A stretch of DNA of 64,000 bases from assembly GCA_902527045.1 (NCBI GenBank), contig CABZNL010000004.1, positions 30,739 to 94,738 on the forward strand. Direction: 5' to 3'. Within the stretch, counting starts at the first letter, position 1. Each line of letters opens with the position of its first letter. This document shows positions 1 through 64,000 of the stretch, one piece after another. Source of the DNA: an uncultured Alphaproteobacteria bacterium. GTDB taxonomy: Bacteria; Pseudomonadota; Alphaproteobacteria; HIMB59. A program made the translations under genes and the position numbers. Below the pieces are notes generated by a model. The model was given only the letters and a program-made list of their open reading frames with translations. It ran no database searches and had not been told where the DNA came from.

Positions 1-66
1 TCTACTTCCAGATGCAATCATTCCCTTTAGGTCAATTGAAACTATTGTTTTTTGTGGACTAAACAT
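1..66 (-). CDS. S49-family peptidase, 5' end only (partial)
   Basis: Only the first 22 codons are inside the window. An ATG at 66-64 opens a frame without stops to base 1. The peptide starts MFSPQKTIVSIDLKGMIASG, which resembles the start of SppA/SohB-type S49 serine peptidases, where a short strand leads into a G-x-I motif. The start codon shares one base with the stop of the upstream methyltransferase gene, so the two are translationally linked. In alphaproteobacteria an S49 peptidase often sits next to a TrmN6-like methyltransferase and a polyprenyl synthetase, which supports the call. The catalytic residues lie outside the window. Confidence 0.55.
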   Translation of the reverse strand, partial: MFSPQKTIVSIDLKGMIASGSR

Positions 67-773
67 TATTTAAACCAATTTTCTATATCTTTAGAATAAT
101 TTGACAAATCATCGTGGATTATAATTGCATTTAATGTTTTCTCTATAAAATAATTACTTTTAGTGATTTTTAAGAGAACATTTTTAGGTTTTGAGTCTTT
201 AAAAGATAATAAAGGTGTTATTGTCACTTCTAAATTAAAATTTTTGAACATATCTAACATAAATTTAGTATTTTCATATCTATTTATTATAAATGCGGAT
301 CCATCTGTTTTTAAGTATAAGATTATATTATTTAACCATTTTTCTAAATCTGACTCAGATATGTACTTTGATGTGTTTACTGATGGGTCTTGTGACTGAA
401 TAACTTTATCTGCAAAATAAAATGGTGGATTAGATAAAATTAAGTCAAAGTAGTTTTTATAATCAGGATCAAAGATACAATTGTCTTGTATCTTGAATTT
501 TAAATTTTCTAAATTATTTTCTTTATGATTTAAAATTGCAACTTGATTGTGAATTTTATTTTTCTCAAAACCAATAACTTCTGACTCAGGATTTCTATAG
601 GCAACTATTAGCGATATTGATCCACATCCCGATCCCATATCTAATATTTTATTATAAGTTTTTTTGCATTGAGCGGCTAAAATAATTGGCTCAATACCAC
701 TTCTGTAACCTTTTTTTAATTGATAGTATACAATTTTACCATCTAGTAGATAATCCCTAGAGTATAAATTCAT
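66..773 (-). CDS. TrmN6-like N6-adenine tRNA methyltransferase
   Basis: This is a 235-residue class I SAM-dependent methyltransferase. The SAM-binding motif I (ILDMGSGCGSISL) is at residues 43-55. A catalytic NPPF motif at 115-118 is typical of enzymes that methylate an exocyclic amino group of adenine. The length and the LILSNPPFYFADK region fit the YfiC/TrmN6 family, which modifies A37 of tRNA1(Val); the exact substrate is inferred. Its start codon lies 5 bp from that of the divergent polyprenyl synthase gene, so its promoter must lie inside that gene. An S49 peptidase gene follows with a one-base overlap. Confidence 0.75.
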   Translation of the reverse strand: MNLYSRDYLLDGKIVYYQLKKGYRSGIEPIILAAQCKKTYNKILDMGSGCGSISLIVAYRNPESEVIGFEKNKIHNQVAILNHKENNLENLKFKIQDNCIFDPDYKNYFDLILSNPPFYFADKVIQSQDPSVNTSKYISESDLEKWLNNIILYLKTDGSAFIINRYENTKFMLDMFKNFNLEVTITPLLSFKDSKPKNVLLKITKSNYFIEKTLNAIIIHDDLSNYSKDIENWFK

Positions 774-778
774 AGCAG

Positions 779-1777
779 ATGAAAAAAAATAATTTTGAAC
801 AAACTATCAAATTAATTCATAAAGAAATTAATGTAAAGTTAGTAAAAACCAACAATGAACTTGATAAATTTTTATCAAGCAAAGTCACAATTATCCCAAA
901 GCTAGGAAATTATTTCTTTAAAAAAAGAGGCAAACAATTAAGGCCAGTATTATGTTTATTATCAAGCAAAATGATTAATAAAAGTTATACAAAAATATCA
1001 AGTGATATTTATATGTCTACTGCAATTGAATTTATACATGGGGCAACCCTACTACATGACGATGTTATAGATAAGGGTAAAATAAGACGTGGGCAAAAGA
1101 GTATTAATTCCATATGGAATAATAAGTTCAGTGTATTATTTGGGGATTTTTTATTTTCAAAGTCATTTCAATTAATGACAAAAGCTAAATCTTTGGAAGC
1201 GATGGCTTCACTTGCGCAAGTAAGTAGTAAAATTTCTGAGGGTGAATTTATGCAACTCACACACGAAAATAATACTCAAATATCTGAAAAGGAATATATT
1301 GAAATCATATCTTTAAAAACTGCTGAATTATTTGCTGCAGCAATGAAGATACCTGCTATTTTGTCTGGTAAAAATTCAAAAATAATTTCAAATTTAAATT
1401 ATTTAGGTTTGTATTTTGGTATTATCTTTCAAATCATGGATGATTATCTTGATTATTTTGGCGAAAAGGTGACTGGGAAGGAGAATGGTAAAGATTTTTA
1501 TGAGGGAAAAATCACTTTGCCGATCATTTTACTTTTAAAAAAGGCTTCAATAAATGAAATTCGCTTTACAAAAAAAATTTTTAATAAAAGTAAAAGGTCT
1601 AAGAGTGAATATATTGAACTAATGAAATTAATGGAAAAATATAAAATTAAAAATGATGTCAAAAAATTCTCTCAAAAATATAATAGTAGATCATTGAAAA
1701 TATTAACTTCTTTTGAAGGCTATCAAAAAGAGCTTTTTGTAGATTTGTTAAATAGTTCTATCAATAGAACCCATTAA
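779..1777 (+). CDS. ispB: Polyprenyl (octaprenyl-type) diphosphate synthase
   Basis: This 332-residue trans-prenyltransferase probably makes the long isoprenoid tail of ubiquinone. The first aspartate-rich motif DDVID is at residues 94-98 and the second, DDYLD, at 221-225; both bind the Mg-diphosphate of substrate. The GKQLRP motif near residue 51 binds IPP. Both DDxxD motifs are intact. Chain length cannot be read with certainty from sequence. The gene diverges from the TrmN6-like gene with a 5-bp spacer. It converges on panB, and the two stop codons share the palindrome TTAA (1774-1777). A COQ9-like gene near 61 kb shows that ubiquinone synthesis is present. Confidence 0.85.
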   Translation: MKKNNFEQTIKLIHKEINVKLVKTNNELDKFLSSKVTIIPKLGNYFFKKRGKQLRPVLCLLSSKMINKSYTKISSDIYMSTAIEFIHGATLLHDDVIDKGKIRRGQKSINSIWNNKFSVLFGDFLFSKSFQLMTKAKSLEAMASLAQVSSKISEGEFMQLTHENNTQISEKEYIEIISLKTAELFAAAMKIPAILSGKNSKIISNLNYLGLYFGIIFQIMDDYLDYFGEKVTGKENGKDFYEGKITLPIILLLKKASINEIRFTKKIFNKSKRSKSEYIELMKLMEKYKIKNDVKKFSQKYNSRSLKILTSFEGYQKELFVDLLNSSINRTH

Positions 1778-2562
1778 TCATACCTAAACTTTTTATTTGG
1801 GAATTTGTTATTGTTCACTTCATTAGAATATTTATTTACAGCAACCCTGATATTTTTGGATAAATCAGCATATTTTTTTACAAATTTAGGATGATTATCT
1901 CTAAAAATTCCTAACATATCTTCAGATACCAGTATTTGACCATCACAATACTCAGAGGCACCAATTCCTATTGTGGGTATAGATAATGTCTTAGTAACCT
2001 CTTTTGCAATATTCGTTAGCATTCCCTCCAACAATATAGATACAGCGCCCGACTTTTCTAAACACAATGAGTCAGAAATTATATTATCTAAGTCCCTCTT
2101 ATCTTTTCCATAAATTTTAAATTTTTTAGAAGAGCTATATTTCTGTGGCTGTAAACCTAAATGTGCCATTACTGGAACTTTTTTTTTACTTAAATACTTT
2201 ATAACATCTTTTAATTCAGTATTTCCCTCGATTTTTACACCATCACAAGATGTCTTTTTCATAATGCTTAAAACCCGTTTGACTGTTGTGGACTCAGTAA
2301 AATCTCTATTATATGGGAGATCAAAAAATACTAAGGATTTATCTGCACCTTTTTTTACAGCGGTTGCATGATTAACCATTATTTGATCATCTACAGATCT
2401 AGTAGTATTCATTCCATAAAGAACATTACCCATAGAGTCACCGACAAGCACCACATCAACTAAATCATCAATAATTTTTGTAAAGTTGTAGCTATATGAT
2501 GTTAAACAAATAATTTTTTTTTTGTTTTTTTTATTAAATACTGATTTAATTGTTCTTTTCAT
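1774..2562 (-). CDS. panB: 3-methyl-2-oxobutanoate hydroxymethyltransferase
   Basis: PanB transfers a hydroxymethyl group from 5,10-methylene-THF to 2-oxoisovalerate, giving ketopantoate for pantothenate and CoA. The 262-residue protein is close to the usual length. It shows the family signature VVLVGDSMGNVLYGMNTT near residues 37-54 (metal-binding Asp in GDS) and GIGASEYCDGQILVSEDMLG toward the C-terminus. Its ATG (2562-2560) overlaps the ATG of the divergent apt gene (2561-2563), so the tetramer CATG provides both starts. Its stop overlaps that of ispB. The ilvBNC genes downstream in the window make its substrate. Confidence 0.9.
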   Translation of the reverse strand: MKRTIKSVFNKKNKKKIICLTSYSYNFTKIIDDLVDVVLVGDSMGNVLYGMNTTRSVDDQIMVNHATAVKKGADKSLVFFDLPYNRDFTESTTVKRVLSIMKKTSCDGVKIEGNTELKDVIKYLSKKKVPVMAHLGLQPQKYSSSKKFKIYGKDKRDLDNIISDSLCLEKSGAVSILLEGMLTNIAKEVTKTLSIPTIGIGASEYCDGQILVSEDMLGIFRDNHPKFVKKYADLSKNIRVAVNKYSNEVNNNKFPNKKFRYD

Positions 2563-3079
2563 GACAGGTAGTTTAAAAAGTATTCGAATTATAAAAGACT
2601 TTCCAAAAAAAGGTATCGCTTTTTATGATATCTCAACAATCTTATCAAACCCTAAAGTATTTAATAATGTAGTAGACTTAATGTCCAAGGAGGTAGTTAA
2701 ATTAAATGCAAGTACTGTAGTTGGAATAGACTCAAGAGGGTTTATATTTGCCTCAGCTGTAGCTTATAAATTAAAAAAAAAATTAGTCATGATAAGAAAG
2801 AAAGGGAAACTTCCAGGAAAAACATATGCTACAAGCTACAAACTTGAATATGGTTCTAATCAGTTAGAAATACAAAGCGATATGATAAAAAGCTCTGACA
2901 AAGTTGTAATTATTGATGATATTTTTGCTACAAGCGGAACTATCCGAGCTTCAATGAAATTAATCAATAAAACAAAAGCTAAAATCAAAGGTATCGTTGT
3001 TCTCCTAGAATTAAGCTTTCTGAACGGAAGGTCTAAAATAAATCCAAAATTAATAAGTTTAAATAAAGTTAATACTTAG
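2561..3079 (+). CDS. apt: Adenine phosphoribosyltransferase
   Basis: Apt salvages adenine to AMP with PRPP. From the ATG at 2561 the protein is 172 residues, close to the family size, and starts MTGSLKSIRIIKDFPKKGI; the F-P-K-x-G-I-x-F element is typical of Apt N-termini. The PRPP-binding loop VVIIDDIFATSGTI lies around residue 123. A longer reading frame begins at 2522, but its first 13 residues are not Apt-like and lie antisense within panB. The start overlaps that of panB on the other strand, leaving no independent upstream leader. The 3' end overlaps the following minus-strand gene by 11 bases. Confidence 0.88.
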   Translation: MTGSLKSIRIIKDFPKKGIAFYDISTILSNPKVFNNVVDLMSKEVVKLNASTVVGIDSRGFIFASAVAYKLKKKLVMIRKKGKLPGKTYATSYKLEYGSNQLEIQSDMIKSSDKVVIIDDIFATSGTIRASMKLINKTKAKIKGIVVLLELSFLNGRSKINPKLISLNKVNT

Positions 3080-3458
3080 AATACTCTTTTTCTTCAGTTA
3101 TCTTTGAGTCAGATAAAAGGTTAATCTCTTTTTTTATAGAAGCTCTAATATCATTTTTAAAATGAACATCTCTTGAAATTTTAATAAAACTCTCACCAAA
3201 GTCTTTATTGGCTTCACACTCTCTTTTAATATTTTCTATGTCCCATAGCTTTTCATTTATTTCCTGTAGTTTTTGAACATTTTTATTTAGAGCCTCTTTG
3301 TTGTCTAGGATAATTTTATTACTTTGCTCTATTAAAACCTCTAATTCTGTTTTAATATTTTTCAATTTTTCAGGATCGTTAATTTTTTTTAGTTTAATAT
3401 TCAATATAGTAATTTTATCAAATAGTTCTCCAACAGAAATTTCAGCTAATATTTTCAA
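3069..3458 (-). CDS. Conserved small protein, DUF6165-like
   Basis: This 129-residue cytosolic protein has no signal peptide and is rich in Lys, Glu and Ile, with a mostly helical, coiled-coil-like pattern. It starts MKILAEISVGELFDKITIL and contains LWDIENIKRECEANKDFG and a DVHFKNDIRASIKKEIN segment. I associate this pattern with the DUF6165 family from memory; the function is unknown. Its ATG overlaps the stop of the upstream cupin gene as ATGA, so it is probably the last gene of a unit with rodA and the cupin. Confidence 0.65.
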   Translation of the reverse strand: MKILAEISVGELFDKITILNIKLKKINDPEKLKNIKTELEVLIEQSNKIILDNKEALNKNVQKLQEINEKLWDIENIKRECEANKDFGESFIKISRDVHFKNDIRASIKKEINLLSDSKITEEKEYSKY

Positions 3459-3805
3459 TTCTTTCTGCCATAAACATCTGAATATCTTTTAATATCTGTT
3501 TCTAAAAATTTACTTCCTGTTTGAACCTCAATTAAAACTAATTTTTTTTTAGAACTCTCATTTAAAACCCTATGTTTTGATTTTTTTGGTATGAATATAT
3601 TTTCATTTTCTGACTTATAAAATGTACGGTTATTGATAATAACAGTTGCTTTACCCTCAATAATGATCCAATGCTCCGATCTAAAATTATGAGATTGGTA
3701 GGACAAAACGCCCTCAGGTTTAACTATAATTTTCTTTATTAAAAAATCTTTTGATTTACTTAGGATAATATACGATCCCCAAGGTTTTTTGATAGATTTA
3801 GTCAT
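3455..3805 (-). CDS. Cupin, mannose-6-phosphate isomerase type II-like
   Basis: This single-domain cupin of about 116 residues starts MTKSIKKPWGSYIIL. The KPWG start followed by SYQSHNFRSEHWIIIEGKA matches the cupin part of type II phosphomannose isomerase/GDP-mannose pyrophosphorylases (PWG, then H-x-x-R-x-E-x-W-x-V-x-x-G). The metal-binding histidine and glutamate positions appear conserved. A start further upstream is possible, but the chosen ATG (3805-3803) overlaps the rodA stop as ATGA, as in its neighbours. The probable role is sugar-phosphate isomerisation or sugar binding for surface polysaccharide; substrate is unproven. Confidence 0.65.
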   Translation of the reverse strand: MTKSIKKPWGSYIILSKSKDFLIKKIIVKPEGVLSYQSHNFRSEHWIIIEGKATVIINNRTFYKSENENIFIPKKSKHRVLNESSKKKLVLIEVQTGSKFLETDIKRYSDVYGRKN

Positions 3806-4905
3806 GAGAACATTCTCTTTTTTTCGTTGATAGACATAAAGTTTAACAATAGTGCACAAATAATTAGATTACTCAACAAAGAACTTCCTCCATAAGACAT
3901 AAATGGTAAAGCCACTCCAACCACAGGCAAGATCCCTATTGTCATAGATATATTTATTAGAAATTCAAAAAAAATTTTAAAGGATAAGACAAACAAGATT
4001 ATTTTATTAAATACTTGTGTCAGCTTGAATGTCTTTAAAACAGGTATTAAAAACATAATAAAAAATAATGAAATCAACAAAATTGATCCTGTGAAGCCAA
4101 ACTGTTCAGAAAAAATTGCGAAAACAAAATCTGTTTCTTTTTCTGGAAGAAAATCTAAGCTACTTTGTGAACCCTCAAGAAAACCATTTCCTTTTAACCC
4201 ACCTGAGCCTATTGCAATTTTAGACTGAATAATATGATATCCCCTTCCAAGTGGATCCAAATCAGGGTTTAGAAAAATTTGTATTCTATTTTGTTGGTAG
4301 GGCTTTAAAAAAGTCCATAAAATTGGGCTTATCGATAAAATAATACCTATTGATATTAAGGGATAAATTAATTTAATACCTGCATAAAAAATAACTACAA
4401 GACCCAATGCTAAAATAATTACAGCAGTACCTAAATCAGGTTGAATAGCAACCAAAATAAAAAAAATTACTGATACAATAAGAGGTAATATTGATTTAAA
4501 AAGACCTATAGTTTTTTCTGCATTTAATTTATGAAAATATTTAGCCATAAATACAACTAGAGCTATTTTAGAAAATTCTGATACTTGTAAATTAAAACCA
4601 GCAATTCGTATCCATCTAGTAGCTCCCATTCCTGTATACCCAAAAATTAATGTCGTTATTAGCCCAATCAAAACTAAAATTAAAAAAATCTCTGCAAAAT
4701 TAAAAATAAACTTTGGCTCCAACATGATAACTAGAAAAAACATAGGGAGAAAAAATAAAAATCTTATTAACTGGTTTGATGCCCATGGATCAAGTGAGCC
4801 ACCAGCAGCTGAATAAAGATTGATCTCTCCAATCCAAAAAATTATTAAAAGAATAAAAACGTAAATCCAATTTAAGTTAAAAATACTTTTAAATTCTCTA
4901 AACAT
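3802..4905 (-). CDS. rodA: Rod-shape SEDS peptidoglycan polymerase RodA
   Basis: RodA is the membrane glycosyltransferase that polymerises lipid II during elongation, partnered with PBP2. The protein has about ten hydrophobic segments and the SEDS landmarks GMGATRWIRIAGFNLQVSEF, QPDLGTA, a PLGRGYHIIQSKIAIGSGG loop, FLPEKETDFVFA with the catalytic-type Asp, and a C-terminal PFMSYGGSS. I chose the ATG at 4905 (MFREFKSIFNLNW), which overlaps the mrdA stop by 8 bases. An in-frame start at 4941 would add 12 residues. It is followed by the cupin gene with an ATGA overlap. Confidence 0.9.
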   Translation of the reverse strand: MFREFKSIFNLNWIYVFILLIIFWIGEINLYSAAGGSLDPWASNQLIRFLFFLPMFFLVIMLEPKFIFNFAEIFLILVLIGLITTLIFGYTGMGATRWIRIAGFNLQVSEFSKIALVVFMAKYFHKLNAEKTIGLFKSILPLIVSVIFFILVAIQPDLGTAVIILALGLVVIFYAGIKLIYPLISIGIILSISPILWTFLKPYQQNRIQIFLNPDLDPLGRGYHIIQSKIAIGSGGLKGNGFLEGSQSSLDFLPEKETDFVFAIFSEQFGFTGSILLISLFFIMFLIPVLKTFKLTQVFNKIILFVLSFKIFFEFLINISMTIGILPVVGVALPFMSYGGSSLLSNLIICALLLNFMSINEKKRMFS

Positions 4906-6670
4906 TGTTTTTGAACGCAAAATCAAGGATCTTATGGGCAATGGGAGCAGCTACCGCTGATCCAGATCCACTATTTTCTATAATAACTGAAGCTATATAT
5001 TTTGGTTTATCATAAGGGGCATATCCTACAAATACTGAATGGTCTTTAAATCTTTCTTCTATCTCCTTTGATTTATACTGATCGTCTTCTCTTTCACTTT
5101 CTTTAATTCTTATTACTTGAGAGGTTCCCGTTTTACCTCCTATTTTTACAAATTCTGGATTAGAAATACTCAATTTATGTGCTGTTCCTCTTGGCTCTTG
5201 CACAACAGCATTGAGGGAATTAATTATAATTTTTTGATGCTCATTATTTAGTGATTTACCTGTAAATCTTGTAGGAGTATTTTTATCAAGTTTAGGTATT
5301 GGATATTTTCCTCCATTTAATATGGCAGAATAAAGTGTTGCAAGCTGTAATGGAGATGTTTGGTTGTATCCTTGTCCAATACACGTAATTAATGTCTCAC
5401 CTTGATACCAACTCTCTTCTAAGAAAGCTTTTTTCCATTTCTTACTCGGGACAAGTCCTTTTCCTATGTTTGATAAGCCAATATCGTACTCTTTATTTAA
5501 ACCTAAATTACTAGATAGGCTTGCAATATCATCAATATTTATTTTTTTAGCTAATTCATAAAAATATACATCACAAGACTCTTTTATAGCTTTTTTAAGA
5601 TTAACTTTTCCATGCCCTTTTTTTTTCCAACAGTAATAATTTCTATCACCAAGTGAGGAATGCCCTTTGCAAAAGACCTCTTTTTGGGGATCTATTAGAT
5701 TACGTTGAAGGCCAACTAAAGCTGAAATTGGTTTAAACACCGAACCTGGAGGATAAAAACCAGAGAAAGCTCGATTAAAAAGTGGTTTTTGATCATCGTT
5801 TAGCAAATCTCTAATTTTGTTATTTTCTCTATCCTCAAAGATTTGTGCATCAAAAGTAGGGTTGGAATTCATCGACAAGATTGATCCATCTGAAACACTT
5901 ATAACAACAATAGATCCTTTTTTGTTTGTTGGAAGTTGAGATTGAGCATAATTTTGTAGACTTAAATCTAATGTTAGATCTAAATCGTTGCCTTTAATAG
6001 ATTTTTCAATAGATATTTCTCTTATAGTTTTTCCTTTAGCGTTTACTTCACTAAAAATTTTACCTGGCTTACCTTTTAAATGTTTTTCGTAACTTTTTTC
6101 TAAATGAAATACACCTTTAGAGTAAAGTTCTGAAGATTGAGTTGGTTGACCCATATAGCCAATTATCTGTGAAAAATTTTGATATGGATAATATCTTTTT
6201 TTGGACTCAATAATTTTAATAGAATTAAATAGAAATTTATTTTTTTCAAATTTTACTATTTGTTCCCATGAAGCTCTACTTAAACTAAAGCCAGAATATT
6301 CGTTATAATTTTTTAAACGTTTTGAAATTTCAACAAAATTTAAATTTAGTTTTATTAGGCTATCAAGTTTTTTAATTTCCTGAAAATGATCTTTACTTAA
6401 ATTTTTAAACACTACGAATTCATATAATGAAGAACTTCCAGCTAATAGGTTCTTTTTAGAGTCATAAATGTCTCCCCTTAAAGGAGGTGTTAATTTTATA
6501 GAGAGTTTATTTTCAACAGATTTTTTTTTGTAAAAGTTAAAGTTGATAACCTGTAATGAGAATAATCTTAAAGAAACTATAAACGATAAAATAGCACCAA
6601 CTATAATTATGATAAATGATCTTCTATTTAATATTTTTATACTATCTTCACTAGTCTTATTCTTTTCCAT
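4898..6670 (-). CDS. mrdA: Penicillin-binding protein 2 (elongation transpeptidase)
   Basis: This is a class B PBP that cross-links peptidoglycan in the elongasome with RodA. The 590-residue protein has one N-terminal membrane anchor (about residues 18-40), a dimerisation/pedestal region, and the transpeptidase motifs SVFK (310-313, nucleophile Ser), SCD (365-367) and KTGT (513-516). The R-G-D-I motif near residue 65 is typical of PBP2. It overlaps mreD by 14 bases and rodA by 8. The mreB-mreC-mreD-mrdA-rodA order is the classic shape operon. Confidence 0.93.
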   Translation of the reverse strand: MEKNKTSEDSIKILNRRSFIIIIVGAILSFIVSLRLFSLQVINFNFYKKKSVENKLSIKLTPPLRGDIYDSKKNLLAGSSSLYEFVVFKNLSKDHFQEIKKLDSLIKLNLNFVEISKRLKNYNEYSGFSLSRASWEQIVKFEKNKFLFNSIKIIESKKRYYPYQNFSQIIGYMGQPTQSSELYSKGVFHLEKSYEKHLKGKPGKIFSEVNAKGKTIREISIEKSIKGNDLDLTLDLSLQNYAQSQLPTNKKGSIVVISVSDGSILSMNSNPTFDAQIFEDRENNKIRDLLNDDQKPLFNRAFSGFYPPGSVFKPISALVGLQRNLIDPQKEVFCKGHSSLGDRNYYCWKKKGHGKVNLKKAIKESCDVYFYELAKKINIDDIASLSSNLGLNKEYDIGLSNIGKGLVPSKKWKKAFLEESWYQGETLITCIGQGYNQTSPLQLATLYSAILNGGKYPIPKLDKNTPTRFTGKSLNNEHQKIIINSLNAVVQEPRGTAHKLSISNPEFVKIGGKTGTSQVIRIKESEREDDQYKSKEIEERFKDHSVFVGYAPYDKPKYIASVIIENSGSGSAVAAPIAHKILDFAFKNNV

Positions 6671-7077
6671 AATTTGAAAGTCCTAAAAAAATAAAGGTTA
6701 AAATTAATATACTTATAAAATATTGTAAATTTAGCAGTCTAAATACGATTGTTTGATCAAAAAGAAAAAAGGTAATAAAACTATAAATAAAAATCATTAA
6801 TGATTTTATATACAAAGAGAGATTATAATTATTAATAAGATAATTTAGTAAAAGGAGAGGTATAAACAACACCACAATTCCAATTAATATCGGCAAACCT
6901 ACAAAAACCTCTACGACAAAAGTTGATGAAATAAATATAAAGATATCAATAATTTTAATATTTTTTTCCTTAAGCACTGAAAAAAAAGCTATATTTATCA
7001 ATGAAAATACAACAATATCATTTGTAACAAAATTAAAGTTTCCATAAATTAAAAATAAAATTATTACAAAAAAAAAT

Positions 7078-7085
<8 letters not shown>
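6657..7085 (-). CDS. mreD: Rod-shape determining membrane protein MreD
   Basis: This 142-residue, almost entirely hydrophobic protein has about five membrane segments and very low sequence complexity (Ile, Phe, Leu). Sequence alone identifies it only weakly. The call depends on its place between mreC and mrdA and on the usual size of MreD (about 160 residues). Its start overlaps mreC by 8 bases and its end overlaps mrdA by 14. MreD anchors the MreBC elongation complex in the membrane. Confidence 0.75.
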
Positions 7086-8872
<1,787 letters not shown>

Positions 8873-10441
8873 TTATATACCTTTAATATTTGAGATGCTA
8901 ATCTCAGAAACTCCCTCTTGCATATTGGAGTTATTCTCAAAGTTTAATATTTTATTACATGCATTGATATAAGATTTTGCTGAAGCAACTATAATATCTA
9001 TATCAGAAGCCTTACCAATAAATTCTTTATTCAAATATTCAAGTTTTACAGTAACTTCTCCCTGTGCATCAGAGTCCGGTGTAATGGCGTTAATGTGATA
9101 AAGCACCAATTTTGGAGAAAAACCTACTACTTTAGAAATACAACTAAATACGGCATCAACAGGACCATTTCCAGACCCACTGACCTCTTTTAGCTTTTCT
9201 TTAAAATCTAGTTCTAAAGAAGCTACATGTTTAGAGTTAGTGCCAGACATGATGCTTAAATTTTTAAGTTTTAAAGTATTAGATTTGTTAAAATGCGTGT
9301 CATCTACAAGAGCAATTAAATCCTCATCATAAACATCTTTTTTCTTGTCTGCTAAAAGCTTAAATTTTTCAAAAATTTCATTGATGTAATTATCACCTAC
9401 TTCATATCCTAGAATTTTAAGTTTTTCTTTAAATGCGTGTTTTCCTGAGTGTTTACCAAGCACCAAGCTAGATTTTTTTAAACCAATTGTCTCTGGGGAC
9501 ATAATTTCATAAGTTTGAACATTTTTTAGAACACCATCTTGATGTATCCCTGACTCATGAGCAAAAGCGTTAGCACCTACAATTGCTTTATTTGGTTGAA
9601 CAGGAAAACCTGTAATTGAAGATACAAGTTTTGATGTTTTTGAAATAGCACTTGTATTAATATTGGACTGAACTTTTAAAAGATCTGATCTAACTTTCAT
9701 AGCCATTACAACTTCTTCTAAGGCTGCATTGCCAGCTCTTTCACCCAATCCATTTATAGTACACTCAATTTGTCTTGCACCGTTTTCTACTGCATTTAGA
9801 GAATTTGCAACTGCTAGACCTAAATCATTGTGACAATGAACAGAAATTATTGCTTTATCAATATTTGGTACGTTGTTTTTAACTTTTTTTATAATCTCCC
9901 CGAATTCAAATGGTAAAGTATATCCGACTGTATCAGGGATATTTATTGTTGATGCACCACTTTCTATTGCTAATTCTATGCACCTATAAAGAAAATCAAT
10001 CGAGGATCTCCCACCATCCTCACAGCTCCATTCAATATTTGGGCATAGGTTTCTTGCAAAAGAAACACTATCTTTAATTTTGTCAAGCACTTGGTCTTCA
10101 GTTAGTTTTAATTTGAATTCCATGTGTATAGGGCTAGTGGCTATAAAAGTATGTATTCTTGGATTTTTTGCTTTTTTTACAGCATTCCAAGCTGCTTCAA
10201 TATCTTCATGTTTTGCTCTCGCCAATCCTGCTATCTGACAATCCTTGATTTCATGGGCAATAGCTTGAACAGAGTTAAAATCACCCTTTGAGGCTATTGG
10301 AAAACCAGCTTCAATAATATCAACTTTTAGCTCTTCTAATAATCTGGCAATAGAGAGTTTCTCTTCTTGATTCATAGAAGCACCAGGAGATTGCTCTCCA
10401 TCTCTTAGAGTCGTATCAAAAATTAATACTTTATCTGGCAA
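8873..10441 (-). CDS. leuA: 2-isopropylmalate synthase
   Basis: LeuA condenses 2-oxoisovalerate with acetyl-CoA, the first committed step of leucine synthesis. The 522-residue protein has the DTTLRDGEQSPGASM signature at residues 9-23, the HCHNDLGLAVANSLNAVENG metal site near 201-220, and a C-terminal LeuA regulatory domain (from about residue 385) that normally binds leucine for feedback inhibition. The start codon is TTG (10441-10439). The gene begins 2 bases after the ilvC stop and ends directly at the mreB start, tying leucine synthesis to the shape genes in one unit. Confidence 0.95.
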   Translation of the reverse strand: MPDKVLIFDTTLRDGEQSPGASMNQEEKLSIARLLEELKVDIIEAGFPIASKGDFNSVQAIAHEIKDCQIAGLARAKHEDIEAAWNAVKKAKNPRIHTFIATSPIHMEFKLKLTEDQVLDKIKDSVSFARNLCPNIEWSCEDGGRSSIDFLYRCIELAIESGASTINIPDTVGYTLPFEFGEIIKKVKNNVPNIDKAIISVHCHNDLGLAVANSLNAVENGARQIECTINGLGERAGNAALEEVVMAMKVRSDLLKVQSNINTSAISKTSKLVSSITGFPVQPNKAIVGANAFAHESGIHQDGVLKNVQTYEIMSPETIGLKKSSLVLGKHSGKHAFKEKLKILGYEVGDNYINEIFEKFKLLADKKKDVYDEDLIALVDDTHFNKSNTLKLKNLSIMSGTNSKHVASLELDFKEKLKEVSGSGNGPVDAVFSCISKVVGFSPKLVLYHINAITPDSDAQGEVTVKLEYLNKEFIGKASDIDIIVASAKSYINACNKILNFENNSNMQEGVSEISISNIKGI

Positions 10442-10443
10442 TA

Positions 10444-12014
<1,571 letters not shown>

Positions 12015-12029
12015 GGTTAAAAAAATTAA

Positions 12030-13802
12030 TTAAACTAGTACTTTTCCTTTTTCTTGATTTTCAGGTTTTTCTTTATCATATTTTGATAAAAGCATTTCAT
12101 GATGTGCAGCCCCAGATGGTATCATGGGAAAGCAATTTTCTTTTTTATCAACCCAGATATCAGCAATAACAGGTCTATCTATGGAAACCATTTCATTAAT
12201 AGCATCGTCTAACTCAGAAATATTTTTTGCTCTTACTCCAACTGCATTAAAACTTTCAGCAAGTTTTTTAAAATCAGGAAGAGCGTCCACATAACTTTCA
12301 GAATATCTACTTCCATGTAGTAGTTCCTGCCATTGTCTAACCATTCCCATATATTCATTATTTAAAATGAAAATTTTTATTGGTAATTTATATTGAACTG
12401 CTGTAGCTATTTCTTGAACGTTCATCAGAAAAGATGCTTCTCCAGCTATGTCTATAACTAGCGAGTCAGGGTTTGCCATTTGCGCTCCTACCGCAGCGGG
12501 CATACCAAAACCCATTGTGCCAAGACCTCCGGAAGTAATCCACCTATTGGGTTTTGAAAATTTATAATACTGAGCTGCCCACATTTGATGTTGTCCAACT
12601 TCAGTGGTTATAAAAGTGTCGTTTTTACTGGTTAAATCATACAATCTAGAGATGGCATGTTGGGGTTTAATAATCTCTTCACCTTGCTCATAGTGAAGAC
12701 ATTCTTTTTTTCTCCAGTCATTAATTTGACCCCACCAATTAGTGTAATCTTTTTTTTCAAGTTCAATATTATTTGACTCTATATAAGAGTTTATTTCTTT
12801 TAATGTCAAAGTAATGTCAGTATTTGTATGAAAATCGACCTTTACATTTTTATTAATTGAGCTTTGGTCAATATCAATATGAAATTTTACAGAGTCTGGA
12901 GAAAATGCATCTAATCTTCCTGTTACTCTATCATCAAACCTTGCACCAACATTGATCATTAAATCACATTTATTCATTGCCAGATTTGCTTCATAGTTTC
13001 CATGCATTCCCAACATCCCAAGTGAACTTTTATCTTCGCCTGGAAAACACCCTAAACCATGAAGTGTTGTTGTAATTGGAATATTAGTTTTATTTACGAG
13101 CTTAATTAATTCTTGGCTAGCTTGAGGCCCAGAGTTTAAACAACCACCACCAACATAAAAAATAGGTCTTACAGAATTTTTAATGTGATTTACTAGTTCT
13201 TGAACAAAATTTATATCAACATTTTTAGAGCCAGCTTTAATTCTGTGCCCTCTAAAACTAATGTCTTTTTTTGGTATATATTTTGACTTTGCAAATTGTA
13301 CGTCTTTTGGAATATCAATTAACACAGGACCTGGTCTTCCTGAGCTAGCTATCTTAAATGCTTCATGAATTGTTTCGGAGAGCTTGCTAACATCTTTGAC
13401 TAAATAGTTATGTTTAGTGCAAGGTCTTGTAATTCCAGTAGTATCACATTCTTGAAACGCATCTGTACCTATTAAATGTGAAGGTACTTGTCCACTAATA
13501 CAAACTATAGGAATGCTATCCATCAGTGCGTCAGTTAAGCCTGTTACCACATTGGTAACCCCAGGGCCTGAAGTCACTAACAAGACTCCTACTTTCCCAC
13601 TTGATCTTGCATATCCCTCTGCTGCATGAACTGCACCAGCTTCTTGTCTTACCAAAACATGTTTTAAAAAATTTTGGCCAAAAATTGCATCATAAATAGG
13701 AAGAACAGCTCCACCTGGATAACCAAAAATTGTATCTACCTCTTGGTCTTTGAGGGCCTTAAGTAGAATATCTGCTCCCGTATATTCGTTTTCATTGTCC
13801 AT
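12030..13802 (-). CDS. ilvB: Acetolactate synthase large (catalytic) subunit
   Basis: This 590-residue ThDP- and FAD-dependent enzyme forms acetolactate or acetohydroxybutyrate. The catalytic Glu lies in RQEAGAVHAAEGYARSSG (about residues 52-69). The ThDP-Mg motif near residue 440 reads AGEASFLMN where many family members have GDGSxxMN, so Asp is replaced by Glu; the acidic ligand is kept. The N-terminus overlaps the miaA end by 11 bases, leaving no space for the classic ilv attenuator leader. Confidence 0.95.
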   Translation of the reverse strand: MDNENEYTGADILLKALKDQEVDTIFGYPGGAVLPIYDAIFGQNFLKHVLVRQEAGAVHAAEGYARSSGKVGVLLVTSGPGVTNVVTGLTDALMDSIPIVCISGQVPSHLIGTDAFQECDTTGITRPCTKHNYLVKDVSKLSETIHEAFKIASSGRPGPVLIDIPKDVQFAKSKYIPKKDISFRGHRIKAGSKNVDINFVQELVNHIKNSVRPIFYVGGGCLNSGPQASQELIKLVNKTNIPITTTLHGLGCFPGEDKSSLGMLGMHGNYEANLAMNKCDLMINVGARFDDRVTGRLDAFSPDSVKFHIDIDQSSINKNVKVDFHTNTDITLTLKEINSYIESNNIELEKKDYTNWWGQINDWRKKECLHYEQGEEIIKPQHAISRLYDLTSKNDTFITTEVGQHQMWAAQYYKFSKPNRWITSGGLGTMGFGMPAAVGAQMANPDSLVIDIAGEASFLMNVQEIATAVQYKLPIKIFILNNEYMGMVRQWQELLHGSRYSESYVDALPDFKKLAESFNAVGVRAKNISELDDAINEMVSIDRPVIADIWVDKKENCFPMIPSGAAHHEMLLSKYDKEKPENQEKGKVLV

Positions 13803-14703
13803 TTAGGTATATACTTATATTTTCAATTGAATCTTTAGGGAAGCTTTTTTTATAGTTTATTCTCAGATTAAGTTGGCTAAATTTTTGGTTATTCCACCAT
13901 GTAAACTGTCTTTTGATATACCTTTTGGTATTTTTTATACCTAGGTAGATAGCCTCGTCTAAACTCATTTTGTTTCTAATACATGATAATAATTCAGGCA
14001 GACCATGGGCTTTATATAGAGTTTTAGATATTTTTTTATTTTCATAGAGGGATTTCACCTCCTCTAAAGCACCATTATTGATCATTTGTTGAAATCTTAA
14101 CTCTGCTTTTTCATATAGATCTTTTTTAGGTTTTGTGACTTGTATTACGAGGGGATTAGGAGTGATTGCAACTTTATTGCCATAATTATTTTCCATCGTA
14201 TCGTTGTGTTCCAAACAAAAAGCTAAACGACTCAATAACCTTTGTTTGTCTTTAGGGAAGATTTTTTCTTTATAATATTTTTCTAAAATGTTTAAACAAT
14301 AGTCTGGACCTTTACTTAAAAATAAATCCTCTGCATCTTTTTTAAATTTTTGACTGATTGATGGCATCTCTGATAATCCCTCTATTAGAGATTGAATATA
14401 AAATCCTGTACCTCCAACAAAAACAGGTGTCTTATTTCTACTTTGAATATTTTTAATTACTTGTTTAACATCATCAATCCAGTGATTGACTGAGTATTCT
14501 TTGTTATTGATGTGTCCGTAGAGATGATGAGGGACTATCTTTAATTCTTTCTCAGTGGGTCTATTTGATAAGATTTTTAATTGTTTATATACCTGAATAC
14601 TGTCAGCGTTGATAATTTCTATATCTATTAACTTTGATAATTCATAAGTGTAATCATTTTTACCTGAGCAAGTAGGACCTACAACAAAAAGGAACTTATT
14701 CAA
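13792..14703 (-). CDS. miaA: tRNA dimethylallyltransferase
   Basis: MiaA adds an isopentenyl group to A37 of tRNAs that read UNN codons. The 303-residue protein has NADSIQVYKQL near residue 33, HHLYG, and VGGTGFYIQSLIEGL near 98, all family landmarks. The P-loop at residues 9-16 reads GPTCSGKN where the family usually has S or T after the lysine, the residue that coordinates Mg. The start codon is TTG (14703-14701). It overlaps degP by 8 bases and ilvB by 11. Activity is likely but the P-loop change is unusual. Confidence 0.88.
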   Translation of the reverse strand: MNKFLFVVGPTCSGKNDYTYELSKLIDIEIINADSIQVYKQLKILSNRPTEKELKIVPHHLYGHINNKEYSVNHWIDDVKQVIKNIQSRNKTPVFVGGTGFYIQSLIEGLSEMPSISQKFKKDAEDLFLSKGPDYCLNILEKYYKEKIFPKDKQRLLSRLAFCLEHNDTMENNYGNKVAITPNPLVIQVTKPKKDLYEKAELRFQQMINNGALEEVKSLYENKKISKTLYKAHGLPELLSCIRNKMSLDEAIYLGIKNTKRYIKRQFTWWNNQKFSQLNLRINYKKSFPKDSIENISIYLNGQ

Positions 14704-16084
14704 TAACGAATGGGTTAATTAACCAAAATTCATTACCGTCTCTAATGACTCTTAACAGTAATTTATCTCGATTTAATTTGATACTGTTTTCAATAATTGA
14801 TTGAAAAGAGCTAATATCCTTAATTTTTTCACTTGAAACTTGAATAATTACGTCATTGATTAATAAATTTTCGTTTTTATCACCAACTTCTCTGACCAAA
14901 ATACCTGAGGTTTTTGAGTCTAATCCTAAATTGTTTATAGCTTCACTTGTCAATTCTTCGACAGTAATATCTAGTTCATCAAGATATACTCCCTCATTTT
15001 TAGCAAGTTTACCAGCTTCTTCTAATTCACCAACCTTAACATCAATATCTATAATCTCTCCATTTCTCCAAACTTTTACCACAACTTGACTTCCAATGGG
15101 CGTTTCAGCAACAACTTTTGGTAAATCCTTAAATGATGAAATTTTTTGATTGTTAAACTCAATTATAATATCCCCTGCCTGTATGTTTGAAAGGGCTGCT
15201 GGGCTATTAGGTTCAACAGAAGCTACAAAAGCTCCATCTGTTGAGTCATAACCCAAGCTATCAGAAAATTCTTGAGTTAAATCTTGAATTTGTACACCAA
15301 GTCTTCCTCTTTTTGCTTGGCCAAATGTAATTATTTGTTCAACAATCAATTTTGCTGTTTTAGATGGAATTGAAAAACCCAAGCCAACACTTCCTCCTGT
15401 TTGGGAGATAATCATTGAATTAATTCCGATCACTTCTCCATCTAAATTAAATAATGGTCCACCAGAGTTGCCTCTATTGATAGCTGCATCAGTTTGTATG
15501 AAGTCAACATATGGTCCACCGCCGATATCTCTGTTAATGGAAGAAATAATTCCTGAGGTGACAGTACCACCTAAACCAAGGGGGTTGCCAATCGCTAAAA
15601 CTATATCACCAACTCTTGAAACATCTGAGTCGCCCCAATTTAGGCTTTGAATATTAACAGATGAAGGATCGATTTTTAACACCGCAATGTCAGTCTTAGG
15701 ATCAGTTCCAACAAGTTCTGCTGAGATTTCATCAATTCCATTATTAAAAATTACAGTAATTTGATCTGCACCACTTATTACATGATTATTTGTCACTACA
15801 TAACCTTCGTCATTGATAATAAATCCAGATCCAAGACCAGTTAAATTTTCACGTTTAGGCATTTGATTACCAAAAAAATCATCAAACATATCATTGAATG
15901 GATGTCCTTCTGGTAGTTCAGGTAATTGACTAGTTTTTCTCTCTACTGTTTGGCTGGTCGCTATACTAACAACTGAGGGTAACAGCTCATCTACTAAGTC
16001 AGCATATCCTCTTTCAAATTGTGCAAAAGTAGTATTTGTTAGAAAAAGTAAATTGAAAAGAGATAAAAAGATGAGTCTTTTCAT
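14696..16084 (-). CDS. degP: Periplasmic serine protease, DegP/Do type
   Basis: This 462-residue HtrA-family quality-control protease has an N-terminal signal peptide (about residues 1-21, ending TTFA). The trypsin-like domain carries the triad His in VVTNNHVI (about 99), Asp in DPKTDIAVLKI (about 129) and Ser in RGNSGGPLFN (about 203-207). Two PDZ domains follow (about 255-345 and 365-455). It lies 15 bases downstream of hflC, so envelope and membrane proteolysis genes are grouped. Confidence 0.93.
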   Translation of the reverse strand: MKRLIFLSLFNLLFLTNTTFAQFERGYADLVDELLPSVVSIATSQTVERKTSQLPELPEGHPFNDMFDDFFGNQMPKRENLTGLGSGFIINDEGYVVTNNHVISGADQITVIFNNGIDEISAELVGTDPKTDIAVLKIDPSSVNIQSLNWGDSDVSRVGDIVLAIGNPLGLGGTVTSGIISSINRDIGGGPYVDFIQTDAAINRGNSGGPLFNLDGEVIGINSMIISQTGGSVGLGFSIPSKTAKLIVEQIITFGQAKRGRLGVQIQDLTQEFSDSLGYDSTDGAFVASVEPNSPAALSNIQAGDIIIEFNNQKISSFKDLPKVVAETPIGSQVVVKVWRNGEIIDIDVKVGELEEAGKLAKNEGVYLDELDITVEELTSEAINNLGLDSKTSGILVREVGDKNENLLINDVIIQVSSEKIKDISSFQSIIENSIKLNRDKLLLRVIRDGNEFWLINPFVIE

Positions 16085-16099
16085 TAATATTTGATAGTT

Positions 16100-16969
16100 T
16101 TAGTTTGAACCCTCAGAATTTTCAAAGTATTCAAAGAAATCACTATCAGGTGATATAACCATAGTAGTTGTTCCATCTTTAAAAGTATCTGAATAAGCTT
16201 CCATAGACCTAATAAACTCAAAAAACTCTGGATCTTTTGCAAAAGCATCATTTAGGATTTGGTTTCTTGCTGCTTCTCCTTCACCTTTTAAAATATTAGA
16301 TTGCTTTTCAGCTTCTGCAATTATTTCAATTTTCTGTCTATCTGCAGTCGCTTTAATTTTTTGCGATATCTCTTGACCTTCAGCTCTTAAAAGGTTGGCT
16401 TCTCTTTCCCTCTCTGTTCTCATTCTATCAAAAACATTAGATTGAACTTCAGGGGTCAATTCGGTTCTTTTTAGTCTTAAATCAACAATTTCAATTCCAA
16501 AATTATCTTGGTCTTCACGAACGTTTTCAAAAATCTCAGCCATAATTTTTTCACGATCATCAGATAATAAGTCGTTTAATTGATACTGGGCAATCACACC
16601 TCTAACTGATGAGTTCACTATTCTTCCCAAACGATCATTTAACGCTAATTCAGTTCTTGTGGTTTGAAAAAACTTCAAAGGATCTTTGATCATATATCTT
16701 ACAATAGAGTCAACTACGATACGCTTTTGATCTCGTAAAATTACTTCTTCTTGAGCTGGATCTAGGTTTAAAACTCGACTATCGTAATAAACAACATTTT
16801 GTATGAAGGGTAGTTTAAACTTTAAACCAGGTGTTTGATGTACAGCACGAGGCTCACCAAATTGTAAAACTATTACTTGTTTTGTTTGATCTACAACAAA
16901 GAAAAAACCTGATGCAAATAAAATAAAAAAGAAAGACAATCCGACGATTACGTAATTTCTCATTTTCAT
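16100..16969 (-). CDS. hflC: HflC, SPFH-domain modulator of FtsH
   Basis: This 289-residue protein has one N-terminal membrane segment (about residues 6-25) and a SPFH/band 7 domain (starting VDQTKQVIVLQFGEPRAV), with a helical REREANLLRAEGQEISQKI region. With HflK it forms the large complex that surrounds FtsH. It overlaps hflK by 4 bases (ATGA). Confidence 0.93.
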   Translation of the reverse strand: MKMRNYVIVGLSFFFILFASGFFFVVDQTKQVIVLQFGEPRAVHQTPGLKFKLPFIQNVVYYDSRVLNLDPAQEEVILRDQKRIVVDSIVRYMIKDPLKFFQTTRTELALNDRLGRIVNSSVRGVIAQYQLNDLLSDDREKIMAEIFENVREDQDNFGIEIVDLRLKRTELTPEVQSNVFDRMRTEREREANLLRAEGQEISQKIKATADRQKIEIIAEAEKQSNILKGEGEAARNQILNDAFAKDPEFFEFIRSMEAYSDTFKDGTTTMVISPDSDFFEYFENSEGSN

Positions 16970-18066
16970 TGGCTATCCCCTTGTTTATTTTTATTTAATT
17001 CGTTTAATGGCAGATAAGGAACAACACCATTTCCAGAGTTTTGATCGATCATTATCTTACTAGATCCTGAAAGAACATCCCTAAGAGTTTCTAGGTAAAT
17101 TCTCTTCTTAGTTGTTTCTTTAGACTGCTCGTAGGTATCTAGCACTTGAAGAAATCTACTTGATTCACCCTCAGCTTGTTTAATTAATTTGTTTCTATAA
17201 CCCTCTGCTTCTTGAAGAATTTTTTCAGCTTCACCTCTAGCTTCTGGAACAATTCTGTTACTATAGGCTTCTGCCTGATTGACAGTTCTCTCTTTATCCT
17301 GTCTTGCTTTTTGAACATCATCAAAAGCATCAATAACTTCTCTTGGGGGATTAACATCTTGTAATTGAATAGACTGGATTAATATTCCGACTTCATACTC
17401 GTCTAAGAGTTCTTGGAGCAAAGAACGTGAGTCTCTTTCAACAGACTGTCTAGATACAGTAAGAAGGCCTTCAAGGTTTGTTTGTCCTACAACTTCCCTA
17501 AGAACACTCTCAGAAATTACTTTTACGGTTTCCTCAGGATCCCTTAAATTAAATAAAAACTGACCAGCATCTTTAATTCTATAAAGAACGGTATAGTCTA
17601 AATCCGAAATATTTTGATCAGATGTGAGCATCATGCTTTCTTCAAGAACATCTCTAGTAGAATTACCACTTGATCTAAAACCAACATTAATTTTTCTAAT
17701 TGCCTCTACTTTTGGTGTTAGAACTTTTCCGATAGGTGTAGGAAAGAAGTAATGAAGTCCAGGGTCAGTTGTACTTTCGTTCCACTTACCAAATAATAAT
17801 TCAACTCCTTGCTCATCAGGTTCAACTCTGTAAAAACCAGTTGCCAACCAAATCACAAAAGCGATTAAAATTAAAAATGAGACACCCTTAAACCCACCTT
17901 TAAAAGGCATTTTAAATTTATATTTATTTTTTAGGTCTTTAAGAAGATCATCTATTGAATCGTTGTTTCCACCAGAAAAACCTCCACCAGACCCTCTATT
18001 ATTATTTCCTGAAGAGGAACCCCATGGACCATCAAGTGCGAAAATTTTGAATTTGTTTTTGTTCAC
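16966..18066 (-). CDS. hflK: HflK, SPFH-domain modulator of FtsH
   Basis: This 366-residue partner of HflC has a Gly/Ser/Asn-rich cytosolic head (residues about 13-37, DGPWGSSSGNNNRGSGGG), a membrane segment (about 60-80), then the SPFH domain (GFYRVEPDEQGVELLFGKW) and a coiled-coil region. Glycine-rich heads are usual in HflK. The start codon appears to be GTG (18066-18064). Only 26 bases separate it from the divergent mrp start at 18093, so both promoters must be compressed there or lie within coding sequence. Confidence 0.92.
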   Translation of the reverse strand: MNKNKFKIFALDGPWGSSSGNNNRGSGGGFSGGNNDSIDDLLKDLKNKYKFKMPFKGGFKGVSFLILIAFVIWLATGFYRVEPDEQGVELLFGKWNESTTDPGLHYFFPTPIGKVLTPKVEAIRKINVGFRSSGNSTRDVLEESMMLTSDQNISDLDYTVLYRIKDAGQFLFNLRDPEETVKVISESVLREVVGQTNLEGLLTVSRQSVERDSRSLLQELLDEYEVGILIQSIQLQDVNPPREVIDAFDDVQKARQDKERTVNQAEAYSNRIVPEARGEAEKILQEAEGYRNKLIKQAEGESSRFLQVLDTYEQSKETTKKRIYLETLRDVLSGSSKIMIDQNSGNGVVPYLPLNELNKNKQGDSQ

Positions 18067-18092
18067 GATACAATATATGTAGTGTTTAATAG

Positions 18093-18839
18093 ATGAATAT
18101 CAAGACTTGTTTTGGAATTTCAAGTTGTAAAGGTGGCGTTGGTAAATCCACTGTGGCTTGCAATATCGCTATAACTTTAGCGAACCAAGGATACAAAGTT
18201 GGCCTTTTAGACGCAGACATATATGGACCTAGTGTCCCAACATTACTTGGCATCGGAGATAAGGAACCCAAAGTTGAAGATGGGAAGTTTTTGCCCTTTA
18301 AAGTATTTGGGATAAAGGCGATGTCGATAGGCTTTCTAGTCAATGAAGAACAAGCAATTGTTTGGCGAGGACCAATGTTAGCGAAAGGGCTTGATGGTCT
18401 TATTAATAAGACAATATGGGGTGATTTAGACTATTTAATTGTTGATTTTCCACCTGGTACTGGAGATGTGCAAATATCCATGTCTCAAAAACTAAAACTG
18501 GATGGAACTCTTATTATTACAACTCCCCAACTGTTATCACTAAAAGATGTCATTAGAGGTATCAATATGTTTATCAAGGTGGGTGTTCCAATACTTGGTG
18601 TAGTAGAAAACATGTCTTATTTAGAAGAACAAAATAAAAAAAAATATATTTTTGGTGAATCAAAGACCAAGTCTTTGTTACTAAAAGAAAATATAAATTT
18701 AATTGAAGAGCTTCCTTTTAATTTAAATGTCCCTAAAAGTTGTGATGACGGAAAGCCCTATTGTTTTGATTATAAAGACGACTATTCTTTAAAATTTGAA
18801 AATATTACAAACGCAATTACAAAAAAATTTCAAAGTTAA
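18093..18839 (+). CDS. mrp: Mrp/NBP35-family P-loop ATPase lacking N-terminal and CxxC elements
   Basis: This 248-residue ATPase belongs to the MinD/Mrp group used in iron-sulfur cluster delivery. The deviant Walker A CKGGVGKST is at residues 12-20, Walker A' DADIYGPS near 40-47, and FPPGTGD near 119. The family signature ENMSY is at 172-176, but the CxxC pair that normally follows and binds the bridging cluster is absent (LEEQNKKKYIFGE). There is no N-terminal DUF59 (MIP18) domain, and an in-frame TAG sits directly before the ATG, so no longer protein is possible. Its stop overlaps that of thyX at TTAA (18836-18839). Confidence 0.85.
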   Translation: MNIKTCFGISSCKGGVGKSTVACNIAITLANQGYKVGLLDADIYGPSVPTLLGIGDKEPKVEDGKFLPFKVFGIKAMSIGFLVNEEQAIVWRGPMLAKGLDGLINKTIWGDLDYLIVDFPPGTGDVQISMSQKLKLDGTLIITTPQLLSLKDVIRGINMFIKVGVPILGVVENMSYLEEQNKKKYIFGESKTKSLLLKENINLIEELPFNLNVPKSCDDGKPYCFDYKDDYSLKFENITNAITKKFQS

Positions 18840-19762
18840 GATAGTTTAATATTAAACTTTACCTCTAACTCTCTTAGCTCTCTTGGGGATAGCTTGTAAT
18901 TAGACTTCTTAATTTTTTTATTTGCTAATTTATCTTTAACAATTTTTAAAGCCTCCTTAGAGAGTTGGAATGAGTCTGAACGGTAATCTTCGAAAGCTTC
19001 GTATGTTAAAGGTACCCACTTTTTCAATATTTCAACCATTTTTTCAGCATAAATTTGAATTTCATACTGAGCATGACTATCTGCTCTTAATCTTAAAAAG
19101 TGCATGAGATTATGTAGGTCTACCTTCCAATACCATTGAGTGTAATAATTTAATGGGAGAGTTGTTCGAGCTAATTCTCTCGCTAGTCCCTCCCCTTCAA
19201 CATATTCGTCGTTATTCAAAAGTTTACCATTAAGCAAATTTTGATAATCGTCATAAAGTTGCTCCGAATTCTTTTGAATTAAATCTTGAGCCTGCTTTGC
19301 AAATTTTTTATCTAAAGTATTTGATCTTCCTTGTTTGTTTGTAGTCGATTGAGATCCTAGTTGATCCATTTCTGGAACATAAAATTCTTTATCTAGTACT
19401 GAGTATCTTGCAGAGTATTCATTTACATTTGCAGTTCTGTGTCTAATCCATTGTCTTGCAACAAAAATAGGAAGTTTGATATGAAATTTAATTTCACACA
19501 TCTCAAAGGGAGTTGTATGCCAATGACTAAGTAAATACCTAATGAGACCCCTGTCTTCACGTAATTTTTTTGTTCCTTCTCCATAAGATACTCTTGCCGC
19601 TTGGACAATAGACTGATCAGTTCCCATATAGTCAATAACTCTAATAAAGCCATGGTCTAATATAGGTATTTGCTTATATAATATTTTTTCTAGAGCAGAC
19701 GATGTAGCTCTGGTGGTTTTAAAATCTTTGAATATTGGCACTTTAGTGATTTTTTTCTTCAT
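18836..19762 (-). CDS. thyX: Flavin-dependent thymidylate synthase
   Basis: ThyX makes dTMP from dUMP using methylene-THF, FAD and NADPH. The 308-residue protein carries the ThyX motif RHRTANVNEYS at residues 107-117 (RHRx7S). The YYTQWYWKVDLHNLMHFLRLR segment supplies further FAD and substrate contacts. It is longer than minimal ThyX because of an extended C-terminus (about residues 255-308). No thyA is visible in this window. Its 5' end faces the tmRNA gene. Confidence 0.94.
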   Translation of the reverse strand: MKKKITKVPIFKDFKTTRATSSALEKILYKQIPILDHGFIRVIDYMGTDQSIVQAARVSYGEGTKKLREDRGLIRYLLSHWHTTPFEMCEIKFHIKLPIFVARQWIRHRTANVNEYSARYSVLDKEFYVPEMDQLGSQSTTNKQGRSNTLDKKFAKQAQDLIQKNSEQLYDDYQNLLNGKLLNNDEYVEGEGLARELARTTLPLNYYTQWYWKVDLHNLMHFLRLRADSHAQYEIQIYAEKMVEILKKWVPLTYEAFEDYRSDSFQLSKEALKIVKDKLANKKIKKSNYKLSPRELRELEVKFNIKLS

Positions 19763-19817
19763 AGATGTTTAAAGGATTCATTTATTAGACTATATTATCT
19801 TAGTTGTTTATCAACTA

Positions 19818-20061
19818 TAGCAATAAACGCTGTATGTAATAGGTGTATCGGACTCGGGGGCGGTACCCGACACCTCCACCATAAAATTTTTATGGGGGTG
19901 ATATAGGTTTGACGTGCTCTGAAGGATATAGTTTTTGCTCGTTGTAAGCGTTTCTTCGATATAGAAACTTAAAATAATTGCTAACGATAATGAATTAGCA
20001 CTCGCTGCTTAATATAATTAGGTAAGCGCGGCTTTGGGGCGGCCGGGCAACAGAACGCCCC
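19818..20061 (+). ncRNA. ssrA: Circularly permuted two-piece tmRNA
   Basis: The acceptor piece comes first and ends in CCA at 19881. Its T-arm is TCGGG-GGCGGTA-CCCGA, followed by the 3' acceptor strand CACCTCC-ACCA. A 12-base A+T spacer (19882-19893) precedes the coding piece, which starts GGGGGTG (19894-19900). This pairs with CACCTCC and places a G-U at the third pair, the alanine identity element. Acceptor bases 19825-19831 (AAACGCT) pair with AGCGTTT in the coding piece, joining the two halves. The tag frame is 19980-20012: resume codon GCT, encoding ANDNELALAA and TAA. A GGGGCG/CGCCCC pairing closes the 3' end. The outer 5' and 3' boundaries are estimates. Permuted tmRNA is an alphaproteobacterial trait. 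Nothing else is seen in the gene-free interval 19763-20082 except a small hairpin at 19801-19817. Confidence 0.92.
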
Positions 20062-20082
20062 TCTTATTAAATTTGTAATCTT

Positions 20083-20274
20083 TTATAGAGTAATTTTGTA
20101 TGTCCTGGAGTCTTTCTGATCACTGATATCAATTATGTTAAATTTACTTGTTTTTTCTATCTTTACGCCTTTAGAAGTAACAAATGATTTCATTTTTTTT
20201 ACTTCACCCTCTGACATTTTTCTTTGATATTTAAGTGTATGACTTTTGGAACCAATTTTAAAAATAGTTTTCAT
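20083..20274 (-). CDS. Hypothetical small protein
   Basis: This 63-residue, lysine-rich soluble protein starts MKTIFKIGSKSHTLKYQRKM. It has no signal peptide, membrane segment or recognisable domain; an alternation of polar and hydrophobic residues suggests a small alpha/beta fold. It lies 21 bases downstream of the tmRNA 3' end on the opposite strand and has no clear ribosome-binding site. Its composition resembles neighbouring proteins, which supports coding, but it may not be expressed. Confidence 0.5.
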   Translation of the reverse strand: MKTIFKIGSKSHTLKYQRKMSEGEVKKMKSFVTSKGVKIEKTSKFNIIDISDQKDSRTYKITL

Positions 20275-20423
20275 ATATTTATTACGATTTAAATTAGATT
20301 ATTAGATGATAAACGATAATTTATATCAAAAATATTTTATTAAAATTAAATATGATTTTTTAACATAATATTGAAATTAAAATATTTTAAATCATAATAG
20401 AGAGAAATAAGGAGGAATTTTTT

Positions 20424-20723
20424 ATGGAAAAAATGATGTTAGCTATTGGTAAATTTAAAGAGGGTGAAGGTAAATTTGAAAAATTTATGGCTTTTTTTCA
20501 ATCTGAAGAGGGGATGGCAATGAGGAAAGCTGCAGCACATGTCGAAAAAACAGTTCCTGGAATTTTGCCTGATAAGAGCGGAATTATGTTTAAAGTTCAT
20601 GTTCATAATGAAGAGGAAATGATGGGAATCGTTAAAGGAACCAATCCTGTAATGAAACCTATTTACGATGAATGTATTCAAAGTATAGAATTATTTGAAT
20701 TAACTTCAGTCGATATTACGTAA
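20424..20723 (+). CDS. Hypothetical 99-residue protein
   Basis: This soluble protein starts MEKMMLAIGKFKEGEGKFEK and contains FKVHVHNEEEMMGIVKGTN. Its size and the alternating pattern would fit a small ferredoxin-like alpha/beta barrel, but I do not recognise a family. A strong Shine-Dalgarno AAGGAGG lies at 20410-20416, about 7 bases before the ATG, which is unusual in this window and suggests high translation. It is first of three closely spaced plus-strand genes that also encode a cupin and an NTF2-like protein. Confidence 0.7.
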   Translation: MEKMMLAIGKFKEGEGKFEKFMAFFQSEEGMAMRKAAAHVEKTVPGILPDKSGIMFKVHVHNEEEMMGIVKGTNPVMKPIYDECIQSIELFELTSVDIT

Positions 20724-20736
20724 AAAGGATGATTTG

Positions 20737-21084
20737 ATGGGAATAGAAATAAAAGATTTCAATAATCCAGATGATCAAAATAACAACTTTAATAATGCAA
20801 CTGTAGATGTTGTTAAGGTTGGTGATCAAAGAATGATGAGGATCACTGCTAAGCCTGGTTGGAAGTGGTCAAATGATGTAAAGCCACATGTTGGCACAGA
20901 AAGTTGTCAAACAAAACATTTAGGTTATATTGCATCTGGTTCTGTTTGTGTACGTATGGATGATGGAACAGAAGCAACTTACTCTTCAGGTCAAGCTTAC
21001 TCAATTGATCCAGGTCATGACGGATGGGTAGTCGGTAATGAAACTGCTGTTATGATAGAGTTTCATGGAGCTTGGGGAGAATAA
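20737..21084 (+). CDS. Small cupin-domain protein
   Basis: This 115-residue single cupin starts MGIEIKDFNNPDDQNNN. The core is ITAKPGWKWSNDVKPHVG, LGYIASGSVCVRMDDGTEA, YSIDPGHDGWVVGNETAVM, giving the two cupin half-motifs with G-x-G-x turns. Histidines at the expected metal positions are only partly conserved. The ATG at 20737 follows AAAAGGA with suitable spacing; a TTG directly before it is less likely. The gene begins 13 bases after the previous stop, so it belongs to the same operon. Substrate unknown. Confidence 0.72.
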   Translation: MGIEIKDFNNPDDQNNNFNNATVDVVKVGDQRMMRITAKPGWKWSNDVKPHVGTESCQTKHLGYIASGSVCVRMDDGTEATYSSGQAYSIDPGHDGWVVGNETAVMIEFHGAWGE

Positions 21085-21112
21085 CTGAGATTAATAATTT
21101 AAGGAGAAATAA

Positions 21113-21436
21113 ATGTCTTTATTAGAAAAATACAACGAAGTTTTTATGAACAAAGATGAAGCTGGAATGAATGAGGTGCTTCATGATGATTACAAGTTCA
21201 CAATGCATGCTTCAGGAAATGTTTTAAGTAAGCAAGATGTCATAAAGTGGGCAATGAGCGATGATATCAATAGAGAAAAAGTTCGAATTATTTATGAAAA
21301 TGATGAAATTGGAATTGAACATTCTTTTGTGACTTTTTCAGATGGAAATAAACAAGCTGTGATGGCCGTGTTCACTTTTAAAGATGGTAAAATTTTCTCT
21401 TTAGAAACAGGTGCCACCAATATGCCAAAAGCTTAA
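21113..21436 (+). CDS. SnoaL/NTF2-like protein
   Basis: This 107-residue protein starts MSLLEKYNEVFMNKDEAGMN. The pattern LLEKYNEVFMNKDEAGMNEVLHDDYKF followed by strands ending FTFKDGKIFSLETG is typical of the NTF2-like/SnoaL fold, which often binds small hydrophobic ligands. An AAGGAG site lies about 6 bases upstream. It forms the third gene of the 20424-21436 operon. Its stop overlaps that of the convergent MazG-like gene in TTAA (21433-21436). The ligand is unknown. Confidence 0.7.
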   Translation: MSLLEKYNEVFMNKDEAGMNEVLHDDYKFTMHASGNVLSKQDVIKWAMSDDINREKVRIIYENDEIGIEHSFVTFSDGNKQAVMAVFTFKDGKIFSLETGATNMPKA

Positions 21437-21804
21437 TCAATAAATTTTAAAAGGTCCGGTTTAAAATAATTCGGGCCTTTCATTACTTTTCCAGAGTCAT
21501 TATAAATAGGTTTTCCGTCTTCACCTAATTTGCTCATGTTGGAGTTTTGGACTTCATCAAAGCATTTATCTAAATCAATACCAAAAGCATGGCCAGCTCC
21601 ATAAGTAACATAAAGTATGTCCGTTAATGCATCAGCTACCTCAAGTAAGTTTTTATCATTCATTGCTTGGGTTAATTCCTCTAATTCTTCTTTAATAAGG
21701 TCAATTCTTAATTTGTTTGTCTTTGCATCACTTAATTCAGCTTTGTCCTTTACTTCTTGACCATAAGTATTCATGAATAACTTCACTTTTTCAAAATTTG
21801 TCAT
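21433..21804 (-). CDS. MazG/PRA-PH-like nucleotide pyrophosphohydrolase
   Basis: This 123-residue all-alpha NTP pyrophosphatase-like protein has the metal-binding pattern KEELEELTQAM (about residues 33-43) followed by EVADALTDILYVTYG (about 55-69), the E-x-x-E and E-x-x-D signature of the MazG/HisE superfamily. The C-terminal EDGKPIYNDSGKVMKGPNYF segment resembles phage-like and bacterial PRA-PH family proteins. It probably hydrolyses a non-canonical (d)NTP; substrate unproven. Confidence 0.75.
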   Translation of the reverse strand: MTNFEKVKLFMNTYGQEVKDKAELSDAKTNKLRIDLIKEELEELTQAMNDKNLLEVADALTDILYVTYGAGHAFGIDLDKCFDEVQNSNMSKLGEDGKPIYNDSGKVMKGPNYFKPDLLKFID

Positions 21805-21880
21805 ATAGAACTCCTCTATCCTATAATAACTAATTTTTACTAGTAAAAAGAAATTATTTATAATAAGAATTATCCGCTAC

Positions 21881-21956
<76 letters not shown>

Positions 21957-21966
21957 CTTCTTAATA

Positions 21967-23094
21967 TTATTGAAGATTTAACTCATCAATTGAACGATCG
22001 TTTCTGGACCTACTCAATTCTAAAAGTCCACCCCTAGTGTAGCCATAAACATTAGTTATGCTCAAATCATCTCTAAATTCGTTTTTTAACATACCAACAA
22101 GTTTTCTAAGTGTATTTTGATCGCTTGCTACTGGGTCAATTACAACTTTTCCAGATATATTTTTTAATTTGATGAGCTTAGAAATTAATTGAATAGCCTC
22201 TCTGTTAGTATCAAATCTTTTTGCAGAACCAGTATTTACATCAATTGCAGTAAGTGCATCTGTTTTACCAATCATGATATTGCCTCCACTTGGTAGATCG
22301 TAGTTATGGCCAATCAAATAATCAATTTTCTCTCCTAAATTAAACACTTCTTCAATTTGTTCATTTGACATTTCTTCACATAAATTTGCAAAAGTTGAAT
22401 CTAGCTTTTCATCCCAGTTTTTAACTCTTTCAAATCGATCATTATCACTAAAAATAATTTGATCGGTGTTTTTGTCTGAGTAATCACAAACAAAATTTTG
22501 ATCAAAGTAGGTATTTTGAAAAACAAGGCCCTCTTCGCTTAATTCTTTTGCATTTAACTCAATCTCTTTCCATTGATTATTTAAATCATTCAACTCTGAT
22601 TGAGCTATTTCAATATTTTCTGGAATAAGATTGTGTCTGGCTATTAGTCCCACTTCAGACTCGCTTAAAGCATCCATAATTTTATCTTGTTGATTTGTAT
22701 CTAAGTTTTTTCTAGTTCTTCTACTTAAAATAATTTCATCACCATAAGGCAACAAATTTATAAATTTTCCTGTTAGAATCACGTTGTTTGTGAAAAGATG
22801 GACTTTATCTTTGGATCCTATGCTTCTAACTTGAAGTAATAATGATTGTCCTTCATGTGCTTTATCCCCATTGGGAAAGTTAATTCTTTTAAAAAAACCT
22901 CTCTGGTCTCCGCTGCCATAAGAGACAAAAGCTCCACTATCGTTGGGTAAAATTTCTGAAATTTTTACTTTATAGATATCACCGATTTGAACATCTTCGT
23001 TGGGTTGAAAGCGAATATTAACCAATTCCCCTTCATTTAGTTTAACTCCACACTTGAAATTTTTGTAGTTTGTAACAATAAGTTTTGTAGACAT
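21967..23094 (-). CDS. Compact ribonuclease E/G-family endoribonuclease
   Basis: This RNase E/G catalytic protein is shortened to 375 residues. The S1-like RNA-binding region covers about residues 36-105. The catalytic site shows Asp285 in ALTAIDVNTG and Asp320 in KVVIDPVAS, matching the two Mg-binding aspartates. It ends just after TRGGLLELSRSR, so the C-terminal zinc-link (CPxCxG) and the RNase E scaffold are missing. The S1 and 5'-sensor segments are also condensed. It likely processes rRNA, tRNA and mRNA. It lies 28 bases downstream of infA. Confidence 0.85.
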   Translation of the reverse strand: MSTKLIVTNYKNFKCGVKLNEGELVNIRFQPNEDVQIGDIYKVKISEILPNDSGAFVSYGSGDQRGFFKRINFPNGDKAHEGQSLLLQVRSIGSKDKVHLFTNNVILTGKFINLLPYGDEIILSRRTRKNLDTNQQDKIMDALSESEVGLIARHNLIPENIEIAQSELNDLNNQWKEIELNAKELSEEGLVFQNTYFDQNFVCDYSDKNTDQIIFSDNDRFERVKNWDEKLDSTFANLCEEMSNEQIEEVFNLGEKIDYLIGHNYDLPSGGNIMIGKTDALTAIDVNTGSAKRFDTNREAIQLISKLIKLKNISGKVVIDPVASDQNTLRKLVGMLKNEFRDDLSITNVYGYTRGGLLELSRSRNDRSIDELNLQ

Positions 23095-23122
23095 GGCATT
23101 ACTCCTTTTAAAAAATTATTCA

Positions 23123-23344
23123 TTAGTTCTTTGACCTAAATGTAATTCTGCCCTTAGTTAAATCATATGGTGTCATTTCAACTGTTACTCGGTCTCCTGC
23201 AAGCACTCTAATCCTATTTTTTCTCATTTTTCCAGACGTATGGGCTATGACTTCGTGGTCATTATCTAGCTTAACTTTAAACATAGCATTTGGAAGTAGC
23301 TCTGAAACTACACCTTGAAATTCTATTGCATCTTCTTTGGACAT
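23123..23344 (-). CDS. infA: Translation initiation factor IF-1
   Basis: This 73-residue S1/OB-fold protein starts [20 protein letters not shown] and contains the IF-1 signature [15 protein letters not shown]. It blocks the A site during initiation. The size and sequence are standard. It is placed between hisD (11 bases upstream) and the RNase E/G gene. Confidence 0.97.
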
Positions 23345-23355
23345 GTTGATGTATC

Positions 23356-24627
23356 TTATGTTTTGATCTTTCTAATTTCAACTGATAAAGCGTGTGCCTC
23401 TAAACCTTCTTGTCTTGCAAGATTGATTGTCGGCTTTGCAATTTTCTTAAGAGTTTTATTGCCAGACTTAATAAAAACTGTTTTTTTTGTATAATCTTCG
23501 ACGCCTAAACCAGATGCAAATTTAGCAGTTTGATCTGTAGGTAGTACATGGTTAGTTCCTATAGTATAATCTCCAAGCGCTACAGGAGATTTTTCTCCTA
23601 AAAAAACAGATCCGGCATTTATTATATTTTTTAATATATTTTTGTTAAATTTTTCGTGGATGTGGAGATGTTCTGGAGCAATAAAATTTGAAATTTCAAA
23701 TATTTCTTTTTGACTCTTAGCTAAAATTAAGTAGCAATTATTTTTAATAGATCGATCAACATTTTTTAATTTTGTCTCTTTCATTATGCTTTGAAGTTCA
23801 TTTTTTATTTTCAATAAAATACTTTTAGTTTTAGCTATAACATAGGTTTTTGCATTAGGATCATGTTCACCTTGTGCGAGAACATCATAAGCTATCCATG
23901 AGGGATTTGATTTATTATTTGCTATCACTAAAACTTCTGATGGTCCTGCTGGTAAATCTATCCCAATAAATCCAAATAATTGTTTTTTTGCTTCAGCTAC
24001 ATATTGGTTTCCAGGACCAAATACTTTATCAGCTTTTTTTATTAACTTAGTGCCAAAAGCAAACGCTGCAATCGCCTGAGCTCCACCTACATTGTAGACT
24101 TTATTTACTCCACATAAATAAGCAGCAGCTAAAGTTAGTTTTGATGTTTCACCATTTTGGGAGGGAACGCAGATCATTATATTAGGAACCTTGGCTATTT
24201 TTGCAGGTATAGCTGTCATTAAAACTGTTGAGGGATAAGACGCTAGCCCACCAGGAATGTATAAGCCAACATTTTCAATTGGATTCCATTGAATATAAAA
24301 TTTTGAGTCGATTTGATCTCTAAAGGAATATGAAAATTTTTTTTGTTTTGAGTGATAATAGTGAATTCTTTTATAGGCTAATTTAAGTGCTTTTTTACTA
24401 TCTTTTGATATAGAATTATATGCTTCCTTTAGTGTTTTTTGGCTTATTTCTATGTTATTTAAAGTTGCCTTTTTATTTTCAAACTTTCTGACATACTTTA
24501 TTAAAGCTTGATCTTTATTTTTTTTTATATCCTTTATGATATTTTTGACAGTACCACTGACTGTTGTATTTACATTTGAAGATGAGCTGAGATTTTGAAA
24601 AATCCATTTTTTACTAACAATTCTCAT
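23356..24627 (-). CDS. hisD: Histidinol dehydrogenase
   Basis: HisD oxidises histidinol to histidine in two NAD-dependent steps. The 423-residue zinc enzyme has [14 protein letters not shown] (about residues 128-141), [14 protein letters not shown] (about 182-195), and the metal-site segments [25 protein letters not shown] and the C-terminal [12 protein letters not shown]. All expected landmarks are present. It overlaps hisG by a single base and precedes infA. Confidence 0.95.
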
Positions 24628-25262
24628 TATAAACCTTTTGTAATTAGTTTTTTTATAAATTTTTTCTTTAAATCATAGGCAAAATAACTGCTTATGATGA
24701 TAGTTGAGATATCATTATTAATGATTACATTTTCATAAAGTTGATTGTCTTTAAGAGTCTTTCCAGATTGTACAAGATCTAAAATAAAATCAGCAATTCC
24801 ATATTTTACTGCAAGCTCTATAGAACCATTTAATTTTATTGTTTCAGTTTGTATGTTTAAATCTCTAAAGTAGTTTTCAGAAATATTTTGAAATTTTGTT
24901 GCAACTTTAAATATTTTCTTCTCTGAAAAATTAACTTCTTTTTTATCTGACGCTATTGATATTCTGCACTTTCCTATATTAGTTTTCTTTAGTAGAACAA
25001 TATTTTGTGAACTATTTTCTAGAATATCATCGTATCCAACAAATCCAATATCTGCTGCCCCTAACATAATATAAGATCTAATATCTGAGGGTTTTAACTT
25101 TATGACTTTTATCTCTTTGAAATTTGTATCAAAAGTTAATTTCCTTACATTCTCGTTAAAAAAAGGTTGTTCTATTATTACACCTCTTTTAGATAGATAT
25201 TTTACAACCTTTCCTTCCAGTCTTCCTTTGGGACAAGCAATAGTTAAATTTTGATTATTCAT
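24627..25262 (-). CDS. hisG: ATP phosphoribosyltransferase, short form
   Basis: HisG catalyses the first step of histidine synthesis. The 211-residue protein is the short form (HisG-S), which lacks the C-terminal regulatory ACT-like domain and in known cases works with the HisZ subunit. It begins MNNQNLTIACPKGRLEGKVV; AADIGFVGYDDI near residue 70 and ADFILDLVQSGKTLKDNQL near 157 are family motifs. No HisZ is encoded nearby. It overlaps murA by 4 bases and hisD by 1. Confidence 0.93.
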   Translation of the reverse strand: MNNQNLTIACPKGRLEGKVVKYLSKRGVIIEQPFFNENVRKLTFDTNFKEIKVIKLKPSDIRSYIMLGAADIGFVGYDDILENSSQNIVLLKKTNIGKCRISIASDKKEVNFSEKKIFKVATKFQNISENYFRDLNIQTETIKLNGSIELAVKYGIADFILDLVQSGKTLKDNQLYENVIINNDISTIIISSYFAYDLKKKFIKKLITKGL

Positions 25263-26515
25263 TTTTTTCTAAATATGTTTACGCCACATTTTTTTAATTT
25301 TAAATCAAAATCTTCATACCCTCTGTCTAAGTGGTAAATTCTATTTATTACAGTTGTGCCTTTAGACATCATTGCAGCTATTATAAGAGAAAAGCTAGCC
25401 CTAATATCAGTTGCCATCACTTCAGCGCCAAATAAATTCAAGGTTTTATGTATTGTCACTGTTTTTCCAATAATTGATAAATTGGCTCCAAATCTTCTAA
25501 GTTCTGGAATGTGAATAAATCTATTTTCAAATATATTTTCAATTACTCTAGATTTTATAGCAGATTTAAGTTGCGTTGCTATGAGTTGGGCTTGTAAGTC
25601 TGTAGGGTATCCAGGAAATTCTTTAGTAGAAATTTTTTTAATTGGTTTAAGTTTTTTACAATAAAATTCATAAGATGATTTAGATATCTTTTTTATTTTT
25701 AGCCCCATGTCTTGATAAATTTTTAAAGGAAAAGTTAAGTCATCTGGATTAAAGTTATTTAATCTAAGCCTCCCTTTGGTTGCCATGGTAGCTAAAATAT
25801 AGGAACCTGCCTCAATCCTGTCAGAAATGACTTTATAATCTTCAAGGTTCAATTCTTCAGCACCCTTAATAGTAATTGTTCTGTTTTTTACTTTTATATT
25901 AGCTCCACATGTGTTCAGAAAATTTATAAGATCAATTACTTCAGGCTCGATAGCACAATTTTTTAATTTACTAATACCATCTGCTAAAGTAGCTGCCATT
26001 AAGATATTTTGAGTAGCTCCAACACTTATTTTTGGAAATTTGTGATTAATTGAGTTTAGTTTATCTTTTTTTCTCTCTGCTATCACATAGCCATTTTTAA
26101 TTAAAATTTTAATGCCCATTTTCGTTAAAGCATCTAAGTGTAAATCAATTCCTCTAGTGCCAATTGAGCAACCACCTGGAAGTGCTATTTTAAATTTTTT
26201 ATATCTTGAAATAGCAGGTCCTAAAATAACAATAGAGGCTCTCATTTGACGAACATATTCATAATCAGCAGATTTTTTTTTAATGGCAGAACTCTTTACT
26301 ACAAATGTATTTTTTTGAAAATCAACACGACATCCTAAATCTTTTAAAATTGAAGCTAAGAATCTTGTATCTCTGAGATTAGGTATGTTGTTAATAAAGC
26401 AATTACCCTTGGACAACAAAGTAGATATCATAATGGGTAACGAGGCATTCTTGGAGCCTGAGATATTAATCTGTCCTTTTAAGGTTGAAGGACCTTGTAT
26501 GACTACAGTTTGCAT
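25259..26515 (-). CDS. murA: UDP-N-acetylglucosamine 1-carboxyvinyltransferase
   Basis: MurA adds enolpyruvate to UDP-GlcNAc, the first committed step of peptidoglycan synthesis. The 418-residue protein shows SGSKNASLPIM near residue 20, the loop ALPGGCSIGTRGIDLHL with the fosfomycin-target cysteine near residue 116, and FPGYPTDLQAQLIA near 294. Length and motifs are typical. A tiny basic gene ends 4 bases before its start. hisG and hisD follow with overlaps. Confidence 0.95.
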   Translation of the reverse strand: MQTVVIQGPSTLKGQINISGSKNASLPIMISTLLSKGNCFINNIPNLRDTRFLASILKDLGCRVDFQKNTFVVKSSAIKKKSADYEYVRQMRASIVILGPAISRYKKFKIALPGGCSIGTRGIDLHLDALTKMGIKILIKNGYVIAERKKDKLNSINHKFPKISVGATQNILMAATLADGISKLKNCAIEPEVIDLINFLNTCGANIKVKNRTITIKGAEELNLEDYKVISDRIEAGSYILATMATKGRLRLNNFNPDDLTFPLKIYQDMGLKIKKISKSSYEFYCKKLKPIKKISTKEFPGYPTDLQAQLIATQLKSAIKSRVIENIFENRFIHIPELRRFGANLSIIGKTVTIHKTLNLFGAEVMATDIRASFSLIIAAMMSKGTTVINRIYHLDRGYEDFDLKLKKCGVNIFRKK

Positions 26516-26519
26516 AAAT

Positions 26520-26627
26520 TTATTTTTTTAATTTTTTTCTTTTTTTTAAATTTTCCCTTAATTTCTGGGCTAATTTATCTTTTTTCAGTTGTTCAATATT
26601 TTTTCTATTAAGGTCTTGTTTCTTCAT
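26520..26627 (-). CDS. Small basic protein upstream of murA
   Basis: This is a 35-codon frame with ATG at 26627-26625 and TAA at 26522-26520. The peptide is highly basic and helical (K/R-rich), with the pattern DKLAQKLRENLKKRKK. I recall short conserved basic proteins of the form LK..LR.NL.RRK near murA in other alphaproteobacteria, but cannot check this. It lies 4 bases from the murA start and 22 bases from the divergent clpB start, so it fills nearly the whole gap. A-rich DNA can give lysine-rich frames by chance, which limits confidence. Confidence 0.55.
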   Translation of the reverse strand: MKKQDLNRKNIEQLKKDKLAQKLRENLKKRKKLKK

Positions 26628-26649
26628 AAATTATAACCAAATAAATTAT

Positions 26650-29229
26650 ATGATGAATTTTGAAAAATACACTAATAGTTCAAAAAAAATTATTAATTCT
26701 GCACAAAATTTGGCATTAGGTAAAAAACATCAAAAGATTGCACCTATTCATATTATAAGTGAGTTATTAAATTCTAATCATGAAATAATAATTAAAATTT
26801 TTGAGAAAATTAATATTGATAATATTAAAAAAAATATTTCTGAATTGCTTTTAAAAGAGCCAGTAAACGGCACAATCCCTAGCCAAATTTATGCCGATCC
26901 TAAATTATTAATATTATTTGAAAGTGCTGAAAAAATAGCTAAAACAAATCAAGATAGTTTTGTATCAATTGATACTTTATTTTTGAGTTGTATTAAATCA
27001 GACGATCAAATTGAAACTATATTAAAAAAAAATGGTCTGAGTCACTCATCTGTCAAATCTAAAATACAAGAATTTAGAAAAGATGGAAAATCTGACAGTG
27101 AGAACTCTGATGATAATTTTAATGCATTAGAGAAATATACTATTAACGTTACTCAAAAAGCGCAAAATAGAGAATTAGATCCTGTTATTGGAAGAGATGA
27201 AGAAATTCGAAGAACAATTCAGGTTTTATCGAGAAGAACTAAAAATAATCCAATACTAATTGGTGACCCCGGTGTGGGTAAAACTGCATTGATAGAGGGT
27301 TTAGCTCAAAGAATAGTAAACAAAGATGTTCCACGCTCATTAGAAAATAAAGTTATTCGTATACTTGACCTTGGTTTATTACTTGCTGGCGCAAAATATC
27401 GTGGAGAGTTTGAAGAGAGACTTCAAAATGTTTTAAAAGAAATTCATAAACAAAATGGCTCTATTATTTTATTTATTGATGAAATTCATACACTTGTTGG
27501 TGCTGGAAAGACAGACGGTGCGATGGATGCATCTAATATGTTAAAACCAGCATTAGCACGAGGTGAATTACATTGCGTTGGAGCCACAACACTCGATGAA
27601 TATAAAAATTACTTTGAGAAAGATGCAGCTTTGACAAGGCGCTTTCAACCAGTATTTGTTAACGAGCCCTCTTCTACCGACGCGGTAGCTATTTTGAGAG
27701 GTTTGAAAGAAAAGTATGAAATTCATCACGGGATAAGAATTAGTGACGAGGCTATTTTATCGTCAGTTCAATTGTCTGATCGTTACATCACTGACCGCTT
27801 TCTTCCTGATAAAGCAATTGATTTAATGGATGAAGCAGCAAGCAAAGTTAAAATGGAAATTGATAGTAAACCTGAAGAAATTGATCAATTAGACCGGGAT
27901 CTTATCAAGCTTCAAATGGAAAAAAACGTACTCTATAAAGAAAATGATAAAGACGCTAAAAAAAATGAGCAAATTGATAATCAAATATTAAATATACAAG
28001 AAAAACTAAATGTCCTTAATAGTACTTGGGAGTCAGAAAAAAAGATTTTAGATACAAAAAGAAATCTTAATGAAAGAATTGATCAAGCAAAAGAAGATCT
28101 TGAGAGTGCTCAAAGAACCGGGGATTTGACAAAGGCAAGCGAGCTTATGTATGGCTTACTTCCAAGTCTTGAAAAAGAATATGAGGAATTAAATCAAAAA
28201 GAGCAAGCTACTATTATAAATGAAGTAATAAACGCTGAAGATATTGCAAGTGTAGTCTCCAAATGGACAGGTATCCCCTTAGAAAAACTTATTGGTGGAG
28301 AAAAAGATAAATTAATAAATATTGAAAAACTTTTAGAAAAAAGGGTCATTGGACAACAAGATGCCATTGAGAAAGTCTCTAAAGCTATTAAGATTTCAAA
28401 AGCAGGTCTTCAAGATCCAGATAAGCCCCTTGGTTCTTTTCTTTTTCTAGGTCCAACTGGTGTTGGAAAGACGGAATTATCGAAAGCTTTAGCTGAATAC
28501 GTTTTTGATAACGAAAAACAAATGCTGAGGCTTGATATGTCTGAATATATGGAAAAACACTCTGTAAGTAAGTTAATAGGTTCTCCTCCAGGTTATGTTG
28601 GTTACGATGATGGAGGAAAACTTACAGACTCTGTTAGAAGGCGACCTTATCAAGTAATCTTATTTGATGAAATTGAAAAAGCACACCCAGATGTATTTAA
28701 TATATTATTACAAATTCTTGATGATGGTAGGTTAACTGACTCAAAAGGTAAAATAGTTAATTTTAAAAATACACTTATTGTTATGACATCCAATATTGGT
28801 GCACAAATACCTATTGATGATAATTTTGACTATACTACTAAGAAAAATTTAGCTCTCGAAGAGCTTAAAAATCATTTTCGATTAGAATTTTTAAATAGAA
28901 TTGATGAGATAATTTTATTTAATAAATTAACAAAAGAAAACATAAGTTCGATTTTAAATAATCAAATTCAATTAATTGAAAAAAGAATTTCCTCTAAAGG
29001 AATATCTATCGGTTTTACCGATGAAGCCTTTGAATATCTTAAAGATAAGGGTTTTGATCCATTGTTTGGTGCAAGGCCTTTAAAAAGACTATTACAAGAT
29101 GAGGTTTTAAATCCTCTATCTGAGGTAATATTAGATATTGGTGAGAATATTCCAGATAAATTAATTTTTACTAAAGATAAATATGGGTTAGCAGTTGCTA
29201 ATAAAAACCTCAAGGTTTTGAGATCATAA
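26650..29229 (+). CDS. clpB: Disaggregase chaperone ClpB
   Basis: This 859-residue Hsp100 AAA+ protein, with DnaK, resolubilises aggregates. Domains in order are an N-terminal Clp-N double repeat (about residues 1-145), AAA-1 with Walker A GDPGVGKT (about 205-212) and Walker B ILFIDEIH, a middle coiled-coil domain (about 405-530), AAA-2 with GPTGVGKT (about 604-611) and Walker [16 protein letters not shown], and a C-terminal D2-small domain. Two adjacent ATGs (26650 and 26653) could serve as start. No IGF/IGL-type ClpP-binding loop is evident, as expected for ClpB. Confidence 0.96.
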
Positions 29230-29264
29230 CTTTCAACTTAATATAAAATTAGTATAATTAATAA

Positions 29265-29357
29265 ATGAAGTGGATATTTTTAATTGGAGCTTTCGCTTTA
29301 ATTTTCTTTGTTTTGTATCTTTCCGTAATGACCATAAGAAAAATTAGAAAAAAATAA
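29265..29357 (+). CDS. Small single-span membrane peptide
   Basis: This 30-codon frame from ATG 29265 to TAA 29357 encodes one hydrophobic segment (about residues 3-22) and a basic tail (RKIRKK), following the positive-inside pattern. Its start lies 35 bases after the clpB stop, and the next small membrane protein begins 3 bases after its stop. Tight packing with two other small genes supports a real gene. Function unknown. Confidence 0.5.
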   Translation: MKWIFLIGAFALIFFVLYLSVMTIRKIRKK

Positions 29358-29360
29358 TTT

Positions 29361-29774
29361 TTGGACATTTTTTTTTCAGACTCTTTATATAACACAAAAA
29401 TTTTTTTAGTTTCTTCTATTTTAACAATTATTTTTTTTTTACTTCTCTTGACGAGAAAAATTTATAAGAAAAAATTAACTATTTCAAATTTATCAATCTA
29501 TTCCTCATTTTTTTTATTATTAATTACTTTATCTAGTCTGTTAGTTGCAAATTTTTTTGGGAAATTTACATATGTCTTATTTATAGCTGCAACAATTACG
29601 GTTATTTACTCTGAAATAAGCTTTCTTTTAGGGAAATATTTCTTTCCAAACTTTGTTAGTGAAAATATATCTAAAGAAATAATTTATATGTTCAGCTTTA
29701 TTGTTTTTATAAATGCTGGTTATTTTACCTTTATGTTGATCTTGGATATTTTAAAAGCAGAAACAGTGTTCTAA
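29361..29774 (+). CDS. Hypothetical four-span membrane protein
   Basis: This 137-residue protein has four hydrophobic segments (about residues 13-30, 46-65, 67-92, 105-130) and a basic cytosolic loop (TRKIYKKK). The frame opens with TTG at 29361, directly after the preceding micro-gene. No family is recognised. It is followed one base later by a small basic protein, so the three form a likely operon downstream of clpB. Confidence 0.6.
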   Translation: MDIFFSDSLYNTKIFLVSSILTIIFFLLLLTRKIYKKKLTISNLSIYSSFFLLLITLSSLLVANFFGKFTYVLFIAATITVIYSEISFLLGKYFFPNFVSENISKEIIYMFSFIVFINAGYFTFMLILDILKAETVF

Positions 29775-29775
29775 A

Positions 29776-29958
29776 ATGAAGGTAATTACATTAGAAGTTG
29801 GAAACACTTCGTGGTGGAAAAATAGAAAATATAGAAGAGAAGCAGCTAATAAATTGAAGGAATTAAGACTGAAATATAAAAGAATTAAACTTTTAAAAAA
29901 GTATAGAGCTCAAGATGCAAATACTATTATTTATGCTGACTATAAGATTATAAAATAA
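29776..29958 (+). CDS. Hypothetical small basic protein
   Basis: This 60-residue protein rich in Lys, Arg and Tyr starts MKVITLEVGNTSWWKNRKYR. The central KLKELRLKYKRIKLLKKYRA is strongly cationic and helical, suggesting nucleic-acid binding, but no family is recognised. It begins one base after the previous stop. Its end is 3 bases from the end of the convergent secreted cysteine-rich gene. Confidence 0.6.
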   Translation: MKVITLEVGNTSWWKNRKYRREAANKLKELRLKYKRIKLLKKYRAQDANTIIYADYKIIK

Positions 29959-29961
29959 ATA

Positions 29962-30699
29962 TTACTTAGATAATTTTATAAAAATATCGCCCATACCAGA
30001 AATTAATTCTTCTTCTTTGGTATTATTTCTGACATTACATTGTTCGCCAACAACAGGATGACTGTTTATGGCTAAAAGATCACCACTACTGCAACTATTG
30101 GGATTATGTAAAAAACCAATAACCATTTTTCCATCAACTGCAAACACTTGATCCTTATTCATTTCTTCGCCATTGCAAAAATAATCTCGATTCACTTCTA
30201 GGGGAAATTCCTCTTTACCGCAGGGATTATCAATTGTCATAACAGTAAATTGCTCTTCAGCACCTTTAAAAATATGTGAGATATTCATGGCCTTTGCATA
30301 CTTCATTGAGTCACAAGTACAGGGCCAACAGCAGCGATACATATACCCACAAATTTTATTATTAGTTGACTCTTCAAACATACTGATAAAATCTGGAGCA
30401 GAACCAGGTCGAATGAGCGAACCAGATACTGGGCAATATCGCTTATTGAATTCCACAAAATCATTAAAATTGAGGTCTTGATCAATAAGATACTTAAAAA
30501 ACTTTGGTCCCGCAGCATTTCTATTACCGTCTGGAAACATATCTCCCCAATTAACTCTCAATGTCTCATAGTAATATTCCTCATTTTTGATCGTATTTTC
30601 ATTAGCCTGTAATGTGCTAAGAAAAATTGTGATAAATAATGAAACGATAATGGTAGCTAGAAAATTATAAAATTTAGTAGAAAACTGAGCAAATTGCAT
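29962..30699 (-). CDS. Secreted cysteine-rich hypothetical protein
   Basis: This 245-residue protein has an N-terminal export/anchor segment (about residues 13-32) and ten cysteines in the exported part. These include an RYCPVSGS element and a dense cluster with the pattern C-x5-CC-x2-C-x-C (GYMYRCCWPCTCD). Further single cysteines sit in NPCG, DYFC, NSCS and EQCN. The clustered, paired cysteines could bind a metal or form disulfides in the periplasm. I do not recognise the family. It is divergent from the VCBS/CRTAC-like gene with about 58 bases between. Confidence 0.75.
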   Translation of the reverse strand: MQFAQFSTKFYNFLATIIVSLFITIFLSTLQANENTIKNEEYYYETLRVNWGDMFPDGNRNAAGPKFFKYLIDQDLNFNDFVEFNKRYCPVSGSLIRPGSAPDFISMFEESTNNKICGYMYRCCWPCTCDSMKYAKAMNISHIFKGAEEQFTVMTIDNPCGKEEFPLEVNRDYFCNGEEMNKDQVFAVDGKMVIGFLHNPNSCSSGDLLAINSHPVVGEQCNVRNNTKEEELISGMGDIFIKLSK

Positions 30700-30757
30700 A
30701 TGTCCTAATTACACAAGTGTTTGAAATCTAGATCATAGGATATTGAGTAATAAATGT

Positions 30758-32194
30758 ATGAAGCTTGTTAAACTTACATATTTTTTATTATTTGTTTTTT
30801 ATTCTATGTCGTCATTTGCTGAAAAAAGTTTTTTTAAAGATATAAGTAAACTTCTTCCTGACCAAAAACCAAGATTGAGCTATGGTGTTGCAGTTACTGA
30901 TTTTGATAATGATGGGGCAGATGAGTTTATAGTCACAGGTTTTGGATATGAAAATCTCGCTCTAGGTTACAATGGAAAAAGTCTTCAAAATAAAATTAAA
31001 GAAAATGTTTTTAGCGACTTCAACAGGTCTACTATAGGAGTTGCTGCATGCGATATCGATAAAGACGGTCACGAAGAAATATATTTTTTGAACACTGATA
31101 CATACAGTGGCCAAAAAATGTACTCTGATAGATTGTTAAAACTTGTAGATAAAAATATTGAGGACTTGTTTGAAAAAGACATTAATCAAGACGAATTAAA
31201 CTTAACTGCTGGTCGATCAGTTGTTTGTGTTGATAGAGAGGGCAAAGGTAACTACGGAATTTATGTTGCAAACTACGGTGGCCCTACTCGATTTTACGAA
31301 TATATAGATAACAGAGTGGTAGACTTAGCTGAAAGTCTCAAGTTAGATGAAATAACAGGCGGAAGGGCTGTAGTTGCTGGGCACATAATATCTGATCAAA
31401 TGGATATTTTTGCAGCCAATGAAAGAGGTCCAAATTTTTTATATTTTAATAAAAAAGGAAAATTTTTGGATGTTGCAGGTCAAATGAATGTGAGAGATAT
31501 TTATCAAAATGGTCGAGGCACAGCATTGTCTGATATCTTGTACAGAGGTAGGCTTGATATTCTAAATGGTAATTGGGGCGGTTATCACAGAGCGTATGTT
31601 TATGATGACTACAAATTTAAAGATATAGCTGTTCCCTCTTTTGATGAACCTTCAAGAATAAGAACAGTGATTTCTGCAGATTTCGATAATGATGGTTACG
31701 ATGAAGTATTTTTAAATAATATCGGTGAACCCAATAAATTATTCAAAATAGTTGAAAATGGTGTGTTTCAGGAAATTAAACTTAACAATGCTTTAGAGCC
31801 AAAAGGGCTTGGAACTGGCGCTGCGGTTGCTGATATAGATAATGATGGTGTACTTGAGCTTCTTATTTCACATGGTGAGTCTGGATTACAACCACTCTCA
31901 TTATTTAAATTTAATTCAGCAGAAAAAACATCTTATTTGAGGATAAGACCTTTAAATATGCATGGGGCACCTGCAAGAGGGGCAACAGTTACGCTAATAA
32001 CAAATAAAAGAGAGCACTCTAAAACAATTGATGCTGGATCTGGTTATCTTTGTCAAATGGAGCCAGTAGCTCACTATGGGATAAGAGAAAATGAATCTGA
32101 ATTTAAATTTAAAGTTAAATGGACTAACGGCGATGAGAATTTGTTTGATGTGAAAAATCTAAATGAAACAATCATCGTAAGACAATCATTATGA
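30758..32194 (+). CDS. Secreted VCBS/FG-GAP protein with C-terminal ASPIC/UnbV domain
   Basis: This exported 478-residue protein of the CRTAC1-like group starts MKLVKLTYFLLFVF, with a signal peptide ending about residue 21 (SMSSFA). It carries calcium-binding DxDxDG repeats: DFDNDGADEF, DIDKDGHEEI, DFDNDGYDEV and DIDNDGVLEL, consistent with a beta-propeller. The C-terminus (LRIRPLNMHGAPARGATVTL onward) is an ASPIC/UnbV domain. The ATG at 30758 is preferred over an in-frame TTG at 30743. The next gene, a fasciclin protein, overlaps by ATGA. Probable role: extracellular adhesion or binding. Confidence 0.82.
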   Translation: MKLVKLTYFLLFVFYSMSSFAEKSFFKDISKLLPDQKPRLSYGVAVTDFDNDGADEFIVTGFGYENLALGYNGKSLQNKIKENVFSDFNRSTIGVAACDIDKDGHEEIYFLNTDTYSGQKMYSDRLLKLVDKNIEDLFEKDINQDELNLTAGRSVVCVDREGKGNYGIYVANYGGPTRFYEYIDNRVVDLAESLKLDEITGGRAVVAGHIISDQMDIFAANERGPNFLYFNKKGKFLDVAGQMNVRDIYQNGRGTALSDILYRGRLDILNGNWGGYHRAYVYDDYKFKDIAVPSFDEPSRIRTVISADFDNDGYDEVFLNNIGEPNKLFKIVENGVFQEIKLNNALEPKGLGTGAAVADIDNDGVLELLISHGESGLQPLSLFKFNSAEKTSYLRIRPLNMHGAPARGATVTLITNKREHSKTIDAGSGYLCQMEPVAHYGIRENESEFKFKVKWTNGDENLFDVKNLNETIIVRQSL

Positions 32195-32658
32195 CCAAAA
32201 TTTTTTCAATAACTTTATTATTTATATTCTCTTTTTTAAATGCCAGCGAAAGAAATATTGTTGACTCAATATCTGAGAATGAGAGATTGCAAAAATTAAA
32301 TGAACTTGTTATTGCTTCTCAACTTTCAAATAATTTATTAGATTATGAAAATTTGACATTATTTGCACCTTTAGATGATGCCTTTGCTGCTTTAAGTGCA
32401 AAAACCTACTATGGATATCTAAAAGAAAAAAATAAAGATCAACTTCAAAGTTTAATTAAATTTCATTTTGTTGAAGGCGAATTCACTACTGAAAATGTTG
32501 AAGATACAATCAACACAAAGTCAATTAATGGTTTAGATTTAGAAATTAAAAAAACTAATGGGATTTTATATGTGAATGGTGCTGAAGTTGTAGAGTCAGA
32601 TATTAAGTTTTCTAATGGTATTATTCATTTAACTAATAGAGTATTAATACCTAAGTAA
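32191..32658 (+). CDS. Secreted fasciclin (FAS1) domain protein
   Basis: This 155-residue single FAS1 domain follows a signal peptide (about residues 1-18). The H1 motif is LTLFAPLDDAFAAL (about 51-64) and the H2 region runs through LIKFHFVEGEFTTENV to GIIHLTNRVLIP at the end, all typical. FAS1 domains mediate adhesion at cell surfaces. It overlaps the VCBS/ASPIC gene by 4 bases, so the two secreted proteins are made together and may interact. Confidence 0.85.
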   Translation: MTKIFSITLLFIFSFLNASERNIVDSISENERLQKLNELVIASQLSNNLLDYENLTLFAPLDDAFAALSAKTYYGYLKEKNKDQLQSLIKFHFVEGEFTTENVEDTINTKSINGLDLEIKKTNGILYVNGAEVVESDIKFSNGIIHLTNRVLIPK

Positions 32659-32670
32659 AACTTCGAACCA

Positions 32671-34116
32671 CTAATCATCAACAACCATTGTATCTTTTGA
32701 GCCACCGCCCTGTGAGCTATTTACAATAGTGCTACCTTTTTTCAAAGCGACCCGAGTTAAACCGCCCATAGTCACGTAAGTTTCCTTGCCAGATAAAATA
32801 AACGGCCTTAAGTCTTGATGCCTTGGCTCCATACTACTTCCTTGAAGTGTAGGAGTGGTTGATAAAATTTCCAAAGGTTGAGCTATATAGTTTCTTGGGC
32901 TATGCATAATCTTTCTGGTATATGTATCCCTTTCTGATTTTGTAGCTTTAGGCCCAACTAATATTCCGTAGCCACCAGAGCCGTCAGCAGGTTTTACAAT
33001 CATTTTTGACAAATTAGCTATGACATGATCTCTTTGTTTTTTATTATTACATAAAAAAGTTTCTACTTGATTAAGTTTAGGCTCTTCATCTAAATAATAT
33101 TTAATCATTTTTGGAACATAAGAATAAATGACTTTATCATCAGCAACGCCACTACCTGGGGCATTGATCAGACCTACATTTCCTTTTCTATAGGATTTGT
33201 ACAAGCCAGCAACCCCCAAGAGTGACTCTTTGAAGAAAGTTTTAGGGTCTAAAAAAGTATCATCAATTCTTCTGTATATGCAATCTACTCTTAGTCCCCC
33301 TTTAACTGTCTTCACATAAACTTTATCATCTTCTACATACAAATCCTTACCTTCAACCAATGCAACTCCCATTTGCTGAGCTAAAAAAGAGTGTTCAAAA
33401 TACGCAGAATTGTAAACTCCGGGAGTTAATACAACCATTGTTGGAGTATTTTTTTTATAAGGAATGGCATCTACCATGCAATGATATAACCTATTGCAAT
33501 ATTGATTGATGGAGGAAACTCTATAGCGAGTAAACAACTCAGGGAAAACTTCTCCCATTACCATTCTGTTCTCTAACATATATGATACGCCTGAGGGTAC
33601 CCTCAAATTATCCTCTAAAACTAAAAACTCCCCCTTTATATTTCTTATTAAATCTATTCCAGAGATATGAGACCAAATTTTTCTTTTAGGTTTGAAACCT
33701 TCGCATTGTTTTAAATAATTTTTTGAGTCAAAAACTAATTCGTAGGGTAATACCTTGTCTTTAAAAATTTTTTTATCATTATAAACATCGTTGATAAAAA
33801 TATTCAATGCCTTACATCTTTGAATTAGCCCTTTTCTTACTTTCAACCATTGTGTCCTTAATATTATTCTTGGTATAATATCTAATGGCCATTTTTTTTC
33901 TTCTGCAGCATTTTTATCAGCAGAGTAAACTTTGAAATTAATGCCTCTGGAACTGATAGTACTCTGGCAATTTTTTTCAATTTTAATTAAATCTTTACTT
34001 GAATAACTATTTAATATTTTTGAAATTACTTTTGCTTCTTTTCTGAGTTTTCTATCGGGTGTAAGATACTCATCATAACTATTTTTAGAGTTGTAATTAT
34101 CCCAACTTATAGACAC
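32671..34116 (-). CDS. Circularly permuted ATP-grasp type 2 protein (COG2308-like)
   Basis: This 481-residue protein carries the hallmark EDNLRVPSGVSYMLENR (about residues 167-183), GVYNSAYFEHSFLAQQMGV and a late ATP-binding GSGGYGILVGPKA. The early position of the EDN segment relative to the glycine loop reflects the circular permutation of the ATP-grasp fold. Such proteins are normally encoded with an alpha-E domain protein, a transglutaminase-like protein and the Anbu peptidase, a set thought to make or cleave a peptide product. Here it is divergent from Anbu. Start codon GTG at 34116-34114. Confidence 0.85.
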   Translation of the reverse strand: MSISWDNYNSKNSYDEYLTPDRKLRKEAKVISKILNSYSSKDLIKIEKNCQSTISSRGINFKVYSADKNAAEEKKWPLDIIPRIILRTQWLKVRKGLIQRCKALNIFINDVYNDKKIFKDKVLPYELVFDSKNYLKQCEGFKPKRKIWSHISGIDLIRNIKGEFLVLEDNLRVPSGVSYMLENRMVMGEVFPELFTRYRVSSINQYCNRLYHCMVDAIPYKKNTPTMVVLTPGVYNSAYFEHSFLAQQMGVALVEGKDLYVEDDKVYVKTVKGGLRVDCIYRRIDDTFLDPKTFFKESLLGVAGLYKSYRKGNVGLINAPGSGVADDKVIYSYVPKMIKYYLDEEPKLNQVETFLCNNKKQRDHVIANLSKMIVKPADGSGGYGILVGPKATKSERDTYTRKIMHSPRNYIAQPLEILSTTPTLQGSSMEPRHQDLRPFILSGKETYVTMGGLTRVALKKGSTIVNSSQGGGSKDTMVVDD

Positions 34117-34128
34117 ATTGATAAAATA

Positions 34129-34147
34129 CAGTAATTGAGAGTTACTG
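34129..34147. promoter_or_regulatory. Inverted repeat, candidate operator
   Basis: The perfect inverted repeat CAGTAA-N7-TTACTG lies in the 105-bp space between the divergent ATP-grasp and Anbu genes, 12 bases upstream of the ATP-grasp start. Its size and spacing suit a dimeric regulator that could control both genes. No regulator gene is nearby, and the site could be chance in AT-rich DNA. Confidence 0.4.
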
Positions 34148-34221
34148 GTTATGCATTGTTTAGATTGCTAATATGTAAATATTCGTTTGTATTTATTTGA
34201 AATAAGCTATTTAATTGATTA

Positions 34222-34947
34222 ATGACTTATTGTGTGGGCATTAAGGTTAATGAAGGAATGGTTTTCGCATCTGACAGAAGAACTAATGCAGGACTTGATA
34301 ATTACAATTCATACTCAAAAATGTATGTGCACAATGGTATTGATAGAAATATTATTATTTTAACATCAGGAAATTTAGCCACATCTCAAGCTGTTTTTAA
34401 TTCAATAAACAAAGATTTAGAAGACCCCATCAACGGAAATAGCCTAAATAATCTTTATAACCTCAATGAAATTGCTAAATATATTGGAAGATTAACTGTC
34501 CAACACTCTTCTCCAGATGGTATAAATCAAGTAACTTTAGAGCTTGGATCAACGTTTATCGTAGGAGGACATATTAAAGATCAAGACTCTGATCTTTATT
34601 TAGTTTATCCACAAGGAAATTTTATTAAATCAAGTGATTTTAAACCTTATCTTGTAATTGGTGAAATAAAATATGGTAAGCCAATCTTAGATAGAGTTGT
34701 TAAGTCTGATACTTTTCTAGGAGATGCCGCAAGATGTGCACTGATAAGTATGGACAGCACTATGAAGGCAGACTTGTCTGTTGGACCTCCTATTGATTTA
34801 GTGGTCTACAAAAACAATATGTCAAAGATTGTTTATCAACAATCTTTAGAAGTCAGTGATGATGATTATCAATACATATCTAAGCAATGGGAAAAAGGAA
34901 TATTTGAAATTTTTAAATCTTTTGATCGTTTTAAATGGGAAGATTAA
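34222..34947 (+). CDS. Anbu proteasome-like peptidase (COG3484)
   Basis: This 241-residue N-terminal-nucleophile hydrolase is of the ancestral beta-subunit type. It starts MTYCVGIKVNEGMVFASDRR; Thr2 would be the catalytic residue after removal of Met1, and FASDRRTNAGLDNY is a clear Anbu signature. The family assembles into helical or ring-like oligomers; cellular substrates are unknown. It is divergent from the ATP-grasp gene. A TenA-like gene follows after 3 bases. The usual alpha-E and transglutaminase companions are not in the window. Confidence 0.9.
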   Translation: MTYCVGIKVNEGMVFASDRRTNAGLDNYNSYSKMYVHNGIDRNIIILTSGNLATSQAVFNSINKDLEDPINGNSLNNLYNLNEIAKYIGRLTVQHSSPDGINQVTLELGSTFIVGGHIKDQDSDLYLVYPQGNFIKSSDFKPYLVIGEIKYGKPILDRVVKSDTFLGDAARCALISMDSTMKADLSVGPPIDLVVYKNNMSKIVYQQSLEVSDDDYQYISKQWEKGIFEIFKSFDRFKWED

Positions 34948-34950
34948 CTT

Positions 34951-35613
34951 TTGACTATATACAATAATGATAAAACTTTTTTTTATAAATTAAAAAATAG
35001 TTGTAAAAAGCAGTGGTCCCAATACACGGAACACAGTTTTTTGGAGGAATTAGTTAATAACAAACTTCCAACAAGAAAATTTAAGAATTACTTAATCCAA
35101 GACTATATTTTTTTACAACAATTTCTTAAAATCCTATCATTGTGTGCTTTTAAATCTAAAAACTACCAAGAGATGCAAAGATATATAAATTTTATATTTG
35201 GTATCAAAAATGAAATCAATCTTCACATTAGGTATTGTAAAAAATGGAAAATATCACAAAAATTATTGAATAGTATAACAGTAGAAAAATCTAATTCAGA
35301 TTATACTAATTATGTATTAAAAATTGGAAAAAAAGGAGATAATTTTGATATACTAACTTGTCTTTCTCCATGCATCATAGGTTATGGAGAAATTGGATAC
35401 AAGTTGTCTAAAATAAAAAATTGGAAAAAAAGTAAGTTTAGATCTTGGGTGGAAATGTATGCTTCAAAAGAGTATCAAGAGGTAGCCAAAGATAATATTA
35501 ATTATCTTGATAAACTTAAAAGTGATAATCCTTCAAAAAAATTTAGTGATTTAAAAAAATTATTTAAAAAATCAACTATCTTGGAGAGAGATTTTTGGGA
35601 AACATTTGTATAA
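34951..35613 (+). CDS. TenA/PqqC-family protein (thiaminase II-like)
   Basis: This 220-residue all-alpha heme-oxygenase-like fold starts at TTG 34951. The pattern SFLEELVNNKLPTRKFKNYL followed by IQDYIFLQQFLK matches TenA (h-P-F-x-x-x-l, then F-x-x-Y-x-x-Q-D-Y). A Cys in CLSPCIIGYGEIG near residue 138 corresponds to the TenA active-site cysteine region, and YASKEYQE near 170 is also typical. TenA recovers the thiamin pyrimidine from degraded thiamin. The family assignment is good; the substrate is inferred. It begins 3 bases after Anbu. Confidence 0.7.
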   Translation: MTIYNNDKTFFYKLKNSCKKQWSQYTEHSFLEELVNNKLPTRKFKNYLIQDYIFLQQFLKILSLCAFKSKNYQEMQRYINFIFGIKNEINLHIRYCKKWKISQKLLNSITVEKSNSDYTNYVLKIGKKGDNFDILTCLSPCIIGYGEIGYKLSKIKNWKKSKFRSWVEMYASKEYQEVAKDNINYLDKLKSDNPSKKFSDLKKLFKKSTILERDFWETFV

Positions 35614-35615
35614 GA

Positions 35616-35774
35616 ATGGAACCGTCTCCCCTCATAGCTAACTTATCAAGTTTAATTGTAATTACGCTTGCATTATTCTCTTTTTATCTAATGGCAACCA
35701 ATAAAGGTAACTATGTCGATATAGTATTTGCTTTTATTTTAGGAATAATACTTTTTTTGAAGATTATTTATTGA
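35616..35774 (+). CDS. Small two-span membrane protein
   Basis: This 52-codon frame runs from ATG 35616 to TGA 35774. It has two hydrophobic segments (about residues 7-26 and 35-52) separated by a short polar turn TNKGNY. It begins 2 bases after the TenA stop, consistent with translational coupling. Its 3' end overlaps the cysteine-rich micro-gene on the other strand by 7 bases. Function unknown. Confidence 0.55.
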   Translation: MEPSPLIANLSSLIVITLALFSFYLMATNKGNYVDIVFAFILGIILFLKIIY

Positions 35775-35848
35775 CAGCATCCATCACCGCAGGTGCAACA
35801 ACACGGGCAAGAGCATCCACAATCTGGTTTAGGTTTATTATTTTCCAT
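35768..35848 (-). CDS. 26-residue cysteine-rich, metallothionein-like peptide
   Basis: ATG at 35848-35846 opens a 26-codon frame ending in TAA at 35770-35768. Nine of 26 residues are cysteine, at positions 10, 12, 14, 16, 17, 18, 20, 24 and 25, in C-x-C and CCC arrangements (DCGCSCPCCCTCGDGCC). The head is hydrophilic (MENNKPKP). The local base composition is far richer in G+C than the surroundings, as cysteine and glycine codons demand. C-x-C-rich peptides of this size usually bind soft metals or form clusters. No clear ribosome-binding site is seen. It could be a leader or a chance frame, but the composition argues for selection. Confidence 0.6.
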   Translation of the reverse strand: MENNKPKPDCGCSCPCCCTCGDGCCQ

Positions 35849-35936
35849 TAAAATTATTTTTATTATTTTTTTTAAATTTACAGTAAAAGGAATGTATTTG
35901 AAATCAAGTTATTTTTTAGCTAGTTTTTACAATTAG

Positions 35937-36548
35937 ATGAATACTCTTCTTAAAGGCATTGGTAACTCAAAAGATATTGAGATATTTTATGATAAATGGT
36001 CAGATTCTTATGATCAGACTTTGTATAATTGGAATTACAAGGCTCCAAAACAATCAGTAAATATCCTAAAAAAATTTATTAAAAAGAAACCAAGATATCT
36101 TCTAGATCTAGCATGTGGTACTGGACTTTTTGTTGAAGAGTATTTGAAAACTTACCCTAGGTGCATATGTGATGGCTCAGATATTTCAAAAAAGATTTTA
36201 AACTTATCACAGGAAAATGGAAAATACAGAAGACTTTATAAAAAGAGTTTTGAAAAAAAAATTAATATACCTAATCAATACAACATAGTTAGTTTAATTG
36301 GCGCAATGACATATTGTAAAAATCATCAAATACTTTTTAATTTAGTTTCTAATTATCTTTATAGAAATGGTTTCTTTATCTTTACTCAAAGGGTAGATTT
36401 ATGGAAAGATCTCAATTTTGGCAATATATTGAAATCAAGATCTGATTTTAATTTAGTATATAAATCTAGACCTTTAAACTATCTCCCAAAAAATAAGGTT
36501 TTTGGTTCAAATATTAAAATTAGAATAGTGTTATTAGTGAAGAAATGA
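35937..36548 (+). CDS. Class I SAM-dependent methyltransferase
   Basis: This 203-residue protein has an N-terminal YDKWSDSYDQTLYNWNY segment often seen in small-molecule methyltransferases, and motif I LLDLACGTGLFVEEYL at about residues 57-72. Then DGSDISKKILNLSQ (about 80-93) supplies the acidic ribose ligand. The C-terminal third is shorter than in related families. Substrate unknown. It overlaps the following small membrane gene as ATGA. Confidence 0.75.
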   Translation: MNTLLKGIGNSKDIEIFYDKWSDSYDQTLYNWNYKAPKQSVNILKKFIKKKPRYLLDLACGTGLFVEEYLKTYPRCICDGSDISKKILNLSQENGKYRRLYKKSFEKKINIPNQYNIVSLIGAMTYCKNHQILFNLVSNYLYRNGFFIFTQRVDLWKDLNFGNILKSRSDFNLVYKSRPLNYLPKNKVFGSNIKIRIVLLVKK

Positions 36549-36733
36549 TTTGGGAAATTGTATTTTGGTTGTTTTTAATTCCCTTAGCTATTTGGGGACT
36601 TCATAAGTTATTTAGATATAGCGCTATTGGAATACCACTCATAAGAAAGAATAAAAAATTATATTGGGTATTTATGATTGGATTAGTCTTTTTAATCAAC
36701 TTTCTAGTAGATAAATTTTATCTTGTAAATTAA
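36545..36733 (+). CDS. Small membrane protein
   Basis: This 62-residue protein has two hydrophobic segments (about residues 3-19 and 41-57) separated by a basic loop (IRKNKK). Its ATG overlaps the methyltransferase stop as ATGA. A second small membrane gene starts 2 bases after its stop. No family is recognised. Confidence 0.6.
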   Translation: MIWEIVFWLFLIPLAIWGLHKLFRYSAIGIPLIRKNKKLYWVFMIGLVFLINFLVDKFYLVN

Positions 36734-36735
36734 TT

Positions 36736-36921
36736 ATGTCTACTATCATTGAATTAACTAAAAACCCTAACCTTATGTGGTTTGTTTCATTTGGTTGTTT
36801 AGCTATTACATTTGCTACATGGCGTATAAGCCAAAATAACCATAAATGGAAAATTGTTTATGAAAGTTTTAAATACCTTACTGCAGGATGTCTTTTGTTA
36901 ATGTTTTTCAATATGTATTAA
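36736..36921 (+). CDS. Small membrane protein
   Basis: This 61-residue protein has two hydrophobic segments (about residues 11-27 and 43-60). It starts at ATG 36736, 2 bases after the preceding stop, in the same operon. It is the last gene before the tRNA-Thr/lyase island and marks its left chromosomal flank. No family is recognised. Confidence 0.6.
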   Translation: MSTIIELTKNPNLMWFVSFGCLAITFATWRISQNNHKWKIVYESFKYLTAGCLLLMFFNMY

Positions 36922-36945
36922 TAAGTTATAGTACTTTTTTAATAT

Positions 36946-37020
36946 GCCGCCGTAGCTCAGTGGTAGAGCACACCCTTGGTAAGGGTGGGGTCGGAAGTTC
37001 AATTCTTCTCGGCGGCACCA
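36946..37020 (+). tRNA. tRNA-Thr (GGT), integration target
   Basis: This 75-base cloverleaf has acceptor GCCGCCG/CGGCGGC, D-stem GCTC/GAGC, anticodon stem CACCC/GGGTG with loop TTGGTAA (anticodon GGT), T-stem GGAAG/CTTCT with loop TTCAATT, and encoded ACCA. The gene is complete. Its 3' half recurs at 38725-38775 and 43442-43486, so it acts as the attachment site of the adjoining island. The first lyase stop codon is only 3 bases beyond the CCA. Confidence 0.97.
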
Positions 37021-37023
37021 TAT

Positions 37024-38448
37024 TTAAAATCCAGCTTGTACTCTAGAAGGTACTGACTCTTTTATTTTTTGAGAGATTAATGTTTCACATGAATAATCTA
37101 GATTACCTATACCCAAATCTTCACAATTTCTGGCAAAATGTATTTCGTCTGCAAAATATTCTTGGTGAGAATAATCTAAAAAAGATCCGTAGATACCAAA
37201 GTGAAATGCTACCTTGTTTTTATCTTTTTCAATACCGGGTAACTGCTCCCATAATGTTTGATTGTTTTTTGATATAACAAGTTCACCGTTCATCCAAATT
37301 TTATGAAAGGCTTGATCTATATTTTTATTATCAAAATTAATATTAAAGACAAAGTCATACCAGCTATTTCTTTTTATCTCATCAGTTTTTAAAATTGTGT
37401 ATTCTTGGAATTGTGCATTACAAAATTGATGTTTATTTTCACCGCCTGCCCCTGGAGAGCAATTATTATTACCCTCTGGATATAATTTAATACCTTTAGC
37501 TGAGTCATGTGTCCATATTAAACCTCTACTTTTAACTATATCAAGCATAAACATTGGTGGTAAATAGTCGTAGTCACTATGAAATTGTAAAAGTGCTTTT
37601 TTCATAGTCGGCATTTCAAATTTATCTGGTAAGTAAAAAGAAAAGCTAACCCAAACATTTCCTACAAATCCAGTATCATGTCTTGGCTCAACTCTTTTTT
37701 GTTTTTCACCATTTGGGCGTTTACAATCCTCATCTCTTTGAAAACATTCGTCACCTGGGGCTTGAATAAAAAAAGATGTTTCTCCAAAACGGGTTGGTGA
37801 ACTTACAACAGAAAATAATTTAATATTTTTTTTATTTTCATATGCTTGCATCTCCTTTCTACCTGTAACCCACCAGTCATTCCAGCCTTGTAAAGTTGTG
37901 TCATTAGGATTTTCTATTCCAAGATTTTTTTTATATAAGTCATTTGAAAATGCTAAGTTATCAGAAGATAATTGTTTAAGAGTAGCTTTAATATATTCGT
38001 TAGAGTCTTGGTCGCCCCAAGGAGCCATTCCTTCATAAATTACTTCATTATCTTGATTTTTCTTTTCCAAAATAATTTTTACTTTTTCTGGACAATCGCA
38101 ATTTATATCTAAATTTCCGATGATAATAATATCGTCATTTTTTTGTATTATTTTAACGCTTTTTCTGTACTTATTTCCAATACGGACTCCGTCATTGAAA
38201 GTTATATTTTTTACCTCTCCATTTACAAAATTGACTTCATCAATTGCATCTCGCTCACTATCAGTAATTGTTTTTTTTTCATCTACGATTAATGTTTCCC
38301 ATTCTAAAAGATATGTCCCATCTATTTGAGACAAATTTGACTTTTCATAAGAATTTGGAGTGTCATCTTCAATCTGCTTACCGTCTTTGAAAGTTAATCC
38401 CCAACTCAGGGTGGGTACGAAAAACAATAAAAAGATAAACTTATTCAT
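37024..38448 (-). CDS. Secreted polysaccharide lyase-like protein (jelly-roll type)
   Basis: This 474-residue exported protein has a signal peptide (about residues 1-17, MNKFIFLLFFVPTLSWG) followed at once by the shared motif LTFKDGKQ. The C-terminal half resembles the heparin-lyase-I-like polysaccharide lyase family: GNVWVSFSFYLPDKF (about residue 272), LLQFHSDYDYLPPMFMLDI, HKIWMNGELVISKNN, and a final FADEIHFAR. The N-terminal 200 residues are not recognised. The specific polymer is unknown. It forms the only gene of the island segment next to the tRNA and has its own copy of the conserved upstream block. Confidence 0.68.
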   Translation of the reverse strand: MNKFIFLLFFVPTLSWGLTFKDGKQIEDDTPNSYEKSNLSQIDGTYLLEWETLIVDEKKTITDSERDAIDEVNFVNGEVKNITFNDGVRIGNKYRKSVKIIQKNDDIIIIGNLDINCDCPEKVKIILEKKNQDNEVIYEGMAPWGDQDSNEYIKATLKQLSSDNLAFSNDLYKKNLGIENPNDTTLQGWNDWWVTGRKEMQAYENKKNIKLFSVVSSPTRFGETSFFIQAPGDECFQRDEDCKRPNGEKQKRVEPRHDTGFVGNVWVSFSFYLPDKFEMPTMKKALLQFHSDYDYLPPMFMLDIVKSRGLIWTHDSAKGIKLYPEGNNNCSPGAGGENKHQFCNAQFQEYTILKTDEIKRNSWYDFVFNINFDNKNIDQAFHKIWMNGELVISKNNQTLWEQLPGIEKDKNKVAFHFGIYGSFLDYSHQEYFADEIHFARNCEDLGIGNLDYSCETLISQKIKESVPSRVQAGF

Positions 38449-38549
38449 GTTAATTTTTGTTATAAAGTAACAATATTATTTTTTTTTTCAAATATTTTAC
38501 CAACAACTTTAAATTTAATAAATAATTAAGCTAATTTTATAAATTTCTC
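38449..38549 (-). repeat. Conserved upstream block, copy 1
   Basis: These 101 bases directly before the start codon of the 37024-38448 gene match 43176-43276 with only scattered differences. The similarity continues into the signal-peptide codons. The block contains the inverted repeat GTTA-N5-TAAC at 38459-38471 and a long A tract on the coding strand. It probably holds the promoter and leader of the secreted genes. In both copies the similarity ends at the same sequence (AAATTTCTC on the plus strand), so it behaves as a discrete module. Confidence 0.85.
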
Positions 38550-38586
38550 TAGGGATTAATAACAATAATGTTAAAAGGGTTTTCAT
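38515..38586 (-). pseudogene. Leader-only remnant of a secreted gene
   Basis: An ATG at 38586-38584 encodes MKTLLTLLLLIP, nearly the same signal peptide as the genes at 38831-40240 and 43493-44608 (MKTLLALLLLIP, MKTLLTILLLIP). Straight after the IP codons the frame runs into the conserved upstream block of the neighbouring gene and stops at 38515. The body of the gene is missing. This is a junction scar: a signal-peptide coding start fused to the promoter block of another gene. Confidence 0.7.
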
Positions 38587-38623
38587 ATGAAATTAAGTCT
38601 AATAAAAAATAATTTTAGCCAAC

Positions 38624-38643
38624 CAAAATGTAAACAAAATGTA
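38624..38643. repeat. Short direct repeat near att fragment 1
   Basis: CAAAATGTA occurs at 38624-38632 and again at 38635-38643, an 11-base period, about 80 bases from the tRNA-Thr fragment. Helically phased direct repeats beside an attachment core can be recombinase arm sites, but this is only suggestive. Confidence 0.35.
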
Positions 38644-38724
38644 CGAAAATTTCTGAAACTTAACTCACACTTTGGTTTGGCATTACCCAAAAGAACAAGT
38701 TTTTGTTACTTATGGTAGCAAAGT

Positions 38725-38775
38725 ACACCCTTGGTAAGGGTGGGGTCGGAAGTTCAATTCTTCTCGGCGGCACCA
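38725..38775 (+). repeat. tRNA-Thr 3' fragment (attachment site copy 1)
   Basis: These 51 bases are identical to 36970-37020 of tRNA-Thr, covering most of the anticodon arm through CCA. The 5' half of the tRNA is absent, though TGGTAG just upstream echoes the D-loop. It divides a 1.75-kb segment with one lyase gene from a 4.7-kb segment with three genes. This is the structure left by site-specific insertion at a tRNA 3' end. Confidence 0.9.
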
Positions 38776-38830
38776 ATATTAATATTTAGATAATATTTTT
38801 GAATTAAAAAAATAAATTTAAAAATTTCTG

Positions 38831-40240
38831 CTAAAACTCTAAATCATCAAAAGTAACTTCCTGAAAAACAATAGTTTCATAGTCAATTGTTGGGAAGTTA
38901 TCTTGGTAAATAATATATGATATACCTCCAATAGATAGATTTGAGTCTATTTGAGAAACATCTTTCATTGAATATGCATTAGTGGTGGCGTATTTTTCTG
39001 TATTCCACCACCATCCAGCTTCAATATTTTGAAATCTCTCAGCTTTTTGTTTTCCAAAAGTTGCCTCATAGATACTGATCCATCCAGAGTCTGATTGAGT
39101 TCTCATCATTCCATTTGTATCAATTCTTCTTTTTGCTTGTTCGTTATCAATATCATTAATCCAACAACTTTGATAAAGATTTTTTCTTCTCTCGTCAGTT
39201 TTTTGATTTCCATATTTTCTTTCAAATTCTTTTTCATATTTCTTTTGATGGTCAAAAAATAAATTTGTATCCATAGATGCTTCATAAACTGAGTCAATAA
39301 TTTGCCCAATAGTATGATTATCAGTAAGTTTAACTTGAAAAAGATCATAGCCTTGTAATTTTAAATTCCATAGCATACTCATTACAGGCTGAAGTCCATG
39401 ATAATTATAATGAAGAGCACACTCTCCTCTTTGACTATCTAATTTAAATAAACCAGTTTCAGTAGAATTTGCCTTCATGGCTTTTAAAAAATACTTAATT
39501 GAGTCTTGAAACATTTTATTATCATTTAAAATAATACTAGCTGCCATTTTAAAGTTAAAATAATAAAAACCATGATTTGAATTAACACTTAACTCTCCAA
39601 CTCTTGATTCATTTTGGGCATAGTCATATTTACTAATTAATTTATAAATTTGAGACTTGAAATTTTTTTGGAGTTCTTTTGGTAAATCCTCTTCAATCAA
39701 AGTGAAGGTAAATAAAACTGATGTTAAGTATACTCCAATTTCATATGCAATTTGGTCATCATTTGAGGGTTTTGGGAGATTTAATAACCATTCATTTTTA
39801 ACTAAATCATTATAGAAAGATTTAAGTTTTTCCTCTCTGTCTTTTTTCCACTCATCTGCACGATATATTGATTTAGAATTAGATACAGATTTACTAGTTC
39901 TTAATACAGTCTCACACCAATAATGAATAGGGAATGCCCCGATAAGCTCAATATAATTAAAATAATTATTTTTGTTTATTTGATTTAATGAGAGCTTAGT
40001 TACATCTTGAACATCATACTTACTATATCGACACCCCCACTGAGTCTTACCAGACTCTTCTATAAATTTATTTGAGTAATTATCAAAAATAGTTTTTGCA
40101 TTATTATTTATCTTTTCAGTTAATTGATCTTTATCAATAAAAAGTAGATTGGGGTTTTTTATAACCCAATCTTTATAATTAATATTATTGGAAAAACACA
40201 AACTAGGGATTAATAACAATAGTGCTAAGAGAGTCTTCAT
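38831..40240 (-). CDS. Secreted alginate-lyase-like protein
   Basis: This 469-residue exported protein has a signal peptide MKTLLALLLLIPSLCFS (about 1-17). Most of the sequence is helical with aromatic-rich motifs: GAFPIHYWCET, SVNSNHGFYYFNFKMAAS (about residue 217) and RGECALHYNYHGLQPVM (about 264). These fit the alpha/alpha-toroid alginate lyase superfamily (PL5-like), in which N-x-H and R-G-x-x-A-L-x-Y-x motifs line the cleft. Substrate unproven. It is the third gene of a D-C-B style unit transcribed from 43.2 kb, 30 bases after the previous gene. Confidence 0.6.
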   Translation of the reverse strand: MKTLLALLLLIPSLCFSNNINYKDWVIKNPNLLFIDKDQLTEKINNNAKTIFDNYSNKFIEESGKTQWGCRYSKYDVQDVTKLSLNQINKNNYFNYIELIGAFPIHYWCETVLRTSKSVSNSKSIYRADEWKKDREEKLKSFYNDLVKNEWLLNLPKPSNDDQIAYEIGVYLTSVLFTFTLIEEDLPKELQKNFKSQIYKLISKYDYAQNESRVGELSVNSNHGFYYFNFKMAASIILNDNKMFQDSIKYFLKAMKANSTETGLFKLDSQRGECALHYNYHGLQPVMSMLWNLKLQGYDLFQVKLTDNHTIGQIIDSVYEASMDTNLFFDHQKKYEKEFERKYGNQKTDERRKNLYQSCWINDIDNEQAKRRIDTNGMMRTQSDSGWISIYEATFGKQKAERFQNIEAGWWWNTEKYATTNAYSMKDVSQIDSNLSIGGISYIIYQDNFPTIDYETIVFQEVTFDDLEF

Positions 40241-40270
40241 ATGTCTTGCATTTCTTAGTTTAAATTGAAC

Positions 40271-41512
40271 CTAGTTAATATCAAAGTCTAACTCTTTAAG
40301 AAGCTGTTCTTTTTCCTTCTCTTCTACTAGGCAATGAGGGTTGAAGCCAATAGTTTCATCAATGCCGTATTGTTTTCTTCTGTTAAAATATATTTCATCA
40401 TTTTCAAGTTTAATACCAGTAAGACTCTCCATCAATACATCAATACCGATAGCATCTTGATGGGTATGTATTCTAGCTTTTGAAGGGTCATCTACCCAAT
40501 TCTTGGTCATATTTGGATTAGGATTTTTCCAAGGTCTACTTCTAAATTTATCGTAATCTAAAATAGCTAAATTTGTGACTTTTGAAGCATTAATTAATTT
40601 AGAATTAATACTTTCAGGTATATCAACACCCCAGAGTTTTGCTATATGGATATAACCCAATGTAGAGTTGAAGCCAAGTGAGTGGTACCACTGAGATCTT
40701 ACTCCTCTAAAAGAATTATTGTTAATATATCCATCTTCATAAAAATGTTTTTCAAATTCAGCAAATCTAATACTTATTTCCTCCAAAGCTAATTTAGTAT
40801 CTTCTTTCCAAGCAGCATATGCTAGAATTCCAATACCACCGTTGGCCATTTGATAAATTCCCCTACTTCTTCTTAATTTTTTTTCTGAGTATTTATCTCC
40901 AATAAATTTTTTGAACATCTTGGAGATATAAACATCGATGATCTTATACTCTTCTTCATTATAAAAATCTTTTAACCAAATTGATGCTATCATGTAATTT
41001 ATAAATACATCAGCTGCAAAATGATGTGCATGTGCCCAACATGGAGACTCAGGTCTTTCCCAACATTTATATTTTATTTTTTTTAGATCCTTATAACCAA
41101 TAGTATCAAAGAGTGTTTCTTTTTTTGCCAATTCAATAGCAATTTCTTTAGCAATTTGAATTTTTTTTGAATTACCTTCACCTACAGCGTTATGAGTTGC
41201 TATTGAAAAAGATCTCATGGGTTCGGTGATACCATCATGAACAACTGTTAAAGAAGTACTATTTTCCTCAAAATCTTTTACCCAATCATATCCAATTAAC
41301 TTTCTAATGCTCTCAACTGTAGACTGATCAGCAAATGTTTCATTGCCCATATAAGAGCAATCCTTGATTTCATCGGTATAAAACCCTTTTGCAAAAATTA
41401 TATCAGAAGATAGATTTATATTTGATTTGTCTTCCACTGCTTTTCCATCTTTAAATGTTAAGCCCCAACTCAGGGTGGGTATGAAAAAAAAAATAAAAAC
41501 AAACTTAATCAT
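40271..41512 (-). CDS. Secreted alginate-lyase-superfamily protein
   Basis: This 413-residue exported protein has a signal peptide (MIKFVFIFFFIPTLSWG) followed by the shared motif LTFKDGKAVEDK. The body is helical, with HAHHFAADVFINYMIASIWL (about residue 164), SRGIYQMANGGIGILAYAAW (about 215) and FRGVRSQWYHSLGFNSTLGY (about 260), again like toroid alginate lyases. It may have the same substrate class as the 38831-40240 product. It begins 19 bases after the VCBS gene and ends 30 bases before the next lyase. Confidence 0.55.
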   Translation of the reverse strand: MIKFVFIFFFIPTLSWGLTFKDGKAVEDKSNINLSSDIIFAKGFYTDEIKDCSYMGNETFADQSTVESIRKLIGYDWVKDFEENSTSLTVVHDGITEPMRSFSIATHNAVGEGNSKKIQIAKEIAIELAKKETLFDTIGYKDLKKIKYKCWERPESPCWAHAHHFAADVFINYMIASIWLKDFYNEEEYKIIDVYISKMFKKFIGDKYSEKKLRRSRGIYQMANGGIGILAYAAWKEDTKLALEEISIRFAEFEKHFYEDGYINNNSFRGVRSQWYHSLGFNSTLGYIHIAKLWGVDIPESINSKLINASKVTNLAILDYDKFRSRPWKNPNPNMTKNWVDDPSKARIHTHQDAIGIDVLMESLTGIKLENDEIYFNRRKQYGIDETIGFNPHCLVEEKEKEQLLKELDFDIN

Positions 41513-41531
41513 CTTCTCTAATTAATATTAG

Positions 41532-43175
41532 TTATTCCAAAAGATCTTCCAGTGCATCGAGTTGGTCTGTATTTACAACCTCACTCTCAGTTAATTTACC
41601 AGTATAGTTTTCTATACCAAGATAAGCTACTTTAGACTCTCCATAAGGCATTGTTATGAAAAGCCTATAATATTGTCCGTTTTTTTCGAAAAAATTTGAC
41701 ATTCTTTCACAGCCGTAAAGACCAAAATTTTCTTTTACGAATTTATTTGTTGCGTGTTCAAAATATTCATTTTTTTGGTTTAAAAATATGGACTTTAATT
41801 GCGGAACGTTGCAAGCATTCCATGGATTATAATAACCCTGTTTGAAGCCGTATAGGTCAATAGTTCCATCTTTGTTAATATCTGCTTTTTCAATTCTGAA
41901 TGAATCATTAATTGAAGTTGGTATGATTTGATGTTTTTCAAAATTTTTATCTCCAATATTTTTAAAGATATATAAAAAAGCCTCATCTTTACAGTCACCC
42001 CCACTTCGACTAAATGGTTTTGTTATGTCATTTCTTTTACAGACAACCTCTTTTTCTAAACCAATGCTATCTACAAAACCATCTTTATTATAATCAACCG
42101 ATGAAGAAATCCATGCCCTATCAGCTTGTTTGAATTCTTTTTTATTAGAACCCTCTACCCAATAACCTGGTTTTTTTTGGACATCTCCAGTCCATATTAA
42201 AAACTTAGCTCGATCATTTGGTTTAGATTTGAGTTCATAACTATCTAATTTATTAAATATTAGCTTATTATTTTTGTAATTTATTTTTGACCAGCAAAAT
42301 GTTGTATCACCTAAATTTGGACATCCACCAAAAATAATCGCTCCATCTTTTGACGGGAGTATATGATTAAATCCAATATCAATAAATTGATTGGCATTTT
42401 TAGACTTTGTACATTTTTTTGTCTTTAAGTCACAAACCTCAATCTGTGGACCTGGATCGTAAAAATAATCAATTATTTCAAAAAATCCGTCGTTATTAAA
42501 ATCGGCATACATAAGATCGTGAGAAAAATGTGAAGAGCCAAATTTTGAAAGACTATTATCATTTAAATCAAATATGTAGTTGAAATCTTTCCAGCTACTA
42601 TCTTTACTTCTTCCATCTTCTCTATTTGACAAATATACTATTTCCTTATCTCCATCATTATCTGTATCAATTGTATCAAGCCTTCTTGCTGTAAGAGGAA
42701 GGTCATAATGGCTAGAAGATATTTGGTTTAAATTATTACTAAAAATGTCATTAATATTCGTAATATCTATGACTACCAAATGTGAAAAAGGTTGTTTATT
42801 TGAGTTATCGCCCCACGCTACAACATTATTCCAAGTATGAGTTACAATTTTTTCACCATCTTTATTGTTTATGTACCTTAAGAGTAAAGATCTGTTCCAA
42901 GTGTTAGTATCAAAGTCATGTGACTTTACTTCATATTCGTTGCTGAGTTCCTGAATAATCAAACAGTCATTTGTTTTATTAATTCTTAGAAATTCTGTTT
43001 TAAGTTTTTTACAATCAAAGGGCTTAAATGATTGTTTTTTACTATTGATTGTTTGTATTTCTGAAGATGTTTGGGAAGAGTTGGATTGAGACCCATCTAC
43101 TTGTTTGCCGTCACTAAAGGTTAGTCCCCAACTCAGGGCAGGTATGAAAAAGAATAAAAAAACAAATTTATTCAT
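41532..43175 (-). CDS. Secreted VCBS/FG-GAP repeat protein
   Basis: This exported protein of about 547 residues has the signal peptide MNKFVFLFFFIPALSWG and then LTFSDGKQVDGS. Repeated acidic calcium-type loops such as DTDNDGDKEIVYL, DFNNDGFFEIIDY, DYNKDGFVDSIGL and DINKDGTIDLYGF indicate a beta-propeller of VCBS/FG-GAP repeats. It probably binds polysaccharide or helps anchor the lyases. The start at 43175 matches the position used by the 37024-38448 gene relative to the conserved block. First gene of a three-gene unit with two lyase-like genes. Confidence 0.75.
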   Translation of the reverse strand: MNKFVFLFFFIPALSWGLTFSDGKQVDGSQSNSSQTSSEIQTINSKKQSFKPFDCKKLKTEFLRINKTNDCLIIQELSNEYEVKSHDFDTNTWNRSLLLRYINNKDGEKIVTHTWNNVVAWGDNSNKQPFSHLVVIDITNINDIFSNNLNQISSSHYDLPLTARRLDTIDTDNDGDKEIVYLSNREDGRSKDSSWKDFNYIFDLNDNSLSKFGSSHFSHDLMYADFNNDGFFEIIDYFYDPGPQIEVCDLKTKKCTKSKNANQFIDIGFNHILPSKDGAIIFGGCPNLGDTTFCWSKINYKNNKLIFNKLDSYELKSKPNDRAKFLIWTGDVQKKPGYWVEGSNKKEFKQADRAWISSSVDYNKDGFVDSIGLEKEVVCKRNDITKPFSRSGGDCKDEAFLYIFKNIGDKNFEKHQIIPTSINDSFRIEKADINKDGTIDLYGFKQGYYNPWNACNVPQLKSIFLNQKNEYFEHATNKFVKENFGLYGCERMSNFFEKNGQYYRLFITMPYGESKVAYLGIENYTGKLTESEVVNTDQLDALEDLLE

Positions 43176-43276
43176 ATTATTTTTGTTATAAAGTAACAAA
43201 ATTATTTTTTTTTTTCAAATAATTTTCTAACAACTTTAAATTTAATAAATAATTAAGCTAATTTGATAAATTTCTC
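43176..43276 (-). repeat. Conserved upstream block, copy 2
   Basis: This is the second copy of the 101-base block at 38449-38549, directly before the VCBS gene start. The inverted repeat GTTA-N5-TAAC is retained at 43185-43197. The downstream signal-peptide codons are also similar. It likely provides transcription for the three-gene unit. Confidence 0.85.
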
Positions 43277-43353
43277 GTGTATGAAAGTCTTAATTATGAT
43301 TATCAATTTAATAAAAATGAATACCAACTTCTCGAAAAATATTCGATTTATTC

Positions 43354-43389
43354 TTGTAATTTATTGATATGATTTGTAATTCGTTGATA
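43354..43389. repeat. 20-base-period direct repeat near att fragment 2
   Basis: The 16-base elements TTGTAATTTATTGATA (43354-43369) and TTGTAATTCGTTGATA (43374-43389) differ at two positions. They lie about 50 bases from the second tRNA fragment. They could be arm-type recombinase sites or an operator; there is no supporting protein in the window. Confidence 0.45.
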
Positions 43390-43441
43390 CAAAATGCCAA
43401 AAAGTGTTTAATATTTCGCATTGTTTACAGGATTGCCATTT

Positions 43442-43486
43442 TTGGTAAGGGTGGGGTCGGAAGTTCAATTCTTCTAGGCGGCACCA
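43442..43486 (+). repeat. tRNA-Thr 3' fragment (attachment site copy 2)
   Basis: These 45 bases match tRNA-Thr from the anticodon loop (TTGGTAA) to CCA, with one change: A at 43476 in place of C in the first base of the 3' acceptor strand. The change and shorter match suggest an older insertion than copy 1. The crossover limit within the anticodon loop is usual for tyrosine-recombinase elements. Confidence 0.9.
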
Positions 43487-43492
43487 ATTTAA

Positions 43493-44608
43493 TTAATTTT
43501 CCTTAGTTTGCTTATATTCCAGTTTTCTTAATTTCTTCTTTAATTTATTAATTTTTCTTGATTTTTCGATATCGTAATTTATGACAACTTCTTTTTTTAG
43601 CTTAGCTATTTCCTCTTCAATGATTTCAATTTCGCTTTTTTTATAGAAATACTCTTGCTGAGCTAACTTACTAAGACTTGAAGTAACTTCATCTTTTGTT
43701 TTACCAATTCGAATTTCATCAAAATAGACGATTGTAGTGCCACCATCTGAACCAGTTGCCCAAATATATTCTAACCAATTTCTATAAATTCCAAATTTGA
43801 TATAAGCTTTATCACCTGCTTCCCAAAGGGTTGGTCCGTAATATTCATATTTTAAAATTCCATTTGCCCATACCTTAAAAAAACCATCCTCTTTATGTGA
43901 CCATTTAAAATTCATTAAAACATCGTTCCATCTTCCAATCATTTCAGCTTTTGTAATTACAACTTTTGATACATTATCATTTGGTCCATCGCATTTACAA
44001 TTCGTGCCTTTTACATTATTAAAGGGCATGTAATTAGCATCTTTTGCTTCAAAATGAAATTTTTGAGGGTACTTTAATATTCCATTCATATCTTTGTTGT
44101 CTGTATGAAATTGGAACATTTTCAAACTTGAAGGAGAGATGGCTTTGAAGTCTTTAGGTGCATAAATTGAAAAAGAGTACCAGTATTCCCCACTGCCCCA
44201 AGACTGTCTTCCTGATAGCTCTGCTCTCTCAGATTTACCATTAGTTCTAGTGCAATCATTTGCTGGTTGATTTTCCCAACCAACCTTATTGGGATTTTCG
44301 TCAGATCCTGCGCACTCACCAGGTCTCACTTCAAACCTAATGCTTAATTTCCCATCTCTAACAGGGTGTCCTTCGTCAGAAGAAACAATTTGAATTTGAT
44401 GTTCTGTTCCTAGTGTACCCTCACTGATACTCCATTTACATCCTAATCCAGAAGAAATATCATTAGGAAGACAAAATGGTTCATTTTGATCAAAGTTTTT
44501 AGTTAACGATCCTAATAGAGTTTTTTCTGAAACTTGCTTACCGTCACTAAAGGTTAGTCCCCCAGCCAAAATAGGAATTAATAATAATATTGTTAAGAGG
44601 GTTTTCAT
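43493..44608 (-). CDS. Secreted polysaccharide lyase-like protein (jelly-roll type)
   Basis: This 371-residue exported protein has signal peptide MKTLLTILLLIPILAG and then GLTFSDGKQV. The core matches the heparin-lyase-I-like family: SERAELSGRQSW-type element (KSERAELSGRQSWGSGEYWY), FSIYAPKDF, LKMFQFHTDNKD, FFKVWANGILKYEY and YFDEIRIGKT at the end. A lysine- and glutamate-rich coiled coil (about residues 315-371) follows the domain, unusual for a lyase and perhaps an attachment region. Its stop is 6 bases from the tRNA fragment. It overlaps the upstream small gene as ATGA. Confidence 0.72.
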   Translation of the reverse strand: MKTLLTILLLIPILAGGLTFSDGKQVSEKTLLGSLTKNFDQNEPFCLPNDISSGLGCKWSISEGTLGTEHQIQIVSSDEGHPVRDGKLSIRFEVRPGECAGSDENPNKVGWENQPANDCTRTNGKSERAELSGRQSWGSGEYWYSFSIYAPKDFKAISPSSLKMFQFHTDNKDMNGILKYPQKFHFEAKDANYMPFNNVKGTNCKCDGPNDNVSKVVITKAEMIGRWNDVLMNFKWSHKEDGFFKVWANGILKYEYYGPTLWEAGDKAYIKFGIYRNWLEYIWATGSDGGTTIVYFDEIRIGKTKDEVTSSLSKLAQQEYFYKKSEIEIIEEEIAKLKKEVVINYDIEKSRKINKLKKKLRKLEYKQTKEN

Positions 44609-45006
44609 AATAACTGATTGGTTATTTTACACTCCATTGAATACATGGTCTTAAGTGAATTGTCTTTAAAGGTTTCACCACTTATTTCTAAAGTAAATCT
44701 ATTTAACTCAAGAATTTCAGAGTGTATTACATTCATTGAAGTATTCTCATATCTATAATGATAAATAGTTTCATCAGATTTCTCGTTATCTAAATAATAT
44801 TTTTTGTCACCATAGTCGTAATATCTTATTAAAGATTTATCATTGCTATTAAATATCAATATATGTGGATTTTTAAAATTGTGATTAATTGATTTTTCCC
44901 CATCTGGTCCAACAATCATTTCTTTTATGAAATCACATCCAAGCTTTATATCCTCACTCCAAGTCAAACTAGGTATAAGAAAAAATAAAACGATGATCTT
45001 ATTCAT
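44605..45006 (-). CDS. Secreted small hypothetical protein
   Basis: This 133-residue exported protein has signal peptide MNKIIVLFFLIPSLTW (about 1-16), similar to the other island leaders but lacking the GLTFxDGK motif. Two cysteines remain in the mature part (near residues 24 and 126) and may form a disulfide. No family is recognised; the strand-rich pattern suggests a small beta protein. It is first in a two-gene unit with the 371-residue lyase. Confidence 0.65.
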   Translation of the reverse strand: MNKIIVLFFLIPSLTWSEDIKLGCDFIKEMIVGPDGEKSINHNFKNPHILIFNSNDKSLIRYYDYGDKKYYLDNEKSDETIYHYRYENTSMNVIHSEILELNRFTLEISGETFKDNSLKTMYSMECKITNQLL

Positions 45007-45031
45007 TAATTTTATGAAAAAAATATCAAAA

Positions 45032-45061
45032 AATTAATTTTTTTTCAAAAGCATATGTCAA
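45032..45061 (-). promoter_or_regulatory. Candidate promoter for the 44605-45006 gene
   Basis: On the minus strand a consensus -35 TTGACA (45061-45056) is followed after 18 bases by TTAATT (45037-45032), about 25 bases before the start codon. The -35 is perfect but the -10 is weak, and AT-rich DNA gives many such matches. Confidence 0.35.
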
Positions 45062-45106
45062 ATAGTTGTTTATAATTAAAATTCTTGAAGATATTAAATA
45101 TTAAAC

Positions 45107-46936
45107 ATGCAAAAACATAGTCATTTTAAGCAAATTTTAGATAATATTTTATCAGATAGCGAACAATCTAACTTATCATTAGGTAATTCAAGTGACGAAT
45201 TATCAAAGCTTTGTAGGGCATTTATAATTCAATTTTATAAAGAAGATCCAGATAACAACGAGTCCTGTTCAATTTTGGAAGCTGAAAGAAATAACCCAAT
45301 ATTAAAATTATTTGAAAATTTTTTTAATATTGATGAGATAAATATTTCTAGTCTTTCAAAGTCAACTTCAAAAGATCATATGTGGAATTTATTTTGTCCA
45401 GAAGCTGTTGAGGCATCTGAAGATTCAAATGCGTTATCAAAGAAATTATTAGAAAAAAGGAAATTAAATAATATCAAAGAGAGTGAAAATTTATTAACAA
45501 ATCCATCAAAAGAAATTTTATTTTCAAGTAATGTGCTAATAACTACTCCTTTAGATTTTTCTTCCACAAATATTCCTGAAGAAATTAAATATGAAGTACA
45601 AGAATATAAAAATCTTAATCAAAGTTTTTGGTATGATCATCCTATCCCGTTAGATGCATCAAAAGATGAAAATGAAATTATATATGGATTGGAAAATCTT
45701 GATAATGCTTTGGCTTTTGAAGTTCAAAGAGGTAATATTGATAAATTAGATAAAATTACTCTTATTTTATCAGTCTCTGTCACGCATCAAGGATTAGAGA
45801 AAATTGCACTTAAATACATAAAATCCATAATAAAAAAACATTTAAAATTAAAGCATATCGACCTCTTTTTATATGATGAAGATACTTGTAACAAAATTAC
45901 CTTATCAGTATTCCCTGATAAACATCAAACTAATAACATTATGGGCGTAAATGGAAATTATGGGCGACATTTTACTTTTTTAAAATACATACTACTGCTT
46001 TGGAATAAATTTGTGGACTCAAAGATGAGATATAGCTTTAAAATAGATCTAGACCAAATTTTTGATCAAGAGGTTCTTTTTAAAACAACAGGATTTTCAA
46101 TTTTTGAGATTTTTAAAAATCAAAAATATTGGGGTGGTACAGCTACCGATCAAGAAGGAAACAATGTTGATCTTGGATTATTAGCAGGTGCTTTGGTAAA
46201 CAAAAAAGATATCTCACAAGGCTTGTTTACACCAGATGTAAAAAGACCAATAAATAAAGATTTATTTTCTAAGTTTTCTTCAAAGAAAATTTTTTGTCCG
46301 GAGTGGCCTCAATCAGTTTCTACTGAAACAGAGGTAATGTATAAGTCAGATGATATTCAAAGAGTCCATGTAACTGGTGGTACAACTGGGATAACTTTAG
46401 ATAGTTTAAAAAAATGGTCACCCTTTACTCCTAGTTTTATAAATAGGGCAGAGGACCAAGCTTTTGGTATTTCCACTATTCAAGAGAATGAATATTTAAG
46501 TCACTGTCATGGAAAAGATTTAATTATGAGACATGACAAACATGCTTTCGCTACAAGAAGTATTGAAATATCTAAAATTGGAAAAGAGATTGGAAACTTA
46601 GAGAGAATATTATTGTTCAGTAATTACGCTCATATACATGAATTAGGTTATGACAAATTAAAACATAGGTTATGGCCATTTACTTCATCCTTTCTATCGA
46701 AGTATCCTGAACTTTTAACCGGGCTTATATTTTTAATTGATGGATGTTTTAATGGAGGTGACTATGTCATCTCTGGATCGAAAAGATTAATGGATACTCA
46801 TATTTTTTGTAAAACAAAATTAAATACACAACTTCAAAATGAAAAAGTTTTTTGGAAAGAGCTTGTGCAAAGATTAGAGAATTTCAACGATTCTAATAAT
46901 AACCTCAAATCAATTATTAGATCAAATAAGATCTAA
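45107..46936 (+). CDS. Large protein, possible GT-A glycosyltransferase
   Basis: This 609-residue soluble protein has no signal peptide. The N-terminal 130 residues are acidic and helical. The middle has a strand-rich segment (KITLILSVSVTHQGLEKIAL, about residues 217-236), a potential D-x-D in YSFKIDLDQIFDQEVLFKTTG (about 305-325), and later THGGTTGIT-like glycine turn (HVTGGTTGITL, about 424) and INRAEDQAFG (about 444). D-x-D plus E-D near the acceptor site fits a GT-A glycosyltransferase, but the match is weak. It diverges from the secreted lyase genes and may build the polymer they act on. Confidence 0.5.
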   Translation: MQKHSHFKQILDNILSDSEQSNLSLGNSSDELSKLCRAFIIQFYKEDPDNNESCSILEAERNNPILKLFENFFNIDEINISSLSKSTSKDHMWNLFCPEAVEASEDSNALSKKLLEKRKLNNIKESENLLTNPSKEILFSSNVLITTPLDFSSTNIPEEIKYEVQEYKNLNQSFWYDHPIPLDASKDENEIIYGLENLDNALAFEVQRGNIDKLDKITLILSVSVTHQGLEKIALKYIKSIIKKHLKLKHIDLFLYDEDTCNKITLSVFPDKHQTNNIMGVNGNYGRHFTFLKYILLLWNKFVDSKMRYSFKIDLDQIFDQEVLFKTTGFSIFEIFKNQKYWGGTATDQEGNNVDLGLLAGALVNKKDISQGLFTPDVKRPINKDLFSKFSSKKIFCPEWPQSVSTETEVMYKSDDIQRVHVTGGTTGITLDSLKKWSPFTPSFINRAEDQAFGISTIQENEYLSHCHGKDLIMRHDKHAFATRSIEISKIGKEIGNLERILLFSNYAHIHELGYDKLKHRLWPFTSSFLSKYPELLTGLIFLIDGCFNGGDYVISGSKRLMDTHIFCKTKLNTQLQNEKVFWKELVQRLENFNDSNNNLKSIIRSNKI

Positions 46937-46999
46937 CTTACAATATCTTCAAATATAGTTTTTTGTATAATTGCTAATAAATTAGTATTAAATGTAGTT

Positions 47000-47599
47000 A
47001 TGGGTTTAGAAATTAGAAAATTTGTAAACTACTCTGAATTAGTTCATATAGAAGGTTTTAAAAAAGCTGATAAGCCTCTGCATATATTTGCTGTTGCAGT
47101 AGTCATAACAAATCCTTGGTCTGGTAAATATATTGGCGATTTAAAACCTGAAATACATTCATTTGCCCCCATTCTCGGACAGGAATTATCAGAGAGAATA
47201 CTTAAGATAGCTGGAGGCCCTGATCACATTGAAGCGTACGGGAAAGCTGCAGTAGTTGGAACTGAGGGGGAAATTGAGCATGGTTCTGCCTTTACTCACA
47301 CTCTTAGATTTGGAAACTTTTTTCGAAATGCAGTTGATGCAAAAACTTATCTAATTTTTACAAACACCAGAGGTCCAGCTAATGCCCCTATAATGATACC
47401 CTTGATGGACAAACACGATCCTGGCAAAAGATCTCATTATCACACAATTCAATTTGCAATTTCAGATAGTCCAGCTGCAAACGAAATTGTTATTGCTTTG
47501 GGTGGAGCTGATGGTGGAAGACCCCATCATAGAATTGGAGATCGATATCAAGATTTAAAAGAACTTGGTAATGATATCGATGATCCTGCGAAAAAATAA
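47000..47599 (+). CDS. DUF1185 (amino-acid synthesis family) protein
   Basis: This 199-residue cytosolic protein matches the DUF1185/AA_synth family by AVAVVITNPWSGKYIGDLKP (about residues 31-50), GKAAVVGTEGEIEHGSAFTH (about 80-99) and the ending GGRPHHRIGDRYQDL. Biochemical role is unknown; members often sit beside flavin monooxygenases and hydrolases in catabolic clusters, as here. It is the first gene of a four-gene operon. Confidence 0.8.
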   Translation: MGLEIRKFVNYSELVHIEGFKKADKPLHIFAVAVVITNPWSGKYIGDLKPEIHSFAPILGQELSERILKIAGGPDHIEAYGKAAVVGTEGEIEHGSAFTHTLRFGNFFRNAVDAKTYLIFTNTRGPANAPIMIPLMDKHDPGKRSHYHTIQFAISDSPAANEIVIALGGADGGRPHHRIGDRYQDLKELGNDIDDPAKK

Positions 47600-48395
47600 A
47601 TCTCAAAACGGTATTGCTTTTCATAAATCTGGCAAAGGAGATCCGATTATTTTAATTCATGGTCTTGGACTCAGCGCAGAGTGTTGGTACAAACAAATTT
47701 CTGTTTTGAAAAAAAATTATACTGTTTATGCCTTAGATTTACCCGGACATGGTAAAAGTGATCTTTTATCACAAGCAAAACCTCAATTAAAAAACTACAG
47801 TAATAAAATAATAAATTTTATTAAAGATAAAAAAATTATTAAGCCGATTTTAATTGGACACTCTTTGGGAGCCTTAATAACTATACAAATAGCAGGTCGA
47901 AATACAAAACTATTAAAATCTGGTATCGCTGTATCACCAATTTTTAATAGATCAAAATTAGCTTTAAAAAAAGTTCAAGCTAGAGCTAAAGAGTTAGCAT
48001 TGAATACTGATAAAAAAAATATTGCTAAGGAGCCTCTTAAAAGATGGTTTGGTTCGTATAAAACTAAAATTGCTCTTGATAATTATAAATTTGTTGAAAG
48101 TTTAATTAAAAATAATAAAAGATCATTTAATTATAAAGGGTACTCGATTGGTTATAAAACTTTTTCAGAAATTAAAGGAAACACCAATGAGGTAATTAAG
48201 AAAATTAAATGTCCAATGATGTTCATCACAGGTGATAAGGATCAAAACTCCTCTCCTATGATGTCAAAAAAATTAGCTAAATTTCATAACAGTAAAATAA
48301 TCATTATAAAAAATGCAAGGCATGCTTTATTTTTAACACATTTCAATCAATTTAATTTTCATTTAAATCAATTTATTAAGGGTTTAGAGTACTAA
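47580..48395 (+). CDS. Alpha/beta-hydrolase
   Basis: This hydrolase of about 271 residues has the oxyanion region LIHGLGLSAECW near residue 24, nucleophile elbow GHSLGALI (Ser near 93), Asp in FITGDKDQNSSP (about 216) and His in NARHALFLTHFNQF (about 245). These complete a Ser-Asp-His triad. Several in-frame starts exist (TTG 47565, ATG 47571, ATG 47580). I chose ATG 47580 as closest to the family start. It overlaps the DUF1185 gene by 20 bases. Substrate unknown. Confidence 0.8.
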   Translation: MILRKNKSQNGIAFHKSGKGDPIILIHGLGLSAECWYKQISVLKKNYTVYALDLPGHGKSDLLSQAKPQLKNYSNKIINFIKDKKIIKPILIGHSLGALITIQIAGRNTKLLKSGIAVSPIFNRSKLALKKVQARAKELALNTDKKNIAKEPLKRWFGSYKTKIALDNYKFVESLIKNNKRSFNYKGYSIGYKTFSEIKGNTNEVIKKIKCPMMFITGDKDQNSSPMMSKKLAKFHNSKIIIIKNARHALFLTHFNQFNFHLNQFIKGLEY

Positions 48396-48410
48396 CAGGT
48401 TAATCAAATT

Positions 48411-49448
48411 ATGAAATTTTCCTTATTCGTTCATATGATCAGAGATAATGCTGATCAATCATACACTCAATTATATGAGGATTTCATTAGTCTGTGCCAA
48501 ATGGCAGATCAAAGTGACATGAGAGCAATTTGGACTGGTGAGCATCATGCGATGAACTATGCGATTGCTCCAAATCCATTTATTACTATTGCTGATCTCT
48601 GCCGATATACAAAGAAGATAAAATTGGGAACAGGAACGCTGATCGTTCCTTTTTGGCATCCAATTAAATTAGCTGGGGAGGCGGCCATGACTGACGTCTT
48701 GTCTAACGGCAGATTAGAATTAGGCCTTGCTAGAGGGGCTTACTTATATGAATACGACAGAATTATACCTGGAATGGACGCGATGGAAGCTGGTTTGCGC
48801 ATGAGAGAAATAGTTCCCACACTTCAAAAGTTATGGAAGGGTGATTATGCTCATGATGGAAAATATTTTCAATTTCCAAGCACAACTTCTGTTCCTAAAC
48901 CTTTACAGGATAATGGACCTCCAATATGGATAGCAGCCAGAGACCCTAATAGTCACGAATTTGCAATAGCTAATGATTGGGATGTTCAAGTAACGCCACT
49001 ATGGAAAGGCTTTGATGAAATTGAGAGATTAAAAAATATATTTGATGATATATGCGCCAAATATTCTGATAAAACAAAACCATTATCTATGGTACTCAAT
49101 CATTGTTATATAGGTAGTAATGATGATGACATACATAAAGGGGCTGTTGCCGTATCAAAGTTTTATAATAACTTTGGTGCTTGGTTTAAAAACAATCGAT
49201 CAGTTGTCCAAGGAACAATGGATCCTCTTACTCAAGAGGAGTTAAATAGTAATAAAATGTGTTCACCAAATGAGATGAAAAAAAATCAAAATATTGGAAC
49301 CTTAAACGAAGTTATTGATACTATAAAACAATATGAAGATTTAGGCTTTGATGAATACTCTATTTGGATTGACTCTCACTTAAGTATAGAAGATAAAAAA
49401 GTTTTTTTAGAAAGATTTATCTCTGATGTAATGCCTCAGTTTCAATAA
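48411..49448 (+). CDS. Luciferase-like flavin-dependent monooxygenase
   Basis: This 345-residue LLM-class (bacterial luciferase family) TIM-barrel enzyme starts MKFSLFVHMIRDNADQSY. RAIWTGEHHAMNYAIAPNPF (about residues 39-58), IKLGTGTLIVPFWHPIKLA and RLELGLARGAYLYEYDR are characteristic. It would use reduced flavin and oxygen to oxidise an organic substrate. Its last base is the first base of the aldehyde dehydrogenase start codon, so the two are coupled. Confidence 0.85.
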   Translation: MKFSLFVHMIRDNADQSYTQLYEDFISLCQMADQSDMRAIWTGEHHAMNYAIAPNPFITIADLCRYTKKIKLGTGTLIVPFWHPIKLAGEAAMTDVLSNGRLELGLARGAYLYEYDRIIPGMDAMEAGLRMREIVPTLQKLWKGDYAHDGKYFQFPSTTSVPKPLQDNGPPIWIAARDPNSHEFAIANDWDVQVTPLWKGFDEIERLKNIFDDICAKYSDKTKPLSMVLNHCYIGSNDDDIHKGAVAVSKFYNNFGAWFKNNRSVVQGTMDPLTQEELNSNKMCSPNEMKKNQNIGTLNEVIDTIKQYEDLGFDEYSIWIDSHLSIEDKKVFLERFISDVMPQFQ

Positions 49449-50929
49449 TGGAAAAATTAAATAATCACTATCAACTTTATATTAACGGGGAATGGTCATC
49501 CGGGTCCAAAGGGCAAATAATGCAATCTGAAAATCCCCACAATAATAAACCTTGGGCTAGTTTTGATTGTGCTAGCAAAGAAGATATAAATGATGCAATA
49601 GTTTATGCAAGAAAAGCTCTAGCTTCTGAAGCTTGGGGTTCGTTAAATGCCACTGAAAGAGGAAAATTATTATTTAAACTTGCAGATTTAATTGAAAAAA
49701 ATGCAGATAAAATTGGAGAGATAGAAACAAAGGATAGTGGAAAATTATTAGCTGAAACTGTTACACAAACAAAATATGTCTCTGAATATTATAGATATTT
49801 TGCAGGATTAGCTGATAAGATTGAGGGCTCTACTCTACCTATCGATAAGAAAGATATGCATGTTTACACAACACGCCATCCAATTGGTGTAGTGGCTGCT
49901 GTTGTCCCTTGGAATGCTCAAATGTTTCTAACAGCTACGAAATTAGCACCTGCTCTAGCTGCAGGATGCAGTGTTATAATAAAAGCATCAGAAATAGCCC
50001 CATGTGCGATGTTTGAATTATCAAAATTAATCCATGAAGCTGGCTTCCCAAGAGGAGTAGTATCGATAGTAACTGGCGATGCAGAAAATTGTTCAGAACC
50101 TTTAACATCACACCCTGATATTGATAAAATAGCTTTTACTGGAGGTACTGACACAGCTAAAAAAATTATACAAAATTCCTCAAATAATTTTGCTGCAACT
50201 AATTTAGAGCTTGGTGGAAAGTCTCCCATGATTATTTTTGATGATGCTGACATTGAGGGTGCAGCAAATGGAATAATCGCAGGAAACTTTGGTGCCTCCG
50301 GACAGTCTTGTGTAGCTGGTAGTAGAGTAATAGTAGATAAAAAAATATCAAAAAAAATAATTGATTTAATTGTTCAAAAATCAAAGTCAATTATTGTAGG
50401 AGATCCTGAAAATTCAAAAAGCAATCTAGGACCTCTTTGCACAAAAAAACAAATTCAAAAAATTGAACAAATACTAAAAAAATCAATTCAACAAGGAGGA
50501 AAAATTATCATTGGTGGAAATAAAATTAGTGGAGAAGGTAATTACTTTGAACCAACTTTAATACATTGTACAAATAGTGAAATCGAAACACTTAAAATTG
50601 AAATGTTCGGGCCAGTGATCTCAATTATAGAGTTTGAAAATGAGGAAGAAGCAGTCAAAATTGCAAATAGCACAAAATATGGACTTGGGTCAGGAATTTT
50701 TACAAAAAATTTAGCTAAAGCGCATCGTGTATCAAGACAAATTCGAGCAGGAATTTGTTGGATAAATACATATCGAGCAATTTCCCCTATAGCTCCTTTT
50801 GGAGGTTTTAATCAATCTGGCTACGCAAGAGAGGCTGGAAAGCATTCCATTTTTGATTACACGAGAACAAAGACTACCTGGATTAATATATCTGATGACC
50901 CCATGACTAATCCTTTTATTATGAGGTAA
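49448..50929 (+). CDS. NAD(P)-dependent aldehyde dehydrogenase
   Basis: This 493-residue ALDH has VVPWNAQMFL (about residue 158), Glu in ELGGKSPMI (about 257) and catalytic Cys in NFGASGQSCVAGSR (about 291), with FGPVISI and the C-terminal PFGGFNQSGYAREAG. It probably oxidises the aldehyde produced by the upstream monooxygenase or hydrolase. It ends 2 bases before a convergent secreted protein gene. Confidence 0.9.
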   Translation: MEKLNNHYQLYINGEWSSGSKGQIMQSENPHNNKPWASFDCASKEDINDAIVYARKALASEAWGSLNATERGKLLFKLADLIEKNADKIGEIETKDSGKLLAETVTQTKYVSEYYRYFAGLADKIEGSTLPIDKKDMHVYTTRHPIGVVAAVVPWNAQMFLTATKLAPALAAGCSVIIKASEIAPCAMFELSKLIHEAGFPRGVVSIVTGDAENCSEPLTSHPDIDKIAFTGGTDTAKKIIQNSSNNFAATNLELGGKSPMIIFDDADIEGAANGIIAGNFGASGQSCVAGSRVIVDKKISKKIIDLIVQKSKSIIVGDPENSKSNLGPLCTKKQIQKIEQILKKSIQQGGKIIIGGNKISGEGNYFEPTLIHCTNSEIETLKIEMFGPVISIIEFENEEEAVKIANSTKYGLGSGIFTKNLAKAHRVSRQIRAGICWINTYRAISPIAPFGGFNQSGYAREAGKHSIFDYTRTKTTWINISDDPMTNPFIMR

Positions 50930-50931
50930 TT

Positions 50932-51378
50932 TTAGAAATCTGAAAACAATTCAGCAAAAATACTCAGATCAACATATTGAATGAATAACTCACTTGCAGC
51001 TGTTACTCCTTTATCTTGCATAAGTTCTCCCATCGCTAATTCACCCAAAAGTTCGAATGCATAAAAAACACTTTCCTCACCCTCATATTTGATAGCTTGA
51101 TTTAATTCATCATTACATTTGTAGGCGAATACATTAGTCATATAATCAGCAACTCTAATATTTGCCATTTCAACGTCTTCTGCAGTAAGGTTTGACAATT
51201 GACTTAACTGAGGATGAAAGGAAATTGTAACATAGATCCATTTTACTAAATCAGTTTTTTCTTGAGCTGTAGTTTTAGTGACTAAACATTTAGCAAAATC
51301 GTCAGTAAATGGTCCAGCAAATGAATTCAGATTAAAAAATATTAAAATTAATGAAATATATGATAAGAGTTTTTTCAA
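50932..51378 (-). CDS. Secreted hypothetical protein with structured RNA leader
   Basis: This 148-residue exported protein has signal peptide MKKLLSYISLILIFFNLNSFA (about 1-21), a hydrophilic mature part of about 127 residues with two cysteines (near residues 31 and 88) and mainly helical character. No family is recognised. Its start is about 50 bases downstream of the stable RNA element at 51430-51533, which has its own promoter on the same strand. This suggests that its expression is controlled by the leader, or that it simply lies after a small RNA. Confidence 0.7.
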   Translation of the reverse strand: MKKLLSYISLILIFFNLNSFAGPFTDDFAKCLVTKTTAQEKTDLVKWIYVTISFHPQLSQLSNLTAEDVEMANIRVADYMTNVFAYKCNDELNQAIKYEGEESVFYAFELLGELAMGELMQDKGVTAASELFIQYVDLSIFAELFSDF

Positions 51379-51429
51379 TAATCCATCATATCAAGTTTTA
51401 AGAGATAAGTTTAGTTAATAAATAATAAG

Positions 51430-51533
51430 CAGAAAAGGACCTCCGATGTCTCGACCACGTTTTGGTTTCCCTCTTCGCGGCCTCTACTTCTTTGGTCCTT
51501 TTCCTTGTTTTGGGAAGTTTCCAACCCTCTACA
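51430..51533 (-). ncRNA. Structured RNA: leader or small RNA, family unknown
   Basis: This stretch is markedly G+C-rich in an AT-rich spacer. Bases 51433-51441 and 51494-51502 form a perfect 9-bp stem (AAAAGGACC/GGTCCTTTT). Inside, a 7-bp stem on the minus strand (GGCCGCG/CGUGGUC) uses two G-U pairs that would be A-C mismatches on the plus strand, so the RNA is read from the minus strand. It encloses a GG-GAAA-CC mini-hairpin with a GNRA-type loop. Further 5' there is a GGGUUGGAAACUUCCC hairpin-like element. A promoter-like TTGTCA-N17-TATGTT precedes it. It does not match RNase P, SRP RNA, tmRNA or a riboswitch class I can recognise. Confidence 0.7.
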
Positions 51534-51538
51534 CTATA

Positions 51539-51567
51539 AACATAAATTAATTAATTTTTTTTGACAA
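51539..51567 (-). promoter_or_regulatory. Promoter-like element for the structured RNA
   Basis: TTGTCA (51567-51562) and TATGTT (51544-51539) on the minus strand are separated by 17 bases. Transcription would begin near 51533, at the first base of the structured RNA. The fit in spacing and position makes this more credible than most AT-rich matches here. Confidence 0.55.
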
Positions 51568-51628
51568 TTATAAAAGTTAATTATTTATATTTTTCTGTTT
51601 ATAATTTGTGAATAAGTTTTATTTGTTA

Positions 51629-52072
51629 TTAAATACTTGATAACTCTTCAATTACATTTTTAACGTGATCTTTTACTCTAACATTACTCCAAGTCTTAAT
51701 AATATTGCCTTTTTTATCTATAAGTACTGTTGATCTAATTATTCCATAATATTCCTTACCTAAAAATTTTTTTAGCCCCCAAGCTTTGTATTTTTTAAGA
51801 ACTTTTGTTTTTTCATCAGATAATAAATCAAATCTTAAATTATTTTTTTTAATAAATTTTTGATGACTTTCAATTGAATCTTTAGAAACACCCACGACTA
51901 TTGCGTTGAGCTTATTTATAATTTTGAGAGAATTATTGAAATCATTGGCTTCTATAGAGCATCCAGATGTATTATCCCTAGGGTAAAAATATAAAATTAA
52001 ATTTTTCCCAAGGTGATCGCGTAGGTGAAATGTTCCTGAGGTACTGGGTAATTTAAAATTAGGAGCTTTCAT
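51629..52072 (-). CDS. bcp: Thioredoxin-dependent peroxiredoxin, BCP/PrxQ type
   Basis: This 147-residue thiol peroxidase starts MKAPNFKLPSTSGTFHLRDH. The peroxidatic cysteine lies in YFYPRDNTSGCSIEANDF (about residue 38), where the usual TPGC is TSGC. No second cysteine five residues later is seen, so it would act as a 1-Cys type or use another resolving thiol. It reduces hydroperoxides in the cytosol. It ends about 60 bases upstream of the structured-RNA promoter. Confidence 0.88.
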   Translation of the reverse strand: MKAPNFKLPSTSGTFHLRDHLGKNLILYFYPRDNTSGCSIEANDFNNSLKIINKLNAIVVGVSKDSIESHQKFIKKNNLRFDLLSDEKTKVLKKYKAWGLKKFLGKEYYGIIRSTVLIDKKGNIIKTWSNVRVKDHVKNVIEELSSI

Positions 52073-52081
52073 AATTAAATT

Positions 52082-53275
52082 CTATTTTAAGTTATATTTC
52101 TCACATATAAAATCTGCCATTGCAAAAGATGATGTCCATGCAGGAGAAATAGCATTTAGAATATGTATAATATTATTTTGCTTAATAACTACAAAATCAT
52201 TAAATAGTTTTTTACTTTTTTTATCAAATATTTGAGATCTGATACCCACTTTACCACTCAATTCAATATTAGAAGGATTGTGTTTGAAATAAACATTAGA
52301 TGATTTCCTAACATTAAATAAAAATAAATTTTTGAACTCACTTATTGCTAAATTTCTTAAGTTATTTTCATTAAAAAATATTTTTAAAATAAATTTATAA
52401 CATAAATTTAAAAACTCTAACAAATTAAATTTATAAAAGGGCTTATAGGCCTCTCTTCCAAATACTGGCGTATTACTGGGACCTAAATAAAAGTTTCCGG
52501 CTTTGTCATATACGGTATGAATTCCCAAAAAAGGATAATCTAAATTTGGCACTGGATATATTAATCTATTAGGAATTTCATTTTTATCACTAAAGTTAAT
52601 TTTCCAATATTTTCCCTTGAATGGGAGAGATGTATAATCAGTTTCTAAATTTGCCTTTTTAGCTAAATGGTCAGCATGCAAGCCTGCAGAATTAATAATA
52701 AAATCAAATTTATTAATATTACCTTTTGTGGTGACAGAAGTATTTTCTGATGATATTTCATCTACCTTAAAGCCATATTTTATAATCACATTTCTTTTTT
52801 TTAAAATCTCAATTAATTTATTAGATACCTCTTTTGGATCTGCTATAGCAGTATCTTTTATGAAAAGGGCATCATTGTATAAAGGATTACAATTTGGTTC
52901 TATTCTTATAATATCTTCTATACTATTTAATTTCTGAGCTTCGACCCCCACTTCCTTTGATCTTTCGTATAATAATTTCAAGGTTTCAATATCATTTTTT
53001 GTTTTGGGGAGTAATAATTTTCCACAATTATTTATGTAAAGGTTATTATCAATAATAAATTTTTTCATTAATTTTGCCCCTTTAATACAAAGATTTGATC
53101 TTAAAGTATTAGGTTGATAGTAAATTCCTGAATGGATGACACCACTATTTCTTCCAGTTCCATGAGATAGTGAGTCTTTTTCTTTTTCAAAAATAGTTAC
53201 TTCTATATTTTTTTCTGTCAAAGTATGCGCAAGTGTTAGGCCTACTATTCCAGAGCCGATAATAGCAATTTTCAT
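52082..53275 (-). CDS. lhgO: L-2-hydroxyglutarate oxidase
   Basis: This 397-residue FAD-dependent oxidase has the Rossmann motif IIGSGIVGLTLAHTLTE (residues 4-20) and the LhgO-type segment SHGTGRNSGVIHSGIYY (about 37-53), with a late ISPAWTSSFAMADFI region. It oxidises L-2-hydroxyglutarate to 2-oxoglutarate and feeds electrons to the quinone pool. Its ATG shares one base with the stop of the upstream thioesterase gene (TAATG). bcp follows after 9 bases. Confidence 0.85.
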   Translation of the reverse strand: MKIAIIGSGIVGLTLAHTLTEKNIEVTIFEKEKDSLSHGTGRNSGVIHSGIYYQPNTLRSNLCIKGAKLMKKFIIDNNLYINNCGKLLLPKTKNDIETLKLLYERSKEVGVEAQKLNSIEDIIRIEPNCNPLYNDALFIKDTAIADPKEVSNKLIEILKKRNVIIKYGFKVDEISSENTSVTTKGNINKFDFIINSAGLHADHLAKKANLETDYTSLPFKGKYWKINFSDKNEIPNRLIYPVPNLDYPFLGIHTVYDKAGNFYLGPSNTPVFGREAYKPFYKFNLLEFLNLCYKFILKIFFNENNLRNLAISEFKNLFLFNVRKSSNVYFKHNPSNIELSGKVGIRSQIFDKKSKKLFNDFVVIKQNNIIHILNAISPAWTSSFAMADFICEKYNLK

Positions 53276-53742
53276 TATTTTTTTAATTTATCTAAAAGAT
53301 AAAATTCTATTGGTGAAAATTGATTTTTGTTATTTGATATAAAGTCATCAACTAACTTTAACTTGTGATCTTCCATTTCAATAACTTTGCGAATACTTAA
53401 ATCCACATAAAGTGAGCATACTTCTGAAGTAGCTGCTCTAAATTTTTCACTATTACTAACAATTTCTAATTGATAAACAAATCTTTTCTTGTCACGATCT
53501 AAAAATAATAAATTTATATCAACCTCATCGCCCTCTTTAACTTCTTGGATATATTTAGTATGAGACTCCACAGCAAATGTTGATCTTTGTTCTGTTTTTG
53601 CTGACTCTCCTCCCATTTGAAATTTGTCTAGTAGTACATCCCAGCCTTGATCAAATAAATGAATATAAAAGGCTAAATTCATATGGCCATTGTAATCTGT
53701 CCAATCTGGGATAATTTTTTCTGTTCTAAGATATATTGACAT
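53275..53742 (-). CDS. Hotdog-fold acyl-CoA thioesterase
   Basis: This 155-residue protein of the 4HBT type has PDWTDYNGHMNLAFYIHLF (about residues 12-30) with the D-x-N-x-H-M-N catalytic pattern. A central FAVESHTKYIQEVKEGDEVDI strand and RDKKRFVYQLEI complete the hotdog fold. It probably hydrolyses a short acyl- or carnitinyl-CoA. It is coupled to lhgO. Substrate unproven. Confidence 0.82.
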   Translation of the reverse strand: MSIYLRTEKIIPDWTDYNGHMNLAFYIHLFDQGWDVLLDKFQMGGESAKTEQRSTFAVESHTKYIQEVKEGDEVDINLLFLDRDKKRFVYQLEIVSNSEKFRAATSEVCSLYVDLSIRKVIEMEDHKLKLVDDFISNNKNQFSPIEFYLLDKLKK

Positions 53743-53823
53743 TAATTGATATTATAAAAATTATTAAATATTAACATTGAAAAATAAAGTAATAATATTT
53801 TTATAATATTAAAGGGGGTAAGA

Positions 53824-54765
53824 ATGAGAATAGGCTTTATTGGATTGGGTAATGTAGGAGGAAAACTTGCTAACAACCTTCTTAAAAATAATTTTCAAAT
53901 TACAGTTTTAGATAAAAATAATAAATTAATGGATAAGTTTAAATCAAAAGGTGCTGACACAGCTAAATCAATACAAGATCTGGTAATAAGCGCTGATATT
54001 TTGATAACTTGCCTTCCCTCTCCTAAAATATGTGCAGAAGTTTTAGAGTCTAAAGGGGGTATCATAGACACAATACAAAAAGATCAAATTTGGATTGAAA
54101 TGAGCACAACTGAAGATGGTCAGTTAAAAAGACATGCTTCATTAATTCAACAAAAAAATGCAATAGCTTTAGAGGCACCTGTAAGTGGGGGCTGTCATAG
54201 AGCTGCAACTGGAAATATTTCTATTTTCGTTGGAGGAAGTAGAGAAGGATTTGATAAAGCTATGCCAGTTTTAAGGTGTCTGGGAAGAAAAATTTTGTAT
54301 ACAGGTGATTTTGGAAGTGCTTCTGTATTGAAGGTTATTACTAATTATTTGGCTACAGTTCACTTGGTAGCATTAGGAGAGGCTTGGACTATAGCAAGTA
54401 AATCAAATTTGGATTTAGCAAAAACATTTAAAGGCATTGCCGCTTCATCAGGTAACTCATTTGTCCATGAAACTGAAAGTCAAGTTATATTAAACGGATC
54501 TTATAATATAAATTTTACTATGGATTTAGTAGAGAAAGATGTGGGACTGTTTCAAGGTCTGGCAACTAAACTTGGAGTTAAATTAGAAATATCTCCTATA
54601 ATTTTAGACATTATCAAAGATGCAAGAAAAACTTTTGGTGATCGTGCTTGGTCCTCCATGGTAGTTAAAAGGCTAGAAAATAAACACAATATTGAATTTA
54701 GAGCTGAGGGATATCCAGAAGAGCTTGTGGATTATGAGGAAAAAAGCCTTGGTTATGAGATATGA
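53824..54765 (+). CDS. 3-hydroxyisobutyrate dehydrogenase-family oxidoreductase
   Basis: This 313-residue beta-hydroxyacid dehydrogenase starts MRIGFIGLGNVGGKLANNLL (Rossmann GxGxxG). It contains LEAPVSGGCHRAATGNISIFV (about residues 116-136) and the catalytic Lys in FGSASVLKVITNYLATVHLV (about residue 178). A GGGGG Shine-Dalgarno is about 5 bases upstream of ATG 53824. It probably oxidises 3-hydroxyisobutyrate or a related acid with NAD(P). A symporter gene follows. Confidence 0.85.
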   Translation: MRIGFIGLGNVGGKLANNLLKNNFQITVLDKNNKLMDKFKSKGADTAKSIQDLVISADILITCLPSPKICAEVLESKGGIIDTIQKDQIWIEMSTTEDGQLKRHASLIQQKNAIALEAPVSGGCHRAATGNISIFVGGSREGFDKAMPVLRCLGRKILYTGDFGSASVLKVITNYLATVHLVALGEAWTIASKSNLDLAKTFKGIAASSGNSFVHETESQVILNGSYNINFTMDLVEKDVGLFQGLATKLGVKLEISPIILDIIKDARKTFGDRAWSSMVVKRLENKHNIEFRAEGYPEELVDYEEKSLGYEI

Positions 54766-54794
54766 TAATTTGGGGTATTTGATATCATTTACCC

Positions 54795-55640
54795 ATGAAT
54801 TTCATAACTGATGTAATTCTTCCCTTAGCCTTAGCTTTTATAATGTTCACTTTAGGCTTAGGTTTAACCTTTTCTGATTTTGCAAGAGTGGCTAAGACGC
54901 CTAAGAATTTTATTATAGGACTAATTAGCCAATTAATTTTTCTACCAATAGTCGCTTTAATAATTGTTTTTGTTTGGCCACTTCAACCTGAATTAGCTAT
55001 CGGGTTAATATTAATTGCTGCAGCACCAGGAGGTGTTACTTCAAATATTCTTACATCTTTTGCAAAAGGTGATGTTGCATTATCTATATCTTTGACTGCA
55101 GTTATGAGTCTTTTAAGTGTTATATCTGTTCCTTTAGTTTTGGGTGTTTCAATGGGATTAATATCTGACAATTCTTTAGGTTCAATCTCCTTAACTGGAA
55201 TTGCTATCAGTATGTTTTTGATAGTGACATTGCCTGTTTTAATTGGAATGACTTTTCGAGCAAGCTTATCCTATTTAACAAAAAGAATAGAGAAGTTTGC
55301 TAAAATTCTCTCAACGGCTTTGTTTGTTTTAGTTTTAATTGGGGCTATTTTAGCTGAAAGAGAAAATTTAGTAGAATATTTTGCTCAAACTGGATTAGTA
55401 GTTCTTATTCTAAATTTAATAATGATGATCATTGCTTTTTATTGGGCAAAGATGCTAGGCACTAGCTCTCCCCAACAAAAAGCTATTTCTTTAGAGTGCG
55501 GTCTTCAAAATGGAACTCTGGCTATTTTTGTTGGCACAAGTGTCTTTGGAGGCGGTCTTTACATTATTCCAGCAGCTACTTATAGCGTTATTATGTATTT
55601 AACGTCTTTATTATTTATATACTTTATCAGAAATCGCTAA
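54795..55640 (+). CDS. Bile acid:sodium symporter-family transporter
   Basis: This 281-residue membrane protein has about nine to ten hydrophobic segments and starts MNFITDVILPLALAFIMFTL. GLGLTFSDFARVAKTPKNF (about residues 22-40) and AAAPGGVTSNILTSFAKGDVALS (near residue 80) are BASS-family signatures. The ECGLQNGTLAIFVGTSVFG region near 235 completes the sodium-coupled core. It probably takes up organic acids. It lies 29 bases downstream of the hydroxyacid dehydrogenase, suggesting a linked substrate. Its stop overlaps the next gene at CTAA. Confidence 0.85.
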   Translation: MNFITDVILPLALAFIMFTLGLGLTFSDFARVAKTPKNFIIGLISQLIFLPIVALIIVFVWPLQPELAIGLILIAAAPGGVTSNILTSFAKGDVALSISLTAVMSLLSVISVPLVLGVSMGLISDNSLGSISLTGIAISMFLIVTLPVLIGMTFRASLSYLTKRIEKFAKILSTALFVLVLIGAILAERENLVEYFAQTGLVVLILNLIMMIIAFYWAKMLGTSSPQQKAISLECGLQNGTLAIFVGTSVFGGGLYIIPAATYSVIMYLTSLLFIYFIRNR

Positions 55641-56044
55641 ATATAAATTTTATCTGCTAGTCCAAAGCAAAGAATAGCCCATCCAATTGCAAGTCCACCA
55701 GTAGATAGATATCCCTCTCTTGAATATTGATCTGTTCTGCCTAATTTATCGACTTCACCTGTATAATAAGCTGCTATTGCTATTATGGTCATGATAATAA
55801 ACATAAAATTAAAAAATGCCCATGTTGCTGCAGTTCCTCTGAACAAAATATATAATTGCATTAGCACAGCTCCTAAAATTACTGCACCAGCAAATCTTGC
55901 AAAAAAGGCAGCTGTCACATCAACACCATATTTGCTTATAAAGTTTTTTGTATTAAACAAACAATTGTAAGCATAAAAAGCGTTCATGGCCAAAATTATT
56001 AAAAATATTACTAAGTAAAATATACCATTAAAATTTTCTAACAT
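55637..56044 (-). CDS. Hypothetical four-span membrane protein
   Basis: This 135-residue protein has four hydrophobic segments (about residues 8-26, 45-66, 70-92, 113-133). A polar loop with GEVDKLGRTDQYSREGYLS lies between spans 3 and 4. No family is recognised. It is convergent with the symporter; the two stops share CTAA at 55637-55640. Confidence 0.65.
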   Translation of the reverse strand: MLENFNGIFYLVIFLIILAMNAFYAYNCLFNTKNFISKYGVDVTAAFFARFAGAVILGAVLMQLYILFRGTAATWAFFNFMFIIMTIIAIAAYYTGEVDKLGRTDQYSREGYLSTGGLAIGWAILCFGLADKIYI

Positions 56045-56169
56045 ATGAATCTCCTATTTTTAACTTTAACAGATTTTTAATTTCATTGTTACTTTGTTTT
56101 CATAATAAAAATGAAATTTAATTGCTGTTATTTTTTAAGTTTTTATGACATGAATATTTAAATAAATCT

Positions 56170-56805
56170 ATGATCGAACTTGATATATTTTCAGACACAG
56201 TTTGTCCTTGGTGTTACATTGGTAAGAAACGATTAGAAAAAGCAATCAATGGTCATAAAAATATCGAGTTCAAACAAACATGGAGACCTTTTCAATTAAA
56301 TCCTGGGATGCCACCTGATGGTATGGATAGACAGGAGTATTTAATTTCTAAATTCGGTAGTGCCGATGCAGCAAAAACAATTTATGACAATATCTATGAT
56401 GAAGGACTTGTAGAGGGAATTAATTTTAACTTTGATTCTATTCAAACAACTCCAAATTCATTTAATTCCCATAGGCTGTTAGCTTTAGCATATAAACAAG
56501 GTATTCAAGAAAATGTCTTAGATAGTTTATTTGAGTCTTATTTTTTAAATGGTGAAGATATAGGTGACCCTAATATATTGTTGGATATTGCGATTAAACA
56601 TCAAATTGATGCTGAGGATTTTAAAACTTATTTATCAGATCAAGAAAATATTGAGCCTTTAGCAAATGAAGAAATAGAAGCAAGAAAAATGGGTATTAAT
56701 AGTGTACCGACCTTTATAGTGAACAAACAAATAGTTATCAATGATGCTCAAACATCAGAAAATTTCGATATTATTTTTAAAAAACTCACAAATAATATTA
56801 ATTAA
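56170..56805 (+). CDS. DsbA-family (FrnE-like) thioredoxin-fold oxidoreductase
   Basis: This 211-residue cytosolic thioredoxin-fold protein has an inserted helical domain. The active site is CPWC in FSDTVCPWCYIGKKRLEKA (about residues 12-15). The cis-Pro loop GINSVPTFIVNKQIVI (about 177-192) is typical. The WRPFQLNPGMPPDGMDRQEYL segment matches the FrnE subgroup of the DSBA family. Role: thiol-disulfide or isomerase chemistry; substrate unknown. No signal peptide, so it acts in the cytosol. Confidence 0.85.
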   Translation: MIELDIFSDTVCPWCYIGKKRLEKAINGHKNIEFKQTWRPFQLNPGMPPDGMDRQEYLISKFGSADAAKTIYDNIYDEGLVEGINFNFDSIQTTPNSFNSHRLLALAYKQGIQENVLDSLFESYFLNGEDIGDPNILLDIAIKHQIDAEDFKTYLSDQENIEPLANEEIEARKMGINSVPTFIVNKQIVINDAQTSENFDIIFKKLTNNIN

Positions 56806-56846
56806 AAATAATTAGTAGTAGTGCTTTTTTTCTATATATTTTTTAA

Positions 56847-57629
56847 ATGCCTTTAAAACTCAAAGATATATCTTCATATCTAAGTTTTGCAAAAAAACTC
56901 TCAAATACTTCAGAGGAGATTTTGAAAAAGACACCTTCTAATCGTATTAAAATAAATTTTAAATCAGATAAATCACCAGTTACCAAAATAGATATGGCAA
57001 TTGAGAGAAAATTACGCTCGATGATTAATAAAAGATTTCCTAATCATGGAATATTTGGAGAGGAATACAAAAATAAAACAAATAACTCTCCATTCTTATG
57101 GGTAATTGACCCAATAGATGGTACTAAAAATTTCATTAATGGAAATAATAATTTTGGGACATTAATTTCTTTATGTATAGATTACACACCTGTTATTGGA
57201 ATAATTAACTGTCCTGAAATTAAAAAAACTTGGATTGGAATAAGAGATAACGGTGCCTATTGTAATGGAAAAAAAATAAATAAATCTTCAAACAATTTAC
57301 CTTTATCGAAACTTTATTTTAGTACCTCTGGTATGACCGCTTTCAAATCAAATAATAAAAATAAAAAATATAATACTTTGATTAAAAAAACTAAATATGC
57401 ATCCTTTGGTGGTGACTGTGTACAATATGGACTCTTAGCTGAAAAAAGAATACCGTTAGTAGTAGAGTCTTTTTTAAAACCTTATGACTATATTCCTTTA
57501 ATTAACATTGTTGAAGAAAGTGGAGGAATAATAAGTGATTGGAAGGGTAATCCTTTAAATTTCAAATCAAATGGTGATGTGGTGGCTTCTATATCAAAAA
57601 AAGCTCATCAACAATTTATAAAGATTTAA
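56847..57629 (+). CDS. Inositol monophosphatase-family phosphatase (HisN-like)
   Basis: This 260-residue Mg/Li-sensitive phosphatase-fold protein has GEEYKNK (about residues 73-79) and WVIDPIDGTKNFINGN (about 87-102), providing the metal-binding D-P-x-D-G-T. The C-terminal GGDCVQYGLLAEKRIPLVVE and LKPYDYIPLI are like histidinol-phosphate phosphatases of the HisN group. As hisD and hisG are in the window, a histidine role is plausible but an inositol- or nucleotide-phosphatase role cannot be excluded. Stop shared with the next gene at TTAA (57626-57629). Confidence 0.8.
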   Translation: MPLKLKDISSYLSFAKKLSNTSEEILKKTPSNRIKINFKSDKSPVTKIDMAIERKLRSMINKRFPNHGIFGEEYKNKTNNSPFLWVIDPIDGTKNFINGNNNFGTLISLCIDYTPVIGIINCPEIKKTWIGIRDNGAYCNGKKINKSSNNLPLSKLYFSTSGMTAFKSNNKNKKYNTLIKKTKYASFGGDCVQYGLLAEKRIPLVVESFLKPYDYIPLINIVEESGGIISDWKGNPLNFKSNGDVVASISKKAHQQFIKI

Positions 57630-58771
57630 TATTGTCCTGTAATACAATTTGAAATGAGTTCTTTAAATTTTTCTTCACTCATCTCAAGTGGGTTAGCTCC
57701 TGTGCTTGGATCTTCTTGAGCTAATGGTGCTAATTTCACTTCATCCCCGTTGTTTACACCCATATCTTTAAGGGTTTCAGGTATCTGCATTTCTTTTTTT
57801 AGTTCAATAATCCAATCAACAATACCTTCAAAACCATTTTTAATATCTAAAAAGTTTGCCAATCTTATAAATTTTTCTTCAATTGTGCTGCGGTTATAGT
57901 TCAATACAAAAGGCATAACTGTTCCATTTGTTGTTCCATGATGGGTATTATATAAAGAGTTAACTGGATGAGTAATCGAGTGAATAGCACCTAAACCTTT
58001 TTGAAACGCAGCTGCACCCATCATCGATGCAACTAACATGTGAGCTCTTGCTTCAACGTTGTTTCCGTTATGATAAACTTCTTGAATGTTTTCTTTGACC
58101 AACCTTAGTCCCTCTAAAGCTGTTCCTTCTGCCATAGGGTGATAAAAAGGAGAGGAATATGCTTCTATACAATGAGCTAAAGCATCCATCCCTGTTCCTG
58201 CAGTAATATTTTTTGGTAAATTGACAGTTAGAACTGGGTCTAAAATAGCAATTTCAGGAAGCATTTTTGGATGAAATATAATCTTTTTCTTTGAGCTCTC
58301 CTCGTTAAGAAATACTGAGGCTCTTCCTACTTCTGAACCTGTACCTGCGGTTGTTGGTACTGCTATAATAGGTTTAATTACATCTGAGTCAGCTCTTGTC
58401 CACCAATCACCTATGTCTTCAAAATCCCATAAAGGGCGTGTCTGATGAGCCATAAAAGCAATCCCTTTTCCAGTGTCCATACCAGAGCCCCCACCTATAG
58501 CTATAACTCCATCATGATTTCCCTCATTAAAAATTTTAACACCATTAATGACATTGGAGCCAGTAGGATTACCTTGTACTTCAGAATAGATGTTTGTCTT
58601 TTGTTTTAAATCTGAGTTAATTTTTTCAATTATTGAGGTTTGTAGTAGGCCTGGATCGGTGACTATGAGAGGGTTGTTTATTTTGAGGTGATCACAAGCA
58701 TTTTGAATTTCCTTAGATCGATTTTCTCCAAACCAAACATTTGTAGGGTAGTTCCAGTTCATGCTATTCAT
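57626..58771 (-). CDS. Iron-containing (type III) alcohol dehydrogenase
   Basis: This 381-residue Fe-dependent ADH (from the ATG at 58771) has IAIGGGSGMDTGKGIAFMA near residue 90, AVPTTAGTGSEVGRASVF, MDALAHCIEAYSSPFYHP (His ligand), and GLGAIHSITHPVNSLYNTHHG with further Fe-binding histidines. A frame extending to 58858 exists but is unlike the family and overlaps the aldehyde dehydrogenase gene. It follows that gene by 10 bases, so aldehyde and alcohol oxidation are paired. Confidence 0.88.
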   Translation of the reverse strand: MNSMNWNYPTNVWFGENRSKEIQNACDHLKINNPLIVTDPGLLQTSIIEKINSDLKQKTNIYSEVQGNPTGSNVINGVKIFNEGNHDGVIAIGGGSGMDTGKGIAFMAHQTRPLWDFEDIGDWWTRADSDVIKPIIAVPTTAGTGSEVGRASVFLNEESSKKKIIFHPKMLPEIAILDPVLTVNLPKNITAGTGMDALAHCIEAYSSPFYHPMAEGTALEGLRLVKENIQEVYHNGNNVEARAHMLVASMMGAAAFQKGLGAIHSITHPVNSLYNTHHGTTNGTVMPFVLNYNRSTIEEKFIRLANFLDIKNGFEGIVDWIIELKKEMQIPETLKDMGVNNGDEVKLAPLAQEDPSTGANPLEMSEEKFKELISNCITGQY

Positions 58772-58781
58772 TTTTAAAGTT

Positions 58782-60170
58782 TTAAATAACCTTTCTAATG
58801 TGGAAACTTTGCGGTCTTGTAAATTGATCAAAAGCAAGTTTAGACAATGAGCAGCCAATACCTGTATCTTTTACACCCGTCCATGCGAGGGCAGGATCTA
58901 AATAATCACACCTATTCATAAAAAAAGTTCCTGTTTCAATTGATTTACCAAAATCTTTTGCGAATTCAGTATCTTTTGTCCAGACAGATGCTGTTAAACC
59001 ATATGGGCTATCATTCATCAAATTTTTTGCTTCCTCTTCGTCATTCACAGGCATTATACCAACAGCAGGACCGAAGGTCTCCTCCATCATAAATCTCATA
59101 TGATGATTTACATCAACCATGACTTGGGGGCAGACATAACAATTATCTTCTTTAGATATAGTAAATTTGCTCTCCTCAATAAGACGTTTTGCTCCTTCAC
59201 TCTCTGCTTCTTTCATTTGTGTTCTAATAAAATCTGCAGCTGATTGCCTTACCACTGGGCCTAAGTTTGTGTCTGATTTTGAAGGATCATTCAAATTATA
59301 ATTTTCAGTAATACTTTTGAAGCCATCTATAAATTCTTTATAAATTTTTTTATCAACATAGATTCTTTCAATTCCACAACAAGACTGGCCAGAATTAAAT
59401 AGAGCTCCATCTGCTAGATTTTCAATAGCATGATTTATATCTGCATCTGCCCTGACATAGGCAGGATCTTTTCCTCCTAATTCAAGACCTGCGTTGATAA
59501 ATCGTGTGCCTATGTATTTTTTTACCTCCTGCCCTCCTCTAACAGAACCTGTAAAAACAACATGAGCAATTCTAGAGTCTGAAATTATTTTTTCACATGC
59601 TTTGTGATCTGTATGAATAAATTGAAAAACACCTTCAGGAATTCCAGTATTTTCAAAAGCATTAAAAATTAATTCTGCACATCTAGGTGTTTGGGATGAG
59701 TGTTTCAAAATTAGACTATTGCCTGAAATTATTGCTGGAACAATTGTATTTGTTGCAGTGATAATTGGATAGTTCCAAGGTGCCATAACAAATATTATTC
59801 CAAGAGGTGATTTGTAAATATAATTGTCAAATTCATCATTTTGAGTAGCAGGAAGATTTTGTAAAGACTCTTTCGCAATGTCTACCATATGTCTTGAGCG
59901 CTCCTCAAAACCTCTAAGTTCACCAGCACATTGAGATATTGGTCTACCTATCTGCCAACAAATTTCCTTGGATATTTCATCTTTAAGATCAATTAAGTTA
60001 TCAATAAATTTATTTACAATGCTAATTCGATCGTTAATTGACGTTTTTTTCCAAATTTCAAAACCGGTTGATCCTTTTTCAATAACTGAATTTATTTGAC
60101 TATCAGAGGCTAATTCTCTCTCTAGATAAACAGTATTATTTATGGGTGTAATAGTTTTTTGAATACTCAT
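58782..60170 (-). CDS. Aldehyde dehydrogenase family protein
   Basis: This ALDH of about 462 residues resembles the succinate-semialdehyde/acyl aldehyde group: MAPWNYPIITATNTIVPAI (about residue 131), GLELGGKDPAYV (catalytic-base Glu), FNSGQSCCGIERIYV (nucleophile Cys in GQSC) and EETFGPAVGIMPV. I chose ATG 60170, which has GGAGG just upstream, over an in-frame TTG at 60173. It is first in a two-gene unit with the iron alcohol dehydrogenase. Confidence 0.88.
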   Translation of the reverse strand: MSIQKTITPINNTVYLERELASDSQINSVIEKGSTGFEIWKKTSINDRISIVNKFIDNLIDLKDEISKEICWQIGRPISQCAGELRGFEERSRHMVDIAKESLQNLPATQNDEFDNYIYKSPLGIIFVMAPWNYPIITATNTIVPAIISGNSLILKHSSQTPRCAELIFNAFENTGIPEGVFQFIHTDHKACEKIISDSRIAHVVFTGSVRGGQEVKKYIGTRFINAGLELGGKDPAYVRADADINHAIENLADGALFNSGQSCCGIERIYVDKKIYKEFIDGFKSITENYNLNDPSKSDTNLGPVVRQSAADFIRTQMKEAESEGAKRLIEESKFTISKEDNCYVCPQVMVDVNHHMRFMMEETFGPAVGIMPVNDEEEAKNLMNDSPYGLTASVWTKDTEFAKDFGKSIETGTFFMNRCDYLDPALAWTGVKDTGIGCSLSKLAFDQFTRPQSFHIRKVI

Positions 60171-60230
60171 CAATCCTCCAATTGATATGCATTATAATGT
60201 ATTTAAATAGTTCCTGAAGAGGTTTTATTT

Positions 60231-60258
60231 TCTCACGGCCAATTAAATGACCGTGAGA
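60231..60258. terminator. Inverted repeat, possible terminator
   Basis: TCTCACGG (60231-60238) and CCGTGAGA (60251-60258) form a perfect 8-bp stem with a 12-base loop. It lies 15 bases beyond the stop of the 60274-60705 gene and upstream of the aldehyde dehydrogenase gene on the minus strand. The downstream side on the minus strand is A-rich rather than U-rich, so it is not a textbook intrinsic terminator. It could also be a regulatory site. Confidence 0.45.
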
Positions 60259-60273
60259 GATTATTTTAATTTC

Positions 60274-60705
60274 CTAACGATTCATCTTAGCTATGACTTC
60301 GCCAGGAAAAGCAACTGCTATACCATACTGATATATTAGCGATCTAAACTCTTGTACATCCTCCCAAGTCTCAGAATTTTGTCCATGAAGCTGTAAGCCA
60401 ACCGGAGTTTGATAATGCTCGCTTAAAAAATAAAAGACATTATCAGTAACACCTTTTGAAGGGTCAGTTAAATCTACTGGCTCAAAACCTTTAACAATAG
60501 AATAAGAGTTTAATCTATCATCACCGGATAATGAGTGTTTATCATGCATAAACTGATGATGGCTTTGTAAAATTGCCTCCACTTTCTCTACATCTGCAGA
60601 GGGGACTTTTAAAGTTACTGCGAAAGAGTCTGGCTGCATATGGCCATTTGCAAAAGCAAATGATGAAATAATCGAAAAAATTAATGTAATAAAAATTTTC
60701 TTCAT
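60274..60705 (-). CDS. Secreted hypothetical protein
   Basis: This 143-residue exported protein has signal peptide MKKIFITLIFSIISSFAFA (about 1-19). The mature part (NGHMQPDSFAVTLKVPSADV onward) is soluble, with several histidines (ILQSHHQFMHDKHSLSG near residue 46). The pattern hints at a small ferredoxin-like fold, but I do not recognise a family. It is expressed alone, bounded by a 94-base gap upstream and a hairpin downstream. Confidence 0.65.
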   Translation of the reverse strand: MKKIFITLIFSIISSFAFANGHMQPDSFAVTLKVPSADVEKVEAILQSHHQFMHDKHSLSGDDRLNSYSIVKGFEPVDLTDPSKGVTDNVFYFLSEHYQTPVGLQLHGQNSETWEDVQEFRSLIYQYGIAVAFPGEVIAKMNR

Positions 60706-60799
60706 TGTGTACCTTTCTTTAAATAAAAATAAATATGGAATTTATTAAAAATTTATTATTATACTTTTTAAGAGTTTATTAAATTATTTTCTGAGTAAC

Positions 60800-61426
60800 T
60801 TATGATGTCTTTTTGGCATACCTAGACATAAAATTTTCAGCTAAGCCTTTGAGCAAACTTAATTGTTTGAGTCTTGAAACACCATCAACTATTCCATCAA
60901 CAGATTTACTAATAAAATTTTTAGTTGCTATATCTTTTTCTGATTTGTCATTAAGCCAATAGATTAATGTAGCTAAATAAATTGTCGATAGTAAGCCACG
61001 TTTTGAGTAATAGCTAAAGTCGTTTGATTTATCGCCAGAAAGGTTCCAGATAAAATCACTATTTTCATGAAGCATTTTGATTGACATAAAAATATTACCA
61101 GGTCTAAGTAAAAATTTAAGCATTTCGGGTAATGCCTTTTTTAAATGATTATTATTTTCAAATTTTAACTCCATAATAGTTTTAATTTTGTCTCTAGTTT
61201 TTAAACGTGAGTTATTAAAAGAGTTATAATTTTTCTCAACTTTGGAGTTATTTTGAGCTATTATGAACTTCAAAACATCATACTCAAAAGAGGGGAACAA
61301 TTTAGCGAGAACAGATGTTGAAATTCTCTGCTTTTTAGCGCACTGCAATAAAGTGTCTCTTGACCAACCAAATTTTGGGACATCCTGAACAAATAAATTA
61401 GCTAATTTTTCTTGCTTTGACTTCAT
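60800..61426 (-). CDS. coq9: COQ9-family ubiquinone biosynthesis protein
   Basis: This 208-residue helical TetR-like lipid-binding protein matches COQ9 by the segment [23 protein letters not shown] (about residues 139-161), near the C-terminal amphipathic helix. It begins [23 protein letters not shown]9 presents quinone intermediates to COQ7. It is divergent from rpsU with about 37 bases between, a known neighbourhood in alphaproteobacteria. Confidence 0.8.
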
Positions 61427-61463
61427 TATTATATATAAATTACGCTCTTATGAGGTTACTAGA

Positions 61464-61664
61464 TTGGCAATAGAAGTTCAAGTTAGAGATAACAATGTTG
61501 AGGCAGCTATACGTGTGCTCAAGAAAAAGCTTCTAAGAGAAGGTATTTTCAAAGAACTAAAGCTTAGAAAAAATTACGAAAAGCCATCAGAGAGAAAACT
61601 TCGCGAAAAAGCCGAATCAATTAAGAGATTTAAAAAGCTTATGCGTAAGAAGAAGTTCGACTAA
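61464..61664 (+). CDS. rpsU: 30S ribosomal protein bS21
   Basis: This 66-residue basic protein starts at TTG 61464 and reads (M)[20 protein letters not shown], with the standard S21 pattern through [25 protein letters not shown] at 61452-61455 lies about 8 bases before the TTG. No in-frame ATG exists nearby, which decides the rare start. Its stop overlaps that of pntB at CTAA (61661-61664). Confidence 0.93.
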
Positions 61665-63052
61665 TTCTCTAAACCTTTAATTATATCTTCACAGACTTTT
61701 TTAGCGTCACCGAATAACATTAAAGTGTTGTCTCTAAAGAATAACTCGTTTTGAACTCCAGCATAACCACTTGCCATTCCCCTTTTTACAAAGAATACTT
61801 GCCCTGCATTTTCTACATCTAAGATAGGCATACCGTAGATAGCACTTGTCTTATCTGTTTTAGCTGCGGGGTTTGTAACATCGTTAGCACCAATCACAAA
61901 TGCAACATCAGTCTCGGAAAAATCTCTATTAATTTCATCGAGTTCTAAAACTTCATCATAGGGAACATTTGCTTCAGCAAGTAACACGTTCATATGGCCA
62001 GGCATTCTTCCTGCTACTGGATGTATTGCATATCTGACCTCTGCCCCTGCTGCTTTAAGTAAGTCACCCATTTCCCTTAGTGCATGCTGTGCTTGAGCCA
62101 CTGCCATTCCGTATCCAGGGACTATGATTATCGTTTTACTATTTTTCATCATGAAGGCAGCATCAGCAGCATTACCTTGTTTCGCCTGACGATCATCTTT
62201 GACCCCGTCTGCACTAGCTGCTTGCTCCCCACCAAAACCTCCTAGTAAAACATTTAGGAAAGATCTATTCATTCCTTTACACATGATATAACTCAAGATT
62301 GCACCAGAGGAGCCAACAAGAGCACCAGTAATAATTAATAAATTATTTGAAAGTGTGAAACCAATACCTGCTGCAGCCCAACCTGAGTATGAGTTTAACA
62401 TTGAAACTATAACAGGCATATCTGCGCCACCGATAGGTACGATCAAAAGAACTCCTATGACGAAAGAGGCTGCTACTATTAGCCAAAATAACTCTTGATT
62501 TTGATCAATACAAAATTTTACAATTAACGCAATAATTCCCAAACCTAAGAGTAAATTTAGAAAATGTTGACCTTTAAACACTAAAGGGTTACCTGATACA
62601 AAACCCTGGAGCTTTCCAAAAGCAATTATAGATCCTGTAAATGTTACAGCTCCAATAGCTGTTCCAATAGACATTTCTATGAGACTTCCCATAGGAATCG
62701 CACCAACAGTCCCAATATTAAAGGCGCTAGGATTGTAGTATGCTGATGCAGCAACAAAAACAGCAGCTAAACCGACTAAACTATGAAATGCAGCCACTAG
62801 TTGTGGTAATGCAGTCATTTGAATTCTAACTGCAATAGAAGTTCCAATTAAACCTCCAATTAAAAATGCAATTCCAATCTCTTTATAGCTTAGTACTCCT
62901 GGGTTAGCTAAGGTTGTGACAATTGCTATTGTCATTCCTAAAATACCTAAAAAATTTCCTCTTCTAGCCGTTGAGGGGTGAGACAGACCTCTAAGCGAGA
63001 GTATGAACAATACAGAGGAAATTAAATACGCAGCAGTTGTTAAATTTGACAT
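61661..63052 (-). CDS. pntB: NAD(P) transhydrogenase beta subunit
   Basis: This 463-residue proton-translocating transhydrogenase beta subunit has nine or so membrane segments in the first 270 residues. A soluble NADP-binding domain follows ([20 protein letters not shown] near residue 307; [15 protein letters not shown] near 384). The [10 protein letters not shown] motif is diagnostic. It couples the proton gradient to NADPH formation. It is the last gene of pntAa-pntAb-pntB. Confidence 0.96.
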
Positions 63053-63064
63053 CTATTTCCCCTA

Positions 63065-63451
63065 TTATTTCTTCTTAAACATTGAGAGCATACGATTTGT
63101 TACAACGAACCCCCCAAAAATATTAACAGCAGCAAGACCCACCGCAACTAATCCAAAATATTTTGATATCGCGCTATCAATAGGACCTGCAGCGAGTAAA
63201 GCACCAACTATAATTACCGATGAAATAGCGTTAGTAACACCCATTAAAGGACTATGAAGAGCTGGAGTAACAGACCAGACAACGTAATATCCAACGAAAC
63301 AAGCTAATACCAAAACAGTAATACCAAAAATAATGAAGTCGCTATGACCACCTGATGTATCTACGACAATCGACGCTAACTGACTTGCTTCATTTGCAAT
63401 CTGTTGTGCTTTATAAGATAAATTTTCTAATTGATTTGAAATTTCTGACAT
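63065..63451 (-). CDS. pntAb: NAD(P) transhydrogenase alpha subunit, membrane part
   Basis: This 128-residue separate membrane subunit (alpha-2) has four hydrophobic spans starting about residue 35. [21 protein letters not shown] (about 54-74) is a conserved transhydrogenase motif. In many bacteria it is fused to the NAD-binding domain; the split form is usual in alphaproteobacteria. It lies 12 bases upstream of pntB and 10 bases downstream of pntAa. Confidence 0.94.
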
Positions 63452-63461
63452 ATTGTCTCCT

Positions 63462-64000
63462 TTATTTAATTAGTATCTTTCCAGCTGAGCAAATCATCGT
63501 AGCTTTGATAATTTCATCGCTTTTGTTAATCATAGATTTTTTCTTATCTTCAAAATTCATTAATTTTAAGAAGTTGGAAATATTTTTGGAGAAAAGGCTT
63601 GAGGCATTGTTTGCAACTCTTCCAGGGACATTGGCATGACCAACAATTTTAAGACCGTTCTTTGATACTACTTTTCCGACCTGACTAAATTCACAGTTAC
63701 CACCGGATTCAACAGCTAAATCAACGATAACTGAACCGTTCTGCATATTTTCCAACATTTCTTTTTTTAAAATTAAAGGTGCTTTTCTTCCAGGAATTTG
63801 GGCTGTGCATATCACAATATCCATTGTTTTAAGAGTATCAGCTAATAAAGCTTCTTGTTTTTTTTGATACTCTGCACTCATTTGCTTTGCATACCCACCT
63901 TTGGTTTCAGCATTTTTAGACTCTTCATCTTCAACCATAACAAATTTTCCACCAAGGCTCTCTACTTGTTCTTTTGAGGCTATCCTGACATCAGTTGCGT
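63462..64000 (-). CDS. pntAa: NAD(P) transhydrogenase alpha subunit, NAD-binding part (5'-truncated)
   Basis: The frame is open to the window edge, so only the C-terminal 179 or so residues are seen. The far end reads [20 protein letters not shown], matching the end of the NAD-binding core. Then [35 protein letters not shown] and [14 protein letters not shown] are diagnostic of PntA. The N-terminal part lies beyond 64000. It overlaps no other gene and begins the three-gene pnt unit. Confidence 0.94.

Follow-up and report, generated by a model that had tools for sequence, protein, structure and literature searches.

A probable stand-alone small RNA gene with a conserved promoter in one genus of HIMB59 ocean bacteria

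The window analysed here, i.e., a 64,000-nucleotide stretch of DNA from an uncultured HIMB59 alphaproteobacterium, carries on its minus strand a gene for a Bcp-type peroxiredoxin (bcp; 51629–52072, Pfam AhpC-TSA) and, further on, a gene for a putative exported protein (50932–51378) that has no Pfam family and is not part of the RNA unit described below. Between both genes lies the G+C-rich island that had been pointed out in a preliminary description of this DNA: positions 51400–51549 have a G+C content of 0.42–0.43 versus 0.14–0.25 in most neighbouring 100-bp windows. The conserved block in this region, together with covariation among 33 distinct homologues and the spacing to a promoter, predicts an RNA gene of ca. 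105 nt at 51428–51532 on the minus strand, about 95 nt beyond the end of bcp. Its 5′ end is predicted to be G51532 (or U51533), and its 3′ end would lie at about 51428–51420. The gene for the exported protein starts at 51378, i.e., about 50 nt past the RNA and in agreement with the distance originally given. This gene apparently starts at a TTG codon, and it comes and goes beside the RNA across the genus.

Elsewhere in the window, two tRNA-Thr(GGT) sequences were found on the plus strand (36946–37020 and 38699–38775), one of which is intact (70.9 bits), whereas the other is weak (36.1 bits) and has the same 3′ half but a changed 5′ half. The shared stretch lies in an 89-nt repeat of 82% identity, with a distance of 1755 nt between the copies. 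The two tRNAs bracket one gene (37024–38448, Pfam Polysacc_lyase), and an alginate-lyase-like gene (38831–40240) follows the second tRNA-Thr. The arrangement resembles an att-type scar as left by a small cargo integrated at a tRNA.

Folding of the minus strand of 51426–51533 yielded –39.5 kcal/mol with a z-score of –4.1 (equalled by one of 200 shuffles), versus a z-score of –1.75 for the plus strand. Hairpin I (51506–51533, minus strand), which was absent from the preliminary description, reads UGU-AGA-GGG(U)NG-GAAA-CUUCCC-AAA-ACA and carries a GNRA loop at 51521–51518. It is the most conserved part of the RNA, with 23 of its 28 columns invariant, and shows no covariation because its sequence hardly varies. 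Hairpin II (51431–51504, minus strand), which is backed by covariation, comprises an 11-bp outer stem (51504–51494 with 51441–51431), purine-rich 3×3 internal loops (including an AGA/GAG tandem), an inner stem (51482–51476 with 51459–51453), and a GG-GAAA-CC cap (51471–51464). The outer stem AAAAGGACC/GGUCCUUUU, the 7-bp stem GGCCGCG/CGUGGUC and the GNRA-type cap that had been proposed earlier were all recovered, and the consensus contains symmetric 1×1, 3×3 and 4×4 loops only, without a large central bubble. In nearly all homologues, a U-rich tail comes after the 3′ side of the outer stem (51420–51441 in the window, minus strand), and stem and tail together probably double as an intrinsic terminator. 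A simple terminator scan missed this region, as its loop limit (3–8) excludes such a hairpin.

Covariation was scored over the 33 distinct homologues, whose pairwise identity has a minimum of 65% and a median of 83%. Standard pairs made up 97.4% of the paired cells, and pairing fell to 42–52% when the register was slid. Changes on both sides were found in 12 of the 31 pairs (vs. 5.7 in shuffles) and in 74 cells (vs. 28 expected from shuffles), and the covariation score amounted to 0.220 (vs. 0.123 shuffled), with none of 500 shuffles being as high for any of these measures. The pairs changed on both sides were located in helix 3 (six), helix 4 (three), helix 5 (two) and helix 6 (one), and the outer stem occurred among the homologues as GGACC/GGUCC, GAGCC/GGCUC and GGGUC/GACCC, bearing out the paired structure first proposed. 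Moreover, since the paired cells comprised 929 Watson–Crick and 66 G–U combinations versus three A–C combinations, the RNA is transcribed from the minus strand, as the preliminary description had argued from the G–U pairs. A protein-coding reading was considered on either strand and rejected: each frame is broken in at least one homologue, and the changes track base pairing.

The promoter that had been suggested ahead of the RNA is of the sigma70 type (51539–51567, minus strand), with a –35 element TTGTCA at 51567–51562, a 17-nt spacer, and a –10 element TATGTT at 51544–51539. All 34 loci have TTG at –35, a spacer of 16–17 nt, and TANNNT at –10, ending 6–7 nt ahead of the G of GUAGAGGG. A consensus scan of the window returned promoter pairs at chance level (two found vs. 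2.1 expected), and the promoter is accepted because of its conservation across loci, not because of its match in the window alone.

Further upstream, a block TTATTCACAAATTATAAACAG that was likewise missing from the preliminary description (51595–51615, minus strand; about –83 to –63) contains an imperfect 11-bp direct repeat, and its consensus TTA(T/C)NCACANNTTATAAACA is located at –83 or –84 in 34 of 34 loci. When nine genomes were searched with up to three mismatches, copies with zero or one mismatch occurred once per genome and only beside the RNA, and a sequence with three mismatches recurred away from the RNA in three genomes. In G029, a genome without the RNA, no copy of the block was found with up to three mismatches. 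The block is also found at loci without bcp and hence belongs to the RNA. It is a candidate regulator-binding site, and its spacing and direct repeat would suit an activator. A reading of the block as a DnaA box was not favoured, as TTATNCACA is about as frequent in the window as expected by chance and some homologues read TTACTCACA.

When 60 related genomes were searched by blastn, 23 homologues were obtained, all from the same genus and, apart from the window itself, 77–92% identical. With a covariance model built from these 23 homologues, the RNA was detected once per genome in 34 of the 52 members of the genus, and about 110 further genomes of the order gave no hit. About 380 other Alphaproteobacteria were also negative, under strict filters by which remote forms could be missed. 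The exact hairpin I motif was found in 33 stretches across 84,980 species, all of them marine alphaproteobacterial single-cell or metagenome records, and no phage-borne copies of it were present in IMG/VR. A search of related sequence (about 1 Mb) gave one match at E 1.9 and no convincing paralogues. The carriers of the RNA are small-genomed ocean bacteria of one genus.

In three of the genomes without the RNA, the sequence stops at a contig end beside the locus, and in five others (including G029 and G148) the thioesterase gene of the locus is kept and the RNA is absent within the available sequence. A filter-free model scan of these RNA-less thioesterase loci revealed nothing convincing; the one weak match that was G+C-rich is a tRNA. 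G029 is a 1.4-Mb, single-contig genome that is 99% complete and lacks the RNA, which is therefore not essential to the lifestyle. Since the thioesterase tree places a genome with the RNA as the sister of G029, loss of the RNA in some lines is likely. Across the genus, the site on the downstream side of the thioesterase gene is variable; among the RNA-less relatives, it is occupied by other genes in G029 and by a tRNA-Thr in G148.

Neither the RNA nor those divergent homologues that were examined had a match in Rfam 15, at gathering or at loose thresholds, in line with the earlier view of a structured RNA of no described class. SRP RNA, RNase P and tmRNA were found elsewhere in the genome, and 6S RNA was not. 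No description of the RNA was encountered in the open-access literature that mentions HIMB59 together with small or noncoding RNA, nor, by term search, in the survey of structured RNAs of ‘Candidatus Pelagibacter ubique’ (Meyer et al. 2009, PMC2704228). The latter RNAs are similar in that they come from streamlined marine Alphaproteobacteria and are G+C-rich intergenic RNAs in an A+T-rich genome, but the motifs named in the parts of the survey consulted (SAM-II/SAM-V, glycine, rpsL, pntA and ffh) are mostly cis-regulatory leaders, whereas the RNA described here has no Rfam match; a term search of the survey returned no mention of 6S RNA. The RNA may have been sighted earlier as an unnamed marine small RNA, for instance by Shi et al. 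2009.

With bacterial intergenic small regulatory RNAs, the RNA shares its size, its independent promoter, its 3′ terminator-like stem and U-rich tail, its single copy and its restriction to a clade, but it differs from them in occurring in a genus without recognisable Hfq, in having its conservation peak in a hairpin instead of an open seed, and in lacking an Rfam family. Like the protein-titrating CsrB/RsmZ RNAs, it displays AGGA and GGGA in hairpin loops or close to them (GUAGGAAAC, AGGGAAAC), but there are just two such loops, these are GNRA-capped, and no CsrA family protein (PF02599) was found in six genomes, G029 among them, with 3 of 14 control genomes being positive. The RNA constitutes a new family within the existing category of bacterial small RNAs.

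The analysis establishes the structure and strand of the RNA, the conservation of its promoter and its independence from neighbouring genes. Judged from these sequence comparisons, we put the probability that the locus is an independent, single-copy, stand-alone small non-coding RNA gene at about 0.82, which concerns its identity and not its mechanism. Most likely, it is a trans-acting regulatory RNA. Its transcription would start from a regulated sigma70-type promoter of its own, with the output possibly set by a factor binding the upstream block, and would stop at the base of its long hairpin, which would serve as the terminator. We tentatively favour that the RNA docks a protein, thereby titrating or delivering it, with the near-invariant GAAA-capped hairpin I and the purine-rich symmetric loops of hairpin II as putative recognition surfaces. 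Protein binding is preferred over base pairing since the strongest conservation resides in these very elements (i.e., in a hairpin and not in an open seed), no Hfq or CsrA was found, and a target scan performed about as with shuffled RNA. Hfq-independent base pairing is a possible but somewhat less probable mode of action, and the remaining probability falls to others.

As for CsrA, no Hfq (PF17209) was found in the six genomes, with 5 of 14 control genomes being positive, and since the controls were positive in both cases, Hfq- and Csr-dependent models are unlikely. 6S RNA (RF00013) was not found in these six genomes either, by a search that was positive in control genomes. The joint absence of Hfq, CsrA and 6S RNA from six genomes including the 99%-complete G029 is an unusual set.

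In the case of Hfq-independent base pairing, the hairpin I loop GUAGGAAACUU or the AAAAC linker would pair with one or more mRNAs. Tightly conserved hairpin loops may also be base-pairing seeds, and Hfq-independent pairing RNAs exist; the near-invariance of the 5′ domain (23 of 28 columns) fits such a role, and an own promoter with an upstream block is usual for trans-acting small RNAs. Set against this are the lack of any Hfq family member in the six genomes and the outcome of the target scan, in which the 5′ domain of the RNA was compared with gene start regions from two genomes (640 orthologous pairs; samples of about 0.97 and 0.90 Mb). The summed pairing energies (best –42.2, fifth –37.6) were near or slightly beyond those of the shuffled controls (best –36.2 to –44.6, fifth –30.8 to –35.2), and no convincing target emerged from these start regions in either genome. 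Moreover, two chance blastn matches, i.e., to an isoleucyl-tRNA-synthetase-like frame (same sense) and to a gene starting MDLTQGDIKK (antisense), involve pairings that are not conserved.

It is very improbable that the RNA is merely a 3′-UTR element or terminator of bcp. This gene is indeed located upstream in 30 of the 33 loci with data, ending 91–99 nt ahead of the RNA, but the conserved promoter sits between both, and the RNA, promoter and upstream block are still there at the three loci from which bcp is absent. In addition, the complexity and sequence conservation of the RNA are far above those of a terminator.

A diverged 6S RNA (RF00013), i.e., an RNA-polymerase-binding promoter mimic, is about as improbable. 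The well-formed promoter and the long interrupted hairpin of a stand-alone RNA would be in keeping with it, but no Rfam 6S covariance-model score was obtained at E≤10, the RNA of about 105 nt is shorter, its symmetric 1×1, 3×3 and 4×4 loops leave no large central bubble, the extra 5′ GNRA hairpin (hairpin I) lies outside the long helix, and the RNA is absent from G029, which has no 6S RNA either.

Finally, the preliminary description had offered an independent small RNA and a riboswitch-type leader for the exported protein as two options, and synteny in 33 loci upholds the former at the expense of the latter. The gene at 50932–51378 follows on the same strand, about 50 nt away, in 21 of the 33 loci, as a riboswitch or attenuator would require, but a different gene is next in the other 12, so that there is no such gene to control in cis; at 11 of these loci, the next gene is convergent and its stop codon is located between +87 and +298 relative to the RNA start. 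Since a cis-regulatory leader cannot work there, since the RNA, promoter and upstream block are unchanged at those 12 loci, and since no known riboswitch class in Rfam matches, the leader reading fails as the least credible of all, and the stand-alone reading stands.

In streamlined ocean bacteria, non-coding DNA is very scarce and regulators are few. The RNA locus, its promoter and its upstream site are kept over 65–100% RNA identity while the adjoining genes are swapped, which provides strong evidence that the function of the RNA is under selection. That it represents a new class of stand-alone protein-binding RNA, acting as a global regulator in streamlined marine bacteria without recognisable Hfq, CsrA or 6S RNA and switched by a dedicated factor on the upstream block, is a rather doubtful proposition. 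For the RNA family itself, a covariance model is at hand, and it offers a specific target to look for in marine metatranscriptomes.
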